From contig SCKJ01000009.1 in the NCBI GenBank assembly GCA_004124875.1, forward strand, positions 1 through 64,000: 64,000 bases of DNA, written 5' to 3'. The notes under the pieces were generated by a model, which made no database searches, was not told the DNA's origin, and saw only the letters and a program-made list of their open reading frames with translations. The stretch comes from Fidelibacterota bacterium. Lineage in GTDB: Bacteria > Fidelibacterota > Marinisomatia > SCGC-AAA003-L08 > TS1B11. The translations under genes were made by a program, and so were the position numbers. The first letter of the stretch is position 1, and each line of letters begins with the position of its first letter. Below are positions 1 to 64,000 of the stretch, in pieces.

Positions 1-37
1 GCATGCTCAGAGTCAGACAAAGATCATTACCTGGCGC

Positions 38-75
38 AAAAAGGCCTCAAGAAATCAGGTGATCTCTTGAGGCCT
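38..75 (-). terminator. Intrinsic terminator of the tRNA/tadA operon
   Basis: A perfect 11-bp inverted repeat (AGGCCTCAAGA at 42-52 against 65-75, 12-nt loop) is followed on the minus strand by five T residues (A run at 38-42 on the plus strand). It lies just downstream of tRNA-Ser and would end the transcript that starts upstream of tRNA-Glu. Confidence 0.8.
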
Positions 76-128
76 GATGAAGCATACTATCAAACCAAAA
101 ACAGTCAACCTATTTTAGGACAAGACAG

Positions 129-216
129 CGGAGAGGGAGAGATTCGAACTCTCGATACGCCATAGGCGTATGCCGGTTTTCGAGACCGGTGCATTCAACC
201 GCTCTGCCACCTCTCC
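129..216 (-). tRNA. tRNA-Ser(CGA)
   Basis: Seven-base acceptor stem GGAGAGG/CCTCTCC (210-216 with 130-136), discriminator G at 129 as expected for serine, a 7-nt anticodon loop CTCGAAA giving anticodon CGA, and a long variable arm built from an inverted repeat around ATACGCC/GGCGTAT. CCA is not encoded. It is the last gene of the tRNA/tadA transcription unit. Confidence 0.93.
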
Positions 217-237
217 TATGATCTTATGCCGACAGTT

Positions 238-726
238 CTAAGGCGTTCCTTTTCTGGCTGCTCGACTTACGGCAAAAAACTCCTTGAGCAATTTTTGGGA
301 ATCCTCTTCCAGCACCCCCCCCTGCACCTCAACCTGATGGTTGAACCGGGGGTCCCGGCAGAGCTGATAGAGCGATCCGCAACAGCCTGCCTGTTCATCC
401 CAGGCGCCGAATACCAGCCGGGTCACCCTGGCGTTGACCAAGGCCCCTGCGCACATGGCACACGGCTCCTTAGTCACATACATCACGGATGCCGAAAGCC
501 GCCAATCGCCCAGGTGATTTGCCGCGGCAGTGAGGGCCAGAATCTCAGCATGGGCAGTCGGGTCATTGAGACTTTCCCGGCTGTTTCTGCCACGCCCGAT
601 AACCTTGCCATCGTGGATGACCACCGCGCCAACGGGCACTTCCTGTTGCTCGAACGCCTTGCGGGCCTCGATCAAGGCGCGCCGCATGTGCTGCTTATCC
701 ACGGAATGTTGCTCGGAAATCGGCAT
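238..726 (-). CDS. tadA: tRNA-specific adenosine deaminase TadA
   Basis: Deaminates A34 to inosine in the wobble position of tRNA-Arg(ACG), which lets this tRNA read CGU, CGC and CGA. The 162-residue protein has the zinc cytidine/adenosine deaminase signature: H59-A-E61 (zinc ligand and proton shuttle) and P88-C89-A-M-C92 (two Cys ligands), and the usual N-terminal helix with basic residues. Length is typical for bacterial TadA. No clear Shine-Dalgarno precedes the ATG at 726; an internal ATG (residue 14) just before the conserved region is an alternative start. The gene sits between tRNA-Ser and tRNA-Arg(ACG), its own substrate, and probably shares their transcript. Confidence 0.95.
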   Translation of the reverse strand: MPISEQHSVDKQHMRRALIEARKAFEQQEVPVGAVVIHDGKVIGRGRNSRESLNDPTAHAEILALTAAANHLGDWRLSASVMYVTKEPCAMCAGALVNARVTRLVFGAWDEQAGCCGSLYQLCRDPRFNHQVEVQGGVLEEDSQKLLKEFFAVSRAARKGTP

Positions 727-807
727 AGGGCAGTCAGGTCATCTCGCCACTCATGGCCCGCAGAACCTCTCCTGCTGGAGCAACCCAAGGGCCGCAGCGA
801 CACATCG

Positions 808-881
808 TACGCCCGGGAGGATTCGAACCCCCAGCCTCTTGGTCCGTAGCCAAACGCTCTATCCAATTGAGCTACGGGCGC
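808..881 (-). tRNA. tRNA-Arg(ACG)
   Basis: Cloverleaf of 74 nt: acceptor GCGCCCG (875-881) pairs with 809-815 with one G-U at the first pair; D-arm GCTC...GAGC; anticodon loop CTACGGA gives ACG; T-arm contains GGTTCGAATCC. Discriminator A. The A34 of this anticodon is the known substrate of TadA, encoded about 80 bp downstream on the same strand. Confidence 0.95.
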
Positions 882-943
882 AGAAAATAATAAAAATGGC
901 CCGTGCAGTTTACAGGCCATCTGTGTCGTAAAACAACAGCTTG

Positions 944-1015
944 TAGCGCATAGGGGAGTCGAACCCCTGTTACCGGCGTGAGAGGCCGACGTCCTAACCA
1001 CTAGACGAATGCGCC
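944..1015 (-). tRNA. tRNA-Glu(CTC)
   Basis: Acceptor GGCGCAT (1009-1015) pairs with 945-951, with a G-U first pair. The anticodon loop CTCTCAC gives CTC (reads GAG). T-loop GTTCGACTC is present. First gene of the minus-strand tRNA/tadA operon, about 20 nt downstream of the predicted transcription start. Confidence 0.93.
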
Positions 1016-1042
1016 TTCGAAGGCCGCCTCTGCGGCTGTGGA

Positions 1043-1071
1043 ATTTAGGTGCATCCATGTGGGAGTGTCAA
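1043..1071 (-). promoter_or_regulatory. Promoter of the tRNA-Glu/Arg/tadA/Ser operon
   Basis: On the minus strand a consensus -35 TTGACA (1071-1066) is followed after exactly 17 nt by CTAAAT (1048-1043), a 4/6 match to the -10 box. Predicted start near 1036, about 20 nt before the mature tRNA-Glu. Spacing and position suit a stable-RNA promoter. Confidence 0.65.
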
Positions 1072-1191
1072 TTGAGCGATGGACCCGCCTGACGGGCACC
1101 AGCCATACGGCCTACTGTCGGCCAGGCGACAAATGGCCACAGGGCGATCGGTTAGCTTAACTTAAGCTCTGCAACCGGGGACCAAATCGGT

Positions 1192-1593
1192 ATGGAACGA
1201 AAAAAATTCATCACCACTATCATGACCGCCGCTGGCCTCATGCCACTGGTTATCACGCAGATCGGCTGCACCTCCGCAACGGACCCGACACCCGCTGCAG
1301 CTCTGACCACGTCAGATAGCTATCTCTTCACCTCGAGTATCGACAGCAATCACTCCCACACCGTCGAGATCACGTTTGCCGACCTGAGCCAGCCGCCGGA
1401 AGGGGGCCGCAGCCTGACCACCTCGTCCACGGGTCACACGCATTCGGTGACCCTGTCGACCAGCGATTTTGCCGCCCTGGAGGCAGGTCAGACGGTCATC
1501 CGCAACACGTCCAATAACTCCGGCCACCGGCATACTTTTTCGTTTGTCATTCCCGAAACAGACTCATCCAACAGCGACAGCCCTAACTACTAG
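1192..1593 (+). CDS. His-rich lipoprotein with three HxH repeats
   Basis: Function unknown. The 133-residue product starts with a lipoprotein signal peptide (basic MERKK, hydrophobic core, lipobox ending ITQIGC with Cys26), so it should be exported and membrane-anchored. The mature part holds three short repeats of one design: HSHTVEI, HTHSVTL and HRHTFSF, separated by about 35 residues and joined by loops rich in Ser/Thr and Gly. Alternating His on predicted beta strands could bind a metal such as Cu or Zn (inference). The C-terminus is Ser/Asp/Asn-rich. It stands alone between the tRNA operon and the restriction-modification island. ATG start; no strong Shine-Dalgarno. Confidence 0.75.
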   Translation: MERKKFITTIMTAAGLMPLVITQIGCTSATDPTPAAALTTSDSYLFTSSIDSNHSHTVEITFADLSQPPEGGRSLTTSSTGHTHSVTLSTSDFAALEAGQTVIRNTSNNSGHRHTFSFVIPETDSSNSDSPNY

Positions 1594-1751
1594 ACCGACT
1601 TAAATCCCTGTGCAGTCCTGCAGCGCCAGATAGAGTCGCGGCGTCAAATCACTGCGCTCAGCATAATTAATCTTTAAGTTTCGCATTATTCGGCACATCA
1701 CTCGCACAGGTTACCTTGACAAAGCCAAGTCACTGAGGAACTGACCACAGC

Positions 1752-4697
1752 ATGGCAGCACCGGATACCGTTCTCGAGCTGGTTGAGCGATTCGATAGTA
1801 ACATCGATGCCTATCGCTCCGGCCATTACAAAGAGACGCAAGTACGGGTAGAGTTTATCGACCCCTTTTTTGAGGCGCTGGGGTGGGATATCCACAACAA
1901 GGCCGGCAATGCGGAAGCCTACAAGGATGTTGTCCACGAGGCGGCGGTTAAGGTTGGCGGCTCCACAAAAGCGCCGGACTACAGCTTCCGCATAGGCGGC
2001 CACCGCAAGTTTTTCCTGGAGGCCAAAAAGCCGTCGGTCGATATCGAAGGCAACCCCCACCCCGCCTTCCAGTTGCGCCGCTACGCCTGGTCGGCCAAGC
2101 TGCCGCTATCCATCCTCACGGACTTCGAGGAGTTCGCCGTCTACGACTGCCGCGCCAGGCCGGTGCAGAGCGACAAGTCCTCCCATGCCCGCACCCTCTA
2201 CCTGACTTATAAAGACTATGCCGACCGGTGGGACGAACTCTATGGGCTGTTCTCCAAGGAGGCCGTGCTCAAGGGGGACTTCGACCGTTATGTGGCCTCC
2301 ACCACCAAAAAGCGCGGCACCGCCGAAGTGGACAGCGCCTTCCTCAAGGAGATCGAGCAGTGGCGGGACGCCCTGGCCCGCAACATTGCCTTGCGCAACA
2401 AGGACATTACCCAGCGCGACTTGAATTTCGTGGTGGGCCGCACCATCGACCGCATCATCTTTCTGCGCATCTGTGAGGACCGCGGCATTGAAAACCCGGA
2501 CCAGCTGCGAGCCCTGCAAAATGGCCCCCATGCCTATAAGCGGCTGCTGGCCCTCTACCACCGGGCGGATGACCGCTACAATTCGGGACTGTTCCACTTC
2601 CGGGCCGAGAAAAACCGGCCCACGCCCCATGATGTGATTTCTCTGGCCCTGCACATTGACGACAAGGTCCTCAAGGACATTGTCAAGTCGCTCTACTACC
2701 CGGATAGCCCCTACGAGTTCTCGGTCCTGCCCGCCGACATTCTGGGGCAGGTGTACGAGCAGTTTTTAGGCAAAGTGATCCGCCTGACAGCCGGGCACCA
2801 GGCCAAGGTAGAGGACAAGCCGGAAGTAAAAAAGGCCGGCGGCATCTACTACACCCCCACCTACATCGTCGACTATATCGTGGAGCATACCGTGGGCAAG
2901 CTGCTGGAAGGCAGCACCCCGCGCAAAGCAGCCAAGCTGCGCATCCTCGATCCCGCCTGCGGCAGCGGCTCTTTCCTGCTGGGGGCCTATCAATACCTGC
3001 TCAACTGGCACCGGGACTGGTACCTGCGCGACGGCAAAGGCAAGCACAAAAAGGAGCTGGTGCAGACCGGCACGGACGATTGGCGCCTCACCACCGCTGA
3101 GCGCAAACGCATTTTGCTCAACAACCTCTACGGCGTCGATATTGACGCGCAGGCGGTGGAGGTCACCAAGCTGGCGCTGCTGCTGAAAGTGCTGGAAGGG
3201 GAGTCGGCGGAGACCATCAACATCACCCTCAAGATGTTCCACGAGCGGGCGCTGCCGGACCTGGGCAGCAACATCAAGTGCGGCAACTCGCTCATCGGTC
3301 CCGATTTCTACGAGAATGTGCAGATGAACCTGCTGGATGAGGAGGAGCGCTTCCGCATCAACGTGTTCGACTGGCAGGCGGAGTTTCCCGACATATTGGA
3401 CCGCCGGGATAAGCAGGGCCAGCGCCGGGCGGACAAGCAGCAGGGCTTCGATGCGGTGATTGGGAATCCGCCGTGGATTAGTGCTTGGACTGGAGAAAAG
3501 GGTATTCGAACCTACCTTGCGACTAAGTTTGAATCTCTTTCAGGCCACTGGGATATGTACTTGGCGTTTTTACATCGAACAATAGATCTACTCAATGCTA
3601 ATGGTAAGCACTCGTTTATTTATCCTACTTCACTCCTCACTGAACCCTATGCCGCTGGTGCACGGAAAATGCTCATTGAAAAAGACCTCATTGCCCGCTT
3701 ATCTGATTTTGGTATTGAGAGAGTATTTAAGAAAGTCTCTAGAAAAGCATGCATATTGGTTCTGGATAAAAAAAGAATAAATGATGTTGTAATCATAGAC
3801 AGTTGGAAATCAGGCAAAATTGAAAAAACTTCAGTAATTAATCCAGCACTATGGGCCATTAACCTGAATTACATATATTCTCTTTCATCTTCAGAGCGGG
3901 GAGCTGATTTAAAAAAGAAAATTGATAAATTGTCAATAAGGGTAGGCAATATATACTATGTAAATTATGGGGCACAAATTTCAAGTAAAATTAAAGGTGA
4001 GTTCACTAAAGACAGGCTGCTTCATAAACTTAATACAAAAAATTCAAAAAAATGTCTAATTGGGGCAAATGTCAAAAGGTATTTTATTGAGTGGGATAAT
4101 TTGTATCTGGATTACCAACCCGCTATCATGTATGGCCCTCGCCACCCAAAGTTTTTCGAGTCAAAAAAAATCATTGTGAACAAAACTAGTTCTAAGGGTT
4201 TTAACATAATTGCCACCTATGATGCGTATGGCTACTATTGTGATCAACGATTAATCTGTCTTGTTGAGTACAAGCATTTGGCCGACACGCCTTTAAGGCT
4301 CAGCTTCAAAGGCTATACCAAATTTGATACAGAGGGGCTCGAATTATACCATACGGGTGTTCTAAACTCGAAACTTCTGTCTTATTACTTTTCAAATTAC
4401 ATCGCAACGAAGAACCTCCAGGGAGGCTATACCGATGTATTACCAAAGATGGTCAGATCGCTTCCCCTGCGCACCATCGACTTCTCCGACCCTACCGACA
4501 AAGCCCGCCACGACCGCATGGTGGCGCTGGTGGAGGATATGCTGGCCCTGAACAAGCAGCTGGCCGCCGCCGAAGGTGAGCACACCCAGGTGGCCTTGCA
4601 GCGCCAGATAGACGCCACCGACAAGCAGATTGACCGGCTGGTGTATGAGCTCTACGAGTTGACGGAGGAAGAAATTGGGATAGTGGAGGGATTATAG
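1752..4697 (+). CDS. Type IIG restriction enzyme/adenine methyltransferase (Eco57I-like)
   Basis: Single-chain restriction-modification enzyme of 981 residues. An N-terminal PD-(D/E)xK nuclease site is visible (P75-D76 ... E90-A-K92), then a helical linker, then an N6-adenine methyltransferase core with AdoMet motif I DPACGSGSF starting at D400 and catalytic motif IV NPPW at 572-575. The C-terminus ends QIDRLVYELYELTEEEIGIVEGL, typical of this family. The coding sequence is GC-rich up to motif IV, abruptly AT-rich for residues about 577-896 (methyltransferase end plus target-recognition region), then GC-rich again, which points to exchange of the specificity part. A GAGGA lies 12 nt before the ATG. 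It should act alone, cutting unmodified foreign DNA and methylating the host sites. Confidence 0.93.
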   Translation: MAAPDTVLELVERFDSNIDAYRSGHYKETQVRVEFIDPFFEALGWDIHNKAGNAEAYKDVVHEAAVKVGGSTKAPDYSFRIGGHRKFFLEAKKPSVDIEGNPHPAFQLRRYAWSAKLPLSILTDFEEFAVYDCRARPVQSDKSSHARTLYLTYKDYADRWDELYGLFSKEAVLKGDFDRYVASTTKKRGTAEVDSAFLKEIEQWRDALARNIALRNKDITQRDLNFVVGRTIDRIIFLRICEDRGIENPDQLRALQNGPHAYKRLLALYHRADDRYNSGLFHFRAEKNRPTPHDVISLALHIDDKVLKDIVKSLYYPDSPYEFSVLPADILGQVYEQFLGKVIRLTAGHQAKVEDKPEVKKAGGIYYTPTYIVDYIVEHTVGKLLEGSTPRKAAKLRILDPACGSGSFLLGAYQYLLNWHRDWYLRDGKGKHKKELVQTGTDDWRLTTAERKRILLNNLYGVDIDAQAVEVTKLALLLKVLEGESAETINITLKMFHERALPDLGSNIKCGNSLIGPDFYENVQMNLLDEEERFRINVFDWQAEFPDILDRRDKQGQRRADKQQGFDAVIGNPPWISAWTGEKGIRTYLATKFESLSGHWDMYLAFLHRTIDLLNANGKHSFIYPTSLLTEPYAAGARKMLIEKDLIARLSDFGIERVFKKVSRKACILVLDKKRINDVVIIDSWKSGKIEKTSVINPALWAINLNYIYSLSSSERGADLKKKIDKLSIRVGNIYYVNYGAQISSKIKGEFTKDRLLHKLNTKNSKKCLIGANVKRYFIEWDNLYLDYQPAIMYGPRHPKFFESKKIIVNKTSSKGFNIIATYDAYGYYCDQRLICLVEYKHLADTPLRLSFKGYTKFDTEGLELYHTGVLNSKLLSYYFSNYIATKNLQGGYTDVLPKMVRSLPLRTIDFSDPTDKARHDRMVALVEDMLALNKQLAAAEGEHTQVALQRQIDATDKQIDRLVYELYELTEEEIGIVEGL

Positions 4698-4713
4698 GTT
4701 GCCGGAAGTAATC

Positions 4714-5151
4714 ATGAATATTCTAGTGAGCCTCCTTGTGGGATCCATCCTGGTTTTCCTAGGGTATCGCCTTGGCAGAAGAGGGGATCGGGCTGCGAGA
4801 AAAGTCGAGAGAAAAGTCGCAAAACAAGAACAAGAATTCAATAGAATTGAGGGGATGTTGCGATGCTGCGGAAAGATATATACGGCAGCCAATTTTGCTA
4901 CGTCTGACCCGATTCACGCATCGAAATTATTACATGAGTCTCGATCGTGGTTTGATGAGAATTGCATAGCCTACAGGACTGAAGAGCCGTATAAAGAATT
5001 TGAGTTTCTTTTGAAATGGGTATCTAGTTACACATCCAATTCAGATGTTTTTGCGAAGGGAACCGGAAAAAGAGGAAGTAGCCTGGAAATGTTTGACAGG
5101 ATCACGGATCTACAGGATAAGCTCAAAAAAATGCTAGATGAGATGAAGTGA
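4714..5151 (+). CDS. Small single-pass membrane protein next to the RM gene
   Basis: Unrecognised, 145 residues from the ATG at 4714, which has GGAAG 6 nt upstream and is preferred over the TTG at 4699. The N-terminus is one hydrophobic helix (about residues 3-18) followed by a strongly basic stretch (RLGRRGDRAARKVERKVAK), then a coiled-coil-like segment and a mixed helical C-terminal domain. Topology suggests a short periplasmic N-end and a cytoplasmic domain. The base composition is AT-rich like the recognition region of the adjacent restriction enzyme, which ends only 16 bp upstream, so it belongs to the same accessory block. Function unknown; a defence accessory role is only inferred from position. 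Confidence 0.7.
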   Translation: MNILVSLLVGSILVFLGYRLGRRGDRAARKVERKVAKQEQEFNRIEGMLRCCGKIYTAANFATSDPIHASKLLHESRSWFDENCIAYRTEEPYKEFEFLLKWVSSYTSNSDVFAKGTGKRGSSLEMFDRITDLQDKLKKMLDEMK

Positions 5152-5204
5152 AAATAAAATGATGATTAGTATCAGCTAAATCTGCTCCAACATTCCTCGA
5201 GTGC

Positions 5205-5346
5205 CAGATTGACGCCCTGGTATATGAGCTCGGAGTTTATCCCGCCGTGCTCCGCTATATCACAGGACAGGCGGGAGGCTGACGGAGGCGGAGATCCGGC
5301 TCATCGAAGAGACGCCGGACAGGTAGGGATTGTGGAGGGAGTGTAA
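5205..5346 (+). pseudogene. Relic of a second type IIG enzyme C-terminus
   Basis: Three short pieces match the C-terminal tail of the restriction enzyme ending at 4697: QIDALVYEL (5205-5231), LTEAEIRLIEE (5279-5311) and GIVEGV-stop (5326-5346). They are separated by unrelated bases and an in-frame stop, and no upstream part of the gene remains. This is the eroded 3' end of a lost or recombined sister gene, left between the small membrane protein and the DUF3800 gene. Confidence 0.7.
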
Positions 5347-5366
5347 ACGGTGATACGGCTTATCCG

Positions 5367-6050
5367 ATGAAACTATTTGGCAAAAGTAAGTTTATTTTCT
5401 TTGATGAAGCCGGAGATATGAGCTTTTCTCCCAAAGCGTCTCGTCATATCGTGGTCATCGCGCTTCATATAAATGAACAATCCGAGGAACTGATGACGCA
5501 CTACTGGAATTTGAAGCACACTCTGTACGCACACCCACCCACGGATTTGGAAGTTCGTCGCCGTTTCCAAAACAAGCGATTTCACGCTTCGGAAGATCCA
5601 CAGGAAGTTAGAAACGCGTTTTTCTCGCTCATCACTAAATTCTTGCCCATCATCCGCGTAAGGGCTCTCATATTAGACAAAAATCTTATTGAGGATAAAC
5701 ATAGAAATGACCAGTGGTTGGCGGACAATCTATATTTTTACATCTACAAATCAATTGGCGAACGATCCAATTGGCTGTCGGCCAATGGGAATACACAGTT
5801 GCTTTTGGATTCTACAGAAGATGGGCGCATTAAAGATGGCGCAATTAGAGGAATTAGAAAAGCTGAGAAGATTGTGGGGCTCGGTACGCGAGCAAATATT
5901 TTGCACGTATCGAGTTATCAGCATCCCTTTCTCCAGGTCGCCGATTACTTCTGTTGGGCGATATATAAAAAATACGAAAACTCAGATGAACGGAGTTACG
6001 GAAAAATAGAAAAGGGGATCGAGGATGTGTGGGAGTTATTTAAAAATTGA
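5367..6050 (+). CDS. DUF3800 family protein
   Basis: 227 residues with the two family landmarks: an N-terminal acidic strand FIFFDEAGD (residues about 9-17) and a C-terminal LQVADYFCWAIYKKY helix, in the arrangement of DUF3800, which is thought to have a nuclease-like (RNase H-type) fold. Such proteins are frequent in defence islands and near restriction-modification genes, but their activity is uncharacterised. The gene is AT-rich, follows the relic restriction-enzyme tail by 20 bp and ends at a strong inverted repeat, so it closes the plus-strand defence block. No clear Shine-Dalgarno before the ATG. Confidence 0.8.
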   Translation: MKLFGKSKFIFFDEAGDMSFSPKASRHIVVIALHINEQSEELMTHYWNLKHTLYAHPPTDLEVRRRFQNKRFHASEDPQEVRNAFFSLITKFLPIIRVRALILDKNLIEDKHRNDQWLADNLYFYIYKSIGERSNWLSANGNTQLLLDSTEDGRIKDGAIRGIRKAEKIVGLGTRANILHVSSYQHPFLQVADYFCWAIYKKYENSDERSYGKIEKGIEDVWELFKN

Positions 6051-6102
6051 CCTCCCCGGCTAAGCTTTCGCTCAGCACTCAAGGCCTCTTCACCGGGGAG
6101 GT
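6050..6102. terminator. Inverted repeat after the DUF3800 gene
   Basis: Perfect 10-bp arms ACCTCCCCGG (6050-6059) and CCGGGGAGGT (6093-6102) enclose 33 nt and directly abut the DUF3800 stop codon. No long T run follows, so it may be a weak or factor-assisted terminator between converging units (defence genes on plus, phage tail genes on minus). Confidence 0.5.
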
Positions 6103-6182
6103 ACCTTTACACTTCTAATTCTCACCAATATTATCGGCTGTTTCCCAAAAACTCAAGCTTTTCTTCCAGAATGATTCTGTAC

Positions 6183-6216
6183 GCCTCACTAGGTAATATT
6201 TCTCCCGTGGTGAGGC
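6183..6216 (-). terminator. Possible terminator of the phage tail operon
   Basis: GCCTCAC (6183-6189) and GTGAGGC (6210-6216) form a 7-bp hairpin that starts 4 bp after the last tail gene's stop codon on the minus strand. It lacks a U tract, so the assignment is tentative. Confidence 0.3.
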
Positions 6217-6219
6217 ACC

Positions 6220-8445
6220 CTACACCTCGTCCTCCAGCACTAGGGAGAGACGGTAGGCCCCATAGGCCACCTCGGTGAACTCCGGCTGGCCGATAATCCT
6301 GGCGCAGCGCAGAATGGGGTCGTCGCTGGCCAACGCCTGCTCAGCATAGTAGAGCGGGTAAAGACTCGGCCCATCGAGGCTCACTTCGACGTCGGCGAAC
6401 AGTTCCTCGAACCCCACCTTGTCGGCCACTGTCATGTACGACCACGAAAAGGTGCGCGTCATGATGGAGCCGTGGCGCTTGTAGACATGTTTTTGTCCAC
6501 CGTAGCCGGTCAGGGTTGTGGTGCCGGTCCCCATGCCGAAAACGCCGTTCAAATCGGGTGAGGCGCTGGGGGTAAATCGTTTTCCCAGCACCAGTTGGCC
6601 CATTTTTGCGTTGCCTGACGGTGTCAAATCTGCCCCGTTGATATCCACGAACCAGTAGCGGGCATGGGTCTCAGCGAACTCATATAGCAGGAAGCCACGG
6701 TCTGAGCCGTTGGGGGTGAGTTTGTATTCGGCGCCGGTGATGGTGCCATCGAGGTTGTTACTCGATGTGTCGTACCATTTGCTATCGTCCTTGTTGATGC
6801 CGTCGGGGACGTACTCTGCCAAGCAGCCGAGCGGCGTAATGCTAAAATTGGCAAGTGTGTACCCAGCGATTGCGGTGTTCTGGAATTGGAAAACACCCGT
6901 GGTAGTTTGGGTACAAGTGAAGGTGAGGCTGTTCAATCCGGGCGTCCCTGTCTGTGACCCACCACCAATATCACTTCCGTTTAAGGCTGTGGCTAGAAAA
7001 AGCGTTGGATTTTGGCCCGATGCAGCATTGAGATTAAACGTTACACGGTAAACAACGTCCTTTACCAACGTCAATTCGTCAACAGTCCCCGCCCGCTCAG
7101 TTCCAGACCCCCAAACAACTGCAAACCCGGTGCTTGTTGCCCCGGAGAAAGTAGTATAATTATCATTTACCATTGTAGATGTCTGTAAAGTAGTCTGGCG
7201 CCCCCACTGGTCCGCAACCGCTACGACGCCGCCGTTGTAGAGGGCGGTGACCTCGGAGGAGGAAAGGGCGCGGTTCCACTGACGCGCAAGGTGTATTTTG
7301 ACGGTTGAAAACTCTCCTGCGTCGCCCCGCTCTCCCAATTCCATCGCGTCCGATAAGAGCATATTACCGCCGGTAGAGGTGTTCGTGGTGAGCGTTAACG
7401 ACGCGCCGTCAACGTATAGCGCATTGGCGCTACCGTTACTAAACGTCATTACAATATGGTAAACTTGGTCCACAACAGGGGTAAAGGACGCGATGGATTG
7501 GTGCATCAGCGTTGCGCTTGTTTTCCAAAAGAATGATAGCGTGCCATTGTTCAAATATCCGAAAAACATCCTGTTATCTGCGTCGGTCCTACGCCCAAAT
7601 ATGTAATGGTTGTCCGTAGTATTGCCGAATGATACGAAAGCGTCAAATGAGCCGTTTCCGTTGCCGAAATCCAGATTTGCCGAGTCTGAAATAGTTACCT
7701 TGTTGTCTAACCCGTCAAAATCCAGGTATGGCCGCCCCTTGCCCAAACGCCCACCGTATATCCTGGTGGGGGTTAAAGGCGTAGCCGAGGCAAAAACGTC
7801 TGACGTGTGGTAATAAATATCCACCACTTCCCGGGCGGCGGCAGGCAGCGCATCCCAGATGTCCATGTTATCCAGGATCAGGCAGGAGACGCCTACGCGC
7901 TCATTGGCGGCCAGGTCAAAGCGCAAATCGAGAGGCTTGACGATCACATTGTCGATGGACAGATCAGCGCCGCTGAAGGTCGTGAAGGTCAGCGTCGTGT
8001 TGCCGGCGCAGGTCAGAGTCTCGACAAAAGTAGCCGCCGATGAGCGCACGGTGCCGTCTGTCGTGCCCAGCTTCACGGTCACACTGCCACTAAGGTAGTT
8101 CGTCACATCAAAGGTCACCGAGTATTTCACTCCCACGATGAGAGCCGTTTGGGTCAGGACGCTGGTCCCAGCCCCGCCTCCGACTGTTGCAACGCCGCTA
8201 CCGATGCTCCACTCATTGGTCTTGCCCCAGACGCTATTGGTGGCAAAGGTTCCATTGGTAACCACCGTGGTGTCAAATGATGAGGTCAGTAGCGTTTGCC
8301 GGTTGCCGTCCATCAAGTCAGGCACCTGCCCGCCAGCGGATACGGACTGAGCGAGTGAATCCGTCCCGGATTGGCTCTCAATGGTCGGCTCGGCGGTATT
8401 TGTGAATTTTGAGCGGTTGAGCCCGCTATAGAATGTAATGCTCAT
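6220..8445 (-). CDS. Tail fibre / receptor-binding protein with LamG-like domain
   Basis: 741-residue last gene of the tail operon. An N-terminal part contains a carbohydrate-binding-like beta segment (GVKYSVTFDVTNY...), the centre holds a concanavalin A/LamG-like domain (YLDFDGLDNKVTISD ... LGERGDAGEFSTVKIHLARQWNRAL...EVTALYNGG), a second beta segment resembling the first follows (VVYRVTFNLNAASG), and the C-terminal 190 residues look like a tail-attachment region. Composition is rich in Thr, Ser, Gly and Asn, typical of phage adhesins. Its ATG overlaps the stop of the hub gene (ATGA), so translation is coupled. It probably decides host binding, by inference from position and sugar-binding folds. 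Confidence 0.75.
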   Translation of the reverse strand: MSITFYSGLNRSKFTNTAEPTIESQSGTDSLAQSVSAGGQVPDLMDGNRQTLLTSSFDTTVVTNGTFATNSVWGKTNEWSIGSGVATVGGGAGTSVLTQTALIVGVKYSVTFDVTNYLSGSVTVKLGTTDGTVRSSAATFVETLTCAGNTTLTFTTFSGADLSIDNVIVKPLDLRFDLAANERVGVSCLILDNMDIWDALPAAAREVVDIYYHTSDVFASATPLTPTRIYGGRLGKGRPYLDFDGLDNKVTISDSANLDFGNGNGSFDAFVSFGNTTDNHYIFGRRTDADNRMFFGYLNNGTLSFFWKTSATLMHQSIASFTPVVDQVYHIVMTFSNGSANALYVDGASLTLTTNTSTGGNMLLSDAMELGERGDAGEFSTVKIHLARQWNRALSSSEVTALYNGGVVAVADQWGRQTTLQTSTMVNDNYTTFSGATSTGFAVVWGSGTERAGTVDELTLVKDVVYRVTFNLNAASGQNPTLFLATALNGSDIGGGSQTGTPGLNSLTFTCTQTTTGVFQFQNTAIAGYTLANFSITPLGCLAEYVPDGINKDDSKWYDTSSNNLDGTITGAEYKLTPNGSDRGFLLYEFAETHARYWFVDINGADLTPSGNAKMGQLVLGKRFTPSASPDLNGVFGMGTGTTTLTGYGGQKHVYKRHGSIMTRTFSWSYMTVADKVGFEELFADVEVSLDGPSLYPLYYAEQALASDDPILRCARIIGQPEFTEVAYGAYRLSLVLEDEV

Positions 8446-10565
8446 GATATGTCGTGGAGTTGGATAGCCTTTATTTTAATGCTGGCGCTTGACCGGGTAA
8501 CGTTATAAATCCACCAGTACTTATAAATCGTTTGCCCGTTGCGGGTATTATTGATGGTGATATCTTCCCCATGCAGGAGAAATGGCACATTGTAAAGTTC
8601 AAGAACATCGCCAATATCGAGATCAAGATGTTCAACGGGCAGGGTGCCTTCAAATAAATTGTGGGGCTGCTTCCACTGCTTAAGCAAATAGTCCCTTAAA
8701 AGCCCGGCTGTAGCAGCATCGCGGATCGCATCCGCTTTCACTTCAAGAGTCGATTGTGACTCCGTTACATTATATCGGGTCTGTTGGGTTGCGTCACTTC
8801 CTGAGGTGAGGCTTGCATACTCCCCAGTGGCATAATTTTTACTATAGTGGATAACAACATTCGTGTAAAGATGGCGGAGATCTGACCTTTTAAAAACGGG
8901 CTTTTGAACTGCACTAAAATCGATACTTCGATCTGAGCTCTCGTAAGTATCGCCGACTGTTACCACTTTGAATTTTTGGTCAGCACCGAAATATGAAAAA
9001 GATTTAGACTGGTAGCCCAAATTGGCAAAAAGGTCCTGGGAACTGATCCTGCCGGATTGTGAATAGCCGTGCTTCCATGCCGACAGCACTGATCGGGCGC
9101 TGGCAAATGACGCTGCGTCGATATCACTTATGGCCAGATCATTTGTGGCAATATGCATGATCGCATCGGTAGGTGTTTCAATAAGGGCCGAGGCCGTTCC
9201 CGTGTAGGTCCCGGATCCATCGTCTTTGCGCCCGTCAATCTTCCCGAACCAGTCCAGCCTGGAGTGATCACTCTCGTATCCGAGTATGACCAGAGCCAGT
9301 TCATAAACGATGCCGTTAACGTTCCAGGAGGGAGAGCCAGATTTGACCGCGGCAATTTCGTAATAGAACTGCTGCTCCCCAGTGAGACTGTAATCGCCCA
9401 GTTTTGAGGTCGTATACACCTCCGAGGCGGGCGTCATATTGTTCCAGGTGGTATTCGTGGAGACCGGTACGGTTAGCAGAGTCACGCTGCTGGCGCCGCC
9501 ATTGTCATACAGTTTGAGCGTGGCCGTAGCGTTTGCATCGGTCGCCAGGTCGACCCGCGCAAAGGCATACACAGACCACAGTTTCTGCGATCCAAGTTTG
9601 CCCTGATCAGGGACCACCAACGTGATCGTCCTGGACCAGTTTGCCGGGGTTGCCGGTTTCAGCGAACCGAGCGGGGTAAAGCTGCCATCGGTTACCCGCT
9701 CAGGATTCGCGCCGTCCCAATCGGAGGCAGCCGTTGAGCAGTAAATTTCGCCCAACACATTGATGCTGGTGGAGCTGAAATCTATCCGGCAATCCGCCAG
9801 TTGAGTGGAGCCGTGTGTATACCTTTTGTCAGAGTCCGTTCTTGCGGGAATAAAATTTCGACCCGTCCACACAAATAACGGGCCTTGGCTATGGGGCGCC
9901 GAGCTGATCGTGTTAAAGCCTTTAAGCCCGTTTACCGCGAAGCTTGTATCGTCAAATCTCACTACGGGGTATGATGAGGTCCATATGTCGGACGTGTTGT
10001 CCGTAATCACCCCTGGAGCATAGTCTATTGACCCAATGGTGATGGGAATGAATTTGCCGATGGAAACCGTCGGCGTATTCGGAAAGGCTGATGCGGTCAC
10101 TTCGGTTCTGGGCAGATCAAGGTAGGCGCGAGAGTTACTCGACTCGATTTCCATCTCCACCCGCTCATAACTGTGCTCAACGCGCCGAACGACACCTGAA
10201 TAGTATTCAAGGCAATCCACCCACTCCTCCACCTCAGCCGTGGCAAGTCTGATCTCACACTTGCGGTTTTCAAAACCCAAATTGCCGCCGGTGCCCAAGC
10301 TCTCCAGAAGATCACTTAATCCCTGATTGGCCATGGTCAGGACCAGGTTGCCCCATCTTGTTTCATGGGTAAACATGTTCACCCCGTAATCCACAGCCGG
10401 GATGACTTCCATGATCGCCGAATGTTCGATTCCGCCAAGGGCGATGGGGTGGGTGCTTAAGGCAATGTAGTTGGTTTCGTCACCGTAGTATAGCCGGCAG
10501 ACGCCGATAACTTGTCTACCGATTTTGGCCGACTCTCGCCAGCCCGTGGGCATGCTAATTGGCAT
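8442..10565 (-). CDS. Phage tail hub / tip attachment protein
   Basis: 707 residues, between the tape measure and fibre genes where siphophages encode their hub or tip protein. The C-terminal third (EGTLPVEHLDLDIGDVLEL ... IKIKAIQLHDIS) has the pattern of central tail-tip proteins, where a beta barrel forms the end of the tail tube. A middle part (about residues 270-420) looks like an inserted jelly-roll domain (SLKPATPANWSRTITLVVPDQG...). It starts at an ATG that overlaps the tape-measure stop by 11 bp. Specific orthology to lambda J or T4 gp27 cannot be settled by eye. Confidence 0.7.
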   Translation of the reverse strand: MPISMPTGWRESAKIGRQVIGVCRLYYGDETNYIALSTHPIALGGIEHSAIMEVIPAVDYGVNMFTHETRWGNLVLTMANQGLSDLLESLGTGGNLGFENRKCEIRLATAEVEEWVDCLEYYSGVVRRVEHSYERVEMEIESSNSRAYLDLPRTEVTASAFPNTPTVSIGKFIPITIGSIDYAPGVITDNTSDIWTSSYPVVRFDDTSFAVNGLKGFNTISSAPHSQGPLFVWTGRNFIPARTDSDKRYTHGSTQLADCRIDFSSTSINVLGEIYCSTAASDWDGANPERVTDGSFTPLGSLKPATPANWSRTITLVVPDQGKLGSQKLWSVYAFARVDLATDANATATLKLYDNGGASSVTLLTVPVSTNTTWNNMTPASEVYTTSKLGDYSLTGEQQFYYEIAAVKSGSPSWNVNGIVYELALVILGYESDHSRLDWFGKIDGRKDDGSGTYTGTASALIETPTDAIMHIATNDLAISDIDAASFASARSVLSAWKHGYSQSGRISSQDLFANLGYQSKSFSYFGADQKFKVVTVGDTYESSDRSIDFSAVQKPVFKRSDLRHLYTNVVIHYSKNYATGEYASLTSGSDATQQTRYNVTESQSTLEVKADAIRDAATAGLLRDYLLKQWKQPHNLFEGTLPVEHLDLDIGDVLELYNVPFLLHGEDITINNTRNGQTIYKYWWIYNVTRSSASIKIKAIQLHDIS

Positions 10566-11520
10566 CGTAGGTCCGTGTCATGATGTCGGTCTTGCCCAAG
10601 CGTCTGGCTTTTTCGATGGCCGGTCCAATGAAATCAATGACCGCCTCATCTACCAACGGAGCCGTAATAGTGATATAGTAATTCTCACTTTTACTGATCT
10701 GCTGCTCCGACGGCGTGATCTGCACGCGTTCCCGGCCGGATGGGTTATCCCCCACCATGATCAATTGAGGCCCGGAGGTGAAAAATTCGCCGCCCTGGGC
10801 AAATTTCGGTATGCTGATTTGGGCGGCGCCGGCCAGGCTCATGTCCAGCAGTTTCCCTACCGCCAGTTCCGCGCCGGCGGCGAGAACCAGGTTGGCGGGA
10901 AATGGCACCGATGAAAATACGGAGGCAATGTAGCCCACCATGGCTTCCATGAACTTGGCACGGATGATGGCTATGGAAGCGTCTTTGGCGGAATCCTTTT
11001 TTATGGCCGCTGAAATTACGGCCTGCGCGAGCTCCTTGTCATGCAGCGCTATGCCCGCTTCTATTGATGCATTGAGAAACGACTGTGCCTGATTGGCTTG
11101 TTCAACGCTGTCGGCAACAGCGATAAAACCCTGATTTATATCAGGAAATTTCAGCGGGATTTCTTCAAGTTGCGCGTTCAAGGACTCGAGTTGCTGGCCA
11201 CTGGCCGAGAGCTGGCTGTTCAACCTGGCAGCTTCATCGACAACGGTTCCGAAGCTGGGCACATCGATCAGGCCGATATTTCCGCCCGCATCGCCGACGC
11301 CCTCAAGTGCGATCCCCAGTGCGGAAAGTGACGATTGCAGTTGCTCAATATTCTCCCGCCCGGTAACGGTTACCCCAGCAAAACGGGTGAATCCTGCTTC
11401 TAGGCCGGACGGTCCAAAATATATCGTGCCCAGCTGTGTGGAGGTCTCGACCAGGGATCGGGTAGACTGATCCACCAGGGCCAGCGACAGTCCCAGCTCT
11501 TCGAAGGGCACCTGGGTCAT
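10555..11520 (-). CDS. Short tail tape-measure protein
   Basis: 321 residues from the ATG at 11520, which overlaps the upstream stop as ATGA; a longer in-frame start at 11556 is less likely. The N-terminal half is helical and Gln/Ala-rich with coiled-coil character (residues about 100-190), a hydrophobic segment follows (SVPFPANLVLAAGAELAVGKLL), and the C-terminus carries FAQGGEFFTSGPQLIMVGDN with a following ERVQITP, the signature end of tape-measure proteins. The position between chaperones and hub agrees. It is very short for the family (most siphophage examples exceed 600 residues), predicting a tail of only about 50 nm at 0.15 nm per residue. Confidence 0.75.
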   Translation of the reverse strand: MTQVPFEELGLSLALVDQSTRSLVETSTQLGTIYFGPSGLEAGFTRFAGVTVTGRENIEQLQSSLSALGIALEGVGDAGGNIGLIDVPSFGTVVDEAARLNSQLSASGQQLESLNAQLEEIPLKFPDINQGFIAVADSVEQANQAQSFLNASIEAGIALHDKELAQAVISAAIKKDSAKDASIAIIRAKFMEAMVGYIASVFSSVPFPANLVLAAGAELAVGKLLDMSLAGAAQISIPKFAQGGEFFTSGPQLIMVGDNPSGRERVQITPSEQQISKSENYYITITAPLVDEAVIDFIGPAIEKARRLGKTDIMTRTYDAN

Positions 11521-11936
11521 CGCATACTCCTTGATGCGCACTTTTGGCAGCGGCACTTACCGATGGCCACTAACTCGGACTGAATGACTGCCAAGGCATC
11601 GTGCCACCATGCCGGCTGGGCATCGTAGGCGCCTTCAAAGGATGGAATGCCCAAGTCCCGGCTGTAGATATAGCGCCTCAGCAACTGAGTATCGCCTGGG
11701 TGGTAAAGGTTGTTGATGCAGGCGACGTGGGGTCCCAGGAAGAACAGCTGCTGTGCGGCCGTGAAATGCTTCCTTTGGCGCAGAGATATGTCGCGCAATC
11801 TATCTTCAAGATTCGCTCGCGTATGGATGGTCCACCGCGTTCCGGATTCCGGATCGACTGCCTGATAGGGAAACGTCTCCCGTGGGCAGCCGGGGCAGCC
11901 CGCTTGATGCCAGGAAAGCCAGACATTGAGACCTAA
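11517..11936 (-). CDS. Tail assembly chaperone, frameshift (GT-like) part
   Basis: A reading frame of about 140 codons lies in the -1 frame relative to the preceding gene and is open through that gene's stop codon at 11933. It has no ATG, GTG or TTG until codon 47 (TTG at 11798), so it is most simply expressed by -1 ribosomal frameshifting, as in the lambda G/GT pair. Position between tail tube and tape measure fits. The product has Cys clusters CPGC near the start and CRCQKC at the end, possibly a zinc site. I see no textbook slippery heptamer in the overlap, so the exact shift site is open. Its stop overlaps the tape-measure ATG. Confidence 0.6.
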   Translation of the reverse strand, partial: LGLNVWLSWHQAGCPGCPRETFPYQAVDPESGTRWTIHTRANLEDRLRDISLRQRKHFTAAQQLFFLGPHVACINNLYHPGDTQLLRRYIYSRDLGIPSFEGAYDAQPAWWHDALAVIQSELVAIGKCRCQKCASRSMR

Positions 11937-12238
11937 CCTTCCTGCCCGATAGGGTCCCGGAACTGCCCCGCCCGGCGGCGGACCTCCAGGGCAATTTCGT
12001 TTAATTCAGTCACCGTATAATCGGCCAACGCCTCAAGGTCCGCATGCAGGCCTTTGCGGCACCACATGTTCCGGGCCTTGGCCAGACCCTCCAGGACGAC
12101 CTCGCCGGAAGAGCTGTAGCGGTGCGAAATGGCATCCTCACAATCCTGCCGGTCGGCGACCGTTAAATCGTGGAGGCTGACCTCCTTGCCTGAGGTAAGG
12201 GAGAATGTGGCTCCGGTGGCGCCTGCCGAGTCCGTCAT
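11933..12238 (-). CDS. Tail assembly chaperone, G-like part
   Basis: 101-residue, mostly helical and charged protein directly after the tail-tube gene, overlapping it by 4 bp (ATGA). Size, position and the following -1 frame match the first member of the tail chaperone pair that coats the tape measure during tail assembly. No catalytic motif. Sequence similarity to lambda gpG is not visible by eye, so the call rests on synteny. Confidence 0.65.
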   Translation of the reverse strand: MTDSAGATGATFSLTSGKEVSLHDLTVADRQDCEDAISHRYSSSGEVVLEGLAKARNMWCRKGLHADLEALADYTVTELNEIALEVRRRAGQFRDPIGQEG

Positions 12239-13233
12239 GCTATCACCTGCAGCATGTCGCCACTCGTGGAGGCTTTAAACGCCAGGGGGATGTTCAGGGA
12301 CATGCCAGCGTCCTCCTGCGCCGTTTTGGGCAGGTTGAGAACTCCGTAATCTGCCTTGAATCCAAATCCGGTCGCTGAAGACCACGCCGCATTGTTGCTG
12401 AACTCGACGGCCATCGTGCTGCCCGTTTCATGGCTGCTGAATAACGCAGAAGTGTTGGCATCATACACCACACCCAGGGCCGCGCTGGCTCGCAGTCCCG
12501 GCACGCCCCGGCTGATGATTTCAGGGTCGCCGTTGGCTCCCTGGGATCCTCTGTAGGCAGCGGGATTGTCAAGGGTCAGATCGATGCTGTTCAGGATCAC
12601 ATCGTTGCCACCCACGGTGCGCGTGGCATTCATATCGTAAAGGAAGTAATAGGTAGAGGGATAGGCGCTCATCGATGATGGCGTCGCTTGATTATCGGAT
12701 ATTTTGTAGCCGGTGCGTATCGTCGCGTCGAAATGCAGCCTGCCGCCGTCATCCTGATGGCTGCCCTTGATCGTCAGTTTGCTGACCACGCAGCCGGCAT
12801 AGATTTTGGTGCGTCCCGATTCAGGAGAGATCCAGGCGAACGTCAATGTCCCGGTGTTATCCGCAAACACCGCGCCGTGCGTGAGGGCCGGTGGCGAATA
12901 GTTAAAGGGCACGTCGTAGCTCGCCGGTGACACGCCCACGGTGGTGGTCATGACATTGGCCAGCAACATGGGCAGCACGGTCTTGTCCGCGATTCCGGAG
13001 ACGGTAAATTCCTTCTCCGCCCCCTTGGTGTTGATATAGTGATCAGCCGCTTTTTCGGTCCGCCCCACGCCCGATCTGACTTCGTGGAGCTCCACGCCCC
13101 CGACCATGGGCGAAAATATGCCGTCATGGTTGACTAGTTGCATGGTAGCTGTGTTGGCTGTTCCCAGGGCCGTCTCGGCCTTCACTGCCAGACGGAACTC
13201 GTTGGGACTGTAAAAATTGCCGTCAATTGCCAT
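12235..13233 (-). CDS. Major tail tube protein
   Basis: 332 residues, rich in beta-strand patterns, Gly, Ser and Thr, beginning MAIDGNFYSPNEFRLAVKAETALGT, a common opening of phage tail-tube proteins. It lies after the tail terminator gene and before the chaperone pair. AAGGAG stands 10 nt before the ATG. It should polymerise into the tail tube around the tape measure. Confidence 0.75.
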   Translation of the reverse strand: MAIDGNFYSPNEFRLAVKAETALGTANTATMQLVNHDGIFSPMVGGVELHEVRSGVGRTEKAADHYINTKGAEKEFTVSGIADKTVLPMLLANVMTTTVGVSPASYDVPFNYSPPALTHGAVFADNTGTLTFAWISPESGRTKIYAGCVVSKLTIKGSHQDDGGRLHFDATIRTGYKISDNQATPSSMSAYPSTYYFLYDMNATRTVGGNDVILNSIDLTLDNPAAYRGSQGANGDPEIISRGVPGLRASAALGVVYDANTSALFSSHETGSTMAVEFSNNAAWSSATGFGFKADYGVLNLPKTAQEDAGMSLNIPLAFKASTSGDMLQVIA

Positions 13234-13299
13234 TATTAGGTTTCTCCTTTCGTGACCGGGACATACTGCCTGATCTCTCAGCCGGCGCCGGAATGCGCA

Positions 13300-13722
13300 C
13301 TATAGCAGTTCCGTCACCAGCACCGTGTAAATAAAGCGGATGCCTTCATCCGTCTGGTCCATGGCGTTTGAGGTGCCACCGTGCCACCGGTAATTGCCGC
13401 CGGTCGAATAGGCCGAATTGTTGTCCAGCACCCGCTTGGCCCGGGAGGCGAGCTCCCGCCGGTAATCGTCCAGGACCGTCTGCGTCCCTCCAGGGGCGAT
13501 GGCAGAGACAACTTCAACGGGATAACTGCTGGTAAGGGCGCCGGCCGGCCGCGCGATAAATTCCGTTTCCAGGGGCCAGATCCTGATGCTTCTGCGGGGC
13601 CCCTTGGTGCGCGGCGAGCTTGCGGCGTAAATGATGGCCCCGGTGCCGAATTCCGTGGACAGCAGTGATTTCACCCCGGCCACGACCCGGTCATAGACGA
13701 TGTTTTCGTAGGTGGTGGCCAT
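13300..13722 (-). CDS. Tail terminator / completion protein
   Basis: 140 residues; the opening MATTYENIVYDRVVAGVKSLLS and the mixed alpha/beta pattern with a C-terminal strand (FIYTVLVTELL) fit the minor tail proteins that cap the tail tube. It lies between connector and tail tube, and its ATG shares one base with the preceding stop (TGATG), so it is translationally coupled. Assignment rests on synteny and size. Confidence 0.55.
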   Translation of the reverse strand: MATTYENIVYDRVVAGVKSLLSTEFGTGAIIYAASSPRTKGPRRSIRIWPLETEFIARPAGALTSSYPVEVVSAIAPGGTQTVLDDYRRELASRAKRVLDNNSAYSTGGNYRWHGGTSNAMDQTDEGIRFIYTVLVTELL

Positions 13723-14687
13723 CAGTAGCGCGCCGTGGAGATGCTTTTCAGGCCACTGTTATCTGCCTGTAGCTGCCGGCCGAAGAGCTCCAGTTCCCAT
13801 TCATCGTTCAGTGCGGCGCTGTCGCCATCGTTGCCTTCGAACAGCAGAGACAGGCCCATGCCAATGTTGCACTTCTGGTAGAGTTTCAGCATTTCGCCTC
13901 CGTCATCCGTCCATGCTTTGCTTTTGGGCGTATCGCTGTCGGCATCAAACCCGAACACTTTAAACTTTGCCGTCCCCGCAGCGCCGGCGGTGGAGATGAT
14001 GATTTTGAGCCGGTCATGGCCTGTGCCGGTCCACTCGCCGAACGTGCGCGTTAAGTGGATGCCGCCGGCAATGGTCCCCATTTCCCTTATCTCACCGGTG
14101 GAAGAATCGGCGTCAATCTCTCCCGCCAGTTTGATCCAACCGCCGTTGATGCCGTCAATGATGCCGGTCTTGTCGGCATTGGTGAGCCGCTCCCGATAGC
14201 TCTGTGCCAGGGCCGGTTCGCGACCCTCAGCCAGCAGTTCGCCGAGCTTGTAGGCGGTGGCCTGCTTGATCACCTCATCATACGCGCCTGAGTTATCCCG
14301 CGGCACGGGTGTGGGGTGCGTGGCGTCAATGAGGGCGTCGATCAATCGCGATGCCGACTGGATAATGGCGCCTACGTAGGCGCTGTGATCCTCTCCGGCG
14401 AGGATCTCCTGGATCGCCGGATCGGTGGCGCTTTGCAGGTAAACGGTGTCGGTTGCGGCCTCGTAGAACCACTCCCCGTTGGCGTTCACATCAACTAAAG
14501 ACGATTCCGGATTGCCCAGGTCCTCGCCATTCTGGAACAGGACCGAGACGGCGCCGGCCTGAAAGGATTTGTAGACCGATCCGCTGTGGACGATCCATCC
14601 ATAGATGGGGCGCATGCTGCTCAGCAGCGACGCGGCATCGGGAGCATAGCGGTAAAACTCGCTTTCGGTGATGTAGCTATGCGCCAT
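13722..14687 (-). CDS. Head-tail connector with C-terminal beta domain
   Basis: 321 residues from ATG 14687 (MAHSYITESEFYRYAP), which overlaps the stop of the 55-residue gene upstream; an upstream in-frame start at 14729 would add 14 unlikely residues. The helical parts (ITESEFYRYAPDAASLL, IIQSASRLIDALID, KLGELLAEGREPALAQSYRERL) resemble the Gp36/DUF1320-like adaptor proteins below the portal. A beta-rich domain of about 130 residues is attached at the C-terminus (residues 200-321), an unusual fusion. Role: adaptor between capsid vertex and tail. Confidence 0.55.
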   Translation of the reverse strand: MAHSYITESEFYRYAPDAASLLSSMRPIYGWIVHSGSVYKSFQAGAVSVLFQNGEDLGNPESSLVDVNANGEWFYEAATDTVYLQSATDPAIQEILAGEDHSAYVGAIIQSASRLIDALIDATHPTPVPRDNSGAYDEVIKQATAYKLGELLAEGREPALAQSYRERLTNADKTGIIDGINGGWIKLAGEIDADSSTGEIREMGTIAGGIHLTRTFGEWTGTGHDRLKIIISTAGAAGTAKFKVFGFDADSDTPKSKAWTDDGGEMLKLYQKCNIGMGLSLLFEGNDGDSAALNDEWELELFGRQLQADNSGLKSISTARY

Positions 14688-14844
14688 GGTCCCGGTTCCT
14701 GTCACGGAGCATTTTGAGCCCCCGCACAATCACATTATCAAGCGGGTTGGGTGTCCGGGTAGCCAAGGCATCGGCGGCCCAGAGCGCCACAGTGATGATG
14801 GCCAGGCGCACTTCAAGCGGTAGAGAATTCCACATTTCAGGCAT
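14677..14844 (-). CDS. 55-residue membrane-helix phage protein
   Basis: Short gene with a strong Shine-Dalgarno (AAGGAG, 6 nt before ATG 14844). It encodes MPEMWNSLPLEVRLAIITVA... with one hydrophobic helix (LAIITVALWAADAL) and a basic tail (GLKMLRDRNRDHGA). The stop overlaps the connector's start by 11 bp. It is the first gene after the repeat/terminator copy at 14.9-15.07 kb. It may be a small membrane or holin-like protein; nothing further can be said. Confidence 0.65.
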   Translation of the reverse strand: MPEMWNSLPLEVRLAIITVALWAADALATRTPNPLDNVIVRGLKMLRDRNRDHGA

Positions 14845-14887
14845 TAGCGTCTCCTTGGCGGGATGTCGGTTCGTGCTTATTGAGTGA

Positions 14888-15072
14888 TAGCGTCACACGC
14901 AAAAAGGTCCGGGATAGAGCGGTTCATACTCTATCGCGAACCTTTGAATGTCGGACCCCAGCGGATCAGGCCGAGGTTGCGCGGTGAGGCTAGATCAGCG
15001 TCACCTTAACAGCGATGAACTTGGCGGGGGGAAGAATGAGGGGCAAGGGGAAATGTTGGAGGAGGGGGATTA
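14888..15072. repeat. Long direct repeat, copy A
   Basis: About 180 bp that matches 20526-20765 in order, by eye roughly 75-80% identical with small gaps. Shared blocks include AAAAAGGTCCGGG, GAGCGGTTC, GGCGGATCAGGCCGAGG-type sequence, CACCTTAAC and a G-rich end. Each copy has a terminator hairpin and each touches a cargo gene block on its high-coordinate side. No open frame is conserved, so it looks like noncoding, possibly regulatory or recombinogenic sequence. Confidence 0.75.
14901..14945 (-). terminator. Terminator hairpin in repeat copy A
   Basis: Minus strand: AAAGGTTCGCGATAGAG, a 9-nt loop, then CTCTATCCCGGACCTTTTT. The long imperfect stem is followed by T5, so it should end transcripts coming from the cargo genes (15079-16980) before the phage connector/tail genes. 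Confidence 0.65.
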
Positions 15073-15078
15073 AGGGGA

Positions 15079-15387
15079 CTATTCGCCTGGCTGTATTACC
15101 ATTGAGGATAATTCCAATAGCATGAAACGTGTTTGTTCATCTTTTTCTCCGATTACGTCGGTGTGCGCCTGATTTTCTTCACCAATAATATTAACAGGCG
15201 TGTGAACAACAGATTGACCTGGAATCAATCTGACACCCCTTACTCCCAATGATAACACCCCATACCTGCTTGGCTCATTTGGAAAGCTCGGGCCGGGCCG
15301 TGTTGCCTCTGGTGATGCATATTTTGACCAATTCGTACTCATTTCTTGATCCCGGAAGGTGATGGGCATCAAATCCCGACCGTTCAC
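15079..15387 (-). CDS. Cargo cassette gene C, uncharacterised
   Basis: Third gene of a three-gene cassette. From the GTG at 15387 it encodes 102 residues, but the frame stays open and protein-like upstream to 15456 (adding ...FKQEIIPDDDELYKRVSPAH before the GTG), with no ATG, GTG or TTG there. An ATA at 15454-15456 lies 4 nt after the stop of gene B and 9 nt after AAAAGG, so a non-canonical or mutated start is likely and the full protein would be about 125 residues. Visible motifs: LYKRVSP near the extended N-end, MSTNWSKYASPEATR, GVLSLGVRGVR, AHTDVIGEKDEQTR. From memory these resemble an uncharacterised family found beside gene-B-like proteins. No function can be given. Confidence 0.65.
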   Translation of the reverse strand: MNGRDLMPITFRDQEMSTNWSKYASPEATRPGPSFPNEPSRYGVLSLGVRGVRLIPGQSVVHTPVNIIGEENQAHTDVIGEKDEQTRFMLLELSSMVIQPGE

Positions 15388-15460
15388 ATGCGCGGGAGAA
15401 ACTCGTTTATATAGTTCGTCATCGTCTGGGATGATTTCTTGTTTAAAGCTCGCTATTTTG

Positions 15461-16237
15461 CTAATCCTTTTCCAGCAGGAAAAGTATCATTGCACTCAGA
15501 ATTTCACCACGATCAAGGGATCCTTTAAAATCCCTACCGCTATCAGTTTTGCCAAAAAAGCCAATTCTCTCACTGGGTGCGGGACTTATATTAACGAGGA
15601 AGCCATAGCGATGATTAGCCCAGTGGACATCGATACTGCCATCCGGTCCCGGGTATAGGTTCGGGGCATCTAAGACAATTTTTTCCGAGTTGAATATTTT
15701 TCCTGCATAATCCGACAAAAAATGGCCTGCTGCTGCAAGCGTCTCAACCTCATAACCTATGCTCCCCTCATCATCCCAATTCTCTTGAAGATCAAGAATC
15801 CACTGAGAATCTAGGATTGCCGAACGAATATTGGCCAACTCATCACTTAGATTTTCAGCAATTTCCTGCAACTCACTGATGCTTGCTATTTCGACCGAAC
15901 TGGATGTCTCAGTTGATGTAATGATGCGCTTAGCATCATTATCATTGACAGATACACTCCGGGATAGCTCTTTAATTTGGGAAGTGTCAACGCCTCGATC
16001 CCCAAGATAATAGGCTGCAATTAATCCCGGATCTATATAAGGGTACACTAGGTGTGTAGAAGTTACAAACTGCCAAGCGGGTAACGAATTTGTCAAGTCC
16101 TGACCAATTATAAACGCTTGTGATTCTCTAGCTGTTTTGTTTACAAAGTATGGGTGGGCAAGTTTGCCCTGGTTCGGATCAAGCAACAGAACCACACTGT
16201 CATCGCTGGGGTTGTGATCAAAATACTCGGTTTTCAA
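15461..16237 (-). CDS. Cargo cassette gene B, uncharacterised
   Basis: 258 residues, ATG overlapping the stop of gene A by 4 bp. The first half is variable; a central helical segment (ISELQEIAENLSDELANIRSAI) precedes the conserved-looking part LQENWDDEGSIGYEVETLAAAGHFL ... NLYPGPDGSIDVHWANHRYGFLVNISP. The 'NWD-G' turn and 'P-DG-I--W' strand recall a widespread uncharacterised family often encoded next to gene-C-like proteins (memory, not searched). AT-rich compared with the phage genes around it, hence probably acquired separately. Function unknown; cargo in a prophage makes defence or toxin-antitoxin roles plausible. Confidence 0.75.
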   Translation of the reverse strand: MKTEYFDHNPSDDSVVLLLDPNQGKLAHPYFVNKTARESQAFIIGQDLTNSLPAWQFVTSTHLVYPYIDPGLIAAYYLGDRGVDTSQIKELSRSVSVNDNDAKRIITSTETSSSVEIASISELQEIAENLSDELANIRSAILDSQWILDLQENWDDEGSIGYEVETLAAAGHFLSDYAGKIFNSEKIVLDAPNLYPGPDGSIDVHWANHRYGFLVNISPAPSERIGFFGKTDSGRDFKGSLDRGEILSAMILFLLEKD

Positions 16238-16980
16238 GGTTTATCTCCCTCTCTAACGGTCTCAAGGCCCAGATCAAGAAATTCCTCAAATAGGGCATGA
16301 ATTTTAGACTTCGATATCTTTCTTTTTACATTAAACTTGGAATTAATATCAAGATCGAGCTGGCATTTATAGATTGTCAAATGCGTATTTTTAGCCACAC
16401 CGCTAGCGGCCGCTTCGATTTCAAATGAAATATTCTCTATTAGCGACCATTTATTAAATCTGTTGATAACGAGGTCTGTTCCATAGGACTTACTGTCCCG
16501 GGGTCTGTTGATTTGAAAATTAAAATCTTTGACTTTTTGGAGGTCCAATTGCAGGTCAGATATGTAGTTTCCAAGCACTTTATGTCCTTCCTCGAAACTT
16601 TCCACATATTGCGTCAAGCGGGCACCATGTGCTATTCGTGTGATACTAGGTAAGCTTTTAAGTTTAGACCATTTCTTCACTATGCTACCCATCAGTTTTG
16701 ATCCGTCAGCGTAAATCCCCCACTCTCTTGGCTGGTTGTCTTTTCCTACCTCCTTACTATTTGCGATAAAATCAATTTTGTTACCTTTTCGAGAAATCCC
16801 AAATAGCAAGTTCTCATATTCTCCAACAACATTATACTCTAACTGCTGTGGCTTATTCGAAATATCTGTAGGATTTGCCCCAGTTATCTGGGTCCACCAT
16901 TCCTCGAGTGGGATTATATCGAGATCTGCTGTAAATGCACTAAAACGCACAGACCGCAAATCCCAAATTGAATCAGCCAT
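16234..16980 (-). CDS. Cargo cassette gene A, TIGR04255-like
   Basis: 248 residues, first gene of the cassette. Patterns such as RSVRFSAFTADLDIIPLEEWW, ITRIAHGARLTQYVESFEEGHKVLGNYI, DFNFQINRPRDS, LVINRFNKWS and YKCQLDLDINSKF follow the plan of the sporadically distributed TIGR04255 family (strand, GA-x-L helix, F-x-x-x-x-N-R, lDiN near the end). That family has no known function. The gene is AT-rich with a weak Shine-Dalgarno. It is probably cotranscribed with genes B and C and ended by the hairpin in repeat copy A. Confidence 0.65.
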   Translation of the reverse strand: MADSIWDLRSVRFSAFTADLDIIPLEEWWTQITGANPTDISNKPQQLEYNVVGEYENLLFGISRKGNKIDFIANSKEVGKDNQPREWGIYADGSKLMGSIVKKWSKLKSLPSITRIAHGARLTQYVESFEEGHKVLGNYISDLQLDLQKVKDFNFQINRPRDSKSYGTDLVINRFNKWSLIENISFEIEAAASGVAKNTHLTIYKCQLDLDINSKFNVKRKISKSKIHALFEEFLDLGLETVREGDKP

Positions 16981-17162
16981 ATTCTAATCTTCGCCTTACT
17001 TCTATGGTTCGCGATCCGCAAAAGTTATTTTCTATCCCCGCAATCTCGTCCATGGAAATTCCAATCCAATTGTTGCGAGTTCTACTAATGTGTTGTACTG
17101 GGCACGACGCAATTGGTTTCCCCCAATATTAACGGCGGTTCTAGTAGACATTCAACTACTCC

Positions 17163-17279
17163 CTACCGCCCCCTCACCATCTTCCATAGGGTTACGGTGC
17201 CAATCGCGAGGGTAATGGCTGCCCCACCGACGCGCAGCACTATCAGGATGCCTTCGGCGTCGAGGAAAGAGGGGGTAAA
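17163..17279 (-). pseudogene. Start-less relic of the holin-like gene
   Basis: 39 codons (FTPSFLDAEGILIVLRVGG, then AAITLAIGTVTLWKMVRGR and a stop) match the C-terminal two thirds of the gene at 17737-17904 (FAEGVLLGLRIGGAAITLAIG...). The frame meets a stop and a terminator hairpin immediately upstream and has no start codon. It is a truncated duplicate left when cargo sequence entered between the copies. Confidence 0.7.
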
Positions 17280-17280
17280 T

Positions 17281-17304
17281 AAAACCCCTCAGGAGAGGGG
17301 TTTT
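17281..17304. terminator. Bidirectional intrinsic terminator
   Basis: Perfect 10-bp stem AAAACCCCTC / GAGGGGTTTT with a 4-nt loop AGGA; T4 on either strand. It lies downstream (minus strand) of the DUF2283 gene and insulates it from the cassette at 15079-16980. Confidence 0.85.
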
Positions 17305-17345
17305 GGATGCTAACAATGTTAGAGGGTGAATATTTCTATCGGTTG

Positions 17346-17630
17346 TTACCTGGGTACGCTATGGTGTCTTGCCATCGAGGGCAGGAGATGAACAGGGATA
17401 TGAGAGAGTTCCATCTCTGATGGATCATTGGGCAAATCAATATGGTTTGATATCCCGATGAATTCCATTCCAAGAACTTCTCCGGAGGTACCAATATCGG
17501 CAGTTATCCAATCTGAAAAGTCCTGGTTGTGACTGAATGTCCCATCCTGGTATTTGATGTAAAATGAATCCACTAACGGGTCATAACTGTACTCTATGTT
17601 ATCAGCTGTCCAACTGATCAAGGGGCTCAT
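17346..17630 (-). CDS. DUF2283-like small protein
   Basis: 94 residues. ISYDPLVDSFYIK-type opening (here YSYDPLVDSFYIKYQDGTF) followed by an acidic strand and SGEVLGMEFIGIS fits DUF2283, a family of small proteins often paired with DUF4258-type or other toxins and suspected to be antitoxins. No partner toxin is seen next to it. Shine-Dalgarno AAGGA 8 nt upstream of the ATG. AT-rich relative to phage genes; flanked downstream by a bidirectional terminator, so it is its own transcription unit within the cargo. Confidence 0.6.
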   Translation of the reverse strand: MSPLISWTADNIEYSYDPLVDSFYIKYQDGTFSHNQDFSDWITADIGTSGEVLGMEFIGISNHIDLPNDPSEMELSHIPVHLLPSMARHHSVPR

Positions 17631-17736
17631 CTCAATTTCCTTTTTCGTATACTGATACGGTTACCACAATTTCCGTGCCATTCTCAATAGTAGTATCGTC
17701 AGAGTTCTATTGAAAAGAATTATTATCCGCCCCCTC

Positions 17737-17904
17737 TTAAGCCCCCTTCCGCCTCCTTAACATTTGAATGACTGTGACGATACCAATGGCCAGGGTAATG
17801 GCTGCGCCTCCGATCCGCAGACCGAGCAGCACGCCCTCAGCAAAAGTGAGGGCTGTGCCGGCAACGGTGACCACCATGGCCAGCGCCGGCCGGGTCTGGA
17901 TCAT
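17737..17904 (-). CDS. Small two-helix membrane protein, holin-like
   Basis: 55 residues from ATG 17904 (MIQTRPALAMVVTVAG); a longer start at 17973 would add a Pro/Trp-rich leader that does not look coding. Two hydrophobic helices (ALAMVVTVAGTALTF and IGGAAITLAIGIVTVIQML) and a basic tail RRRKGA give the shape of small phage holins, though its place between head genes and cargo is not a classical lysis locus. A truncated second copy lies at 17163-17279. Confidence 0.6.
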   Translation of the reverse strand: MIQTRPALAMVVTVAGTALTFAEGVLLGLRIGGAAITLAIGIVTVIQMLRRRKGA

Positions 17905-17977
17905 CCCAGCCGCCTGACAGGGTTCCAAGCGCCCCCATGACATAAAAGGCGGGGACCGGAGGCCTTGCAGCACATCC

Positions 17978-18367
17978 TTAGGTCACCTGAAAGACGAGCG
18001 AAAGGGAAGCGGTGACGGCCGTGCCATTCTCACCGCCGATGGCGATTTGAATCATCTCACCGGAGGCAAAGCTGTTGTTGGCACTGGGGGTGACGCTGTC
18101 AATGTCACCGGCCGCCGAACCGACCTGCGTGATGGTGATCGTCCCACCGGTCATTGCCGACCCGGCGTGGTTCTTCAGCGCCACGGTCTCATCGGCAATG
18201 GAGAGGGCTGCGTCTATAACGCTGTAGGCAGCTACCAACTTGCAGCCCCACGGCACAACGGCGTAGGCTGTGGCGGAGGTGCCCAGGGTGATCGGCAGCG
18301 TGATTATTTTCTGGTCCAGTTGGGCCGCGCTTGAGGCCACCTGGGTTCCATCAATTGAAATTGCCAT
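17978..18367 (-). CDS. Beta-rich phage head protein, possibly decoration protein
   Basis: 129 residues, almost entirely beta-strand-like, rich in Ala, Thr, Ser and Gly, beginning MAISIDGTQVASSAAQLDQKI. It follows the major capsid and one small gene, the usual place for head decoration or vertex proteins. No specific family recognised. The gene starts 4 bp after the preceding stop. Confidence 0.55.
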   Translation of the reverse strand: MAISIDGTQVASSAAQLDQKIITLPITLGTSATAYAVVPWGCKLVAAYSVIDAALSIADETVALKNHAGSAMTGGTITITQVGSAAGDIDSVTPSANNSFASGEMIQIAIGGENGTAVTASLSLVFQVT

Positions 18368-18371
18368 GGCG

Positions 18372-18572
18372 CTATCCTTTCTTTACCGGCTGTTTTTTGG
18401 CTGCCGGTTTATCGGCCGGCACCGGCACAGGCGACGGCTCCGGGGTCGATGCATGGCCTAATTGCTTGCAGCCGGCCTGCTTGTAAGCCTCAATCTGCTC
18501 ACGCGAAATGCTGGTCAGTTTGTTAAAAATCGAGCCGTCAGGCCGCTCAAACCGTAGATAAGTTGTTTCCAT
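18372..18572 (-). CDS. Small phage head protein with Pro/Lys-rich tail
   Basis: 66 residues from ATG 18572 (METTYLRFERPDGS), chosen because GGAGG stands 5 nt upstream. Folded N-terminal part with SREQIEAYKQAGC, then a disordered Pro/Ala/Lys tail (PVPADKPAAKKQPVKKG). It lies 200 bp after the capsid gene. Function unknown; a minor head component is likely. Confidence 0.6.
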   Translation of the reverse strand: METTYLRFERPDGSIFNKLTSISREQIEAYKQAGCKQLGHASTPEPSPVPVPADKPAAKKQPVKKG

Positions 18573-18775
18573 AGGTTCCTCCAAAGGTGCGGGGAGTCAG
18601 GGGGCAGCAGGTGCCACCCCCAATTCCCTCAGGTTCATTGTGCAGTTGATGCTCGCAGCATCTTGGTCTGCCTGGGTCGCAGTGGCGACTTCATCTTAAC
18701 AGTTCATGCGTTTGAACATGATGGTCTGCCTGGCTTAACCGACTGGTCGGTCTGCCTGGCTATGGTGACGGGTCA

Positions 18776-19645
18776 CTATGGGTTGTTGAAGTTGGCGATC
18801 TGTCCCGCTGCATCCGCGGCGGTCTGGGTCAGGACCGCGCCAAACAGCACGTCGGCGACCACCTTGGTGCCCAGATCATCGATGGAGTAGTCGGACTGGA
18901 CGCGCAGCAGTTCGCTGGCGTACAGCACCGCATCGCTGGTGAACAGCGAGGCTGTCTCCTCGCCCGTTGATCCGGTGCTCCCCCAGTCGATAGACTGGTA
19001 TGTGGGGATGCCGTAGACTTCGCCCAGAATGCCGGTCACGTTGCCACTGGGCTTTGCGGCGCCGATCTTCTCCCAGGATACGAACTGGTCGAGGCCCAGG
19101 ATGTTGAGATAGGCGGCCGGCGAAGCGTATAGGTAGACATCGATGCTTGGTGAGGTGGGATCGACACCGATGTCCATGAGCTTCCTGATGCCGGTGCGCA
19201 GCTCCGATGCGATGGGCGCGTTATCGGTTGTCAGCGTCACATCGTTGGCCGTGGCCGACTGGATAATGGTGGCGATGTAGTTCTCCACCTTCTTGCCCAG
19301 CGCGTAGCCCATGGAACGGGCGTACATGTTGAACAGGTTGGCGCTCTCCTGCACCCGCACGACATCCTCAATGAGTTTCGCGCTGTAGAAGTGCTGGTCG
19401 ATGGCCAGGTCGATTTTGGCGTCGGTGTTGGCGCCATAAGTGACGGCCGAGCCTGCCGATTTTGAGGAGGCCGTCTCCTCATCCACACGTGGGATGTGCA
19501 GGATGTCGCCGCCGTGGGCCAGTTCGGAAGAGAGATCAGTCACCTGATTCTTCAGCCTGAAGGTCCGTTCGGCGTAATCGAGGATGGCGTCGCGCCACAG
19601 CTCGGGGATGAAATTGGCGGCCGTTGTTGCCGTTACGTTTGGCAT
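18776..19645 (-). CDS. Major capsid protein
   Basis: 289 residues, the main building block of the head. Begins MPNVTATTAANFIPELWRDAILDYAERTFRLKNQVTDLSSEL, the typical N-arm of HK97-fold coats without a cleaved delta domain; an E-loop-like region (GAKIDL-type, here DAKIDLAIDQHFYSAKLIEDVVRVQ), spine helix (YARSMGYALGKKVENYIATIIQS) and P-domain strands (YGIPTYQSIDWGS) follow. It comes directly after the scaffold gene, with GGAGC before the ATG. No protease gene is present, consistent with a scaffold-dependent, non-cleaved coat. Confidence 0.85.
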   Translation of the reverse strand: MPNVTATTAANFIPELWRDAILDYAERTFRLKNQVTDLSSELAHGGDILHIPRVDEETASSKSAGSAVTYGANTDAKIDLAIDQHFYSAKLIEDVVRVQESANLFNMYARSMGYALGKKVENYIATIIQSATANDVTLTTDNAPIASELRTGIRKLMDIGVDPTSPSIDVYLYASPAAYLNILGLDQFVSWEKIGAAKPSGNVTGILGEVYGIPTYQSIDWGSTGSTGEETASLFTSDAVLYASELLRVQSDYSIDDLGTKVVADVLFGAVLTQTAADAAGQIANFNNP

Positions 19646-19670
19646 TTAATGTGCTCCTATCGGTACAGTG

Positions 19671-20165
19671 TTATCGGTACTGGGACAGCCGGTCGTTGTG
19701 CGTGTCGCGGTGCTCCTGGCTGGTCATGGTCGACAGGGGCTTCATACGGTTGGCCTGCCCGCCTGCGCTGGGACGACGACTATCGGTACCGGGTTTAATG
19801 GGGGTTTCCTTCAAAAAATCGGCCACAAGGGTCTCGGCCTCGGGCAGCGGCTGGCTGTCGATGGTCCCGCCGAGGTAGTCAGGCACCTGCTCCTTGAGCA
19901 TGTCTCTGCGGGCAGCCTGGTAGCTGCGCCAATTGTCGGCATCGGGCAGAGCCTGGCTGAGGTCGTCCATGGCGGACTGGCGTCCCTCCACGGCGGCGGC
20001 CAGCTCCTGCTCCAGGGCCTTGATGCGGGCGTCGCGTTTGCCAAGCCGCGCTTTAAAGGCGGGGTAAGGTATGGATGCGGGCGCAGGTGATTGTGGCTGG
20101 ACGGTGTTATCGCCACCGTTGGCGGGTTGCGTTTGACCCTCAGCAGTGTTGGTTGGTTGTGTCAT
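19671..20165 (-). CDS. Capsid scaffolding protein
   Basis: 164 residues: low-complexity Gln/Pro/Asn-rich N-terminus, a charged coiled coil (ARLGKRDARIKALEQELAAAVEGRQ), and a basic C-terminus (SQEHRDTHNDRLSQYR) of the sort that binds coat protein. Located 25 bp upstream of the capsid gene with AGAGG before the ATG. Scaffolds are poorly conserved, so the call rests on architecture and position. Confidence 0.75.
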   Translation of the reverse strand: MTQPTNTAEGQTQPANGGDNTVQPQSPAPASIPYPAFKARLGKRDARIKALEQELAAAVEGRQSAMDDLSQALPDADNWRSYQAARRDMLKEQVPDYLGGTIDSQPLPEAETLVADFLKETPIKPGTDSRRPSAGGQANRMKPLSTMTSQEHRDTHNDRLSQYR

Positions 20166-20282
20166 TTTAACCTCTTGAGTGAGTTGTTGCGGGGATGCTT
20201 GTGAATGCGCTGGCGCATCATGTTTACCTCGTTTGTGAGTGGGTTTGGATGTTGGATAGTGGATATTGGATGACCGGCGCCA

Positions 20283-20486
20283 TTATTCAGGCGCCGCCAT
20301 GTCGCCGCGCTGGTAGGCGGCCTCGTAGACATCGGGTCCCAGGCGAAAGGTTGTCCGCCGGGGAAATTGCCGCGTCGCTACGCCACCGCAGCAACCGCAG
20401 GTGAGGTGGTCCGGCCTTGCGGCAATCGGTACCGTTACCTCACGCGAGGTGTCGCAGGCAGAGCAGTGGAAATCGTAACGGGGCAA
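20283..20486 (-). CDS. FmdB-type zinc-ribbon protein
   Basis: 67 residues, MPRYDFHCSACDTSREVTVPI ... CGCCGGVATRQFPRRTTF: two CxxC pairs (C8-x2-C11 and a CGCC about 20 residues later) in the layout of the FmdB/CxxC regulatory-domain family, commonly carried by phages upstream of scaffold and capsid. Start is TTG at 20486 with AAGGAG 6 nt before it. Role unknown; small zinc protein, first gene downstream of repeat copy B. Confidence 0.8.
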   Translation of the reverse strand: MPRYDFHCSACDTSREVTVPIAARPDHLTCGCCGGVATRQFPRRTTFRLGPDVYEAAYQRGDMAAPE

Positions 20487-20525
20487 TTGGTCTCCTTTTC
20501 GTTTACGTGCCAGGTGGCTTTTGGG

Positions 20526-20765
20526 GCGTCCACTGACGCAAAAAAGGTCCGGGGCAGAGCGGTTCTGACTCTACCACGAACCTTTTGAATGTCAAGACCC
20601 GGCGGATCAGGCCGAGGATCGCAGTGGCGATTCTACAAGTCGTAGACTATTACCGCCACCTTAACTGCCATGAAATTGGCGGGGGCAAGAATTAGGGGCA
20701 ACCACAAAGTGATCAACAGGTTAAATTTTTAGACTGGCGAGGCGTTGTTGGGAGGGGGCGCATTA
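20526..20765. repeat. Long direct repeat, copy B
   Basis: Second copy of the repeat at 14888-15072, slightly longer because of insertions (about 20640-20660 and 20700-20745). It begins with a terminator hairpin, runs through the shared GCGGATCAGGCCGAGG block and the CCACCTTAACTGCCATGAA block, and ends in a G-rich stretch before the DUF4145 gene. The stretch 20487-20819 contains no other gene that I can support. Confidence 0.75.
20541..20586 (-). terminator. Terminator hairpin in repeat copy B
   Basis: Minus strand: AAAAGGTTCGTGGTAGAG, loop, CTCTGCCCCGGACCTTTTTT. The stem is less perfect than in copy A but the outer AAAAGGT/ACCTTTT pairing and the T run are kept. It would stop transcription from the DUF4145 cargo before the scaffold/capsid genes. 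Confidence 0.6.
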
Positions 20766-20819
20766 CAGTATGCCCCTTCTCCGAGTAAAAATCTAGCAAG
20801 GGGGACGGGAATGATATTA

Positions 20820-21479
20820 TTATTTCATTTCTGGTTTGTTAGCCTCAACAAGTTTTGCATTCAATGCTGCGCGTTTTGACTTGAGAATTGCTGGCTGGAC
20901 GAAATAAAAATCAAATAGAGATTCAAGTACATCAAGATTCCATTCAGATTCACCTGGTTCAACTGGCAAAATTTCTCCTGTATTTGAACTCTTTATTGGG
21001 TGTGCTGCAAAGTTTCCTAGGTTGCGTATTGCATCAATAGACTCTGCGAGGTGACTTGGCAATTGATTGCTATCTATCACTTGCTGTATTTCATCGGCAA
21101 GGTTTCCCGGGCTAACGTTTGCATGCTCTCTTAATAGATGCTGCAAGCAGCGACGACTCAGTGCCGCACTGGCCTTGGGACTATCATCGAGCACCATACA
21201 AGCCTCATAATAGTCAGCCGATATGTCTTCTGGGATTTCCGGTCCAATTGGCTCTCGGCTCATCATTTTTGGGCGAGCTAAATAAGCAGCAGGAAAGGTT
21301 GTTATTGATCCAGGGCCATTATCCACTTGATTTCTATTCCCAGATATTATCCAAATGATGATTTTGTTGCATTCTGGACACTTGTCATGGAGCACACCCC
21401 AATCGTTCTCGGCATCATTACCAATATAATTCTTCCTACCGCCGTGAAAAAATGATGTATGACAATGAGGGCATTTCAT
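20820..21479 (-). CDS. Zinc-ribbon DUF4145 protein
   Basis: 219 residues. N-terminal zinc ribbon (MKCPHCHTSFF ... CPECNKII, two CPxC knuckles) followed by a DUF4145 domain: IPEDISADYYEACMVLDDSPKASAALSRRCLQHLL ... LAESIDAIRNLGNFAAHP ... VEPGESEWNLDVLESLFDFYFVQP. DUF4145 is to my knowledge related to HEPN domains and is often fused to or encoded with restriction or abortive-infection proteins. The R-N-L-G-N-F-A-A-H segment is the best candidate for an active or binding site. AT-rich cargo gene in the phage module, 60 bp downstream of a related membrane protein. Confidence 0.85.
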   Translation of the reverse strand: MKCPHCHTSFFHGGRKNYIGNDAENDWGVLHDKCPECNKIIIWIISGNRNQVDNGPGSITTFPAAYLARPKMMSREPIGPEIPEDISADYYEACMVLDDSPKASAALSRRCLQHLLREHANVSPGNLADEIQQVIDSNQLPSHLAESIDAIRNLGNFAAHPIKSSNTGEILPVEPGESEWNLDVLESLFDFYFVQPAILKSKRAALNAKLVEANKPEMK

Positions 21480-21538
21480 ATATAATTCCTGTTAATAATA
21501 ACACATCCGGTAGTATGGGCGGGAATCTTTTATTTATT

Positions 21539-22105
21539 TTAGATCTTAGCATCCAAAGCTTTAAGAAGGCGAGGGCCAATTTCAATTGCCCAGATTGTAG
21601 ATCTGGCGTCATTACTTTCTGCGTGAACCGCATTATTAAGGATTACTATCAGATCAAGTAATACCGAAGACTCTTGGTGACCAATAATTTCTGTATTTTT
21701 AAGTATTTGGATCAACCTGCCAACACCTTGCCTCTCCGTTCCGATACCATGCGATTTTGCAATTTTCTTTATTCGAGATTCAATTTCAATGCGAAGCCCG
21801 GCAAGTGCAAAAGCTGGATCACTGGTGGAAACTTGTTGAAACGAGTATTCGTGTAGTTCATCATCTGGTATAGGATCCGATACTAATCCAATCTCCTCCG
21901 CCCGTTCTGTGATCCTTTCAATATCTCTGAATTGGACTTTGAAACCACCGGGCAATTCTAAGGATTTAAGAAGAGGAGCAATCCAGGGCAATATTGAAAT
22001 AATTATCAAAACCAGCGAGGTAGCATCAATTGTAATTGTCGCAGACAAAGTATTCGCTACTGCCAGTGACAACGTGAGGATCGAAATTAGGATTCTTGTC
22101 AGCAT
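21539..22105 (-). CDS. Membrane-anchored DUF4145/HEPN-like protein
   Basis: 188 residues. Two hydrophobic helices at the N-terminus (residues about 3-22 and 28-48), a short linker (LELPGGFKVQFRDIERITERAEEIG), then a helical domain with LRIEIESRIKKIAKSHG and DLIVILNNAVHAE, the N-x-x-x-H pattern seen in DUF4145/HEPN-like domains. It is the upstream partner of the soluble zinc-ribbon DUF4145 gene and shares its AT-rich composition. A membrane sensor/effector pair for phage defence is a reasonable inference, not shown. Confidence 0.7.
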   Translation of the reverse strand: MLTRILISILTLSLAVANTLSATITIDATSLVLIIISILPWIAPLLKSLELPGGFKVQFRDIERITERAEEIGLVSDPIPDDELHEYSFQQVSTSDPAFALAGLRIEIESRIKKIAKSHGIGTERQGVGRLIQILKNTEIIGHQESSVLLDLIVILNNAVHAESNDARSTIWAIEIGPRLLKALDAKI

Positions 22106-22515
22106 ATCTATCCACGGGAAAAGTTCTTTTTCGCCATTAATGGCGGTCCAACATAAGGGTGACCAAAATTACTAGACCTGTGCCAATTATCAAAGCCTCC
22201 ACTCCCCCTTCCCCTACTCCCCCAACCTCTTTTATGTACCGCCACCGCCGTTAAGCAGCAGCCCCATATTTTCCCCGACACAATGGCCGGGACAGGCCGG
22301 CTGGGTGATCTGACAGGCAAGACACTCACCCCGAGACTGCGTCTCTCCCCTCTCTCTAGAAAGAGGGGCTGCTTCGGTGTCGCTTTGCGACCTGTGCAAC
22401 TACAGATGCCGGAACAATCATGACTATAAGTAGTAACAATATTGCTTGGATATACATATCTAGATATGTGTATTAGTATGGTTAACTTGAAATCAGCAGA
22501 AATTGAATGGGATTA
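22106..22515. other. Intergenic stretch with hairpins between cargo and antitoxin
   Basis: No convincing gene. A CCCCTCT...AGAGGGG hairpin at about 22349-22370 and a GTCGC/GCGAC hairpin just after it are visible. A minus-strand frame at about 22236-22335 reads CLACQITQPACPGHCVGEN, a four-Cys cluster without a clear start. The 12-codon frame ATG 22480 (MVNLKSAEIEWD, stop overlapping the antitoxin ATG) may be the stump of a BrnT-type toxin gene. Confidence 0.4.
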
Positions 22516-22758
22516 ATGAAGAACAAAATAAAATACGCTAAAGGACCTTTCGGGAAGCAACGCGTTGTGGAAGATTTTCTGCCGGCACCTGAAAATTTGA
22601 TCTTCAAAGAAGCTACAACCAAGGTCACTCTTAACCTGAGCGACCACAGTCTTGAATTCTTCAAGGATGCGGCAAAAAGGAATAATGCAAGTTATCAGAG
22701 AATGATCCGCAATCTCCTGGACATTTATGTCCAAAGGCAAATGGCGAATCGTCCCTAG
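22516..22758 (+). CDS. CopG/BrnA-like antitoxin (orphan)
   Basis: 80 residues from the ATG at 22516 that overlaps an upstream TAA (TAATG). Layout: MKNKIKYAKGPFGKQRVVEDFLPAPENLIFKEATT, then KVTLNLSDHSLEFFKDAAKRNNASYQRMIRNLLDIYVQR, a ribbon-helix-helix of the CopG/BrnA kind that binds operator DNA and neutralises a BrnT-like RNase. The expected toxin is missing: only a 12-codon frame ending in the BrnT-like IEWD precedes it. It is on the plus strand, opposite to all phage genes, and AT-rich, so it is an insertion. Its 3' end overlaps a phage frame. Confidence 0.75.
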   Translation: MKNKIKYAKGPFGKQRVVEDFLPAPENLIFKEATTKVTLNLSDHSLEFFKDAAKRNNASYQRMIRNLLDIYVQRQMANRP

Positions 22759-22975
22759 AACAGCTGTCGCCCGCCCCCCACATTTCTGTGAAGTCGCCGC
22801 TACCACCCGCCTGGTCCCGTAGCGGCTCGATCAATTCGGCGGCCCGAGTGACGGCCGCCTCCCGTCTCCCCTCACTTTTGGCAAGCCTGTGTGATGCCGA
22901 TGTGCGACTCGCCTCTGCGGCCCAATAGGCCTCGTCATACAGCTGCTCCAGGATATCGCGGAGGGTCAGGTCCAT
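22661..22975 (-). CDS. Phage head gene, 3' end overwritten
   Basis: 104-residue frame downstream of the portal gene. Residues 1-72 (MDLTLRDILEQLYDEAYWAAEASRT ... ELIEPLRDQAGGSGDFTEMWG) look coding: helical, with GC and codon use like the neighbours. After that the frame runs into the opposite-strand antitoxin gene and becomes Cys/Ser/His-rich without family character. The natural C-terminus was probably lost when the antitoxin block inserted. Function of the original gene unknown. Confidence 0.45.
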   Translation of the reverse strand: MDLTLRDILEQLYDEAYWAAEASRTSASHRLAKSEGRREAAVTRAAELIEPLRDQAGGSGDFTEMWGAGDSCSRDDSPFAFGHKCPGDCGSFSDNLHYSFLPHP

Positions 22976-23044
22976 AGGGGAAGGATCAGTGAGCAGTTAT
23001 CAGTTGTCGGGGGCCACTTCTCAGTGAACGGTTTTCAGTGGGGG

Positions 23045-23110
23045 AGGCTCATACTTCGACAGGCTCATCCTTCGAGAGCCTCAGGATGACCTTGGGCTTT
23101 CAGGATGACT
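23045..23110. repeat. Dispersed 'TTCGACAGGCTCA / GTCATCCTGA' repeat
   Basis: Intergenic sequence with ACTTCGACAGGCTCATCC, TTCGAGAGCCTCAGGATGAC and a second AGGATGAC. The pattern is that of short dispersed repeats found between genes in many genomes. Its end overlaps the last codons of the portal gene. Related wording (CTTCGACAATGCC) occurs in the tandem repeat at 53.6-53.8 kb. Confidence 0.5.
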
Positions 23111-24437
23111 TAACTGTTTCTGCGGACACCGACCGGTTCACCGCCAGGTTACTCCGCACCTGTGTCAACGCCTCCTCAGCGCTGGCGAAGCCGTCGGGGT
23201 TGCGGGCCAGCAGCAGGTCGGTGATGGCGGTAAGGCCGCGCTCGAGGTCCCAATCGTGGCGGGCACGCTCTTCGCGGGGCGTGATAGGAAACTCCACCTC
23301 GGCAAAGTTGGTGCGGCGCGGGGGCAGTGTGCCCGGCAGGCCGGCCGCCTTCCAGACCGCCTGCTCCTTTTCATAGAGGTCGTCGTCTACCTGGCGCCAA
23401 TGGGCCACGTCATCTTCCCGGCGCTCAAGCAGCTCGATGTTGCGGATTTTCAAGCTTTCGCCGGACGGCTGATCGCCCGAGTCGGCGAACTGCACCGACA
23501 GCCCGATGTTCGCAAAAACGTTTTCCAATTCCGCCCGGATGTAGGCCACTGCCTCAGCCATTTTCGCCGGTGGCGAGATGGCCTCCAACGTCGCGCCGGC
23601 AGGCAGCATGATGGTCTGATCGACCCCCTTGACAATCTTGGTGTCCTCATTGACGCCGGTGACGACCCACTGCCCCATCATGGAATAGCGCACTCCCAGG
23701 CGCATTTCAGTAAGCGCCACATTGATGGCGATGTTGGCATCAAGCAGCGGTTGGCCGTAGCCCCAGCGCCAGTACTCCCTACCTGAGCGCAGGTTCACCG
23801 TGACAAACGGCAGCGTCCCGCCCGGCAGCGGATTGACATTATCGGGATTTTCGGGGTTGGGTTTGGGCCGGCCGTTGCTGTCCAGCACCGCATGATGCTC
23901 GGCGCTCCACAGCACCCATTCCAACCCGGCGTCGCGGCTAAGATCGGCTGAGGGGGCCGTCACCTGGTAGACGATGGCGGTTGGCCGCAGGGGATCGTTG
24001 TCGAAATACGGCAGGTAGTCCCAGATCAGGTCGTAGTCCATCTGCCCGTCGCGCACCACCGGCTTGATGAGCAGGGTGCCGATGAGGTTGGCGATGCGCT
24101 CGGCCTCCTTCATGAACTGCCAGCGGCGGAGGGGACGGTAGCCTTTGGGCCATGCGGCCACGCCGTAATTCGGCTGGCGCTTATAGACCAGCGCTATGCG
24201 CCGGATGGCCCGATCGATGATATTCTGGTTGGCGTTGGGCACGCTCGACTGCACCACACCTTTGGGGTTGGTGAAATAACCACGGGTGAGGGATTCAAGA
24301 TTACTGCCTTCGTAGGCGTCGAGCAGTGTGCCCCGCGCCTGCATGAAGGCGGTGTGGTGCCGGGCCTTTTGCAGCAGGGTCATCTCCCGCATCCATTCAC
24401 GGGGCAGCTGCGGCAGCGTATTAATAAAGGTGATCAT
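23100..24437 (-). CDS. Phage portal protein
   Basis: 445 residues, forms the ring at the capsid vertex through which DNA is packaged. Directly follows the large terminase, precedes scaffold and capsid. Family features: N-terminal helices with SLTRGYFTNPKGVVQSSVPNANQNIIDRAIRRIALVYKRQP, a central beta/hinge part, and SGESLKIRNIELLERREDDVAHW, the portal clip/stem motif of SPP1-gp6-like proteins. ATG with AGGA upstream. The last codons are made from a dispersed repeat, so the extreme C-terminus may be secondary. Confidence 0.8.
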   Translation of the reverse strand: MITFINTLPQLPREWMREMTLLQKARHHTAFMQARGTLLDAYEGSNLESLTRGYFTNPKGVVQSSVPNANQNIIDRAIRRIALVYKRQPNYGVAAWPKGYRPLRRWQFMKEAERIANLIGTLLIKPVVRDGQMDYDLIWDYLPYFDNDPLRPTAIVYQVTAPSADLSRDAGLEWVLWSAEHHAVLDSNGRPKPNPENPDNVNPLPGGTLPFVTVNLRSGREYWRWGYGQPLLDANIAINVALTEMRLGVRYSMMGQWVVTGVNEDTKIVKGVDQTIMLPAGATLEAISPPAKMAEAVAYIRAELENVFANIGLSVQFADSGDQPSGESLKIRNIELLERREDDVAHWRQVDDDLYEKEQAVWKAAGLPGTLPPRRTNFAEVEFPITPREERARHDWDLERGLTAITDLLLARNPDGFASAEEALTQVRSNLAVNRSVSAETVKSS

Positions 24438-24494
24438 GGTTCCTCGCGTTAGACATTATGGGTTGCGGAAATAATGTTAAGGTCCAGCGGACCT

Positions 24495-25721
24495 TTACCA
24501 GATGGGGGCCGGATCGTAGGTCACCCGGCGGCTGGTAATGGGGAAATTATATTCGATGGCATAGCCGGCCGCATCGGAGGCGTGGGTTCGCGCGGGATCC
24601 CGTTTGTCCACTTGATCGCCCGACCAGACACAGCTCTCCAGATCACGGATCAGATGCGGGCAGCGCCCCGGCGCTATGGTCAACTGCCGCTCCTTCAGCA
24701 GCCGGTTAACGGCATTGACCCGCGATCTCACAGGGGGCTGCATGGCATGCGTCCGCAGCCGAAATCCGGACTGCCGCAATATCTCATGGTCCGATCCGGT
24801 CGAGCTGGTATGCCGGGCGCGGCCACTGGGATCGGGGTACACGGTGATGCCGGGGTAGCGCTGATTAAGGCGGTCGGCCAGCTCAAAAGTGGTGGCGTTG
24901 AACAGACGAATCTCATCGATAAAATGAATCCAGCGCGGACCCGCCACAAATAGCTCGGCCGTGAGATAGTCCACATTGAAGTCGATGCCGCAGGAAACCG
25001 GCAGTCCGCCGTGGTCCATGGGCGCAAGATGGATCTCCCGATCGAAGGGACGATAAACCCTGCCCGTGGTCAGATTGACAAATTGGCCCTCAAGATAGGC
25101 GGCCTGCATCTCTTCGGTAAACGCCGACCGCAAAGTGGCCAGGTAGTGCGGCGGCAGGTGGATGTTGTCGCTCGTTCTGGCCGTGACCACGCCCACATCG
25201 TAGCGGGACTCGTCATTGATAGCCACTTCGTAGCCCCAGTTCATGGTTTCAGGGGTCCCGGTAAGAAACAGCTCCCGCTGGGGGGCAGCAGGATGTCTGA
25301 CTCTGGCCAGCATCTGGTTAAACACCACCCGCGGCTGGATGAACGGTTCGTCGATGCCCGCCCATGCCAGGTTGGGTCCCTTGAGACCATCGGGTGAGTC
25401 GCCCGAGCCGATCCAGATATGGCCGTCCCAGTTCGAAATGTGGAAGGTGTGATCGGAATGGTGATGCGTATAGCGGATGCCGGCGCCATCGAGAAGCGCC
25501 TCCAGCGTTGGAATAATGGTCCGCTTGGCAATGGGGTAAGACGGCGAAACATACTGACCCGGCAATCCGGCATTGCGGTAGGAGAGCAAAATAGAACGCA
25601 TGGCGCCGATGTGGGTCTTGCCGGAGCCGTACCCGCCCACCAGCAACTTGATGAAGTTGGGCAGCTCCCACCACGCCCTTTGAGGTGGCAACATGCGCCG
25701 CTTGTCGAGGAAGAATTTCAA
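24495..25721 (-). CDS. terL: Terminase large subunit
   Basis: 408 residues; ATP-driven packaging motor and nuclease. Walker A GGYGSGKT at residues 29-36, Walker B with LAWAGIDEP, the coupling motif LFLTGTPE, and an RNase H-type nuclease: GIDFNVD, VYPDPSG and a final HASDAAGYAI acidic position. Complete length for a compact terminase. The TTG start overlaps the small-subunit stop (TTGA), so the two are translationally coupled. All catalytic positions look intact. Confidence 0.92.
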   Translation of the reverse strand: MKFFLDKRRMLPPQRAWWELPNFIKLLVGGYGSGKTHIGAMRSILLSYRNAGLPGQYVSPSYPIAKRTIIPTLEALLDGAGIRYTHHHSDHTFHISNWDGHIWIGSGDSPDGLKGPNLAWAGIDEPFIQPRVVFNQMLARVRHPAAPQRELFLTGTPETMNWGYEVAINDESRYDVGVVTARTSDNIHLPPHYLATLRSAFTEEMQAAYLEGQFVNLTTGRVYRPFDREIHLAPMDHGGLPVSCGIDFNVDYLTAELFVAGPRWIHFIDEIRLFNATTFELADRLNQRYPGITVYPDPSGRARHTSSTGSDHEILRQSGFRLRTHAMQPPVRSRVNAVNRLLKERQLTIAPGRCPHLIRDLESCVWSGDQVDKRDPARTHASDAAGYAIEYNFPITSRRVTYDPAPIW

Positions 25722-26038
25722 CCAATCTCCACAACCTCATCGCGATAGCGAGACACTCTGTCCGGAGCTTGCCGGGGCTTGCCCTCCACCCTGTCGAGTA
25801 TAATTTCGATGGCCTTTTTGTCGCCGGTTATGGCCAGGGCCACCAGTTGCCGGGCGATGATTTCCTGTGCCGAGCGCCCCTCCCCGCCTGCTTCCCAATC
25901 GTCGCCTGGCTCCTCCAGGGCTGCGGATATATGGTCTGCCCACGTCATCCCGCGCAGATCCAGGGGTTGGTCTGCGCGGGCTACCGGGGTGGGGTCGGTT
26001 TCGAGGTTGGATGACGGGCCGGAGTTGGGGTAGGACAT
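25718..26038 (-). CDS. Terminase small subunit-like protein
   Basis: 106 residues from ATG 26038 (MSYPNSGPSSNLETDPTP); a longer start at 26098 would add a Cys/Pro-containing leader and seems less likely. The C-terminal half (QEIIARQLVALAITGDKKAIEIILDRVEGKP) is the pattern of small packaging proteins where a helical bundle recognises DNA. It is the first gene of the head operon and overlaps the large subunit by 4 bp. Confidence 0.7.
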   Translation of the reverse strand: MSYPNSGPSSNLETDPTPVARADQPLDLRGMTWADHISAALEEPGDDWEAGGEGRSAQEIIARQLVALAITGDKKAIEIILDRVEGKPRQAPDRVSRYRDEVVEIG

Positions 26039-26209
26039 GGGGCAATCGTACCGCACCCTCGAATCAGTGTCAACAGTTGGGCTGCATGGGAGACGCAACG
26101 GGTCGGGACCGTGGCGGATGCTGAAAGATTATCTACTCTCTGCGGAGAGCGTCGCGTAACCGTTCCCGGCATTTTAGGCCAGGGAACAAACTCCGCGCGG
26201 ACGCGAACG

Positions 26210-26872
26210 CTACAACCGTATGGACAGGGTCAGGCCAGCCCAGTGGCGACCGAGATCGATTTGCGGCTCGACGGAAATTCCCGACATCAGCCGGCCGTAT
26301 TTATAGCGTACGGCGTCACGTTTGCGCTCTATGGTGGTGATGCCGTGTATGATATCGTACAGGATGCCCCCGGCGACCAGCCCCACACCGGCAAGCAATA
26401 GGAGTGGCTGCCCCGGCTTGGAGTCCCGGAAAATTTCATGCAACTGGTAGGTGGTATCGCCTGCTGACAGTTGACGGGGGATTTTCTCGTAGCGCCTTTC
26501 TTTATCGACGCCGGAGTTGAGCACGAACAGCTCAAAGTCCGATTCGGGAAACGCGCCTTTTTCTGAGCCGGTTACGCCCGCAATGATACTGGCTGCCCCA
26601 ACGACCACAGTGCCCACAATTATCAGGCCCGTTTTCTTTTCGCCGGCGTAGAAGTGGATCATTCCCGGCAGCGGAATCGCCGACAGTGCCAATCCGACAG
26701 TGAGCCGCCGGTTCATATCGCGATACTCTTCGAATGTCATCTCCGCCGGGACAGGGGTGAGGGGCGCTTCATTAAGGATATCACCACCTACGGCCTGACC
26801 TGCCGCTGCCCCCGGAAATATGGCGGACGCCGCAATCATCGCCACGCCAGCCCATGTTTTAGTCCATTTCAT
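26210..26872 (-). CDS. Exported membrane protein, unknown
   Basis: 220 residues: signal peptide (MKWTKTWAGVAMIAASAIFPGAAAGQA), then two or three hydrophobic helices. SAIPLPGMIHFYAGEKKTGLIIVGTVVVGAASIIAG recalls the P-G-x-x-x-F-Y-x-G turn of DUF5683/TM2-like proteins; a third helix is LLLLAGVGLVAGGILYDII. The C-terminus (SVEPQIDLGRHWAGLTLSIRL) ends like an outer-membrane strand. It lies 170 bp upstream of the phage module and is probably the first host gene beyond it. Confidence 0.7.
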   Translation of the reverse strand: MKWTKTWAGVAMIAASAIFPGAAAGQAVGGDILNEAPLTPVPAEMTFEEYRDMNRRLTVGLALSAIPLPGMIHFYAGEKKTGLIIVGTVVVGAASIIAGVTGSEKGAFPESDFELFVLNSGVDKERRYEKIPRQLSAGDTTYQLHEIFRDSKPGQPLLLLAGVGLVAGGILYDIIHGITTIERKRDAVRYKYGRLMSGISVEPQIDLGRHWAGLTLSIRL

Positions 26873-27329
26873 GTCAATCTCCCGCCACAGTGGCTAAAGC
26901 TCCAATGTTCAGGAATGTAGAGAACTAATCTGAAGAAAGCCAGAGCTGTTACCGTACCGGTCCGAAAATCGTCTGCATGGGGCAATAAAAAAACTCCGGT
27001 TTGTCCTGAGGGTTTGGCGAAAAAGGCCCGGATGCCCCTCTGGCGGCGCTCCGGCGAATTGACTCGGGACTCAGGCCACGGCTTTTACTTCCCTGGCCGA
27101 CCAAAGTATCTGCCCAAGTATAGGGCCCTGCTCAGCCGTGGCAATCAATCTCAGTTGGACTCTGGGAGGTTCACCTCTTCGCGCATCGACGCAACTGCGG
27201 CTTCAGCCATTAAAAGCTTCTATCACCCCATAGTCCCCGGTGGACTATCAAATAAAGTTTTGTTCGAGCTAATAGACAAATAATAGTTAAATGAACTTGA
27301 TCTGAAATATATATTTACCACTCGTCCGC
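26873..27329. other. 457-bp intergenic stretch, nothing recognised
   Basis: No RNA gene or convincing coding frame. A plus-strand open frame at 27014-27283 begins with TTG and lacks family character. The stretch becomes AT-rich from about 27240. It presumably holds the promoter of the minus-strand gene ending at 26210. Confidence 0.4.
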
Positions 27330-27767
27330 TTACTTAAATCTCTTGATCAGCCCCAAAAATTCATGGGGGCTTAACTCCTTGGAAACAAGTTTCGCAAGAT
27401 CCGGAGCTTTGGCTGAAGTGGCTATCATCCGGTTGTTATCGTTGGACACCAGAGCAATTACGTTGACCGTTTTTATCTTAAGGCCGGTGCGGTCAATGGC
27501 GTACGCAGCGGAAAGATAGCCTGCCATCAGCACCTCTTCGTAGTTGTTCCTCCTGCTGGGAAGGGTCAGGTTGAAGGTCAGATTATCTGTGCCCCTGCCT
27601 TCCAGATCAAAGGACACCTGGTCGCCCGAAACACGGTAATGCTGAAGGTTGCGCATCACCTGCAGAAAAAAGAGGACGTTAGCCTTGGCCACCGAGACCG
27701 AAAACGCCAACAGTATGACCGCAAATATCAATGACGACTTTCCGCTGCTTTTGCTCAACTGTTTCAT
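27330..27767 (-). CDS. Small exported protein, unknown
   Basis: 145 residues with an N-terminal signal/anchor (KSSLIFAVILLAFSVSVAKANVLFF), a beta-rich central part containing FDLEGRGTDNLTFNLTLPSRRN and a conserved-looking C-terminus SKELSPHEFLGLIKRF. No family recognised. It is a single gene divergent from the NAD(P)-binding protein at 27973. Confidence 0.6.
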   Translation of the reverse strand: MKQLSKSSGKSSLIFAVILLAFSVSVAKANVLFFLQVMRNLQHYRVSGDQVSFDLEGRGTDNLTFNLTLPSRRNNYEEVLMAGYLSAAYAIDRTGLKIKTVNVIALVSNDNNRMIATSAKAPDLAKLVSKELSPHEFLGLIKRFK

Positions 27768-27972
27768 CTGTGCTCCCTGGTAACTCGTTTGAGATTACAG
27801 CCAATTGGTGCCGTAAAATTAACATGCCATTTGCTATCGCAGGCTACCTTAATTTTATGTATCTTTTGGCCTGTATGCTCTATTTTAGATTTGCACTCAC
27901 AGTCCGCTGCAACGCGCTCTATCCGGCTCCGCGAGGAGCTGGCTCAGCTCCAAAAAACGGCGCCCTCCCCTG

Positions 27973-28641
27973 TTGAGTGAACGTTCCAAATCGGCCTTGC
28001 TGCTGGGAGCCACGGGACTCGTTGGCGGACATTGTCTAAAACAGCTCCTTGACAATACTGCTTATGGGAGGGTCACCGTATTAGCCAGACGGCCTACGGT
28101 CATCGAAAATGACCGGCTGGATTGGCAGGTCATAGATTTTGAGCGGCTGGAGGAGCAAGCGGAACGGTTTCAGGTGGATGCCCTGTTCTCCTGTCTGGGG
28201 ACCACCAGAAAAAAAGCAGGTTCGGCCGAGATGTTCAGGAAAATTGATTTTGAGTACGCGCTGACCGGCGTCAGACTGGCCCAAACAATGGGGACGCAGG
28301 CCCTAATGCTTGTGACCAGCGCCGGAGCAAATAGCAGGTCGCCCTTCCTGTATATGCGCACCAAAGGAGAACTCGAAGACGCTATTGAGGATCTTGCCAT
28401 CGGCCGGAAACATATCTTCAGGCCAAATTTACTATTGGGGGAACGGGCTGAAAATCGCCGGGCGGAACGAATCGGGATTGCATTGATGCGTATCCTCACC
28501 CCCGCCCTCGGGGGACCGCTGAAGCGCTACCGCCCCATTGAGGCCGAGACGGTCGCCCGTGCCATGGTTGCGGCCTCGCTGACCACCGGGAACGGCACGA
28601 CCGTTCATGCTTCTATGGATATGGCCGCATTCGCTACCTGA
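27973..28641 (+). CDS. NAD(P)-binding oxidoreductase-like protein (HTATIP2/TIP30-like)
   Basis: 222 residues, short atypical dehydrogenase. Rossmann N-terminus SALLLGATGLVGGHCLKQLL with the GATGxVG dinucleotide motif, then strands ending DALFSCLGTTRKKAG, a Ser-containing LVTSAGANSRSPFLYMRTKGELE with the Tyr-x-x-x-Lys-like YMRTKGE, and IFRPNLLLG. This is the pattern of the TIP30/YwnB group, whose substrates in bacteria are unknown. The start is a TTG without clear Shine-Dalgarno. It stands alone between hypothetical genes. Confidence 0.8.
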   Translation: MSERSKSALLLGATGLVGGHCLKQLLDNTAYGRVTVLARRPTVIENDRLDWQVIDFERLEEQAERFQVDALFSCLGTTRKKAGSAEMFRKIDFEYALTGVRLAQTMGTQALMLVTSAGANSRSPFLYMRTKGELEDAIEDLAIGRKHIFRPNLLLGERAENRRAERIGIALMRILTPALGGPLKRYRPIEAETVARAMVAASLTTGNGTTVHASMDMAAFAT

Positions 28642-28668
28642 CCCCGACCGCACGGATCGCAAATAGCC

Positions 28669-28899
28669 TTAATGATTCCAGTGGACCGTCCGGGATGCAG
28701 GATCGTAAACGAGCACATAATGCTTCAAATGGTTCTCGTGATCCACAAACGTGTATACGATGTCTTCAATGGTGAGGCCGGTCAAGCGCGATACATCGGC
28801 GACCGACCACGCCATGCGGCTTTGACCCTGTGACCTGGAACTGGTCATATCCTTCCGTAGAGCCTGACGCATTTTAAGATAGGCTGGCCCCACACTCAT
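28669..28899 (-). CDS. Hypothetical 76-residue protein with HTH-like segment
   Basis: Not recognised. AWSVADVSRLTGLTIEDIVYTFVDHENH could be a helix-turn-helix (MerR-like VADVSRLTG spacing) followed by a short beta strand pair (YVLVYDPASRTVHWNH). It converges on the oxidoreductase gene with 27 bp between the stops. Coding status moderately likely. Confidence 0.45.
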   Translation of the reverse strand: MSVGPAYLKMRQALRKDMTSSRSQGQSRMAWSVADVSRLTGLTIEDIVYTFVDHENHLKHYVLVYDPASRTVHWNH

Positions 28900-29017
28900 G
28901 AATGATCGGGTCCCGGCTGATAAGAATCATGAATATGGGGATGCTGAGAGATTGTTGACATACGGGAAATCTCCAATTTTGAACATGCCTGCCGGTCTTA
29001 TTCATAGCTCGATTCGT

Positions 29018-29386
29018 TTACGGACACCCGCTTTTGCAGTACGCGATGCCCCCACAAATGTGGCAGCACCTGGATTCATGGTAGCCGCACAAAGGTGAGT
29101 CGAGACCCTCAAGCTCTCTGCATGCCGGGCAGTCTCCAGGTGCGCTGAGAGCGTTAAGAACGCCGGCGCCCCATATTTCCTGCACAATATCTTCAGGCAT
29201 TGCAGCGGTATCCCCGTAAATGGAGAGGAGATATTCCCAGCGGTCTTCCCTGCTCCAGCGAGAATAGGGCTTGAAACCGGCTGTTAACCCTGGGAGGGCG
29301 TCAATATAAGGAGGTAGCGATGCTTTCTCCATATTGCCTTCTGGAATAAAATCACCTACATTCAAGGAGATATTATGGTACATCAT
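29018..29386 (-). CDS. Cys-rich hypothetical protein
   Basis: 122 residues; AAAAGGA stands 9 nt before ATG 29386. The N-terminal two thirds are helical (KPYSRWSREDRWEYLLSIYG, MPEDIVQEIWG), and the C-terminus has eight Cys in 35 residues (DCPACRE ... CGYHESRCCHICGGIAYCKSGC), most likely one or two zinc sites. Divergent from the first S24 repressor, with about 96 bp of AT-rich control region between them, so the repressor may control it (inference). Confidence 0.55.
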   Translation of the reverse strand: MMYHNISLNVGDFIPEGNMEKASLPPYIDALPGLTAGFKPYSRWSREDRWEYLLSIYGDTAAMPEDIVQEIWGAGVLNALSAPGDCPACRELEGLDSPLCGYHESRCCHICGGIAYCKSGCP

Positions 29387-29407
29387 TGTTGATAATCCTT
29401 TTAAAGC

Positions 29408-29436
29408 TTGTTCATATTCATAGATAATTGTACATT
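29408..29436 (+). promoter_or_regulatory. Putative promoter of the first S24 repressor
   Basis: TTGTTC (29408-29413), 17-nt spacer, TACATT (29431-29436), within a very AT-rich divergent control region. CATAGATA and TATAGATATG half-sites nearby could be operator elements. Modest match to consensus. Confidence 0.35.
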
Positions 29437-29482
29437 TCTATAGATATGCAGTCAAGACTTATTTACATTTCGGAGAAAATAT

Positions 29483-30172
29483 ATGCCTGATACGGTATTG
29501 GCAGGGCGAATCCGCATGGTAAGAGGCAGCATGACCCAGGCGCAATTTGCCAACCGCACCGATCTATCACGACAGTCGATGATTAACTACGAAGCAGGCA
29601 GGACCATCCCGTCAACAAGTCACCTAAAGAAAATTGCGCTGGCATCCGGCGTCGCTGTGGCCTGGCTGTTGGGCGACATCTCGGACCTGCCCCCTGGCGC
29701 CTTCATCATGCTGCCCGCTGATGCGACCCTGCCTGCCATTCCAATTCTTTCCGAAGGACAGGCCGGGGATATTGGGCAGGAACCGCTGCAACTCAATATG
29801 CTGCCTCTTGAGCATCAGAAAGCGTTGAAACCGCAGGAGGGATCGGGCAAATACTGGGAAGGCGACAACGAATACTGGTTGACCCGGCCCGCCGACGTGC
29901 GCGATCTCACGGCCTACAGTATGCGCGTTAAAGGCGATTCCATGTCTCCCAAGCTGGAAGAGGGCCAGCTGGTGGTGGCCAGCCCAATCAAACAGGTTTA
30001 TTCCGGAGACCTGGCGGTTGTAAAAATCAAGGACGATGCCGTGCTGCTGAAGGTGGTCTATTTTCGCAATGGGAAGGTTGAACTGCGATCCTTCAATCCT
30101 GCGCATGAAACAAAAATATTTGATCGCGAGGACATCGAATTCATGAACAAAATTGTCTGGCTAAAACTGTGA
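29483..30172 (+). CDS. CI/LexA-like HTH-S24 repressor, paralog 1
   Basis: 229 residues. Xre-type helix-turn-helix at residues about 5-60 (MTQAQFANRTDLSRQSMINYE), a linker with an Ala-Gly dipeptide (A94-G95) as self-cleavage site, and a peptidase S24 domain with nucleophile S153 (KGDSMSP) and base K190. These are the residues for RecA-stimulated autocleavage, so it is likely a DNA-damage-responsive phage-type repressor. CGGAGA precedes the ATG. A second copy lies 550 bp downstream with nearly the same S24 part. Target operators are unknown; the head-tail module 3.4 kb away is a candidate. Confidence 0.88.
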   Translation: MPDTVLAGRIRMVRGSMTQAQFANRTDLSRQSMINYEAGRTIPSTSHLKKIALASGVAVAWLLGDISDLPPGAFIMLPADATLPAIPILSEGQAGDIGQEPLQLNMLPLEHQKALKPQEGSGKYWEGDNEYWLTRPADVRDLTAYSMRVKGDSMSPKLEEGQLVVASPIKQVYSGDLAVVKIKDDAVLLKVVYFRNGKVELRSFNPAHETKIFDREDIEFMNKIVWLKL

Positions 30173-30180
30173 GGTAACCC

Positions 30181-30549
30181 GTGCGAATACTTTTATCCTC
30201 TATCATTTTCACGCTGCTGGCAGGCTGCTCCCTGGTCGAGAGCGAACCGGGGCCACAGGCGGAAATCGTCATCACCGATGTGATGCAGGAAACGACGGAT
30301 TATGGGCCGGTTCCCCTGCAGCTGTTGGTCCATAATATAGGCGATGCCGGGGCAGCTGAAGTTCTGGTGCGGTCTTACTCGGTAAAATCGGGCCATGATT
30401 TGACGGCTGGTGCCGTGACTTACTTTAGTCCGGACAGCGGAATCGCACCAGGCGACAGCGCGTATGGACAGGCAGTGTTATGGGGCATCTCATCACGCGC
30501 GGAATACAATACGATCCGCTATTTCATTGATTGGACATCACAGGACTAA
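30181..30549 (+). CDS. Small lipoprotein between the repressors
   Basis: 122 residues, signal peptide with lipobox LLAGC (Cys16), then one beta-sandwich-like domain (PVPLQLLVHNIGDAGAAEVLVRSYSVKSG ... GDSAYGQAVLWGISS) that resembles CARDB-type adhesion or scaffold domains. The GTG start is 8 bp after the repressor stop, with TGAGGTAA serving as Shine-Dalgarno, so both genes share an mRNA. Why a lipoprotein is cotranscribed with an SOS-type repressor is unclear; it could be a lysogenic-conversion gene. Confidence 0.7.
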   Translation: MRILLSSIIFTLLAGCSLVESEPGPQAEIVITDVMQETTDYGPVPLQLLVHNIGDAGAAEVLVRSYSVKSGHDLTAGAVTYFSPDSGIAPGDSAYGQAVLWGISSRAEYNTIRYFIDWTSQD

Positions 30550-30612
30550 AACTGCGCTAAATCCGCAATCGAGCCAGCATTAAGCCAAACAGAATCTTTG
30601 CATTCAGGTACG

Positions 30613-30646
30613 TTCATGTATACATTCATGTCAAAACATGTATATG
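30613..30646. promoter_or_regulatory. Operator-like palindromes upstream of repressor 2
   Basis: Perfect palindrome ATGTATACAT (30616-30625), then ATTCATG, then ACATGT (30636-30641) within TTCATGTATACATTCATG and ACATGTATATGA. Overlapping half-sites of TCATGTAT type are arranged 20 bp apart, as in multi-site repressor operators. Located 80-110 bp before the second repressor. Confidence 0.45.
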
Positions 30647-30725
30647 ATAAGCACCAGAGCCTTTTTGGATGGTCCCCTATATGAAACTGGAGAACCAACA
30701 GCCTTTAGAAAGCGAGACATGAATA

Positions 30726-31430
30726 TTGGAGACACTGGGTAACAGAATCAGGGGCGCCAGGGGCGGTTTGACGCAGGCGGAGTTGGCGGCCAAAGCCGGC
30801 CTCTCCCGGCAATCTATCAACAAATACGAAGCCGACAAGACCACCCCATCAGCGAATGCACTGGCCCGCATAAGCCAGGTGACCGGCATCAGTCTGGACC
30901 ACTTGCTCTGGGGGAGCGGTGGCGCCGTCACCAAACGGACAGACCGGCCCTACGAGGCCCGTTTCCTCCCACCCGCAGACGCTTCCATGCCGCCCATCCC
31001 CATTTTGTCTGAAGGGCAGGCCGGCATGCTGGGAGAGGAACCGCTACAGCTCAACACGTTGCCAATTGAGCATATCCAGGCACTCAAAAAGTATGCGGGG
31101 TCGGGTCTTTACTGGGAAGGCGACAATGAGCTCTGGCTCACCCGGCCTGCCGATGTGCGCGACCTGACCGCTTACAGCGTGCGGGTCAAGGGGGACTCGA
31201 TGCTGCCCATGTTCCGACCGGGGCAGCATGTGGTGGCCAGCCCCATCAAGCAGGTTTACTCCGGTGACGCAGCGGTGGTGAAAATCATTGAAGATGCGGT
31301 GCTGATCAAAACGGTGATCTTCGAGCGGTCAAAAATCATCCTCAAGTCGTACAACCCGGCCCACGAGGACATGTCTTTTGAGCGTGACGAGATAGAGTTC
31401 ATGGACAAGATCGTCTGGGTGAAGATGTAG
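30726..31430 (+). CDS. CI/LexA-like HTH-S24 repressor, paralog 2
   Basis: 234 residues, TTG start. Same domain order as paralog 1: Xre HTH (LTQAELAAKAGLSRQSINKYE), linker with A99-G100 cleavage site, S24 domain with S158 (KGDSMLP) and K195. From PILSEGQAG to the C-terminus the two proteins are nearly parallel, while the recognition helix and the linker before it differ, so they probably bind different operators but respond to the same signal and may form mixed dimers (inference). Palindromic operator-like sites precede it. Confidence 0.88.
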   Translation: METLGNRIRGARGGLTQAELAAKAGLSRQSINKYEADKTTPSANALARISQVTGISLDHLLWGSGGAVTKRTDRPYEARFLPPADASMPPIPILSEGQAGMLGEEPLQLNTLPIEHIQALKKYAGSGLYWEGDNELWLTRPADVRDLTAYSVRVKGDSMLPMFRPGQHVVASPIKQVYSGDAAVVKIIEDAVLIKTVIFERSKIILKSYNPAHEDMSFERDEIEFMDKIVWVKM

Positions 31431-31477
31431 GGCCATGGGCAGAGTTCGGAATCTCTGCTCGCCGCTTCACCATGGCC
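31431..31477 (+). terminator. Nested hairpin after repressor 2
   Basis: GGCCATGG (31431-31438) pairs with CCATGGCC (31470-31477), and an inner GCAGAG/CTCTGC stem (31439-31444 with 31453-31458) closes an 8-nt loop. It begins immediately after the stop codon. No U tract, so a stability element or weak terminator. A dispersed repeat (rc of TGTCATTCCGAT...GGAATCTG) follows to about 31526. Confidence 0.4.
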
Positions 31478-31579
31478 GGGCAGGAAGGCAGATTCCTCTC
31501 CCGAATAATCGGGATCGGAATGACAGATGGAATATCGGAGGGGCATGGTGAAGTCGCAATTGCGACCGCCACCGCGACG

Positions 31580-31650
31580 TTGGGGAACAGGGATTCGAAC
31601 CCCGACCTAAGGATTCAGAGTCCTTTGTCCTGCCGTTAGACGATTCCCCA
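31580..31650 (-). tRNA. tRNA-Gln(CTG)
   Basis: Acceptor TGGGGAA (31644-31650) pairs with 31581-31587, starting with the U1-A72 pair typical of bacterial tRNA-Gln. Anticodon stem AAGGA/TCCTT with loop CTCTGAA gives CTG. T-arm GTTCGAATCC. Discriminator A. Confidence 0.94.
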
Positions 31651-31742
31651 TGAGAAAGCGGCTCAAATGGACCTTCACCGGTCCGGAGCACCCGTTGCGC
31701 CGGCTACAGTTTAATCATCCGTGAGGGAGGCGGACAACAGCG

Positions 31743-33089
31743 TTAAAGGTGCTCAAGGCCCTTTAGAAACCGGAGCAAATCGGCCTCTTTCATGAAGACC
31801 ACCGCCACCCGCGCAATTCGCGGAAGGTTCTGCGCGTCCACTTCAAAGCGGTAGTGTGTATCCAAATCGGCGGTTTCCATGCGCACGTCCACGGTGTAAC
31901 CGCTGGTGGTAATGGCCAGCATGGGGAAGAAATTTCGCTGCCGCAATACCGGCACACTCCCGCGGGGAAAATAGCGCTCCCAGCTCATGTCGGGTGAGTC
32001 GATGATGGCGGCCCTTATGCGCCCCTCCTGATCGAGCAGCTGCACAACGGGGATGATGCGAAAATCGCCTCTGGCGATGCCGGCCAGCAGGCTGGGCGAG
32101 AAATTGAATTTGCTTTTATCGTAGGTGAAGAAGCGCAGGCGTCCCTGCTCCCGCGTGGCCACGTATGGCAGGGCGTACAGGAGGTCTTCCACCAGCGTCA
32201 TTTTAATGCGATAGCTGACGGGGATGTTGAGGTAAATCCGGTTGTTGTCGTAAGGATCGACCTCCATGGCCAACTCTCCCAGATCCGCCTCGTAGGGGTT
32301 CTGCGCCACGCGCTGGATGAGCTGTTCAAACAGCGCCGTATGCCGAGCCCGCTCGGCGGGCAGCGAGCCCTCCCCTTCAAGGCTGAATTCACGATAGTAG
32401 ACGTTGCCCGCCTGCCGGGTCCCTTTGGGCTCCTGCTGAAATCCGGAGTAGACATCCATGGCCTGTTCCAGATCGTCCAGGGCCAGCAGCATTTCCCGGG
32501 ATACGGCAGGGGCCTGATCTCCGTAGCGCAACGTGGGATCGAGAAAATCGACCTCGGCTTGAGATGCGGCCCTCTCCTGAGCTGTAACCGGAGACTCTAG
32601 ATCGACGGCGCTGAAATAGTCGAGTCCCATCATCATCTCCAGCACTTTGGAAGTTAGCTTCCGGTTGACTTCCGGGATCTGGCCGTAGGGCGCCTCCACA
32701 GTGGCCGCAGCCAGATTGGTCCAGTCCCGCAGATCGAGCAGCTGCAGATCAATTACCAGCAGGGCGCCACGCCGGTGATAGGACCCCATCAGCAGCAGCG
32801 AATTGCTTACTTGTCCCGTGATGCCTCGTCCTTCTCTCGCTTCCAAAAATGGCCGGATTGATCCGGCATCCCTGGCTTCAATCCTCTCCTCCGGCTCCAT
32901 TTTAAGCAGCACCATGTCTTTCAGCGCCTTGGATAGCCAGTCGAGGCGGTCGTCCCCTTCGAGATTGTCAAAGTCTATAACATACAGGGTTACTTTTTGC
33001 TGGGGCCCGGGCAGCTGTCCATTCAGTGGCGCAACCAACGTTGCCACCAGGAAAAGAGCTATCCATTGCCTGGCCTGAGTTCGCCTCAC
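31743..33089 (-). CDS. Secreted FlgO/TolB-N-like protein
   Basis: 448 residues with a signal peptide (QWIALFLVATLVAPLNGQ). Residues about 30-160 have the fold pattern of the FlgO/TolB N-terminal/CsgG-like group: VTLYVIDFDNLEGDDRLDWLSKALKDMVLLKM, NSLLLMGSYHRRGALLVIDLQLLD, EVNRKLTSKVLEMM. The remaining 280 residues form one or more beta-rich domains (IYLNIPVSYRIKMTLVEDLLYALPYV and RVAVVFMKEADLLRFLKGLEHL). Probably a periplasmic envelope protein. It overlaps the DUF3566-like gene upstream by 4 bp, so the two form an operon. Confidence 0.7.
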   Translation of the reverse strand: MRRTQARQWIALFLVATLVAPLNGQLPGPQQKVTLYVIDFDNLEGDDRLDWLSKALKDMVLLKMEPEERIEARDAGSIRPFLEAREGRGITGQVSNSLLLMGSYHRRGALLVIDLQLLDLRDWTNLAAATVEAPYGQIPEVNRKLTSKVLEMMMGLDYFSAVDLESPVTAQERAASQAEVDFLDPTLRYGDQAPAVSREMLLALDDLEQAMDVYSGFQQEPKGTRQAGNVYYREFSLEGEGSLPAERARHTALFEQLIQRVAQNPYEADLGELAMEVDPYDNNRIYLNIPVSYRIKMTLVEDLLYALPYVATREQGRLRFFTYDKSKFNFSPSLLAGIARGDFRIIPVVQLLDQEGRIRAAIIDSPDMSWERYFPRGSVPVLRQRNFFPMLAITTSGYTVDVRMETADLDTHYRFEVDAQNLPRIARVAVVFMKEADLLRFLKGLEHL

Positions 33090-33556
33090 TCTTCAATCTC
33101 TCCAGATTCCTTATTTGGTTGTGAATCTTTTTCGGTTTCCCGAAGCGTGCCCTCCTCTGGCACAGCCTGAGGAATCATCGCAACACTTTGGGCCAGCTCG
33201 TCGCCTTTGTCAGGCGCATCTCCAACCAATGGTTCGTCAGCAGGCAGTAAGGTAATGGCGACCCCCCCGCCTAACCGCGCCAGGAAATTATAGCCGAAAG
33301 CTCCTATCACGGAAAACAGGGTCGCGAAGATGGCATATATTAACCCCGTGAACAGACTGGCGAAGAGAGCGCCTGCCAAGCCTATCTGACCCGCCCCGTC
33401 GGGAACATCATAATACTCGCTGACCATATTCATCGCCATTGAGCCGGCCAGCAGGTACAGCAGCAGCGCGGCCACAAATCCCAATAGCCAACTGAGCGGA
33501 AACATAGTCCGGGCCACTGACCAGGGATCAATACGTGAAATAAGTTGGCGGGACAT
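33086..33556 (-). CDS. DUF3566-like membrane protein
   Basis: 156 residues from ATG 33556. RIDPWSVARTMFPLSWLLGFVAALLLYLLAG is the opening of DUF3566-type proteins (IDPWSV, then a first membrane helix); a second helix follows a loop (LFTGLIYAIFATLFSVIGAFGYNFLARLGGGV) with a short FNxxAxxxGGV end. The C-terminal 55 residues are acidic, Glu/Pro/Asp-rich and disordered, which is unusual for the family. Overlaps the secreted FlgO/TolB-like gene downstream. Confidence 0.65.
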   Translation of the reverse strand: MSRQLISRIDPWSVARTMFPLSWLLGFVAALLLYLLAGSMAMNMVSEYYDVPDGAGQIGLAGALFASLFTGLIYAIFATLFSVIGAFGYNFLARLGGGVAITLLPADEPLVGDAPDKGDELAQSVAMIPQAVPEEGTLRETEKDSQPNKESGEIEE

Positions 33557-33703
33557 AGGCCGGAATATAGACCGGCGGAGCAAATAATCTCAAAGGGTTT
33601 CCGTTCCGCGTAAAAGGCGTCTAATGCGCCAATTTTCAGGTAGCACTGTCCGTCCGCCAGGGACTCATATCCGGCCGCATTCAATGCCGGCGCTACTTTT
33701 CAC

Positions 33704-33732
33704 TTGAAGGGCATCCATTTCCACACTACTAT
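33704..33732 (+). promoter_or_regulatory. Putative promoter of the AGCS transporter gene
   Basis: TTGAAG (33704-33709), exactly 17 nt, TACTAT (33727-33732): 4/6 and 5/6 matches. The transcript would start near 33740 and carry an 80-nt leader with a terminator-like hairpin. Confidence 0.5.
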
Positions 33733-33759
33733 TCACCCTAACGAATCCAACTATGTTGC

Positions 33760-33794
33760 CAGGAACTTGCGCAGGGCCACCAAGTTCCTGTTTT
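33760..33794 (+). terminator. Terminator-like hairpin in the AGCS leader
   Basis: Perfect 10-bp stem CAGGAACTTG (33760-33769) / CAAGTTCCTG (33781-33790) with 11-nt loop, followed by TTTT on the plus strand. It lies between the predicted promoter and the ATG at 33820, so it may act as an attenuator of the transporter gene. No known amino-acid riboswitch core is visible. Confidence 0.55.
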
Positions 33795-33819
33795 GTATAG
33801 GGCTAAACCGGGAGCACGT

Positions 33820-35199
33820 ATGACTGCTGGCGAATTTCTCAATTTGTGGACAGCGAACATCAGCAACTGGATGGGCACTCTGCTGATTCCTATTCTTCTG
33901 GGCGCAGGATTTTATGTGACCATTCGTATGCGCTGGATTCAGCTGCGCAAATTGCGGCACAGTTTTGAGGTTATCGGGGGCAAGTATGACAACCCCGATT
34001 CCGTGGGCGACGTGACCCACTTCCAGGCCCTTTCTGCGGCCCTGGCCGCCACCATCGGCATCGGCAATATTGCCGGCGTGGCCCTGGCGGTTCGCCTTGG
34101 GGGCCCGGGTGCCCTGTTCTGGATGTGGGTCACGGCGCTATTTGGTATGGCCCTGAAGTTCGCCGAGGCGACCCTGGCGCTCAACTTTCGGGAAGTCCAT
34201 GAGGACGGTTCCGTCAGCGGGGGTCCCATGTACTATATCGAACGCGGCCTGGGCGCCGGGTGGAAACCCCTCGCCATGATATTTGCAACCCTGGCGGTCA
34301 CCTGTTCATTTTTCACGGGCAATATGAATCAGGCCAACACCATCGCCCAGACTGGCACGGCTTTTAATGTTCCCACCTGGATGACAGGTTTTGTCATCGC
34401 TTTTTTAGTCGGTCTGGTCATCATTGGCGGGATCAAGCGCATCGCCACGATGGCGAGCCGGTTGGTGCCCACCATGGCCATCCTCTACGTAGGTGGCGCA
34501 CTGTTTGTGCTGTTCTCCAATCCCGGCGCTATCCTGCCGGGTTTCGCCACCATTTTTCAACAAGCCTTCTCACTGGAGGCGGGCTGGGGCGGCCTTATTA
34601 CGGTGATCATGTGGGGCATCAGGCGCGGCCTATATTCCAATGAGGCGGGTCAAGGCTCCGCGCCCATTGCCCATGCAGCCGCCAAGACGGATGAACCTGT
34701 GCGGGAAGGCGTCGTCGCCATGATGGGGCCATTTATCGATACCCTCGTCATCTGCACCATGACCGGCCTGGCCATCATCACAACCGGTGTGCTGGAGACC
34801 ACCACAGCCACCGGTGCGGCCCTCACGCTCGCGGCTTTCCGGGCAGGCTTTGCCTTCGCTCCGGAAATCGGCAGCCTCATCGTCAATGCATCGGTGCTGC
34901 TGTTTGCCTACACCACCATTGTTGCCTGGAGTTACTATGGCGACCGGTCCATTACCTACCTCGTGGGACCGCATGCCGTTAAGCCGTACCGTTGGGTCTA
35001 CGTCGGGTTTTGCTTTCTCGGCGCGGTACTCCCGTTGGTCTTTGTTTGGAATATTGGCGATATCGCCTTGGCGCTTATGACGATCCCTAATCTTATTGGC
35101 GTCGTCCTGCTGACCGGCACACTTAAGAAATTCAGCGATGACTATTTCTCCAGAAAACACCTTACCTATCAAGATTATTTGCAGCAGCAGTCCAGTTAG
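33820..35199 (+). CDS. Alanine/glycine:cation symporter (AGCS family)
   Basis: 459 residues from ATG 33820 (GGGAG 5 nt upstream; an upstream TTG at 33793 is less likely). Imports alanine or glycine with Na+ or H+. About ten membrane helices; family signatures ALSAALAATIGIGNIAGVALAVRLGGPGALFWMWVTALFGMALKFAE, then SGGPMYYIERGLG, and RRGLYSNEAGQGSAPIAHAAAKTDEPVREG (substrate and cation site). Length is normal. Followed at 34 bp by inositol monophosphatase, perhaps cotranscribed. Confidence 0.92.
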   Translation: MTAGEFLNLWTANISNWMGTLLIPILLGAGFYVTIRMRWIQLRKLRHSFEVIGGKYDNPDSVGDVTHFQALSAALAATIGIGNIAGVALAVRLGGPGALFWMWVTALFGMALKFAEATLALNFREVHEDGSVSGGPMYYIERGLGAGWKPLAMIFATLAVTCSFFTGNMNQANTIAQTGTAFNVPTWMTGFVIAFLVGLVIIGGIKRIATMASRLVPTMAILYVGGALFVLFSNPGAILPGFATIFQQAFSLEAGWGGLITVIMWGIRRGLYSNEAGQGSAPIAHAAAKTDEPVREGVVAMMGPFIDTLVICTMTGLAIITTGVLETTTATGAALTLAAFRAGFAFAPEIGSLIVNASVLLFAYTTIVAWSYYGDRSITYLVGPHAVKPYRWVYVGFCFLGAVLPLVFVWNIGDIALALMTIPNLIGVVLLTGTLKKFSDDYFSRKHLTYQDYLQQQSS

Positions 35200-35232
35200 A
35201 CTTCACGGAGATCAACGGATGAGGATGACGGG

Positions 35233-36036
35233 TTGAGTCCGCAGCGCCCTGAGCTCGATTTCGTTATCGACATCGCCAAACGGGCTGGCGCCACCCTCAT
35301 GGAATATTTCGGAGCCGGGCCCACGGTCAGGCACAAAGGGACCGTCAACCTCGTCACCGACGCTGATCTGGCCAGCGAAAAGATCATCACCAGCGCTATC
35401 TCCGGCGTTTATCCCGGGCACACCATCATGGCCGAGGAGGGCTCTCCCGAAGCCAACGCCTCCAACGCCTATCGGTGGATCATCGATCCCCTCGACGGCA
35501 CCACCAATTATGTCCACGGCCTGCCGCTGTTTGGCGTCTCCATCGGCCTGCAATTCGATGGGGAAACGGTGCTGGGAGTCGTCTACAATCCGGCCATGGA
35601 CGAGCTGTATGCCGCCAAATCCGGTGGCGGCGCAACCTTGAACGGCCGCCCCCTATCCGTCAGCGGGACGGACGATCTGCAGCAGGCCCTGTTCGTCACC
35701 GGTTTCCCCTACGTCCACGACGATCTCTATCATCGCAGTTTCGATCTGTTTCACGAGATGTACAATCGCGCGCGGGGAGGCCGCCGTCTAGGGGCCGCAG
35801 CCCTCGACTGCTGCTATGTCGCTGCCGGACGGTTTGACTTTTACTACGAGGCTAACCTGAAGCCGTGGGATCTCTGCGCCGGTGACCTGATCTGCCGGGA
35901 GGCAGGCGGCCGCACCAGCGACTGGTCGGGTGGAGCGCTGCCGTTCGATGGCCGCAGGGTGCTGCTTTCCAACGGACACCTGCATGAGGCGGTACTGGAG
36001 TTCATGGCGGAGGAGGCGTTTAGGGGGTTGATGTAA
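35233..36036 (+). CDS. suhB: Inositol-1-monophosphatase family protein
   Basis: 267 residues; Mg2+-dependent phosphatase of inositol phosphates and related sugars, SuhB type. Metal-site motifs in order: MAEEGS (Glu ligand), IDPLDGTTNYVHGLP (metal and catalytic loop) and KPWDLCAGDLICREAGG (third metal). The TTG start has GAGGA 9 nt upstream. Lies 34 bp behind the AGCS transporter gene. Whether it also acts on rRNA maturation as in E. coli cannot be told. Confidence 0.9.
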   Translation: MSPQRPELDFVIDIAKRAGATLMEYFGAGPTVRHKGTVNLVTDADLASEKIITSAISGVYPGHTIMAEEGSPEANASNAYRWIIDPLDGTTNYVHGLPLFGVSIGLQFDGETVLGVVYNPAMDELYAAKSGGGATLNGRPLSVSGTDDLQQALFVTGFPYVHDDLYHRSFDLFHEMYNRARGGRRLGAAALDCCYVAAGRFDFYYEANLKPWDLCAGDLICREAGGRTSDWSGGALPFDGRRVLLSNGHLHEAVLEFMAEEAFRGLM

Positions 36037-36113
36037 GCGGACCAAAGATCTAACTTTGGGTGTTAGAAGGTGTACCCGGCTGTAGACTCCAATAAGTATA
36101 TTGTCAAAGCATC

Positions 36114-37643
36114 ATGGACAATAGGCATACCATACGTTGGACTGTATTAGGGTTGGCATTTGCCCTCTATACATCGGGTTGCCTGGATACTATACAGCCG
36201 CCGGACACTGACGATCCATCATTGAACGTTGACACGGCGGATGTAAACATCCCTGTCAAGTTAATATCTCCTCTAGATAGAGCATACTTCGAGGGAGGAG
36301 ACCAAGTATTGTTTGCTTGGCGTCCACTCGAAGACGAGGCCAGCTATACCCTCATTCTGGCTCGAGATTCAAACTTCACAAGTTTGTACGACTCAATAAC
36401 TACAATCGATACGGCCGCTACTCTCTCTCTCGGGCAAGGCCCATATTACTGGCGCGTGGTCGCCACTAATGACCGCGGAAATTCTACCAGTGACTACCGG
36501 CTGATTGGTGTGGATGTGTTTACCAGCCACTACCCCAATTTGCGCCGAGCTTACAGTATCGACCCCGCCCATATGTTTGAGAGCAGTGGAGGAGGTTACA
36601 AAATATTTCTCGTGTCTCACCGGCCGTATGGAATAGGCCAGATTTTGTCAATCTCAAGTAGCGGTGGTGTATTCAGTGAAAAAATATTTTGGGAGAATAG
36701 CGCTTTTCTGGAACTTGCCAATGTAATTCAGCACGAAAATGGCGATTTTACTTTAATTGGGACGCAAATATGGATGATTGACCATTACGGGGGCACCATA
36801 AAATTCAATAGCAATGGTGATCTCATCTGGGAGACGATACTCCGCGCCATACCACAGTGGTTTAGCGCTGATGTCCACCTCAATCATGGTACCATTGCCT
36901 CTAGCGATGGCCTTATAGTGACGGGCTGGGGTAATGCTGTCCTCAAAGAGGGTGAACCAAAGGAATCAGCCATGTATCTGGCAAGTCTAGACTCCCAAGG
37001 TAAGTTATTGAAGGAACAGTTTCTGAGCAGAAACAGCGCCGCTGGTTTATACGTGCATTACAATGGAGACACAACTTACACGGTGCTGGCGAGTTGGTAC
37101 TTTGAAAACGAGGCCGCCCTGATGCCAGCCATTCTAACCGTAGACGATTCACTTTCCGTTCAATCGGTCATTCCCATTTCGGGTATTGGGGAAGAAATAG
37201 TGATTGTCAGACCTCTTGAGAATAATCAAATTCTTGTTGTCCTTTACCGAAGTCCTACCGAGCCTTTACAGTTGCTAAAAATGGATCTACAGGGGAATGT
37301 AGTATCCAAGGTAGTTATCGCCCTCCCAAGTAATGTTGCCTTGTTCGACGTGCAGCCAACAGCTTCTGGGGGATTTGCCGTAACAGGTCATATTAGTACT
37401 GGACTTGATATTCCGGGCGCCAACATTTTTTTCGGTCTATTTGATGCTACCGGCAATAAGAGATGGACAAACCAACTTGAAATGCCCAATACGAATTATA
37501 GCAAAAGTGTCCTTCCTTTGGCTGACGGGGGCTTCCTGATTCAAGGATCAACCAATGCGTATCTTATTCCGGAGCTTCGGGAGGGTACCGAGTTGATTTT
37601 GGTGAAGATTACATCCAATGGCCTCAATATGCCCCCTCAGTAA
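36114..37643 (+). CDS. Large lipoprotein with FnIII-like and beta-propeller-like parts
   Basis: 509 residues, lipobox ALYTSGC (Cys23). Residues about 48-140 form an Ig/FnIII-like domain (PVKLISPLDRAYFEGGDQVLFAWRPLEDEASYTLILARD ... GPYYWRVVATND). The rest shows repeated four-strand units around 'G-x-x-x-W' and 'D-x-x-G' turns (FNSNGDLIWETIL, LDSQGKLLKEQFL, MDLQGNVVSKVV, FDATGNKRWTNQL), as in beta-propeller PQQ/Kelch-like proteins. More AT-rich than its neighbours. Surface or periplasmic, function unknown. Confidence 0.7.
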   Translation: MDNRHTIRWTVLGLAFALYTSGCLDTIQPPDTDDPSLNVDTADVNIPVKLISPLDRAYFEGGDQVLFAWRPLEDEASYTLILARDSNFTSLYDSITTIDTAATLSLGQGPYYWRVVATNDRGNSTSDYRLIGVDVFTSHYPNLRRAYSIDPAHMFESSGGGYKIFLVSHRPYGIGQILSISSSGGVFSEKIFWENSAFLELANVIQHENGDFTLIGTQIWMIDHYGGTIKFNSNGDLIWETILRAIPQWFSADVHLNHGTIASSDGLIVTGWGNAVLKEGEPKESAMYLASLDSQGKLLKEQFLSRNSAAGLYVHYNGDTTYTVLASWYFENEAALMPAILTVDDSLSVQSVIPISGIGEEIVIVRPLENNQILVVLYRSPTEPLQLLKMDLQGNVVSKVVIALPSNVALFDVQPTASGGFAVTGHISTGLDIPGANIFFGLFDATGNKRWTNQLEMPNTNYSKSVLPLADGGFLIQGSTNAYLIPELREGTELILVKITSNGLNMPPQ

Positions 37644-38082
37644 TCGAGCCAGGCCTCTGGATGAACTATGCGGCTGTCAACACCCCGCGGCCCCTAAAAC
37701 TTCTCTCCCTTGGCCTCCCGCAGTTGGCTGCCCACGGGCCGGATGCGGCTCCCTTCATTGTCATTCCGGGCAGGACTAGGAATCTCAATTGCAGGCTAAA
37801 TTAAACCCCTCATATCGTTCAGCGTCATCCATGTCAATTTAGGTACATCGCCGCACCCAAAAGTCCGCTACTATATGCGCTCCCCGTTGTCATTCCGAGC
37901 CGAGTGAGGAATCTCCCTTAGCGCTACCAAACTCAGATTCCTCATTGCACCTGTGCTGAGGCAATCTGGATCGAAAGGATCGAAGCATTCGGGTTAAATT
38001 TAGTTTGTGGGAAAATCCCACTTATACCTTGCCCCACTTTTCTACCATGCTTACCTTCCGGCATATAAGTAAAGGAAAGACG
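37644..38082. other. Intergenic stretch of repeats before the toxin-antitoxin genes
   Basis: No gene. It contains direct repeat 1 (37669-37752) and two copies of a dispersed repeat: TTGTCATTCCGGG...AGGAATCTC (about 37758-37790) and TTGTCATTCCGAGCC...GAGGAATCT (about 37888-37914). The same motif appears in reverse at about 31500-31526. GGATCGAAAGGATCGAAGC at 37971-37989 is a short tandem. Confidence 0.6.
37669..37752. repeat. Direct repeat 1 flanking the toxin-antitoxin module
   Basis: 37691-37752 matches 38726-38787 with one mismatch in 62 bp (the 3' end of the membrane-protein gene at 38729). Upstream, GATGAACTAT (37669-37678) equals the antitoxin's end and GTCAACACCCCGC resembles the toxin's end, so this is probably a deletion relic of an earlier copy of the module plus its target. 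Confidence 0.75.
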
Positions 38083-38430
38083 ATGCCAACTTCAAAAACG
38101 GCGGAAGAATCGCCTGCGACACAGGACATGTTCGTGTCAGGCACTTTCAAATACGTCGATTCCCGCACCATCGATGCCAAGGCGCGGGTCTCCCTTGGGC
38201 AGGAGCTGACCCGGCGGCTTCAGGCGGCCGGACCCGTCGAGTCTTTCAACGTATTCATGGATGATAACGGCCACGTGCTGCTGGTCCCCATGCAACATAT
38301 TCCGGTGAGCGAAATGTGGACCTGGACCGGCAAGGACATCCGGGAGAGTTTTGACCGCGCCAAGGCCGATGTTGCCCAGGGCCGGACCGTTAAGGTAACG
38401 AACCTTGACAAGTTTCTCGATGAACTATAG
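38083..38430 (+). CDS. Antitoxin-like protein of a RelE-type module
   Basis: 115 residues from ATG 38083, with AAGGA 6 nt upstream; a longer start at 38005 lacks support. Charged N-terminus, then an AbrB-like strand DSRTIDAKARVSLGQELTRRLQ with FNVFMDDNGHVLLVPMQ, and a C-terminal toxin-binding-like helix (TGKDIRESFDRAKADVAQGRTVKVTNLDKFLDEL). The stop overlaps the likely toxin start, the usual organisation for type II systems. It should repress the operon and neutralise the toxin. Confidence 0.75.
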   Translation: MPTSKTAEESPATQDMFVSGTFKYVDSRTIDAKARVSLGQELTRRLQAAGPVESFNVFMDDNGHVLLVPMQHIPVSEMWTWTGKDIRESFDRAKADVAQGRTVKVTNLDKFLDEL

Positions 38431-38732
38431 AGTATTTCGGCCTGTATAAGCTGGTCTTTACCAACACCGGTCAGGATCAGTTACGTGCTCTCAAACGGAG
38501 CAAGGGGCATGCGGCAGAGTATAAGGCGACCGTTAAGGCCCTCAAGTTCCTCCAGTCAGATCCCCGGCACAAAGGCCTGAACAGCCATAAGTACCATTCC
38601 CGGACCGGGCCGGGAGGCGAACCGGTATTTGAATCCTACGTTCAGGCCAAGCGGCCCAACCCCTATAGGATATTCTGGTATTACGGCGGTGGCAAGACGA
38701 TCATCGTGCTCAACATCGTCCCGCACCCCTAA
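38427..38732 (+). CDS. RelE/ParE-like toxin without canonical start
   Basis: 101 codons reading YFGLYKLVFTNTGQDQLRALKRSK ... GEPVFESYVQAKRPNPYRIFWYYGGGKTIIVLNIVPHP: a RelE/ParE-like mRNA interferase fold (N-terminal strand-helix, then YRIFWYY and a final strand). The frame has no ATG, GTG or TTG. It can start at an ATA that overlaps the antitoxin stop (ATAG at 38427), or at CTG 38442; alternatively the ATG at 38421 (MNYRVF) was the start and a one-base insertion near 38439 broke it. Hence either a rare start or a frameshifted toxin. Its stop overlaps the stop of the opposite gene. Confidence 0.6.
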   Translation: MEYFGLYKLVFTNTGQDQLRALKRSKGHAAEYKATVKALKFLQSDPRHKGLNSHKYHSRTGPGGEPVFESYVQAKRPNPYRIFWYYGGGKTIIVLNIVPHP

Positions 38733-38787
38733 AACTTCTCTCCCTTGGCCTCCCGCAGTTGGCTGCCCACCGGCCGGATGCGGCTCC
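38726..38787. repeat. Direct repeat 2 (inside the 3' end of the membrane-protein gene)
   Basis: 62 bp, one mismatch to 37691-37752. It covers the last 20 codons of the gene on the minus strand and the toxin stop codon. The pair brackets about 970 bp with the toxin-antitoxin genes. Confidence 0.8.
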
Positions 38788-39181
38788 ACAGGAGGAATAT
38801 CAACCCGATGGTGGAGAGCACCTGCACCCCGGCCACGAAAAATCCCAACGGCAGCATCGCAAAATCGCCGCTGACGCCCATCCATACCTCCACGATGAAC
38901 CGCGTGAGGGTGCTCAGGGTAAAGGACCAGTAAAACAGCAATACGGCCCGGGGATTATAGCGCGTGTCATCCTTGGGAGGCCGGGGGAAAAACCAGGTGG
39001 CGACGCCGAGAATCATCAGCAGCATACCGCCCATGAGGATCACGTGAGTGTGTGCCGAGACCAGTGTCACCGGAATGACCCAGCCGAATACTTTCGCGCC
39101 GTACATGTAGAGCCCCGTAAACAGTCCCAATGCAAAAAACAGGAAGGCCGTCTTTATGAAATACCTGGCAGTCGAGTGCAT
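38729..39181 (-). CDS. Haem-copper-oxidase-subunit-I-like mini membrane protein
   Basis: 150 residues with four membrane helices: FIKTAFLFFALGLFTGLYMYG, LVSAHTHVILMGGMLLMILGVATWFFP, AVLLFYWSFTLSTLTRFIVEV and FFVAGVQVLSTIGLIFLLW. SAHTHVILMG recalls the His-bearing helix of cbb3/NorB-like subunit I (normally H-x-H near haem), but only a fragment of that fold is present and this length is constant in such stand-alone proteins. No redox partner is nearby. Function unknown; a haem-binding or assembly role is conceivable. The 3' end carries direct repeat 2. Confidence 0.6.
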   Translation of the reverse strand: MHSTARYFIKTAFLFFALGLFTGLYMYGAKVFGWVIPVTLVSAHTHVILMGGMLLMILGVATWFFPRPPKDDTRYNPRAVLLFYWSFTLSTLTRFIVEVWMGVSGDFAMLPLGFFVAGVQVLSTIGLIFLLWSRIRPVGSQLREAKGEKF

Positions 39182-39201
39182 GATCAGTTCCTCAAAACAT
39201 T

Positions 39202-41043
39202 CTAGTTGCGGTTAATTTTAGCGGCCCGTTCCTTGACGAGCTGGGCCAGGGAGATGGGAATGCCCGACCGCTTTGCGATTTCATCGGCGTCACTGCCGGC
39301 AAGCTCCTCAAGGTTGGCAAAGACCTTCCATATGGCCTGGAGCCTCTTGGGTCCCACACCTGGCAGATCGTCCAACACCGATGCGGTCATCTTTTTGCTG
39401 CGAACCTGCCGATGAAAGGTGATGGCAAACCTGTGCGCCTCATCCCGCACCCGGCGCAGCAATAACAGCCCCGCGGAATGCTTGGCGATGTTAAACGGCT
39501 CGGCGTGGCCCGGCCGGTAGACCTGTTCCAGGCGTTTGGCCAGCCCGATTACCGGCACGTAGCTCAACCCCAGGTCATTCAGCGCCGCCTTGCCCATGGA
39601 GAGCTGCCCCTTCCCGCCATCAATGAGCACCAGGTCCGGCAGGGGCGATTTTTCATCCAGTACCCGTTTATACCGCCGCGAGACCACTTCGTACATGCTG
39701 GCATAATCATCCGCCCCGGCCACCGTTTTGATGTGGTACTTGCGGTACTCACTTTTGCGCGGTTTGCCATCGATAAAACAGACCATCGACGAAACCGGGT
39801 GCTCGCCCTGAATGTTGCTGTTGTCGAAGCCCTCAATGCGACGCGGAGCCGCTTCCAGGCCCAAGTCTTCCTGCAACCGCTCGACAGAATTAGGCACCAG
39901 CTCCCGGCGGCGGCTTTTCTTGATCTTGATCTCGTTGAGCATGAGGGTCGCGTTGCGGCGCGCCATAGCCAGTTGGTCGACCCGGTCACCCCTTTGGGGA
40001 TGGATCAGCGCCACCTTGCCGCCCGCCTTTTCACTCAGCCATTCGGCAATTTCTTCATAGCCGCCTGTTGGCAGCGGCACAATGACTTCACCGGGAATGA
40101 AGTCTGCCTGCGTGTAGTACGCTTTCAGGAATCCGTACAGGTTATCTGCCATGGCGTCGGGATCGGCCACCACCAGATCGAACTTCTCCTTGCCGAGCAG
40201 CCGGCCTTGCCTGATGCGCATCACGACCCCGACCCCATAGGTCGAGGCCACATCAATGTTCAGGACATCGCGATCGACAGGCTTGCGGCTGATCACGGCC
40301 TGCCGGTCGGCATAATGGCGCATCGATTGGAACTGGTCCCTGATGCGGGCGGCGTCCTCAAACTGGAGGTTGGCCGAAGCCTCCAGCATGGCCTTTTCAA
40401 GCCCCTTCATGATCTCCGCCGAGCGCCCCTGCAGGAAGTCCGTCACCTGGTTGATCATCGCCTGATAATCGGCCTCGCTCTGCAAACCTTCGCACGGTCC
40501 CAGGCAGCGCTTGATATGGTAATCGAGGCAGACTTTGTGCTTTTTGGCCGCAATGGTTTCATCCGTGATGTGATAGAGACAGGTGCGGATGGGAAATATT
40601 TTGTGCAGCACCTGCAACGTTTCCCGGAGGCGGCGCACGTCGGTATAGGGACCCAGATATCGATGGCCATCGTTTTCGACGCGGCGGGTCAGGATCATTT
40701 GGGGGTAAGGCTCTCTGGTGATCTTGAGGAAGGGGAACGACTTATCGTCCTTGAGCATGACGTTGAAGCGGGGCTGATGATGCCTCACCAGGTCCTGCTC
40801 CGCCACCAGCGCTTCGATTTCGGTGGGCAGCACAATCCAATCGAGATCGGTGATTTTCGGCACCATTTTACGGGTCTTGAAATCTTTGCTGTCAGCCGAG
40901 TGGAAGTAAGACCGCACACGATTGCGCAGCACCTTGGCTTTGCCGATGTAGATGATGGCCCCGGTTTTATCCTTGAACAGATAGACCCCGGGCTGCGAGG
41001 GAAGCGCCTTGATCTTCTCTTGGAGCGTCAGTGTTTCTGGCAC
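39202..41043 (-). CDS. uvrC: Excinuclease ABC subunit C
   Basis: 613 residues, full length. Makes both incisions in nucleotide excision repair together with UvrAB. N-terminal GIY-YIG nuclease (LPSQPGVYLFKDKTGAIIYIGKAKVLRNRVRSYF), Cys-containing middle (KVCLDYHIKRCLGPCEG), UVR domain near residue 200-240 (AMLEASANLQFEDAARIRDQ), C-terminal RNase H-type nuclease (IEGFDNSNIQGEHPVSSMVCFIDG ... DLVLIDGGKGQL) and tandem helix-hairpin-helix (LDDLPGVGPKRLQAIWKVF). The start overlaps the methylmalonyl-CoA epimerase gene by 16 bp. Confidence 0.97.
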   Translation of the reverse strand: MPETLTLQEKIKALPSQPGVYLFKDKTGAIIYIGKAKVLRNRVRSYFHSADSKDFKTRKMVPKITDLDWIVLPTEIEALVAEQDLVRHHQPRFNVMLKDDKSFPFLKITREPYPQMILTRRVENDGHRYLGPYTDVRRLRETLQVLHKIFPIRTCLYHITDETIAAKKHKVCLDYHIKRCLGPCEGLQSEADYQAMINQVTDFLQGRSAEIMKGLEKAMLEASANLQFEDAARIRDQFQSMRHYADRQAVISRKPVDRDVLNIDVASTYGVGVVMRIRQGRLLGKEKFDLVVADPDAMADNLYGFLKAYYTQADFIPGEVIVPLPTGGYEEIAEWLSEKAGGKVALIHPQRGDRVDQLAMARRNATLMLNEIKIKKSRRRELVPNSVERLQEDLGLEAAPRRIEGFDNSNIQGEHPVSSMVCFIDGKPRKSEYRKYHIKTVAGADDYASMYEVVSRRYKRVLDEKSPLPDLVLIDGGKGQLSMGKAALNDLGLSYVPVIGLAKRLEQVYRPGHAEPFNIAKHSAGLLLLRRVRDEAHRFAITFHRQVRSKKMTASVLDDLPGVGPKRLQAIWKVFANLEELAGSDADEIAKRSGIPISLAQLVKERAAKINRN

Positions 41044-41432
41044 AGCTCTATCAGCACGCCACAGGTGGATTTGGGGTGCAGGAACGCAATTTGGTTGCCT
41101 TCGGCGCCGAGGCGGGGCTGTTCATCTATGAGCTCGATGCCCCGGCCTTTCAGGTGCGTCAGCCACGCCTGCAGGTCGTCGACTTCAAAGGCAAGGTGGT
41201 GCAGGCGCGCGCCCCGCTTGTCTAAAAATTTGCTGATGGGAGAATCCACCGAAGTGGGCGTGAGCAGCTCGACTTTCCCGCCACCCGTATTGAAAATATG
41301 GGTCATGACCTGCTGGCCAGCCACCTCCTCCTCGCCGGCATCCTTAAGCCCCAGCAGAGCGCCGAACAACTGCCGGGCCTGCGATGCCTCTTGCAGAGCG
41401 ATGGCAACATGTTCAATGCCCAGAATTTTCAT
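41028..41432 (-). CDS. mce: Methylmalonyl-CoA epimerase
   Basis: 134 residues, VOC fold of two paired beta-alpha-beta-beta-beta units. Interconverts R- and S-methylmalonyl-CoA in propionate or succinate metabolism. Metal ligands are visible: H8 (GIEHVAIAL), H78-region (LHHLAFEVDD) and the C-terminal Glu (GVLIELCQKH). Length is standard. Overlaps uvrC and lies 59 bp downstream of a crotonase gene. The mutase and carboxylase of the pathway are not in the window. Confidence 0.92.
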   Translation of the reverse strand: MKILGIEHVAIALQEASQARQLFGALLGLKDAGEEEVAGQQVMTHIFNTGGGKVELLTPTSVDSPISKFLDKRGARLHHLAFEVDDLQAWLTHLKGRGIELIDEQPRLGAEGNQIAFLHPKSTCGVLIELCQKH

Positions 41433-41491
41433 TGCTGTATCTGACTGTCCCCGGCCGGCTTGATTGAATGGGTCGTGCTGGAGGTCATGCT

Positions 41492-42271
41492 TTACCTTTC
41501 AGCATCACCGAATTCGGTGGGACGCTTCTCCAAAAATGCCTGGGTGCCCTCCAACATCTCCTCGGTGCCGAAGAGGGCGCTGAACAGCTCCGCCTCCAAT
41601 TTCAGGCCCTTTTCCAGAGACAACTCCAGCCCTTCGCGCACCGCCCTGAGCGTGGCCGCGACTGCGGCGGGACCCTGTCTGGCGATCTGCTGGGCCAACT
41701 CACCGGCCGCGTTAAGCAGGTCATCCTGGGAAGTTACCTTGTTGACCAGGCCTATGCTGAGCGCGCGGGCTGCGTCGACGCGGCGGCCGGTTGTGAGCAT
41801 CTCCAGGGCCAGACCTTTGCCGATGATGCGGGGCAAACGCTGGGAGCCGCCAAAGCCGGGGATCACGCCCAGTCCTACCTCCGGCTGTCCCATAATGGCG
41901 TTTTGCGAAGCGATACGGAAATGGCAGGCCAGGGCCAGTTCGCAGCCGCCGCCGAGGGCAAATCCGTTTATGGCAGCGATGACAGGCACATCCATGTGCT
42001 CTATCTGACGGGTGAGATTCTGCCCGAGCGCGGCATAGGTCAGGGCGGCCGGCGGGTCCATCTGCGCGAATTCCTTGATGTCGGCGCCTGCTACAAAAGC
42101 CTTGTCGCCTGCCCCCGTAAGGATGATGGCGCGTACGGAAGAGGCAGCCAGGCCGGTAAAAACAGCAGAGAGCTCGGCGATCATTTCCGTGTTTAACGCA
42201 TTGAGCGCTTCCGGCCGGTTAATGGTGACCGTGGCAATCCGATTTTGGACATCCGTTAAAATAGTTGGCAT
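41492..42271 (-). CDS. Enoyl-CoA hydratase/isomerase (crotonase) family protein
   Basis: 259 residues. Hydrates short-chain enoyl-CoA in fatty-acid or butyryl metabolism. Oxyanion-hole motifs AFVAGADIKEFA and NGFALGGGCELALACHFRIAS are present, as are both catalytic Glu positions (GGCELA Glu and GQPEVGLGVIPGFGGSQRL Glu). Closest by pattern to short-chain enoyl-CoA hydratases; exact substrate unknown. It neighbours methylmalonyl-CoA epimerase, in keeping with acyl-CoA catabolism. Confidence 0.92.
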   Translation of the reverse strand: MPTILTDVQNRIATVTINRPEALNALNTEMIAELSAVFTGLAASSVRAIILTGAGDKAFVAGADIKEFAQMDPPAALTYAALGQNLTRQIEHMDVPVIAAINGFALGGGCELALACHFRIASQNAIMGQPEVGLGVIPGFGGSQRLPRIIGKGLALEMLTTGRRVDAARALSIGLVNKVTSQDDLLNAAGELAQQIARQGPAAVAATLRAVREGLELSLEKGLKLEAELFSALFGTEEMLEGTQAFLEKRPTEFGDAER

Positions 42272-42289
42272 GGCAGTGAGCCGCTCACA

Positions 42290-43756
42290 TTACTTCCAGA
42301 ATGTTCTGCTGAAGAGGACCATGACCGTAAATATCTCCAGCCTGCCCAGCAGCATGGTGAACGACAGCACCCACTTGGCCCCAGCATGCAAATGGGCATA
42401 ATTGTCGTAAGGGCCGACAGAGCCAAATGCCGGGCCAATATTTCCCAGCGCCGATGCCGATGCAGCCAGCGCGGAGAAAATATCCATGCCAAATCCGGCC
42501 AGTATCACCGATACGACCAGAAATATGGCCAGATAGAACAGCAGGAAACCAATGGTGTTGCGTATAACATCCTCATGCAATGCATCTTTTCCGATCCGCA
42601 CCGGGATAATAGCGTTGGGATGTACCAGCTTGCGCATTTCGGAGCGGATAAATTTGACCAGCACTAGAATGCGGATAACTTTAATGCCGCCGCCTGTGGA
42701 ACCGGCCGAGCCGCCCACAAAAAACAGCGCGAACAACAGCATCTGCGCGAATGGCGACCAGAGCTGGTAATCGACCGTTCCATAGCCCGTCGTCGTGGTG
42801 ATGGAAGCGGAGAGGAACAGCGCCTGACGGAAACTGTACTCAGTCCATCCGTATTGATGAATGGAAATATCAACGAATATGCCGGTGGCGAAAAGGGCCA
42901 CCACACCGAGGAAAAAGTAGAGCTCGCGGTTGCCACTGTACAGATTCTGGCCGCCGAGCAGAAATTTGCCATGCAACGTGAAGTTGATTCCGGCGATGAG
43001 CATAAATATGATAATCAGGTATTGATTGTAGGCCCCCATGCTGTTGATGCTGTCGTTGTTGATGGAGAACCCGCCGGTGGCCATGGTCGTGAAGGAATGC
43101 GTGAGACTGGAAAACCAGCTTTGGCCCCCCGTCCTCAGTAATATTACTTCGGCGACGCTGAATATCAGGTAAGTGAGCATGAGTGTTTTGGCTGTCTGTT
43201 GGATGCGTGGCTTAATCCTGTCGACGGTGGGCCCTGGAATTTCCGCCTTGAGCAGGGAGGTGCCACCCATGCCCATAAACGGCAGGATAGCAACGGAGAA
43301 CATGATAATTCCGATGCCGCCAATCCACTGGATAAAAGATCGCCACAGCAGGATGCCATGCGGCAGCGATTCGATGCCGTCGGGCAGATGCGGCATGCGC
43401 GCGGCGTCTCCAAGGATGGTGGCGCCGGTGGTCGTCAAGCCCGACATGGTCTCGAAGAAGGCGTCGGTAAAGGTGGGAATGGCCCCGGACAGCATAAACG
43501 GCAGCGACGCAAACAGCGCCATCGTCAGCCAGCCCAGCGTCACAATGGCAAAACCGTCGCGGCTGGTCAGGGCAACCTTGGACCGCGTTACCAGATATCC
43601 TGGCAAACCTACCCCCAGGCAGATCGCCGACGAGCGGAGAAATGCGGTGAGATCGCCATCGCCATAATACCAGGCGCCGGCTGCCGGCAGGAACATGAAC
43701 ACGCCCGTGAAGCCGGTGAGCGCAAACAGGATATTCAGGACCGCTCTTTTGTGCAT
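42290..43756 (-). CDS. trkH: Trk potassium uptake membrane subunit TrkH
   Basis: 488 residues from ATG 43756 (MHKRAVLNILFALTGF); upstream in-frame starts lie inside trkA and give an unlikely leader. Four M1-P-M2 repeats with K+ selectivity glycines: SGLTTTGATIL, TTMATGGFSINND, TTTGYGTVDYQLW, and GSVGPYDNYA near the C-end. Forms the K+ pore gated by TrkA, encoded just 10 bp upstream. Confidence 0.94.
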   Translation of the reverse strand: MHKRAVLNILFALTGFTGVFMFLPAAGAWYYGDGDLTAFLRSSAICLGVGLPGYLVTRSKVALTSRDGFAIVTLGWLTMALFASLPFMLSGAIPTFTDAFFETMSGLTTTGATILGDAARMPHLPDGIESLPHGILLWRSFIQWIGGIGIIMFSVAILPFMGMGGTSLLKAEIPGPTVDRIKPRIQQTAKTLMLTYLIFSVAEVILLRTGGQSWFSSLTHSFTTMATGGFSINNDSINSMGAYNQYLIIIFMLIAGINFTLHGKFLLGGQNLYSGNRELYFFLGVVALFATGIFVDISIHQYGWTEYSFRQALFLSASITTTTGYGTVDYQLWSPFAQMLLFALFFVGGSAGSTGGGIKVIRILVLVKFIRSEMRKLVHPNAIIPVRIGKDALHEDVIRNTIGFLLFYLAIFLVVSVILAGFGMDIFSALAASASALGNIGPAFGSVGPYDNYAHLHAGAKWVLSFTMLLGRLEIFTVMVLFSRTFWK

Positions 43757-43766
43757 GGACCCCCAG

Positions 43767-45113
43767 CTACCCGAACAGCTTTTTAACTTTTTCGAGCTGC
43801 TCGTCCTGCACGAACAGCAGGACCCTGTCGCCGGCCATAATCTGGCTCTCTGCGCTGGCAATTTCGATAGAGGCGCCCCGCAGGATGGCCCCTACCACCA
43901 CACCTGTAGGCAGCGATAAGTTGCCGAGTGGCTTGCCGCTGATCTTGCTCCCTTTCTCTGCTACCAATTCAAGAGACTCCATACTCAGGTCCTCAAACCG
44001 GGTGACTTCCATCTCCGCTGTCGATCTGATGGCGCGGATAATGGCCTCAACGGTAACCAGGTTTTTGCTGATCGCCGTATCGATGCCGATGCGCCGGGCA
44101 ATGGGCATATAACTGGTGGTATTTAAGTGCACCACCACATGGCGCGCGCCCAGATGCTTGGCCAGCAAACCGGTAAGCAGGTTGGTCTGCTCATCTTCAG
44201 TAACAGCGATGAAGCTGTCCATTTCATCAATATTTTCCGAAAGCAGAAAGTCGATGTCCGTTCCATCTCCGTGCAGTACCAGGGCATTAAGAAGAGTTGG
44301 GGCAATCTCCCAAGCTTTGGCCTTGTTCGATTCCACCAGTTTCACATTCATTTCATCCTGCAGCCTTCTGGTCAGCCTGCGGCCAATTTTCCCGGCGCCA
44401 AGTATCATCACTTTTTTCATTTTATGGTGGGGCTTTCCAAACATCTGCATGGCCTCGGGAATATGCCTGGTCTCTCCCAGGAAATAGACCGCGTCCTCAC
44501 CATTGAATACCGTATCTCCATTGGGAAACAAGGTCGCGCCATTGCGGTTGATCGCAATGATCTTGCTGGTGTGGCCGGCGGTTGCCGGAACCACCTGTTC
44601 GACCAGCCTGTCTATCAGGGGCGAACCTTTTTCGAGGAACACGCCCACAAGTTGCAGGCGTCCCCCTTCGAACTCCTTCACATCGATAGCGGAGCTCTGG
44701 CGCATCAACCGTTCCACTTCCTCCACCACCGCCAGCTCCGGATGAATCACCTCATCTATGCCGAAGTCGCGCGGCCGCATGGCTGAATTCTTGGCCGTGT
44801 ATTCTGTGTTTCGCAATCGGGCAATAACCTTTTTCGCGCCCAGGGCACGGGCCATCTGGCAGGACACCAGATTGACTTCATCAATCCGGGTCAAGGCCAA
44901 AAATATATCTGCCTTATCGACCTCCGCCTGTTTCAGAATGACAGGGGACGCGCCGTTGCCCTCCAGGGTGTTCACGTCCAGCGTCTCCACCGCGCGCCTT
45001 ACCTTTTCCGGAAGGATATCGACGATGGTAATGTCGTGGTCCTCCTGACTCAGTTCGCGCGCCAGGTTAAAGCCGACTTCTCCGGCGCCAATAATGACGA
45101 TTTTCAATGCCAT
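43767..45113 (-). CDS. trkA: Trk potassium uptake regulatory subunit TrkA
   Basis: 448 residues from ATG 45113 (MALKIVIIGAGEVG). Two RCK nucleotide-binding domains: GAGEVGFNLAREL with acidic VDILPE, and GAGKIGRRLTRRL with VESNK, each followed by a TrkA-C domain (ending GDRVLLFVQDEQLEKVKKLFG). Binds NAD(H)/ATP and controls TrkH. In operon with threonine aldolase upstream (1 bp) and trkH downstream. Confidence 0.95.
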   Translation of the reverse strand: MALKIVIIGAGEVGFNLARELSQEDHDITIVDILPEKVRRAVETLDVNTLEGNGASPVILKQAEVDKADIFLALTRIDEVNLVSCQMARALGAKKVIARLRNTEYTAKNSAMRPRDFGIDEVIHPELAVVEEVERLMRQSSAIDVKEFEGGRLQLVGVFLEKGSPLIDRLVEQVVPATAGHTSKIIAINRNGATLFPNGDTVFNGEDAVYFLGETRHIPEAMQMFGKPHHKMKKVMILGAGKIGRRLTRRLQDEMNVKLVESNKAKAWEIAPTLLNALVLHGDGTDIDFLLSENIDEMDSFIAVTEDEQTNLLTGLLAKHLGARHVVVHLNTTSYMPIARRIGIDTAISKNLVTVEAIIRAIRSTAEMEVTRFEDLSMESLELVAEKGSKISGKPLGNLSLPTGVVVGAILRGASIEIASAESQIMAGDRVLLFVQDEQLEKVKKLFG

Positions 45114-45114
45114 A

Positions 45115-46155
45115 TCAAGCAAAAACCTTTCTGAATGCGTCCAGGGCGCGATCCATGTCGCTGTCAGTCAAATCGCGATGCGTGACGAGCCTCAACATTT
45201 GAGGCCCCAGCGCCAGGATGAGAACGCCCTGATCGAACAACTTTTTTTCCACATCTTCCGCAGCCATGTGCCCCGGCTCCATGCCGAATATTACAATATT
45301 GGTCTGAACCTGTGTGGGGTCGAGTTTTACTACGGCATATCCGCTCAGCGCCAACGCCAGCAGCTGCGCCCGATCATGGTCAATTTTCAAGTCCGCCACA
45401 TGGTGGTGCAGTGCGTACAACGCTCCCGCGGCGATGATGCCCGCCTGACGCATGCCGCCACCGAATATCTTGCGGTACCGGTGAGCCTTTTTGATCATTT
45501 CCACCGAGCCGCACAGCACCGAGCCGACCGGCGCCCCCAAGCCTTTGGAAAAGCAGATCGAAACGCTGTCAAACGGCTCTGACCATGTTTTGGCGTCCAC
45601 ATCGCTGGCCACGACGGCATTCATCAACCTGGCCCCATCAAGGTGCATGGCCAGATTGTACCGCGTGGCGACTTCACGAATACCCAGAATATTTTCCAGG
45701 GGCAGGATGGTGCCGCCCGCCCGGTTGTGGGTGTTTTCCAGCGTTATCAAGGCGGTTGGGGCGGAATGGACATCGTCCGGCTGTATGGCGCTTTCCACCT
45801 GCTGCGGGGTGAGGGATCCCCTCTCCCCGTGTAGCGGATAGAGCTGCACCATTGAATTAAACGCCGCGCCGCCCGCCTCGTAGTAGCGAATATGCGAGTC
45901 CGCTTCACATATGAGTTCATTCCCCGGCTGCGTTTGCGCCTTGATGGCAAGTTGATTGCCCATGGTGCCAGAGGGGACAAACAGACCGGCCTGCTTGCCC
46001 AGCAAAAGAGCCGTCTCGGCCTGCAATGTGTTGATCGTCTCGTCTTCACCAAACACATCATCCCCGACGATGGCCTCGGCCATTGCCGCGCGCATTTCAG
46101 CAGAAGGCCTGGTGACCGTATCGCTGCGGAGATCGACTGGCGGGGAGCTATTCAA
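45115..46155 (-). CDS. ltaE: Low-specificity L-threonine aldolase
   Basis: 346 residues, PLP fold-type I aldolase splitting L-threonine or allo-threonine to glycine and acetaldehyde. N-terminal [35 protein letters not shown], stacking His-containing [19 protein letters not shown]-like [12 protein letters not shown] and the PLP lysine in [14 protein letters not shown]. Full length. Ends 1 bp before trkA, so probably in one transcript. Confidence 0.93.
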
Positions 46156-46253
46156 GGCTGGTCAGGGATGGCTGCACATCACGGCTCGTTACCGTTAACT
46201 GACCCCAAAGTAAGAACGCCGCAGCATGAAAGCAATCATTCCCCACGCTGCCC

Positions 46254-47510
46254 TCAGGCTGGGTCGCTGACCCGGGTGATGGCCCCCCCGAGCTGCGCGA
46301 TTTTTTGTTCGATGGCCTCATAGCCCCGGTCGATGTGATAGACCCGCGAAATTTCAGTGGACCCTTCCGCCACAAGGGCGGCCAGCACAATGGCGGCGCT
46401 GGCACGAATGTCAGTGGACATGACCGGCGCAGCGATGAGCGCCGTCGGCGCCGATATTCGGGCCACATTGCCTTTCAGGGAAATCCGGGCGCCCAGCCGG
46501 GTCAGTTCCGGCACATGGGCGAAGCGGTCGTGATACACTTCCTCGTGGACACTGGAGGGACCGGCCGCCTGCGTCATCAGGGCCATCCATTGGGCCTGCA
46601 GGTCGGTGGGGTAGCCGGGATACGGGGCCGTCGTTATGTCAACGGGGGCGATAGCGCCGGGGCGCGAGACGGTCACGGCAGAATCGGCAATATCGACAGT
46701 CACGCCAGCCTGCCTGAGATGATCGATGACGCTGCCGAGGTGGCTTGGATCAGCGCCGCTGATGGTCACCTCACGCCCTGCCATGGCCCCGGCAATGAGA
46801 AAGGTGCCCGCCTCGATTCTGTCCGGGATAACCGTGACATCGGCAGCTTGCAGTTCATCCACTCCCGTAATCGTCAAGGTGCGCGTGCCCAGACCTGCAA
46901 TGCGGGCCCCGAGCGAATTCAAAAAATCCCCCAAGCCGACAATTTCCGGTTCGATAGCCGCATTGCCCAGCACCGTCACCCCCTGCGCCAACACGGCGGC
47001 CATCAGGCCGTTGCCGGTAGCGCCCACCGAACTGATCGGGAAAGTGTAGTCGGCTCCCTTCAGGCTGCCAGTGGCGATAATATATCCGCTCTCGAGCTCA
47101 ATCCTGGCGCCCAGCGCCTCCATGACCCGCAAATGCAGGTCGATAGGCCGCGGTCCCCAATTGCACCCTCCCGGCATGGAGACCTTGCACCGGCCGAAAC
47201 GGGCCAGCAGAGGTCCGAGCACATAAAACGAGGCCCGCATCTGCTTGACCAGCTCATACGGCGCCTCCGCGTTGTCGCAATTGCGGGTATCGATGCGCAT
47301 GACATCGGATTGCAGGCTCACGACGGCCCCCGTGGTTTCCAGTACTTTGGCAAAGGTCGCGGTGTCCCGCAGCGCCGGCACCCTGCGCAATTTATAGTTG
47401 CCAGGCCACAGGAGCGTGGCGGCCATGAGCGGCAGGGCGGCATTTTTAGCGCCGGAAATCTGAACGGTTCCCGACAGTTCATGGCCCCCTTCGATGATAA
47501 ACTTGTCCAT
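46254..47510 (-). CDS. murA: UDP-N-acetylglucosamine 1-carboxyvinyltransferase
   Basis: 418 residues. First committed step of peptidoglycan synthesis, transfers enolpyruvate from PEP to UDP-GlcNAc. Inside-out alpha/beta barrel with GAKNAALPLM (K22, N23) and the catalytic-loop Cys in SMPGGCNWGPRPIDLHL, which would make the enzyme fosfomycin-sensitive, then GATGNGLMAAVLAQG. Full length, ATG start. Starts 14 bp after recN's stop. Confidence 0.96.
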   Translation of the reverse strand: MDKFIIEGGHELSGTVQISGAKNAALPLMAATLLWPGNYKLRRVPALRDTATFAKVLETTGAVVSLQSDVMRIDTRNCDNAEAPYELVKQMRASFYVLGPLLARFGRCKVSMPGGCNWGPRPIDLHLRVMEALGARIELESGYIIATGSLKGADYTFPISSVGATGNGLMAAVLAQGVTVLGNAAIEPEIVGLGDFLNSLGARIAGLGTRTLTITGVDELQAADVTVIPDRIEAGTFLIAGAMAGREVTISGADPSHLGSVIDHLRQAGVTVDIADSAVTVSRPGAIAPVDITTAPYPGYPTDLQAQWMALMTQAAGPSSVHEEVYHDRFAHVPELTRLGARISLKGNVARISAPTALIAAPVMSTDIRASAAIVLAALVAEGSTEISRVYHIDRGYEAIEQKIAQLGGAITRVSDPA

Positions 47511-47523
47511 GCCGGTTCGCCGC

Positions 47524-49200
47524 TCAGCTCCCCTCAGCGTCGACTAAAGGCTGGGCCCCTTGCAACAATAGATCGGCCTGTTCCAAACTCGCCGGCGTAA
47601 TTTCGGGACCGCTCAAAAGACGCGCAATTTCCTGCCGCCGCTCCTGCTTTGAAAGCTCGCTGATGGCGCTCTCCGTGCGCCCATCCACCTGACTCTTGGA
47701 CACTCTGAAATGTCGCTCCCCCTGTGAGGCGATTTGCGGCAGATGTGAAATGCAGATTACCTGGCGCTCCCTGGAGAGGGCCTCAATGGCGCTGCCTACC
47801 CGGTATGCCGTCGAACCGGAGATGCCACTGTCGATCTCGTCAAATATCAGGCAGCCGACGGGATCATACTCCGCAAGCACCGACTTGATGCCCAGCATCG
47901 TGCGGGAAATTTCGCCACCCGAGGCTGTTTTCGCCAGGGGACGCAACACCTCCCCCTCATTGGCGCTCATATAATACTCAACTTGATCGCAGCCCCGCTC
48001 ATCGCTTTTAAAGTGGTCCCCATCTATCACGCACAGTCCCCCGTCCGCGGTTTTCCGGCTCATGCGGACTTCAAATTTGACCGCCGGCATATCAAGCGCG
48101 GACAAAGTGGAGACAATTTCACGCGCCAGAGTGTCTGTGGCCTCCTGCCGGGCATCTGAAAGGGAAACGCACTGCTGGCTGTAGTCGATGGTGAGCCGGT
48201 CGACCTCCCCCTTTAAGCGACTCAGCTCCTCATCCGAGTTCACCGCCAGGTCCACGGACGCCTCCAACTCTTCGCGCTTGAGCATGGCCTGATCGAGGGT
48301 GCCACCATACTTGCGCTTAACGGTTTCCAAGGTCGCCATGCGCTCCTCCACCTCCTGCTGTCGCTCAGGATCAATGCGCACGGTTGACTGATAGCGCTTT
48401 GATTCGAAGCCGAGATCACCGACCTCCACTCTGACGGCATCAAGCCGCTTGCGCATGTTCGCCAGATCGGCGTCCAGATCGGTGAACGGGTCCAACTGCC
48501 GGGTGAGATGCCCCAGCTCCCCCGCTATGGATCGCTCATTGCTCTCAAGATGACGGTTGATCTCCTCAAGCACCACACTCAGGTTTCCGGCCTGGCTCAA
48601 CAGTTTTAATTCAGCGGCCAACAGCTCTTCCTCGCCCGGCTTCAAGTCGGCCTCAACCAGTTCGCTGAGTTGGAACTCCTGCAGCTCTTTATCCTGCCGA
48701 AACCGTTCGGCGTCACTCGAAAGCTGTTCGCGGCGCAACCGGGTTTCTATCAGTGACCGGTAAAGATTGGCGAGAACTTCCCGCTGTTGCATGAGACCCG
48801 CATAGGCGTCTAAAAATTCCAGATGGGTCGGCACCCGCAGAATGGACTGATGTTCATGCTGTCCGTGGAGGTCCACCCAACTTTCGGCTTTGGCGGCTAA
48901 ATCGGCCAGCTTAATCGGCTCCTCATCTACAAATGCCCGTGATGCGCCGCCCGGTTTAATGAGTCGCCGTACAACCCATGTGGCGTCTTTATTGATAAAC
49001 TCCCCTTCAATGACGGCCATATCGGCGCCCGAGCGGACCAGGTCATGCCCTGCGCGCCCACCCAGAAGCAGGCTCACTGCGCCAATAAGCACCGATTTTC
49101 CGGCGCCGGTTTCGCCTGTGATCATATTGAGTTGCGGACCGAAAAATACGTCAAGTTCGCGGATAATCGCGAGATTCCTGATGCTCAACCGCTTGATCAT
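47524..49200 (-). CDS. recN: DNA repair protein RecN
   Basis: 558 residues from ATG 49200, which overlaps the VanZ-like stop (ATGA). SMC-like ATPase for double-strand-break repair: N-terminal Walker A ITGETGAGKSVLIGAV, long coiled coils, then ABC signature TASGGEISRTMLGI and Walker B GCLIFDEIDSGISG. Normal length and all ATPase motifs present. Confidence 0.95.
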   Translation of the reverse strand: MIKRLSIRNLAIIRELDVFFGPQLNMITGETGAGKSVLIGAVSLLLGGRAGHDLVRSGADMAVIEGEFINKDATWVVRRLIKPGGASRAFVDEEPIKLADLAAKAESWVDLHGQHEHQSILRVPTHLEFLDAYAGLMQQREVLANLYRSLIETRLRREQLSSDAERFRQDKELQEFQLSELVEADLKPGEEELLAAELKLLSQAGNLSVVLEEINRHLESNERSIAGELGHLTRQLDPFTDLDADLANMRKRLDAVRVEVGDLGFESKRYQSTVRIDPERQQEVEERMATLETVKRKYGGTLDQAMLKREELEASVDLAVNSDEELSRLKGEVDRLTIDYSQQCVSLSDARQEATDTLAREIVSTLSALDMPAVKFEVRMSRKTADGGLCVIDGDHFKSDERGCDQVEYYMSANEGEVLRPLAKTASGGEISRTMLGIKSVLAEYDPVGCLIFDEIDSGISGSTAYRVGSAIEALSRERQVICISHLPQIASQGERHFRVSKSQVDGRTESAISELSKQERRQEIARLLSGPEITPASLEQADLLLQGAQPLVDAEGS

Positions 49201-49535
49201 TTCACACGATTCCATAGTTGCAGCGCAGAGACGCCGATGATGACCCCCACGCTGTCAGCCAGCCAATCCATGACGCTGGAATCTCTGCCGGGGACCCAAC
49301 TTTGGTAAAACTCATCGGCCGCTCCAAACAGTGATGCGAAAATGACAACGTGCCACCATGAGGCGACTGCCGGGCGGGACCAGGCCAGCAGAAAGGCAAA
49401 ACCGGCGTATTCCAGCAGGTGGATCATCTTGTCCTGCGAAAATATGGGCGCGGACGGAAAATTCTTCCCCGGGATACTCGACAAGGCCACAATCAGCAGC
49501 GCGTAGGCCAGGGTGAATGCCGTCTTGCGCTGCAT
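49197..49535 (-). CDS. VanZ-like membrane protein
   Basis: 112 residues with four predicted helices, e.g. LAYALLIVALSSIP, LLEYAGFAFLLAW, HVVIFASLFGAADEFYQSWVPGRD and DSVGVIIGVSAL. The E-[FY]-x-Q-x-[FW]-V-P-G-R-x-x-x-x-x-D motif (here DEFYQSWVPGRDSSVMDWLAD) is the VanZ-family signature. Function of stand-alone VanZ proteins is poorly known. Overlaps recN and directly follows nnr. Confidence 0.85.
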   Translation of the reverse strand: MQRKTAFTLAYALLIVALSSIPGKNFPSAPIFSQDKMIHLLEYAGFAFLLAWSRPAVASWWHVVIFASLFGAADEFYQSWVPGRDSSVMDWLADSVGVIIGVSALQLWNRVK

Positions 49536-51071
49536 TCACACTTTCCCAAACTCGGCCAGCGCCAAGGGCACGTGTTGCAGCAGGTCGGTGGCCGTCATGC
49601 CGGGTGTGCCCATCTGCTCAGCGGCTAAATCTCCCGCCCTGCCGTGCAGCCATACTCCCATCAGCGCGGCCTCGTCTGCGGAATAGCCTTGAGACAAAAA
49701 TGTGCCGATCACTCCGCTGAGCACATCGCCGGATCCCGCTGTGGCCATGCCCGGATTTCCGCTGCTGTTGATAACGATGTCGCCATTGGATAGCAGCACC
49801 ATCGAAGGGGCTCCTTTGAGCACAACAGTATGGTTGAAATAGCTGCCCACCTCAGTCAGCGCGCTGATGGGATCGGCCTGCACTGCGGCGCGGTCATGGT
49901 CAAACAGGAGGGCAAATTCTCCCACATGGGGCGTGAGCACCAGGGGATGGGCACCAGCATTGAGCAGACCGGCCTGCCCATTAAACGCTGCCAGGGCATC
50001 GGCATCGAGAATCATGGGGACATCAATGTTCGGCAACAGATTACGCACAAATTTCAGGCATTGCGGCGCCCTGGAAAGTCCCGGTCCCATCACCAGCGCT
50101 GAACACCATTCCAGCGACTCCTGGATCAGCGATATATGCTCAGGCAGGAACATGCCCTGGCCGTGGTCATCCAGACCGAGGGTGATGATTTCCGGCATTG
50201 ATGCGGCATACAAATGTTGCAGGCTCAGGGGGCAGGCGGCAATGGTTAGCCCGCTGCCCGAGCGCAGTGTGGCGCTGCCTGACAGCATGGCCGCGCCGGT
50301 CATGCCCAACGATCCTGATATGACCAGCGTTTTGCCCTGCCTGTGCTTATATGTCTGTCTGCCGGGCGGAGCAAACTGAGCGGCAAAATCGGATTCCCGG
50401 TAGCGGTAAAAACTACGGGTCCGGTTGTTAAAATAGCTATCGGCAAACCCGATATCGGTGACAACCACTTGGCCGGCCAGGTCGGGGCCATCATTGATCA
50501 GCAGCCCCAACTTGTCATAACCCATGGTGACCGTCACATCGGCCCTTACGGCGACTGATGCCACATCCCCGCTATCTCCATTGAGTCCCGTTGGGAGATC
50601 GACACTGAGCACGGGGCCGCCGTGGGCGTTGATTGCCCCGACCCAGCTCTCCATCGGCTCATGCAACGGGCCTTTTGCGCCAATGCCGAGGAGGGCGTCG
50701 ATGATCAGCCCATCGCTGTCGATGGTCACCTGATCCGGCGTGGCTGTTTCCATATCACCGGCAGAGGGATCATCGTGAAACTGCGCAGTCACGGCATCAA
50801 GGTCATCGACGGCGCAGGTCAGCGCCAGCTGGCAGTTATAGCCCCATTCGCGCAGAAATTGGGCGGCTGCCAATCCATCGCCGCCGTTGTGGCCTTTCCC
50901 GCACACAATCGTCATCTGTCTGGAAACGTCTCCAGCCAGCATTTTCGCGGCCTCGATCGCCACAGCCCGGCCAGCGTTGCGCATCAAACGAACGGCTGTG
51001 GAATGCCCCTTATCAATGGTGAAGCGATCGAGTTCCCGGCAACCGGCGGTAGAGAGGACGTTATCCATCAA
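49536..51071 (-). CDS. nnr: Bifunctional NAD(P)H-hydrate epimerase/dehydratase
   Basis: 511 residues; repairs hydrated NADH/NADPH. N-terminal epimerase (YjeF_N) with VCGKGHNGGDGLAAAQFL and SVDLPTGLNGDSG; C-terminal ADP/ATP-dependent dehydratase (carbohydrate-kinase type) with GSLGMTGAAMLSGSATLRSGSG, ILDADALAAF, LTPHVGEFALL and NPGMATAGSGDVLSGVIG. Complete fusion as in E. coli. The start overlaps acpS's end by 11 bp, a common pairing. Confidence 0.95.
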   Translation of the reverse strand: MMDNVLSTAGCRELDRFTIDKGHSTAVRLMRNAGRAVAIEAAKMLAGDVSRQMTIVCGKGHNGGDGLAAAQFLREWGYNCQLALTCAVDDLDAVTAQFHDDPSAGDMETATPDQVTIDSDGLIIDALLGIGAKGPLHEPMESWVGAINAHGGPVLSVDLPTGLNGDSGDVASVAVRADVTVTMGYDKLGLLINDGPDLAGQVVVTDIGFADSYFNNRTRSFYRYRESDFAAQFAPPGRQTYKHRQGKTLVISGSLGMTGAAMLSGSATLRSGSGLTIAACPLSLQHLYAASMPEIITLGLDDHGQGMFLPEHISLIQESLEWCSALVMGPGLSRAPQCLKFVRNLLPNIDVPMILDADALAAFNGQAGLLNAGAHPLVLTPHVGEFALLFDHDRAAVQADPISALTEVGSYFNHTVVLKGAPSMVLLSNGDIVINSSGNPGMATAGSGDVLSGVIGTFLSQGYSADEAALMGVWLHGRAGDLAAEQMGTPGMTATDLLQHVPLALAEFGKV

Positions 51072-51420
51072 ATTGCGCCGTTACAGTGGCGACGGCAATC
51101 GAATCGGTGTGGCTGATGGAAACGCTGAGCTGCACATTGTTCTGATCGGCCAATGTGGCGCGGGGCACGCCAATATCGTCGCGCCGGATTTCGATGGACA
51201 GAAACGGCACGGTGGTGCGTCGTCCAGCGGCATGCAACGCCTTGCGCACGGCCTCCTTGGCAGCAAACCTCCCAGCGAAATGGATGGCCGGCACCGCCTG
51301 GCGCTGGCAGTAATCGATTTCATGAGGGGTGAACAGGCGCTCCAACAGGTGTCGCCCCCACTTGTCCATCATCCTCGAAAATCGGTCAATATCCACGATG
51401 TCGGTACCCAGAAAGATCAT
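51061..51420 (-). CDS. acpS: Holo-[acyl-carrier-protein] synthase
   Basis: 119 residues; transfers phosphopantetheine from CoA to ACP. GTDIVDIDRF (Mg2+ Asp8), RFAAKEAVRKAL (Glu of the metal site) and SISHTDSIAVATV near the end are the family motifs. Overlaps the HAD hydrolase gene by 4 bp and nnr by 11 bp. Confidence 0.95.
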   Translation of the reverse strand: MIFLGTDIVDIDRFSRMMDKWGRHLLERLFTPHEIDYCQRQAVPAIHFAGRFAAKEAVRKALHAAGRRTTVPFLSIEIRRDDIGVPRATLADQNNVQLSVSISHTDSIAVATVTAQFDG

Positions 51421-52106
51421 TGCTGCTTGAACTCGTGCACAATGTTAATGAGGGCATCGATGTTGTCCAATGTGTAGTCGGCATCGGATGAGGTAACCCC
51501 GTGCGAGTTACCGTAGCGGGCAAACGCCGTCCGCATGCCAAGCCGTTCGGCCCCTTTCAAATCGCGCTCAGGCCAGTCGCCGACCATCAGGGCCTCCTCA
51601 GGCTCTACCTCCAGCAACTTGCAAATGGCCTGAAACGGCTCGGGGGCCGGCTTGTGCACACCCGTGTCATCAAAGGTGACGACGGCATCAAACATATGGT
51701 GCAGATTGAGGTAACAGAGTCGCATCCATGCTTCCCTGCTGGGCGCATCGGAAACGACCCCCAAACGGTACCCCTCTTTGGCCAGAGTCATCAGCGTGAC
51801 ATTGACATGAGGATAGAGCACGAGCGAGCTGTCCCGCGCCCGCCGATAAGCCACAATGCCTGCCGCAAGGTACTTGTAATTGACGCTCCCTGTCACCTGA
51901 GTCAGAAAATCGTTGAACACTTCCTGGTATTCGTATCCCTTTTCGTCGTAAATGGCCAAAATGGCGCTGAGTCCCTGCTCCACGTTATAATCGAGTCCCG
52001 CTTCCACCATGGCTTCAACGGCGGAGCGTACTGCTTTATGTTTCATGCGCATGAAATCGGTAAGGGTGTTGTCCAGGTCGAATATGACAGCTTTTAACGG
52101 TGGCAC
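51417..52106 (-). CDS. HAD family hydrolase
   Basis: 229 residues, HAD subfamily I with an alpha-helical cap. Motif I FDLDNTLTD (nucleophile Asp9, acid Asp11), motif II VVSDAPS, motif III HKPAPEPF and motif IV VGDWPERDLKGA are all present. Closest in plan to the TIGR02253 group of unknown phosphatases. ATG; overlaps acpS by 4 bp. Substrate unknown. Confidence 0.85.
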   Translation of the reverse strand: MPPLKAVIFDLDNTLTDFMRMKHKAVRSAVEAMVEAGLDYNVEQGLSAILAIYDEKGYEYQEVFNDFLTQVTGSVNYKYLAAGIVAYRRARDSSLVLYPHVNVTLMTLAKEGYRLGVVSDAPSREAWMRLCYLNLHHMFDAVVTFDDTGVHKPAPEPFQAICKLLEVEPEEALMVGDWPERDLKGAERLGMRTAFARYGNSHGVTSSDADYTLDNIDALINIVHEFKQQ

Positions 52107-52190
52107 CGGTCACTCCAAAAAGGTTTAAATAACACAGCCCCGCCCTGCAATACTCAAGAGCGAGGCTGCAACGGCAGGGCGGAAAAAGAG

Positions 52191-53495
52191 TTATTTGCCG
52201 CTGGATTTCATCTGCTTGCGCTCCCGTGAGGCGTCCGCCGCGGTGGATCTGTCGCTCCCGGTTTCGGCTTTCTTGAACGCGGCCACCGCGCCCGGTATCT
52301 CGTTGAGCTCTTTTCGGGCTTTGCCAAGCTCGAACCAGCTGGGCTGAAATTTATTGTCAATACCGACACTTTTCCGGGCCAGCAATTTAGCGCTTTCAAA
52401 ATTTCCCAAGTTGTTTTCCACATACGCCAGACGCCACAGTTTGACGTGATCATCCGGCTTGAGCTCAACCGCCTTTTCCAGGTAAGGTTTGGCCTGTAAA
52501 TATTTTTCCTGCTCAGAATAGATTTCCCCCAACATCTCATTGGCGGTGATGTTGTCCGGTTTCAGCGCCAGCGCGGCCTTCAGGTGCTTGCTGGCCTGCG
52601 TGGGATTCTCCGCTTTCAGCGATTGCCCCAGACCAACCATGGCTCTATAGGCATCGGGGTCGACGCTCAGCGCCGCGCGATAGGCGGAGGCGGCCTCCTT
52701 GAACCGCTGCTCGCTGCGCAGAATGTTTCCTTTTTCCAGATAGGCTGTGAGGTAGGCCGGATTCGTGCGGATCGATTTTTCCAGAATATCCAGCGCTTGA
52801 GTGACCAGACCTTGTTGGGATAGAGTTCTTGCCAGCCTGTAGTACCCCTGGCTAAAAGTGGGATCGATATCAAGGGCAGTTTCAAAGTGTTCTTGCGCGG
52901 GCGCCCAGTCACGAATGCGATAGAATCGCTCGCCCTCCTGGTACTGCCGAACGGCCATCGTGCGCATGGCCTTCGAATATTTCTCTTCACGCGGATTCAA
53001 CTGCCGGGCCGTGCGGAATGATTTAACGGCATCCCCAGTGCTGCCACCCCCCTGCAGACTCAAGCCTTTGTAGTAGTGAAGCGTGGCAAATTCCGGATAC
53101 TCAGCCAGAAGAGCATCGTACTTCCTGATCGCGGAAGGGTAGTCGCGGTTGTCGTGCGACCGCCGGCCATCCTTCAGGCCGTCGGTGATCTTCCCGATTT
53201 CATCAGCGAATGCCCGGTAATTTTCGTTATGCGGATCCTTCTCAATGGCCCCTATTATACTTTTCTGGGCTCCTCGCAAATCGTCAATTTTGAGGCTCGC
53301 CTTACTCAGCGCGAAAAGAGCCATGCTCTGTTCCGGATTATCCTTGATTATTTTTCCATAGATATCAACGGCGGCCACCCAGTTCCCCGCCTCCTCCGCC
53401 ACTCGGGCATCTCTGTATAAATCGTCGATTCCTTGAGCCATACCTGTAGATGGCGCTAAAAGGAGGGCGATCAGGGCTGATTTAATGAAGGACAT
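52191..53495 (-). CDS. Secreted TPR-repeat protein
   Basis: 434 residues, signal peptide MSFIKSALIALLLAPSTGMAQ, then about ten tetratricopeptide repeats (for example DLYRDARVAEEAGNWVAAVDIY, ATLHYYKGLSLQGGGSTGDAVKSF, AYLEKGNILRSEQRFKEAASAY). A periplasmic or surface scaffold for protein complexes. The last 25 residues are charged (DRSTAADASRERKQMKSSGK). No partner is indicated by the neighbours. Confidence 0.85.
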   Translation of the reverse strand: MSFIKSALIALLLAPSTGMAQGIDDLYRDARVAEEAGNWVAAVDIYGKIIKDNPEQSMALFALSKASLKIDDLRGAQKSIIGAIEKDPHNENYRAFADEIGKITDGLKDGRRSHDNRDYPSAIRKYDALLAEYPEFATLHYYKGLSLQGGGSTGDAVKSFRTARQLNPREEKYSKAMRTMAVRQYQEGERFYRIRDWAPAQEHFETALDIDPTFSQGYYRLARTLSQQGLVTQALDILEKSIRTNPAYLTAYLEKGNILRSEQRFKEAASAYRAALSVDPDAYRAMVGLGQSLKAENPTQASKHLKAALALKPDNITANEMLGEIYSEQEKYLQAKPYLEKAVELKPDDHVKLWRLAYVENNLGNFESAKLLARKSVGIDNKFQPSWFELGKARKELNEIPGAVAAFKKAETGSDRSTAADASRERKQMKSSGK

Positions 53496-53610
53496 ATGCT
53501 ACTGTTACTCCTCTTGCGTGAATGGCGATTCTCCTTGATCGGAACCGCTCACATTCTTTTTGGCTGCTCTTCGACTCGACCGAGTTAAATAAACGGTCAT
53601 GATTAATCCT

Positions 53611-53814
53611 GTGCCGAAGGCGGGACTCCCTTCGACAATGCCTCCGGCTGGCCTGCGTCAAGGCCGGTCAAACTTACTCAGGGCAGGCTTCTCGTCCCAC
53701 CGTCTCTCCACTGTGCCGAAGGCGGGACTCCCTTCGACAATGCCTCCGGCTGGCCTGCGTCAAGGCCGGTCAAACTTACTCAGGGCAGGCTTCTCGTCCC
53801 ACCGTCTCTCCACT
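53611..53814. repeat. Perfect 102-bp tandem duplication at the tRNA-Leu 3' end
   Basis: Two identical 102-bp units (53611-53712, 53713-53814). Each begins with GTGCCGAAGGCGGGACTC, the plus-strand image of the last 17 nt of the adjacent tRNA-Leu plus one base; the real tRNA supplies a third copy at 53815. The remainder is a CTTCGACAATGCC...CAGGGCAGGCTTCT-type dispersed sequence. The arrangement looks like repeated att-type or REP-mediated duplication. Confidence 0.92.
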
Positions 53815-53815
53815 G

Positions 53816-53899
53816 TGCCGAAGGCGGGACTCGAACCCGCACAGGATTGCTCCCACTGCCCCCTCAAGACAGCGTGTCTACCAGTTCCACCACTTCGGC
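53816..53899 (-). tRNA. tRNA-Leu(GAG)
   Basis: 84 nt with long variable arm. Acceptor GCCGAAG (53893-53899) pairs with 53817-53823; anticodon stem CTGTC/GGCAG with loop TTGAGGG gives GAG; T-arm GGTTCGAGTCC. Discriminator A. Lies just downstream of secG, and is followed by the tandem duplicates of its own 3' end. Confidence 0.94.
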
Positions 53900-53903
53900 A
53901 GCG

Positions 53904-54308
53904 TTACTCGTTGTCCTCTTCGACGTCATCCTCAACCGGTTTGTCATCGGCTGCCGGGATGGGTAATGCCGCCGGATCAGACAGTTCCGGCAGATCAATG
54001 CTGGTCACCGGTCGAACGGGAGCCAGCAACTGCTGGCCGGCCTGTTGCCGGACAATGCTCTCTCGTTGCGCTTTGTCCGGATTTCCGGTCAAGGAAATCA
54101 AAATCGCTAAAATCATGAATGTCCCCGCAAGGCCGCTGGTCATTTTAATCATCAGCTTGTCGGCGCCCTGGCCGCCGAACATAGCTGTCGATACGCCACC
54201 GCCCATGCTCCCTGCCAGGCCACCGCCCTTCCCCGACTGCAACAGAATGACAACCACCAACAGAAAGGATGTTAATATATGCAAACCAATTAATATTCCA
54301 TATAGCAC
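53904..54308 (-). CDS. secG: Preprotein translocase subunit SecG
   Basis: 134 residues. Two helices, LIGLHILTSFLLVVVILLQSGKGGGLAGSMGGG and LMIKMTSGLAGTFMILAILISL, with the characteristic QSGKGGGL-x-x-x-x-GGG loop; an acidic Pro-rich tail extends it beyond the usual 75-110 residues. Assists SecYE. GTG start overlaps the tpiA stop by one base (TAGTG), so it is coupled. Confidence 0.93.
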   Translation of the reverse strand: MLYGILIGLHILTSFLLVVVILLQSGKGGGLAGSMGGGVSTAMFGGQGADKLMIKMTSGLAGTFMILAILISLTGNPDKAQRESIVRQQAGQQLLAPVRPVTSIDLPELSDPAALPIPAADDKPVEDDVEEDNE

Positions 54309-55081
54309 TATGCGCTCCTCAATTCTTGCTTTGCGATTTCCGCAATGTTTACAAATTCATCCAGTTCCAGACTGGCGCCGCCGATGAGAAAACCGTCTAT
54401 GCCCGGCGTGCCGATCAACTCAGCAGCATTGGAACTTTTCACCGAGCCACCGTAGAGCACTTTTACGGCCCCAAGATCATCATCGGGATACAGGTCTCTC
54501 AGGACGCCGCGGACCATCCCATGAGCCTCACCAGCCTGCTGCGTAGTTGCCACCACCCCGGTTCCTATGGCCCACACCGGCTCGTAGGCAATGACCACCG
54601 ATTCGACGGGAAACCTCTGCAGTTGACCCAAATCGTTGGAGAGCTGCTCACGTAAAACCTCCTGAGTGCGGCCTTGATCGCGCTGCTCAAGCAGCTCGCC
54701 CACGCACAGCATCACTTTCAGCCCTGCACCCAAGGCAGTGGCGACTTTCAAAGGCCTCGAATCAGCCGGTTCAGCGAAGACGTGGCGTCTTTCGGAATGC
54801 CCGATCAGCACCCATTGGCAACCGCACGCCACCAGCATTTCAGCCGAATTCTCGCCGGTAAAAGCGCCGCTTTGCTCGTGATGCATATTCTGTCCGCCCA
54901 TCTCAATGGCGGTATCAACGAGGGCCTCGTGGATGGAGTGCAACCCCGTGGCCGATGGGAACAAAATAAAATCAACCTCCGGCAGATTCAAGGCTTTTGT
55001 CGAGAGTTGACGCGCGAAGGTACGACCCTCCTGGGGGGTCTTGTGCATCTTCCAATTGCCGGCAATGACGGGAGTTCCCAT
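54308..55081 (-). CDS. tpiA: Triosephosphate isomerase
   Basis: 257 residues; interconverts DHAP and glyceraldehyde 3-phosphate. Catalytic K11 (GNWKMHK), H95 (LIGHSERR) and E167 (AYEPVWAIGTG) are present, plus the phosphate loop GGSVKSSNA. Two bp after pgk; cotranscribed with pgk and secG, a frequent cluster. Confidence 0.97.
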   Translation of the reverse strand: MGTPVIAGNWKMHKTPQEGRTFARQLSTKALNLPEVDFILFPSATGLHSIHEALVDTAIEMGGQNMHHEQSGAFTGENSAEMLVACGCQWVLIGHSERRHVFAEPADSRPLKVATALGAGLKVMLCVGELLEQRDQGRTQEVLREQLSNDLGQLQRFPVESVVIAYEPVWAIGTGVVATTQQAGEAHGMVRGVLRDLYPDDDLGAVKVLYGGSVKSSNAAELIGTPGIDGFLIGGASLELDEFVNIAEIAKQELRSA

Positions 55082-55083
55082 CG

Positions 55084-56265
55084 TCAGCGCAACGCCTCCA
55101 GGGCCGGGAGCTTGTTGCCGCTGAGCAACTCCAGCGACGCCCCTCCCCCGGTGCTGATATGGCTGAAATGCTTGGGTTCGGACAGTTTGTAAATGGCCGA
55201 CACCGAATCTCCCCCCCCAACGATGGAGACGGCGCCATTCCTGGTGGCTTCGGCGATGCTGGACATGACAATCTCGGTCCCGGTCTGAAAGGGGGCGTAC
55301 TCAAAAATGCCCATGGGACCGTTCCACAAAATGGTTTTGCCTTCAGCAATGGCCATGCCGAAATCGGCGCACGTTTCGGGACCCAGGTCGACGCCCATTT
55401 CGTCTGGCCGTAAGTCTTCCAGACCAGCCAGGCGCCAGTCGGCATCGGGATGGCCCCGGTTTGCGGCCACAAGATCCCGCGGCAGCAAAATGGAGATGTT
55501 ACGCTCCTCCGCCTCCTTGAGTATGGACTCCGCCTCCTCGAGAAGATCATTCTCCACCAGTGACAAACCAATGTGGTACCCCTGCGCCTTCAAAAAGGTG
55601 AAGGCCATGCCTCCACCGATGATCAGGCGGTCGGTCTTGTCCAGCAGGTGCCGGATCAGTTCGAGTTTGCCGGCAATTTTGGCTCCTCCCAGGACAACGA
55701 TGAACGGTTTAGCCGGGTTTTCCAACTTCTCTTCGAGAAAGCGCAACTCGCGGCCCATTAGCAGGCCGTAAGCCCGCTCTTTGAAGTGCGACGCAACGCC
55801 CACATTGCTGGCGTGCGCCCGATGCGCAGTGCCGAATGCGTCGTTCACATAAATTTCGCCATGCTGCGCCAGCCGGGCCGAAAATTCGTCGTCGTTCGCT
55901 TCCTCCCCAGTGTAAAAGCGCAAGTTCTCCAGCAGGTGGATCTGACCCGGTTTAAGTTTTTTGCTCACGCTGATGGCCTGATCAGAGACACAATCCTGAG
56001 AAAAAATAACGTCATGGTCGAGCAGCTGTTCCAAAGTTTCGGCCACCGGCAAAAGCGACAGTTTCGGCACCACATCTCCATGCGGCCGCCCGAGATGGGA
56101 CATGAGCACAACGGAACCGCCGAGTTCGATGATGTGGCGGATGGTGGGCAGCGATGCCTGAATGCGGAAGTCATTATCCACGACCCCGTCATCCAGCGGG
56201 ACGTTAAAATCGACCCGAACGAGCGCGCGCCTGTCCGCCAAATCTATAAATTCAACTGGATTCAT
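55084..56265 (-). CDS. pgk: Phosphoglycerate kinase
   Basis: 393 residues, both lobes. RVDFNVPLDDG, SHLGRPHG, ENLRFYTGEEANDDEF and YVNDAFGTAHRAHAS in the substrate lobe, VLGGAKIAGKLELI and the nucleotide-lobe motif GGGDSVSAI with STGGGASLELL near the end. Makes ATP in glycolysis. In operon with tpiA and secG. Confidence 0.97.
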   Translation of the reverse strand: MNPVEFIDLADRRALVRVDFNVPLDDGVVDNDFRIQASLPTIRHIIELGGSVVLMSHLGRPHGDVVPKLSLLPVAETLEQLLDHDVIFSQDCVSDQAISVSKKLKPGQIHLLENLRFYTGEEANDDEFSARLAQHGEIYVNDAFGTAHRAHASNVGVASHFKERAYGLLMGRELRFLEEKLENPAKPFIVVLGGAKIAGKLELIRHLLDKTDRLIIGGGMAFTFLKAQGYHIGLSLVENDLLEEAESILKEAEERNISILLPRDLVAANRGHPDADWRLAGLEDLRPDEMGVDLGPETCADFGMAIAEGKTILWNGPMGIFEYAPFQTGTEIVMSSIAEATRNGAVSIVGGGDSVSAIYKLSEPKHFSHISTGGGASLELLSGNKLPALEALR

Positions 56266-56288
56266 GGTTTATCCCTGCGGCGGCAAAG

Positions 56289-56966
56289 TTAACGCTCTGT
56301 GGGCGGGGTCGCTATGCTAAACACACCCACATGGGAGTATCCCGCCCCCTTGAGAACCTGCGCGCATGCCGATGCGGTAGCGCCGGTGGTCACCACATCG
56401 TCAATCAGCAGCGCGCGGGTCCCTTCCGCGGAGAGGCGGCATTCAAAACTCCCGGCCATGTTGCCAATTCTTTCGCCCGCCGTCAGTCCTGTCTGACTGA
56501 CCGTCCATTGTCGACGCCGGACAGCCTTGGGGTCCACCGGCAGCTCCCACGCCTCACCCAGCGCATGGGCCAACAGCAGGGACTGATTGTAGCCCCGCTC
56601 CCTCAGTTTTGTGCGATGCAGTGGCACCGGAATCAGGACGTCATACGCCTGCTGGAGTTGAGCGGCTGGACTTTCGGCGCAGGCATAGCGCATCAGGTCA
56701 ACCGCCATCCCTGTGCGGCCCTCATATTTCAGCGCATGGATGGCCCGCTGCAGCCGGTCGTCAAACCAGAATGCCGACCAGACGCCGTCCAGGCCAGCCC
56801 CGGTTGTCACTTGTGCGACCCAGTTACCCAGGTTCGCCGGGCTCAGGGAGAAGCCGCAGGCGTCGCACAGATGGTGTCCCGGCTCAACGGGCTGTTCGCA
56901 GGTGACGCACAGGCTGGGGAACAGAAGTTCCAGAAATCCCCCGACGGGGCGGGACAGAACCGTCAT
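56289..56966 (-). CDS. comF: ComF family phosphoribosyltransferase-like protein
   Basis: 225 residues. N-terminal zinc finger (CVTCEQP ... LCDACG), ALKYEGRTGMAVDLM, VPVPLHRTKLRERGYNQSLLLAHAL, and the PRTase loop ALLIDDVVTTGATASACAQVLKGAG. ComF/GntX-type proteins serve in DNA uptake; the biochemical substrate is unknown. Overlaps the ROK kinase gene by 4 bp. Confidence 0.9.
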   Translation of the reverse strand: MTVLSRPVGGFLELLFPSLCVTCEQPVEPGHHLCDACGFSLSPANLGNWVAQVTTGAGLDGVWSAFWFDDRLQRAIHALKYEGRTGMAVDLMRYACAESPAAQLQQAYDVLIPVPLHRTKLRERGYNQSLLLAHALGEAWELPVDPKAVRRRQWTVSQTGLTAGERIGNMAGSFECRLSAEGTRALLIDDVVTTGATASACAQVLKGAGYSHVGVFSIATPPTER

Positions 56967-57871
56967 TGGGCAGCTCTGGCCGGTAGCGCGGCAGCCATTG
57001 CGGCGGCGCCCAACAGCGGGGCATCGCTGCCCAGCTTGGCGGGCACCACCTGTAATTGCGCGGCAGGCAATTCAAAGATATACTCTTTCAGTGAGCGCTC
57101 CATCGCAGCGTGAAACTGGCTCCAGGCCCCCGCCATTTCCCCGCCAACCACAACCATATGCGGGTCCAGAAGATTGACCACATGCACCAGCGACAGTCCC
57201 AACACCTTGCCGTAGCGTTGCCACACGGCCTGGGCATTCTCGTCGCCGTCTTCAGCCAGCTCATAGACTTGCAGGGCTGTGGCCGCCTTGCCACCTAAGC
57301 GATGGTAGGCCTTCACCACCCCACTGGCCGAAACGGTATCCTCCCAGAGTTCACCCCCTTCAGTCCAGGGCGTCAGCCCGTACTCCGCCGCCGTGCCGGT
57401 AGCCCCCCGGTAAACCCGTCCGTTTAAGACAATGCCAAATCCAAAGCCGGTGCCCAGGGTGACACCGATGACATAGTCGAGGCCTTTCCCAGCGCCGCCA
57501 ATGGCCTCACCTAAGGCGAACAGGTTGGCGTCATTGTCAAGCGCCACGGGACAGTGAAGTTTTGCCAACATCGACTCGCTCAACGGATAGCGCCACAGAA
57601 AGGGGATGTTGGGAGTCTCCAGAATGACCCCCTTCATTGAATCCAGGGGACCGGGGCAGCCCAATCCAACGCTGGCCAGATCGCCACGTTCAAGCGCCCG
57701 GGAAGCAAGCAGCGCGTCTATGCGCCCGGCAAGCCGTTCCACGAGTTCGTCTCCACTGCCTGTGTCGGCCATGCTCAGCGCGTCGCCCCGCCCCAGCAGT
57801 TCCATGCGCTCATTAAACAGACCCAGATTGACGGACGTGCCGCCAATATCAACGCCAATGAAATGGCTCAC
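56963..57871 (-). CDS. ROK family sugar kinase lacking the zinc motif
   Basis: 302 residues. Actin-like ATPase fold with phosphate-1 loop GVDIGGTSVNLGLF, catalytic region LDNDANLFALGEAIGG (base Asp) and TLGTGFGFGIVLNGRVYRGA. The usual ROK zinc finger (GH...CxCGxxGCxE) is missing: the segment reads GTAAEYGLTPWTEGGELWED, without any of its Cys and with Tyr/Leu in place of the His region. Probably a glucokinase-like or ManNAc/NAG-type kinase; substrate open. Between GWxTD-like gene and comF, overlapping the latter. Confidence 0.85.
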   Translation of the reverse strand: MSHFIGVDIGGTSVNLGLFNERMELLGRGDALSMADTGSGDELVERLAGRIDALLASRALERGDLASVGLGCPGPLDSMKGVILETPNIPFLWRYPLSESMLAKLHCPVALDNDANLFALGEAIGGAGKGLDYVIGVTLGTGFGFGIVLNGRVYRGATGTAAEYGLTPWTEGGELWEDTVSASGVVKAYHRLGGKAATALQVYELAEDGDENAQAVWQRYGKVLGLSLVHVVNLLDPHMVVVGGEMAGAWSQFHAAMERSLKEYIFELPAAQLQVVPAKLGSDAPLLGAAAMAAALPARAAQ

Positions 57872-57873
57872 GG

Positions 57874-59373
57874 TCAGTTTTGCATACTGGCGGCGGTGGT
57901 ATCCGGGGGCGCGAATGTTGTATCCGCTGGCACCGGCGAGGCGGTGGTGTCCGGAGGCACAAGGGCCGTATCCGCTGGCACCGGCGCTATCATGCTGTCG
58001 ATGGGCGCGGAGGTGTCCACCGCCACAGTTGGCGGCGCGCCTGTGACGCTCATGCTATCGCTGCCGGCCATTGCCAGGGACTGCAGCAGAAACAGGGGCA
58101 CCTGTTCGCCATCCACTTCGGCAAATGTGCCGCGGCCGTCAATGTCGACAAGGAAGTAGATGGGGCCCTCGTCGCCATAAATCCACAGTTGGGATTCACT
58201 CTGGCTGAACGTGGCCGGGGCAATGCGCACCGCTTGGGGCGGGCCATGCTTGAGCACCAGCCGGGCCCTGGCCGACAGTCCCCTGCGCCGGGTGCGGCCC
58301 GCGTCGAGCAGACGGACCAGTTGCCAGCGGTCAATGAGGTCGCCGGCGGCGACACCCTCCATGACAGTTGTCAGGACGCCAATGCGGTTGAGCTGTTCAT
58401 CGGAACCGGCAGAGGCGAACCCACGGGCATTGAATCGGCTCCAGACCTGCTTGAAATCCGCAGCCAAGTTTTTCAGGTCCCGCTTGCTGAAAGTTGCCAG
58501 CGCGGCAAGCGTGTCCTCTGCGGCCAGGGAATCTCCAATGGTGAACGCGGCCATCTGGGTCGCCGAATTACCGGCTGCAACGATCTGCGCGACAAATCGA
58601 TAGTCCCCTGGCGGGGCGTGTTCAAACAGAAGGGCGCCGCGCTGTGCCAGCGTGTTGGCGGGCACCGGGACCTGCCAGAGCCGCGGCCCTGCCACCATCC
58701 CCGAATCGTTGAGGATGGAGATGGAGAGGGTAACGGTGTCTTCGGGCGACAGGCCGTAGACTTCCAGCATGTACCATATCCAGGCCTTGTTCTGCTCAAA
58801 GACAGGCGGCACCGCGGGCGTCACATTAAGCCCCAGCCGCGAGGTAGCCGCTACCGGTGAGGCCCAGCCCACCTGGCGGGCCAGCACCAGATCGCTGAGG
58901 TCCAGCTCGTTGTAGGAATAGGCCGGGAGGGTGACTGAAAAGGTCTGGTCGAAGGCGATGCCGCCGCGGTACTCCACCACCACTTGCAGATCGTACTCCC
59001 CCGGTTTGGCGGTGAGCGAGGTCGTGCTGGTAATGGCATCACCCGTGGCCCTGCCGGAGCGCCGGGATCGCCGGGAGCCATCGCGTAAAGTGGCATCGGA
59101 AAATTCGATGATCTGCCCCCGGTGTTTCAGCAGCACGGCCGTGGCCAGCTCCTTTACATATTGCGAGCCGTAGGCAGCGATAATTTCCTCAGGCGAAGGC
59201 ACCTCGAGATAGACCTCCAGGGTGGTCATGCCCCTGCCGGCGCGAAAAGTGGCAAATTCCACCGCCACCGGGAGCGCCTGTTGATCCGCATGGGCCGGAG
59301 CTGGGGGCAGCGGTTGGGCCAGCGCCATGTGCGCCGTTGCCAGGAGCAGGGCCGGCAGATAATTAGGCCGCAT
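57874..59373 (-). CDS. Secreted GWxTD-like protein with P/D/T repeat tail
   Basis: 499 residues with signal peptide (ALLLATAHMALAQP). Two beta-sandwich domains (VEFATFRAGRGMTTLEVYLEVP ... and YDLQVVVEYRGGIAFDQTFSVTLP) are followed by a GWxTD-type region: DLKNLAADFKQVWSRFNARGF ... ARLVLKHGPPQAVRIAPATFSQSESQLWIYGDEGPIYFLVD. The GW-x-TD tetrapeptide itself is absent. Residues about 455-499 are a low-complexity tail with repeats of VPADT and PPDTTA. This type of protein is typical of Bacteroidetes and Marinimicrobia-like phyla. Overlaps smc's end by 11 bp. Confidence 0.75.
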   Translation of the reverse strand: MRPNYLPALLLATAHMALAQPLPPAPAHADQQALPVAVEFATFRAGRGMTTLEVYLEVPSPEEIIAAYGSQYVKELATAVLLKHRGQIIEFSDATLRDGSRRSRRSGRATGDAITSTTSLTAKPGEYDLQVVVEYRGGIAFDQTFSVTLPAYSYNELDLSDLVLARQVGWASPVAATSRLGLNVTPAVPPVFEQNKAWIWYMLEVYGLSPEDTVTLSISILNDSGMVAGPRLWQVPVPANTLAQRGALLFEHAPPGDYRFVAQIVAAGNSATQMAAFTIGDSLAAEDTLAALATFSKRDLKNLAADFKQVWSRFNARGFASAGSDEQLNRIGVLTTVMEGVAAGDLIDRWQLVRLLDAGRTRRRGLSARARLVLKHGPPQAVRIAPATFSQSESQLWIYGDEGPIYFLVDIDGRGTFAEVDGEQVPLFLLQSLAMAGSDSMSVTGAPPTVAVDTSAPIDSMIAPVPADTALVPPDTTASPVPADTTFAPPDTTAASMQN

Positions 59374-62300
59374 ACTGCTTCAAATCGACGGATACCAAAG
59401 TCGAAAGTCCTTCTTCTGCCATCGTCACCCCGTAGAGATAATCGGCCTGCTCCATACTCAGCTTGTTGTGCGTCACCACGATAAATTGAGTCTCCTCGGC
59501 AAACTGGCTGATAACTTTGCTGAATTTACCAATATTTACATCGTCAAGGGGCGCATCGACCTCATCGAGGATGCAGTAGGGGCTCGGCTTGACCCTGTAA
59601 ATAGCAAACAGCAGCGCAATGGCGGTGAGGGCCTTTTCGCCCGCAGAAAGTGACCGCAATGTGTGCGTCTTCTTGCCGGGCGGCACGGCGATGATTTCGA
59701 TATCGGATTCCAGGGGATCGGGATCGCCCACAAGCCGCAAGTCCCCCTGGCCGCCTTCGAAAAACATGGCGAATGTCTGCTTGAAATGGTGCCGGATGGC
59801 GTCGTAAGTAGTCTGAAACTGCTCACGGGCCTGATGATCAATTTTCTCAATGGTTTCCCGCAACGTTACTTCCGAGGCGTTGAGATCGTCGCGCTGATCG
59901 GTGAGGATTGAGAGCCGTTCCAGCTCCTCGCTGTGCTCCTGGGAAACCGCCATGTTCACCGGCCCGATTCTCTCCAGGGACCGGTGTATCAGCTCCACCT
60001 CACGTTGCAAACTGGACTCATCCAGACCGGCATCGCTCTCATGTAATTTACCCACTGATTTGCCATACAGCTCTTTGATCCGGGAGCGAATCAGGGACTC
60101 CTCCCGTTCGAGCTGCCCCAAGGCCAGTTCCCTGGCCTGCAAATCACCAAGATCGGATTCCCTGCGGTGCTGGCGGCTGCGCAGCTGGGCCTCCTGTTCC
60201 GAGATGTCGTCACGGGCTTTGCGGGCATTGGCCTCCGCCGCGCCGGCAGCCTCTCTCGCCTGGGTCACCTTGCCGAGCAGGTCCTGCACATCGATGGAGG
60301 CCTGATGAACTTTTTCCTTGAGCCGCGCCAGCTCGCCCTCAGTGGCTATCTTTTCTTCAGCCAGCGCCGTTAACCTCTGCGCCGCTGATTGCAGCAGATC
60401 TTCGAGAGACAACTTGCGCTCCGCTAATTTTTCGCGCTCGTTTTCCAGGTTGATCAGCGCCAGACGGTGCTCCTGCAGCGCTTCGCGCCACTTTTCCATC
60501 TGCTGCTGAGCCTGACTGAATTTTTCCTGCGCGCTCTCTTTTGCCGATTCCAGCGCCTGCTCCTTTTTTTGCAGATCCTCTATGGCGCCGCTCTGACTGG
60601 CAAGACTCTCGTTGAGCTGCTTAAGATCGGTGCCAAGGAGCGGCAGTTCTTCGCGTTTCGAGGTTAACCCCTTGGCGCCCTGTTCCTGCTGGTAGCGAAT
60701 CTGGGCGGCGGCGGCTTTTATGTCGGCGATGCCGGTTAAGTTGGCGGCTATCAATGCTTCCCGCTCTTTGGACTCCGCCTCCTGAACCTGAATCTGCTCC
60801 TTCGCCTCTTGCAGATTCTTGACAGCCTCTTGCAGCTTCAGCCGTGAACTTTCCAGCTCGCTGCTATACTTCTCTATTTCGGCCGACCGCCCAACCATTG
60901 ATGCTGCTGGTGCGCTCGTGCTGTCATCGCCGCCACCGCCGTGGGTCCAGAGGGGGACACGGCCATATCGATCACCACCGGGGGTAATAATGGTGATGCT
61001 CCCATCGAGAGCGCCGGCATCGGGTTCGCCATTATTGCTGGCGAGGAAGACGCCATCAAGCAGCGCGCCGAAAAGGGGCCGCAGGGAGACATCAACGGTG
61101 ATGAGCTCCACCAGACGCGTGAGACCCGCAGCCGCGCTGGTACGGGTGGCATGATCCTCAATCCTGTCCAGGGGTATCACCGACAACCGGCCAAGGCGAT
61201 TTTGCCGGGCCGCAGCGAGCAGCTCCCTGGCTTCTACAGATGTGCGTACCACCAGCGCCGTGGCCATCGTACCCAGCGCCGCCTCCACCGCGGCGGCATG
61301 ATCGCCCTGTAACCGGGCAAGGGCCGCCACCGTGCCCAGCACGCCGGGGTGCTCGTCCAGGTTGGACAGCACCGCCCGGGTACCGGCGGGATAGCCTTCA
61401 TGGTCAACCGCCAGCCGCTGAAGCATCGATAGCTGCGTTTCGAGCAGTCTGCGCTGCGTGTCGGCGGCGTTGGCCTCATCTTTTGCAACGTCCAGCATTT
61501 TCCGGAGCCGGTTAAGTTCTGTCGCCGCCTGCTCTGCGTCGGCTTCCAGGGCGGCGCCCGCAGTCTCCTTTTCGCCCAAGCCGGTCTCCAAAAGTGCCAG
61601 CGCCTGGCTCTGCTGCCGGACCTGTTCCTCGGCCACCTGCAGCTCCGCTTCAAGCTTCTTCGAGGCGGCCTCTTGTTCCTTGATGAGCTCCACAGTTCGT
61701 TGTCGCCTGGCGGCCGCCTCAAGCAGTTGCCGCTGGTGCCGGAAATGTTTCTCCCGGGTCTCTTCCAGCGCCGCTTCCGCCACCTTGAACGCCTCGGTAA
61801 AGGCTGCCTCCTGCTCTAGCTTGGCAGCCAGCCCGGCACGATGCTCCTGTGTGCCCGGCGCCAGCGCTTCCATCTGTTTGCCGAGCTGCTCAACGGTTGA
61901 CTGTCGCTCAGGTATGCCCGCCTCTTCGCGGGAACGCTCAGTGGCAATCCGGGCCAGTGCGGCTGAGGATGCCTTGATCTGCTCATCCCGGACGGCCGAC
62001 TGCCTGCGGTGCTCGTTGTGCTCCTCATTGGCTGCCTCCAGCAAGGTGGTGGCGGCCTGGTACTGCTGCTCCAATTCTGTTTGGAAATCCCGCGCGCTGT
62101 TGATCTCCTGTTCCTGCTTGCCGATCTCATCGGCCTCGGAATCCCTTGTGCTTTTGCCCGACTGAAGGACAGCCATAAGGGGCGCCTTCTGTTTCGTTAT
62201 GGTATGGACCTTGAGGCGCGCAAGGGTCAGTTCCTTAGCGCTCAGGCTGCCGGTTAATTTGCGGTGGCGGTCGAATCGCTTCAGCTGCAGCTCGAGATTT

Positions 62301-62908
62301 TTAACCTTGGCACCCACCTCCTCGGCAATGTCGTTGATGCGCTCCATATCGAGACGCGTAGCCTCGAGCTTCCTGAATGTCGATGTGCGCTGTTTTTTGT
62401 ACCGGTTCACACCGGCTGCCTCTTCAAACATGCGCCGGCGGTCTTCCCCTGCCTCAGACAAAATATCTTCAACCATTTTCAGCTCGATAACCGAGTAGGC
62501 ATCGCTGCCCATGCCCGTATCCATGAACAGGTCGGTAATATCCTTAAGCCTGCACGGTTGGCGATTAATGAAGTACTCACTTTCGCCATCGCGGTAGAGT
62601 CTGCGGGTGATCTCTATATCGGTATACTCGATGGGCAGCTTGCCCTTGTCGTTGTGGATGGTGACACTCACCTCGCACAGGCTCGATGGCTTATGGTGTT
62701 TTGAGCCGTTGAAGATGATCTCTTCCATGCGGCCGGCACGGATAACGGACTGCCTCTGCTCGCCCAGCACCCAGCGCAGGGCATCTACAATGTTGGTCTT
62801 GCCGCACCCGTTGGGACCGACCACGCCGGTGATGCCCCGGCCGAGCTTGATGGTCGATTTTTTGCCGAACGATTTAAATCCGTGAAGCACGATACTGGAA
62901 ATATGCAA
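59363..62908 (-). CDS. smc: Chromosome segregation protein SMC
   Basis: 1181 residues, full length. Walker A VGPNGCGKTNIVDALRWVLGEQ, coiled coil to about residue 490, hinge (YPAGTRAVLSNLDEHPGVLGTVAALARL ... GSITIITPGGDRYGRV), second coiled coil, ABC signature LRSLSAGEKALTAIALLFAIY and Walker B YCILDEVDAPLDDVN. Condenses and segregates the chromosome with ScpAB. First gene of the long operon-like run towards secG. Confidence 0.97.
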   Translation of the reverse strand: MHISSIVLHGFKSFGKKSTIKLGRGITGVVGPNGCGKTNIVDALRWVLGEQRQSVIRAGRMEEIIFNGSKHHKPSSLCEVSVTIHNDKGKLPIEYTDIEITRRLYRDGESEYFINRQPCRLKDITDLFMDTGMGSDAYSVIELKMVEDILSEAGEDRRRMFEEAAGVNRYKKQRTSTFRKLEATRLDMERINDIAEEVGAKVKNLELQLKRFDRHRKLTGSLSAKELTLARLKVHTITKQKAPLMAVLQSGKSTRDSEADEIGKQEQEINSARDFQTELEQQYQAATTLLEAANEEHNEHRRQSAVRDEQIKASSAALARIATERSREEAGIPERQSTVEQLGKQMEALAPGTQEHRAGLAAKLEQEAAFTEAFKVAEAALEETREKHFRHQRQLLEAAARRQRTVELIKEQEAASKKLEAELQVAEEQVRQQSQALALLETGLGEKETAGAALEADAEQAATELNRLRKMLDVAKDEANAADTQRRLLETQLSMLQRLAVDHEGYPAGTRAVLSNLDEHPGVLGTVAALARLQGDHAAAVEAALGTMATALVVRTSVEARELLAAARQNRLGRLSVIPLDRIEDHATRTSAAAGLTRLVELITVDVSLRPLFGALLDGVFLASNNGEPDAGALDGSITIITPGGDRYGRVPLWTHGGGGDDSTSAPAASMVGRSAEIEKYSSELESSRLKLQEAVKNLQEAKEQIQVQEAESKEREALIAANLTGIADIKAAAAQIRYQQEQGAKGLTSKREELPLLGTDLKQLNESLASQSGAIEDLQKKEQALESAKESAQEKFSQAQQQMEKWREALQEHRLALINLENEREKLAERKLSLEDLLQSAAQRLTALAEEKIATEGELARLKEKVHQASIDVQDLLGKVTQAREAAGAAEANARKARDDISEQEAQLRSRQHRRESDLGDLQARELALGQLEREESLIRSRIKELYGKSVGKLHESDAGLDESSLQREVELIHRSLERIGPVNMAVSQEHSEELERLSILTDQRDDLNASEVTLRETIEKIDHQAREQFQTTYDAIRHHFKQTFAMFFEGGQGDLRLVGDPDPLESDIEIIAVPPGKKTHTLRSLSAGEKALTAIALLFAIYRVKPSPYCILDEVDAPLDDVNIGKFSKVISQFAEETQFIVVTHNKLSMEQADYLYGVTMAEEGLSTLVSVDLKQYAA

Positions 62909-63070
62909 AGTGGACTATCCTCTGGGTAAAGCTTGCCCGGCAAGCTCGGGCCGCCTGGGTCCGTTCAACGGGAATACACTCATCATGGGGTGCATGAATA
63001 TAGCAGATTTTAGACAGACATGGAGGCAGGAAAGATGTGCGGCGCGGAAAGAATTACCTCTATTGGCGCG

Positions 63071-63682
63071 CTATCTGGAACGCCGGTTTGGTTTGGTGCC
63101 GCTCGATAGAATAAACCTGATGTAAACCCCTTTATAGCCTGGGTAGCCCCCTGCGGAAAGCTGATCAATGGATGAGAGGTAACCCGCTTCCAGCCGGTAC
63201 ATGGCGACGGTGGCATGAATGCCGGCTCCCGCACCGACTTGCAGATAGGGCGCCCAGATCAGACGAAACTCCTTGAATCGCGATGTGAAGCTGCCCAGCT
63301 CCGCCAGATATCCTCCAGTGCCCCCCTGCATGGTGACATAGGGGAAGAAACCCGTGGCGAGCTTGTCCAGAAACAAGGAGCGGCGCCCCCCGATGCCCAA
63401 CTGAAGATAATACTGCTGCGACGAACTGGACTCCAATCGTCCGGTATAGGGATTGTACTGTGCATATGGCAAACTCGTTTCCTCAATATGAAATCCGCCG
63501 GCGAAATAGCCCTGGTACAGTTTGAAGGGCGAGGTGCCACGATAGTAAAACAGCGACTGCCCCTTGCTTGACATGCCAAAGCCGAAACCGGCGTCGTTGA
63601 TCTTTATCTTTGAGATATCCCCTTGGGCCCCAACGGTAAGGGGCAGCAAAAGCGAGATGAGTATAGGTAGCGCGCTGCGCAT
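63071..63682 (-). CDS. Outer-membrane-type hypothetical protein
   Basis: 203 residues from ATG 63682, with AAAGGAG 8 nt upstream (an ATG at 63703 would put this site inside the gene). Signal peptide LPILISLLLPLTVGAQG, then alternating beta-strand pattern with Tyr/Phe/Gly and a C-terminal GYKGVYIRFILSS strand, as in a small beta barrel (eight strands by eye). Unknown function. Stop and start separated by 4 bp from the [2Fe-2S] gene. Confidence 0.65.
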   Translation of the reverse strand: MRSALPILISLLLPLTVGAQGDISKIKINDAGFGFGMSSKGQSLFYYRGTSPFKLYQGYFAGGFHIEETSLPYAQYNPYTGRLESSSSQQYYLQLGIGGRRSLFLDKLATGFFPYVTMQGGTGGYLAELGSFTSRFKEFRLIWAPYLQVGAGAGIHATVAMYRLEAGYLSSIDQLSAGGYPGYKGVYIRFILSSGTKPNRRSR

Positions 63683-63686
63683 CAGT

Positions 63687-64000
63687 TCACTCCTTTTTAG
63701 CATTGGTTGCCTGACGAATCTCTTGCAATTCAGCCCATTTCTCCGGCGTCGCCGCCAGCCGGTCCACTACATTCTCCGCCACTATCGACTGCTCGATGAT
63801 TTCATCCACGTCCTTCAGGGTCACCCCCAGATACCAGACGCCCTGGGGATATACGACCACCGTCGCGCCCATCTCGCAGGCATCCAGGCAGCCCGATTTG
63901 TTGGCTCGCACTTTGCCTTTAAGGCCGCGCTCCGCAAGCCCGCGGGCGAAAGCAGCGCGGATTTCCATCCCGCCCTTATCGGCGCAGCAACCTCGCGGAT
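63687..64000 (-). CDS. [2Fe-2S] thioredoxin-like ferredoxin (5' end beyond the window)
   Basis: At least 104 codons; the frame continues past 64000, where ..GCCADKGGMEIRAAF is readable before the internal Met at 63968. Pattern CCADKGG ... KVRANKSGCLDACEMGATVVVYPQGVWYLGVT fits the NuoE-like/Shethna [2Fe-2S] ferredoxins with ligands in CC and GCLDAC. The C-terminus (EKWAELQEIRQATNAKKE) is complete. An electron carrier whose partners are not in view. Confidence 0.85.
   Translation of the reverse strand, partial: PRGCCADKGGMEIRAAFARGLAERGLKGKVRANKSGCLDACEMGATVVVYPQGVWYLGVTLKDVDEIIEQSIVAENVVDRLAATPEKWAELQEIRQATNAKKE

Follow-up and report, generated by a model that had tools for sequence, protein, structure and literature searches.

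A foreign three-gene cassette in a prophage head module

The window, as we call the whole 64,000-nucleotide stretch of DNA analysed here, contains a prophage of a deep-branching marine bacterium, in whose head module three genes form a compact cassette on the minus strand:

16234-16980, minus strand: gene A, 248 aa, slot 1 of the cassette
15461-16237, minus strand: gene B, 258 aa, TTG start, slot 2 of the cassette
15079-15465, minus strand: gene C, about 125-128 aa, slot 3 of the cassette, with a putative non-canonical start near 15456-15465 and an AHTDV motif

The original prediction described three overlapping, AT-rich minus-strand genes, and the reading frames, GC, GC3 and codon usage bear this out, as does the 4-bp overlap that it gave for A and B (TTGA). 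The C-terminal core of B (approximately residues 140-258) carries the motifs NWDDEGS and P-x-PDGSIDVHW. The frame of C is open from 15486 to 15079 on the minus strand and overlaps the stop of B. Its sole canonical start, GTG 15387, would give a protein of 102 aa, and no ATG, GTG or TTG occurs in the frame ahead of the conserved N-terminus IPDDDELYKRV, from which relatives of C align to it. Because a GTG start would remove this aligned N-terminus, we infer that translation of C begins upstream of GTG 15387 at a non-canonical codon, for example ATT 15465, which overlaps the stop of B (GATTAG), or ATA 15456. A purine-rich site lies ahead of these codons.

The GC and GC3 of A (0.40 and 0.39), B (0.44 and 0.40) and C (0.45 and 0.41) fall below those of the phage's own genes (GC 0.51-0.63, GC3 0.58-0.80). 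In codon usage the three genes lie 0.30-0.40 from the phage core, whose genes are 0.12-0.20 from each other. A, B and C are thus foreign to the phage in both codon usage and GC.

Searches with the three proteins gave no convincing family match in Pfam, NCBIfam or PHROG and nothing convincing in PADLOC, where A and C had zero matches at E up to 10. No toxin domain was matched in Pfam, NCBIfam or PADLOC, and family and solved-structure searches returned no recognised catalytic signature and no solved relative, with chance matches only for the solved-structure queries A1-A3. When A, B and C were each run singly against viral contigs, nothing was found. By tblastn, B and C had no match in plasmids, and in phages they matched only a B core standing alone in an uncultured phage of 636 kb.

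Related prophages were sought across the phylum with the major head protein as query. Two syntenic prophages were found in related genomes: locus L071 in genome G010 (head protein 83% identical) and locus L072 in genome G009 (72%). The following features of the window enter the comparison:

13722-14729, minus strand: phage gene of 335 aa downstream of the insert, with orthologues in L071 (69%) and L072 (42%)
14933-14948, plus strand: left arm of an imperfect 16-nt inverted repeat that brackets the cassette
17000-17015, plus strand: right arm of this repeat, matching the left arm at 14/16 positions
17161-17258, minus strand: partial duplicate of a small hydrophobic phage gene at the upstream edge of the A-B-C cargo, 70% to 17744-17841
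17346-17630, minus strand: DUF2283 gene (Pfam PF10049, 1.6e-5), another AT-rich insertion at this hot spot
17744-17841, minus strand: resident copy of the duplicated stretch, within the phage gene 17737-17973
17978-18367, minus strand: phage gene of 129 aa upstream of the insert, aligning with L071 12059-12465
18776-19645, minus strand: major head protein (phrog_267, 7e-24), the anchor of the empty-site comparison
24495-25721: terminase (phrog_2, 4e-33)

L071 has orthologous genes on both flanks of the cassette site. Window positions 14005-14772 align with L071 11065-11832 and window positions 17762-17880 with L071 11919-12037, leaving 3.0 kb of the window (14773-17761) against 86 bp in L071. 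L072 likewise lacks the cassette; there, 1 kb separates the 335-aa gene and the head protein. These two prophages without the insert confirm the predicted cargo position. Absent from syntenic relatives, foreign in composition and equipped with its own terminator, the cassette is a phage moron, a piece of foreign cargo that occupies a hot spot within the prophage head module.

The inverted repeat around the cassette was reached in 0 of 60 flank shuffles, although it is short and constitutes weak evidence. The DUF2283 gene falls inside the region absent from L071, and a 98-bp partial duplication separates it from the A-B-C block, both copies of the duplicated stretch (17161-17258 and 17744-17841) matching L071 11919-12037. 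This arrangement would fit two separate insertions at a single site.

Beyond the stop of C lies an element that recurs elsewhere in the window:

14897-15046, minus strand: cargo-end element of about 150 bp with a terminator hairpin (stem 14900-14945)
20536-20701, minus strand: second copy of the cargo-end element, 76% identical (E 9e-27), downstream of a second cargo block

A terminator hairpin had been predicted after C. The hairpin exists (z = -2.3) and is kept in three copies of the element with compensatory changes, but it sits 135-180 bp past C and not directly after it. Relatives of the element also occur at the second hot spot of L071 (14488-14683), where the cargo differs. Recurring at the ends of cargo blocks in this phage group, the element may mark cargo sites or aid recombination. 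The second AT-rich cargo block (20820-22105, minus strand) lies between scaffold-like and portal-like genes. It encodes a DUF4145 protein (20820-21479) matching PADLOC PD-T7-4 (E 1.6e-20), along with a protein of 188 aa that has a membrane N-terminus. At the same site, the G010 prophage carries another insert (L071 15082-16985) and the G009 prophage almost none.

A third possible cargo or defence stretch lies beyond the tail genes (window 1752-6050, plus strand), near three tRNA genes (128-1015). Read by eye, its genes comprise one like type IIG restriction-modification (981 aa), one for a small membrane protein and one resembling DUF3800. Another three-gene cargo, at the tail end of G010's prophage (L071 1682-2792, minus strand), consists of small, AT-rich, overlapping genes (95, 151 and 115 aa); the last appears HEPN-like by eye, which may put a HEPN in the third slot.

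A modular three-gene operon family

B and C had been proposed to belong to families that co-occur outside this phage. A neighbourhood search found them paired in Deltaproteobacteria, Chitinophagaceae, Saprospiraceae, a Mycobacterium plasmid and Neomarinimicrobiota, so that the refuting case named with the prediction, families never together elsewhere, falls away. Profile tests gave E 5e-10 for B_win/B_1 and 2e-4 for C_win/C_2. The Mycobacterium paragordonae plasmid encodes a MobF relaxase followed by a TIGR04255 protein, B and C; its B assignment is firm (B_myc/B_1, E 2e-7), and the best profile match of C_myc is C_win (E 0.013).

The first gene of most such B-C operons is TIGR04255. A second copy of the operon, in the window's own genome, starts with a genuine TIGR04255 gene (1.7e-39); behind it come a relative of B (28% identity to window B, E 8e-4) and a third ORF. 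Across 245 Neomarinimicrobiota genomes, TIGR04255 is present in 12 (14 genes), and the genes behind it are B-like and C-like in every evaluable case except one. A B profile run against the same genomes retrieved nine genes; eight stand directly behind TIGR04255 and the remaining one is window B. TIGR04255-B-C lies at one fixed site adjoining rumA (and ligA where the contig reaches) in five genomes of the host family, and this site spans several genera of the family. The operon in Candidatus Neomarinimicrobiota TS1B11 (L025) encodes the same proteins as that of G010 (L012), on which basis the host is assigned to the Neomarinimicrobiota. The fixed site in five genomes suggests vertical inheritance and perhaps a resident role, and a defence gene that roams would not normally keep one place.

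The first gene varies or is missing in other B-C operons. An operon in Deltaproteobacteria UBA6106 (L022) has an unrelated 221-aa first gene, a B (45% over the core) and a C that aligns with window C over its whole length (39% identity), and it adjoins a gene resembling a phage or plasmid Rep protein. L023 and L024 contain B and C without any A, and the L024 pair adjoins a DNA methyltransferase and restriction-type genes (read by eye). A solo B core, 38% identical to window B, is present in very large phage contigs (L020 5986-6363 and LR756504.1 631820-632173).

Substitution extends to the second and third slots. Relatives of window A in genome G007 are followed by a HEAT-repeat protein and not by B, in one case with an unrelated third gene; no homology was found between the N-termini of window B and the HEAT middle protein. 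TIGR04255 precedes a HEAT-like protein and a 171-aa protein on a Crinalium plasmid, an HTH protein and a Cys protein in Acinetobacter, and a 70-aa gene and a Cys protein beside an Abi-family gene in Methylocystis. On the Methylocystis plasmid (L065 2509-5511), an 'abortive infection family' gene and WGR fragments stand directly upstream of the TIGR04255, 70-aa and 192-aa operon. Viral contigs L004 (4980-6642) and L005 (3597-5304) encode TIGR04255, a membrane-anchored small solenoid and DUF7689, and a third, L051 (299-1958), looks like them. The DUF7689 proteins of these viral operons have conserved NC-W and HAARQ motifs and seem papain-like by eye. In Thermus, TIGR04255 is joined by a 192-aa gene and a HEPN gene (4e-6), with overlaps of 17 and 1 bp; by eye, this HEPN has Asp in place of the His of catalytic HEPNs. 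A zeta toxin in the third slot in Vibrio is kept as a loose case only, its 107-bp gap leaving room for coincidence.

Slot 1 thus holds TIGR04255 or the A family, slot 2 the B family or a HEAT, small solenoid or HTH protein, and slot 3 the C family, DUF7689, a Cys protein or a HEPN protein. The spacing of genes 1 and 2 is -38 to +9 bp in all but one operon measured, and 15 of the 17 operons measured for both genes overlap there by 4-38 bp. Settings include mobilisable plasmids and other plasmids with a relaxase gene or an Abi-family neighbour. The cassette therefore belongs to a modular, mobile family of three-gene operons across several bacterial phyla in which slots are swapped.

No publication on TIGR04255 or DUF7689 was found in the literature searched, and none of the family libraries names the whole three-gene unit. 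Mobile small-gene conflict cargo is a known kind; the operon family and its A variant are undescribed in the literature searched. TIGR04255 and its partners, scattered over many bacteria, now form one operon type that is borne by phages and plasmids and swaps its slots 2 and 3. Several orphan families (TIGR04255, B, C, DUF7689 and the 'QSCD/QDCD' Cys proteins) accordingly become one testable system.

Gene A and the fold of TIGR04255

A resemblance of gene A to TIGR04255 had been part of the original prediction. It stands at the level of the operon, TIGR04255 being the usual gene before B-C, but window A fails every sequence test. It has no match at E up to 10 to the TIGR04255 NCBIfam model (cut-off 30 bits), hhalign found no alignment, and against a 23-sequence TIGR04255 profile it scored 0.5 bits, a value reached by 33 of 255 shuffles. 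With four tests negative, membership of window A in TIGR04255 was rejected at the sequence level. Genome G007, from the host family, encodes a homologue of window A (28% over the full length, E 1e-22).

The predicted structure of window A (pLDDT 49) is too low in confidence for a fold claim, although its element order, E H E E H E H E E E H, parallels that of TIGR04255. By eye, two motifs of TIGR04255, SITRI and LDID, seem to have counterparts in window A, namely SITRI where the central strand begins and LDLD in the final strand. Matches of the model to START/Bet v1-like and phage tail-terminator or neck-protein structures were weak (E at least 0.03) and were not used. The sequence tests being negative, we call window A a positional equivalent of TIGR04255, not a member.

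The TIGR04255 protein of the window's own genome could be modelled confidently (pLDDT 81, pTM 0.79), and the model has a beta-alpha-beta4-alpha repeat, as in the TATA-binding protein (TBP). Its best Foldseek matches include yeast TBP (probability 0.98, E 3e-3) and giant-virus TBPs (E 1e-4 to 5e-4), with low TM-scores (0.25-0.31) and no sequence relation; the likeness is drawn for TIGR04255 alone. The element order of this model and these matches point to two TBP-like repeats in TIGR04255, which would place a TBP-like fold in a bacterial mobile operon.

Proposed function and comparison with known systems

The cassette is probably a conflict system of the anti-phage or toxin-antitoxin type. By analogy, the HEPN proteins of the third slot (with a zeta toxin in the one looser case), the mobile setting and the link of B to a PADLOC candidate make a role in defence, toxin-antitoxin activity or signalling plausible. 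A more specific reading, to which we give slightly less than an even chance, is a prophage-borne toxin-antitoxin-like or abortive-infection module with C as effector, B as its partner and A as sensor or adaptor. The prophage would express the cassette during lysogeny as a self-contained unit ending at its own terminator. C would act as the effector, and B would bind C and keep it in check as antitoxin or adaptor. A would bind a nucleic acid or protein whose state shifts on infection by a competing phage or on loss of the prophage, whereupon freed C would stop growth and the module would protect the lysogen and its prophage. Which of the three proteins is effector and which is partner is a guess. 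C is cast as effector and B as its direct partner because they remain paired in operons where A is missing or another gene takes its place; A is cast as a recognition or adaptor subunit because its usual counterpart TIGR04255 has a fold of a nucleic-acid-binding type.

The main doubts about this toxin-antitoxin or abortive-infection reading arise from the fixed chromosomal site in the host family and from the lack of a catalytic signature. Also counting against it are the B-C pairs that lack A (L023, L024), the lone B of huge-phage contigs, the Asp of the Thermus HEPN and the wide gap before the Vibrio zeta toxin. The fixed rumA/ligA site, the second copy in the window's own genome and the predicted TBP-like fold of its TIGR04255 would instead agree with capture by the phage of a resident operon serving regulation or stress. 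TIGR04255-B-C would then form a chromosomal, non-defensive three-protein complex (serving, for example, sensing or TBP-like gene regulation), which the phage copy manipulates or mimics. We consider this unlikely, as TIGR04255 occurs in only 12 of the 245 phylum genomes, its partners are freely swapped, with HEPN among them, and the operons are found repeatedly on plasmids and phages. The presence of a resident and a phage operon with related B proteins (28% identity, E 8e-4) in one genome could also reflect counter-defence or host takeover, the phage copy being a decoy that neutralises the host's resident TIGR04255-B-C. Such a decoy is improbable, given that the phage carries a full operon of three genes, A included, and not a single decoy gene, and that viral contigs hold similar units for which no resident counterpart is known.

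The missing ATG, GTG or TTG before the conserved N-terminus of C raises the question of whether the cassette has decayed and lost its function, with C as a relic. The frames of A, B and C are intact and of normal length, C aligns with the L022 protein from end to end and a purine-rich site precedes ATT/ATA, which leaves decay with little probability. Least of all do we expect A-C to be phage structural or morphogenesis genes of unusual composition, a very improbable account to which only their location inside the head-connector module lends itself. It is already contradicted by their absence from two syntenic prophages whose head modules otherwise match, and homologues of B and C reside on non-phage chromosomes and plasmids. 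The profile search, which gave no convincing match to a phage structural family in PHROG, likewise upholds the original view that A-C are not such proteins.

Beyond this locus, the operons could represent a widespread, undescribed class of tripartite conflict systems that phages and plasmids disseminate. Slot 1 would supply recognition through a TBP-fold protein or an analogue, while slots 2 and 3 would hold interchangeable parts, an adaptor or antitoxin in the former and an effector in the latter. The window would then hold a variant whose slot 1 has been replaced by another family. We advance this class tentatively, as possible but somewhat short of an even prospect.

Toxin-antitoxin-chaperone modules consist of three small, co-directional, overlapping genes, are mobile and vary in their third component. 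The cassette resembles them in its three small, co-directional, overlapping ORFs, its mobility and its variable third component, whereas A-C lack a SecB-like chaperone and show no recognised fold of a toxin or antitoxin, and A comes first.

Another point of contact is PADLOC PDC-M32A, whose C-terminal positions (approximately 265-356 of 375) match the core of B (L022 B 4e-6, window B 0.009), giving gene B a link to a defence candidate. PDC-M32A is longer, its N-terminal 260 positions do not match B, and window B covers only about 80 of the 375 positions at E 0.009. PDC-M32B was not found adjacent to B, and neither A nor C matched any model of PDC-M32. This system has candidate status only and is named for a Sinorhizobium prophage (PMC12429752). 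A weak PDC-M32A match in genome G203, considered as a possible B, is a membrane-protease-like gene instead.

Among the closest counterparts are the TIGR04255 operons (NCBIfam 'sporadTIGR04255'), with which the cassette shares the overlapping three-gene layout and the B and C families in slots 2 and 3. It differs from them in its first gene, which escapes the TIGR04255 model and profile comparison and agrees only in the order of secondary-structure elements in a low-confidence model. The PD-T7-4 neighbour, although of an unrelated protein family (DUF4145), resides in the same phage and is likewise an AT-rich insert followed by the same cargo-end element, and this shared element provides a handle for finding more cargo in this phage group.
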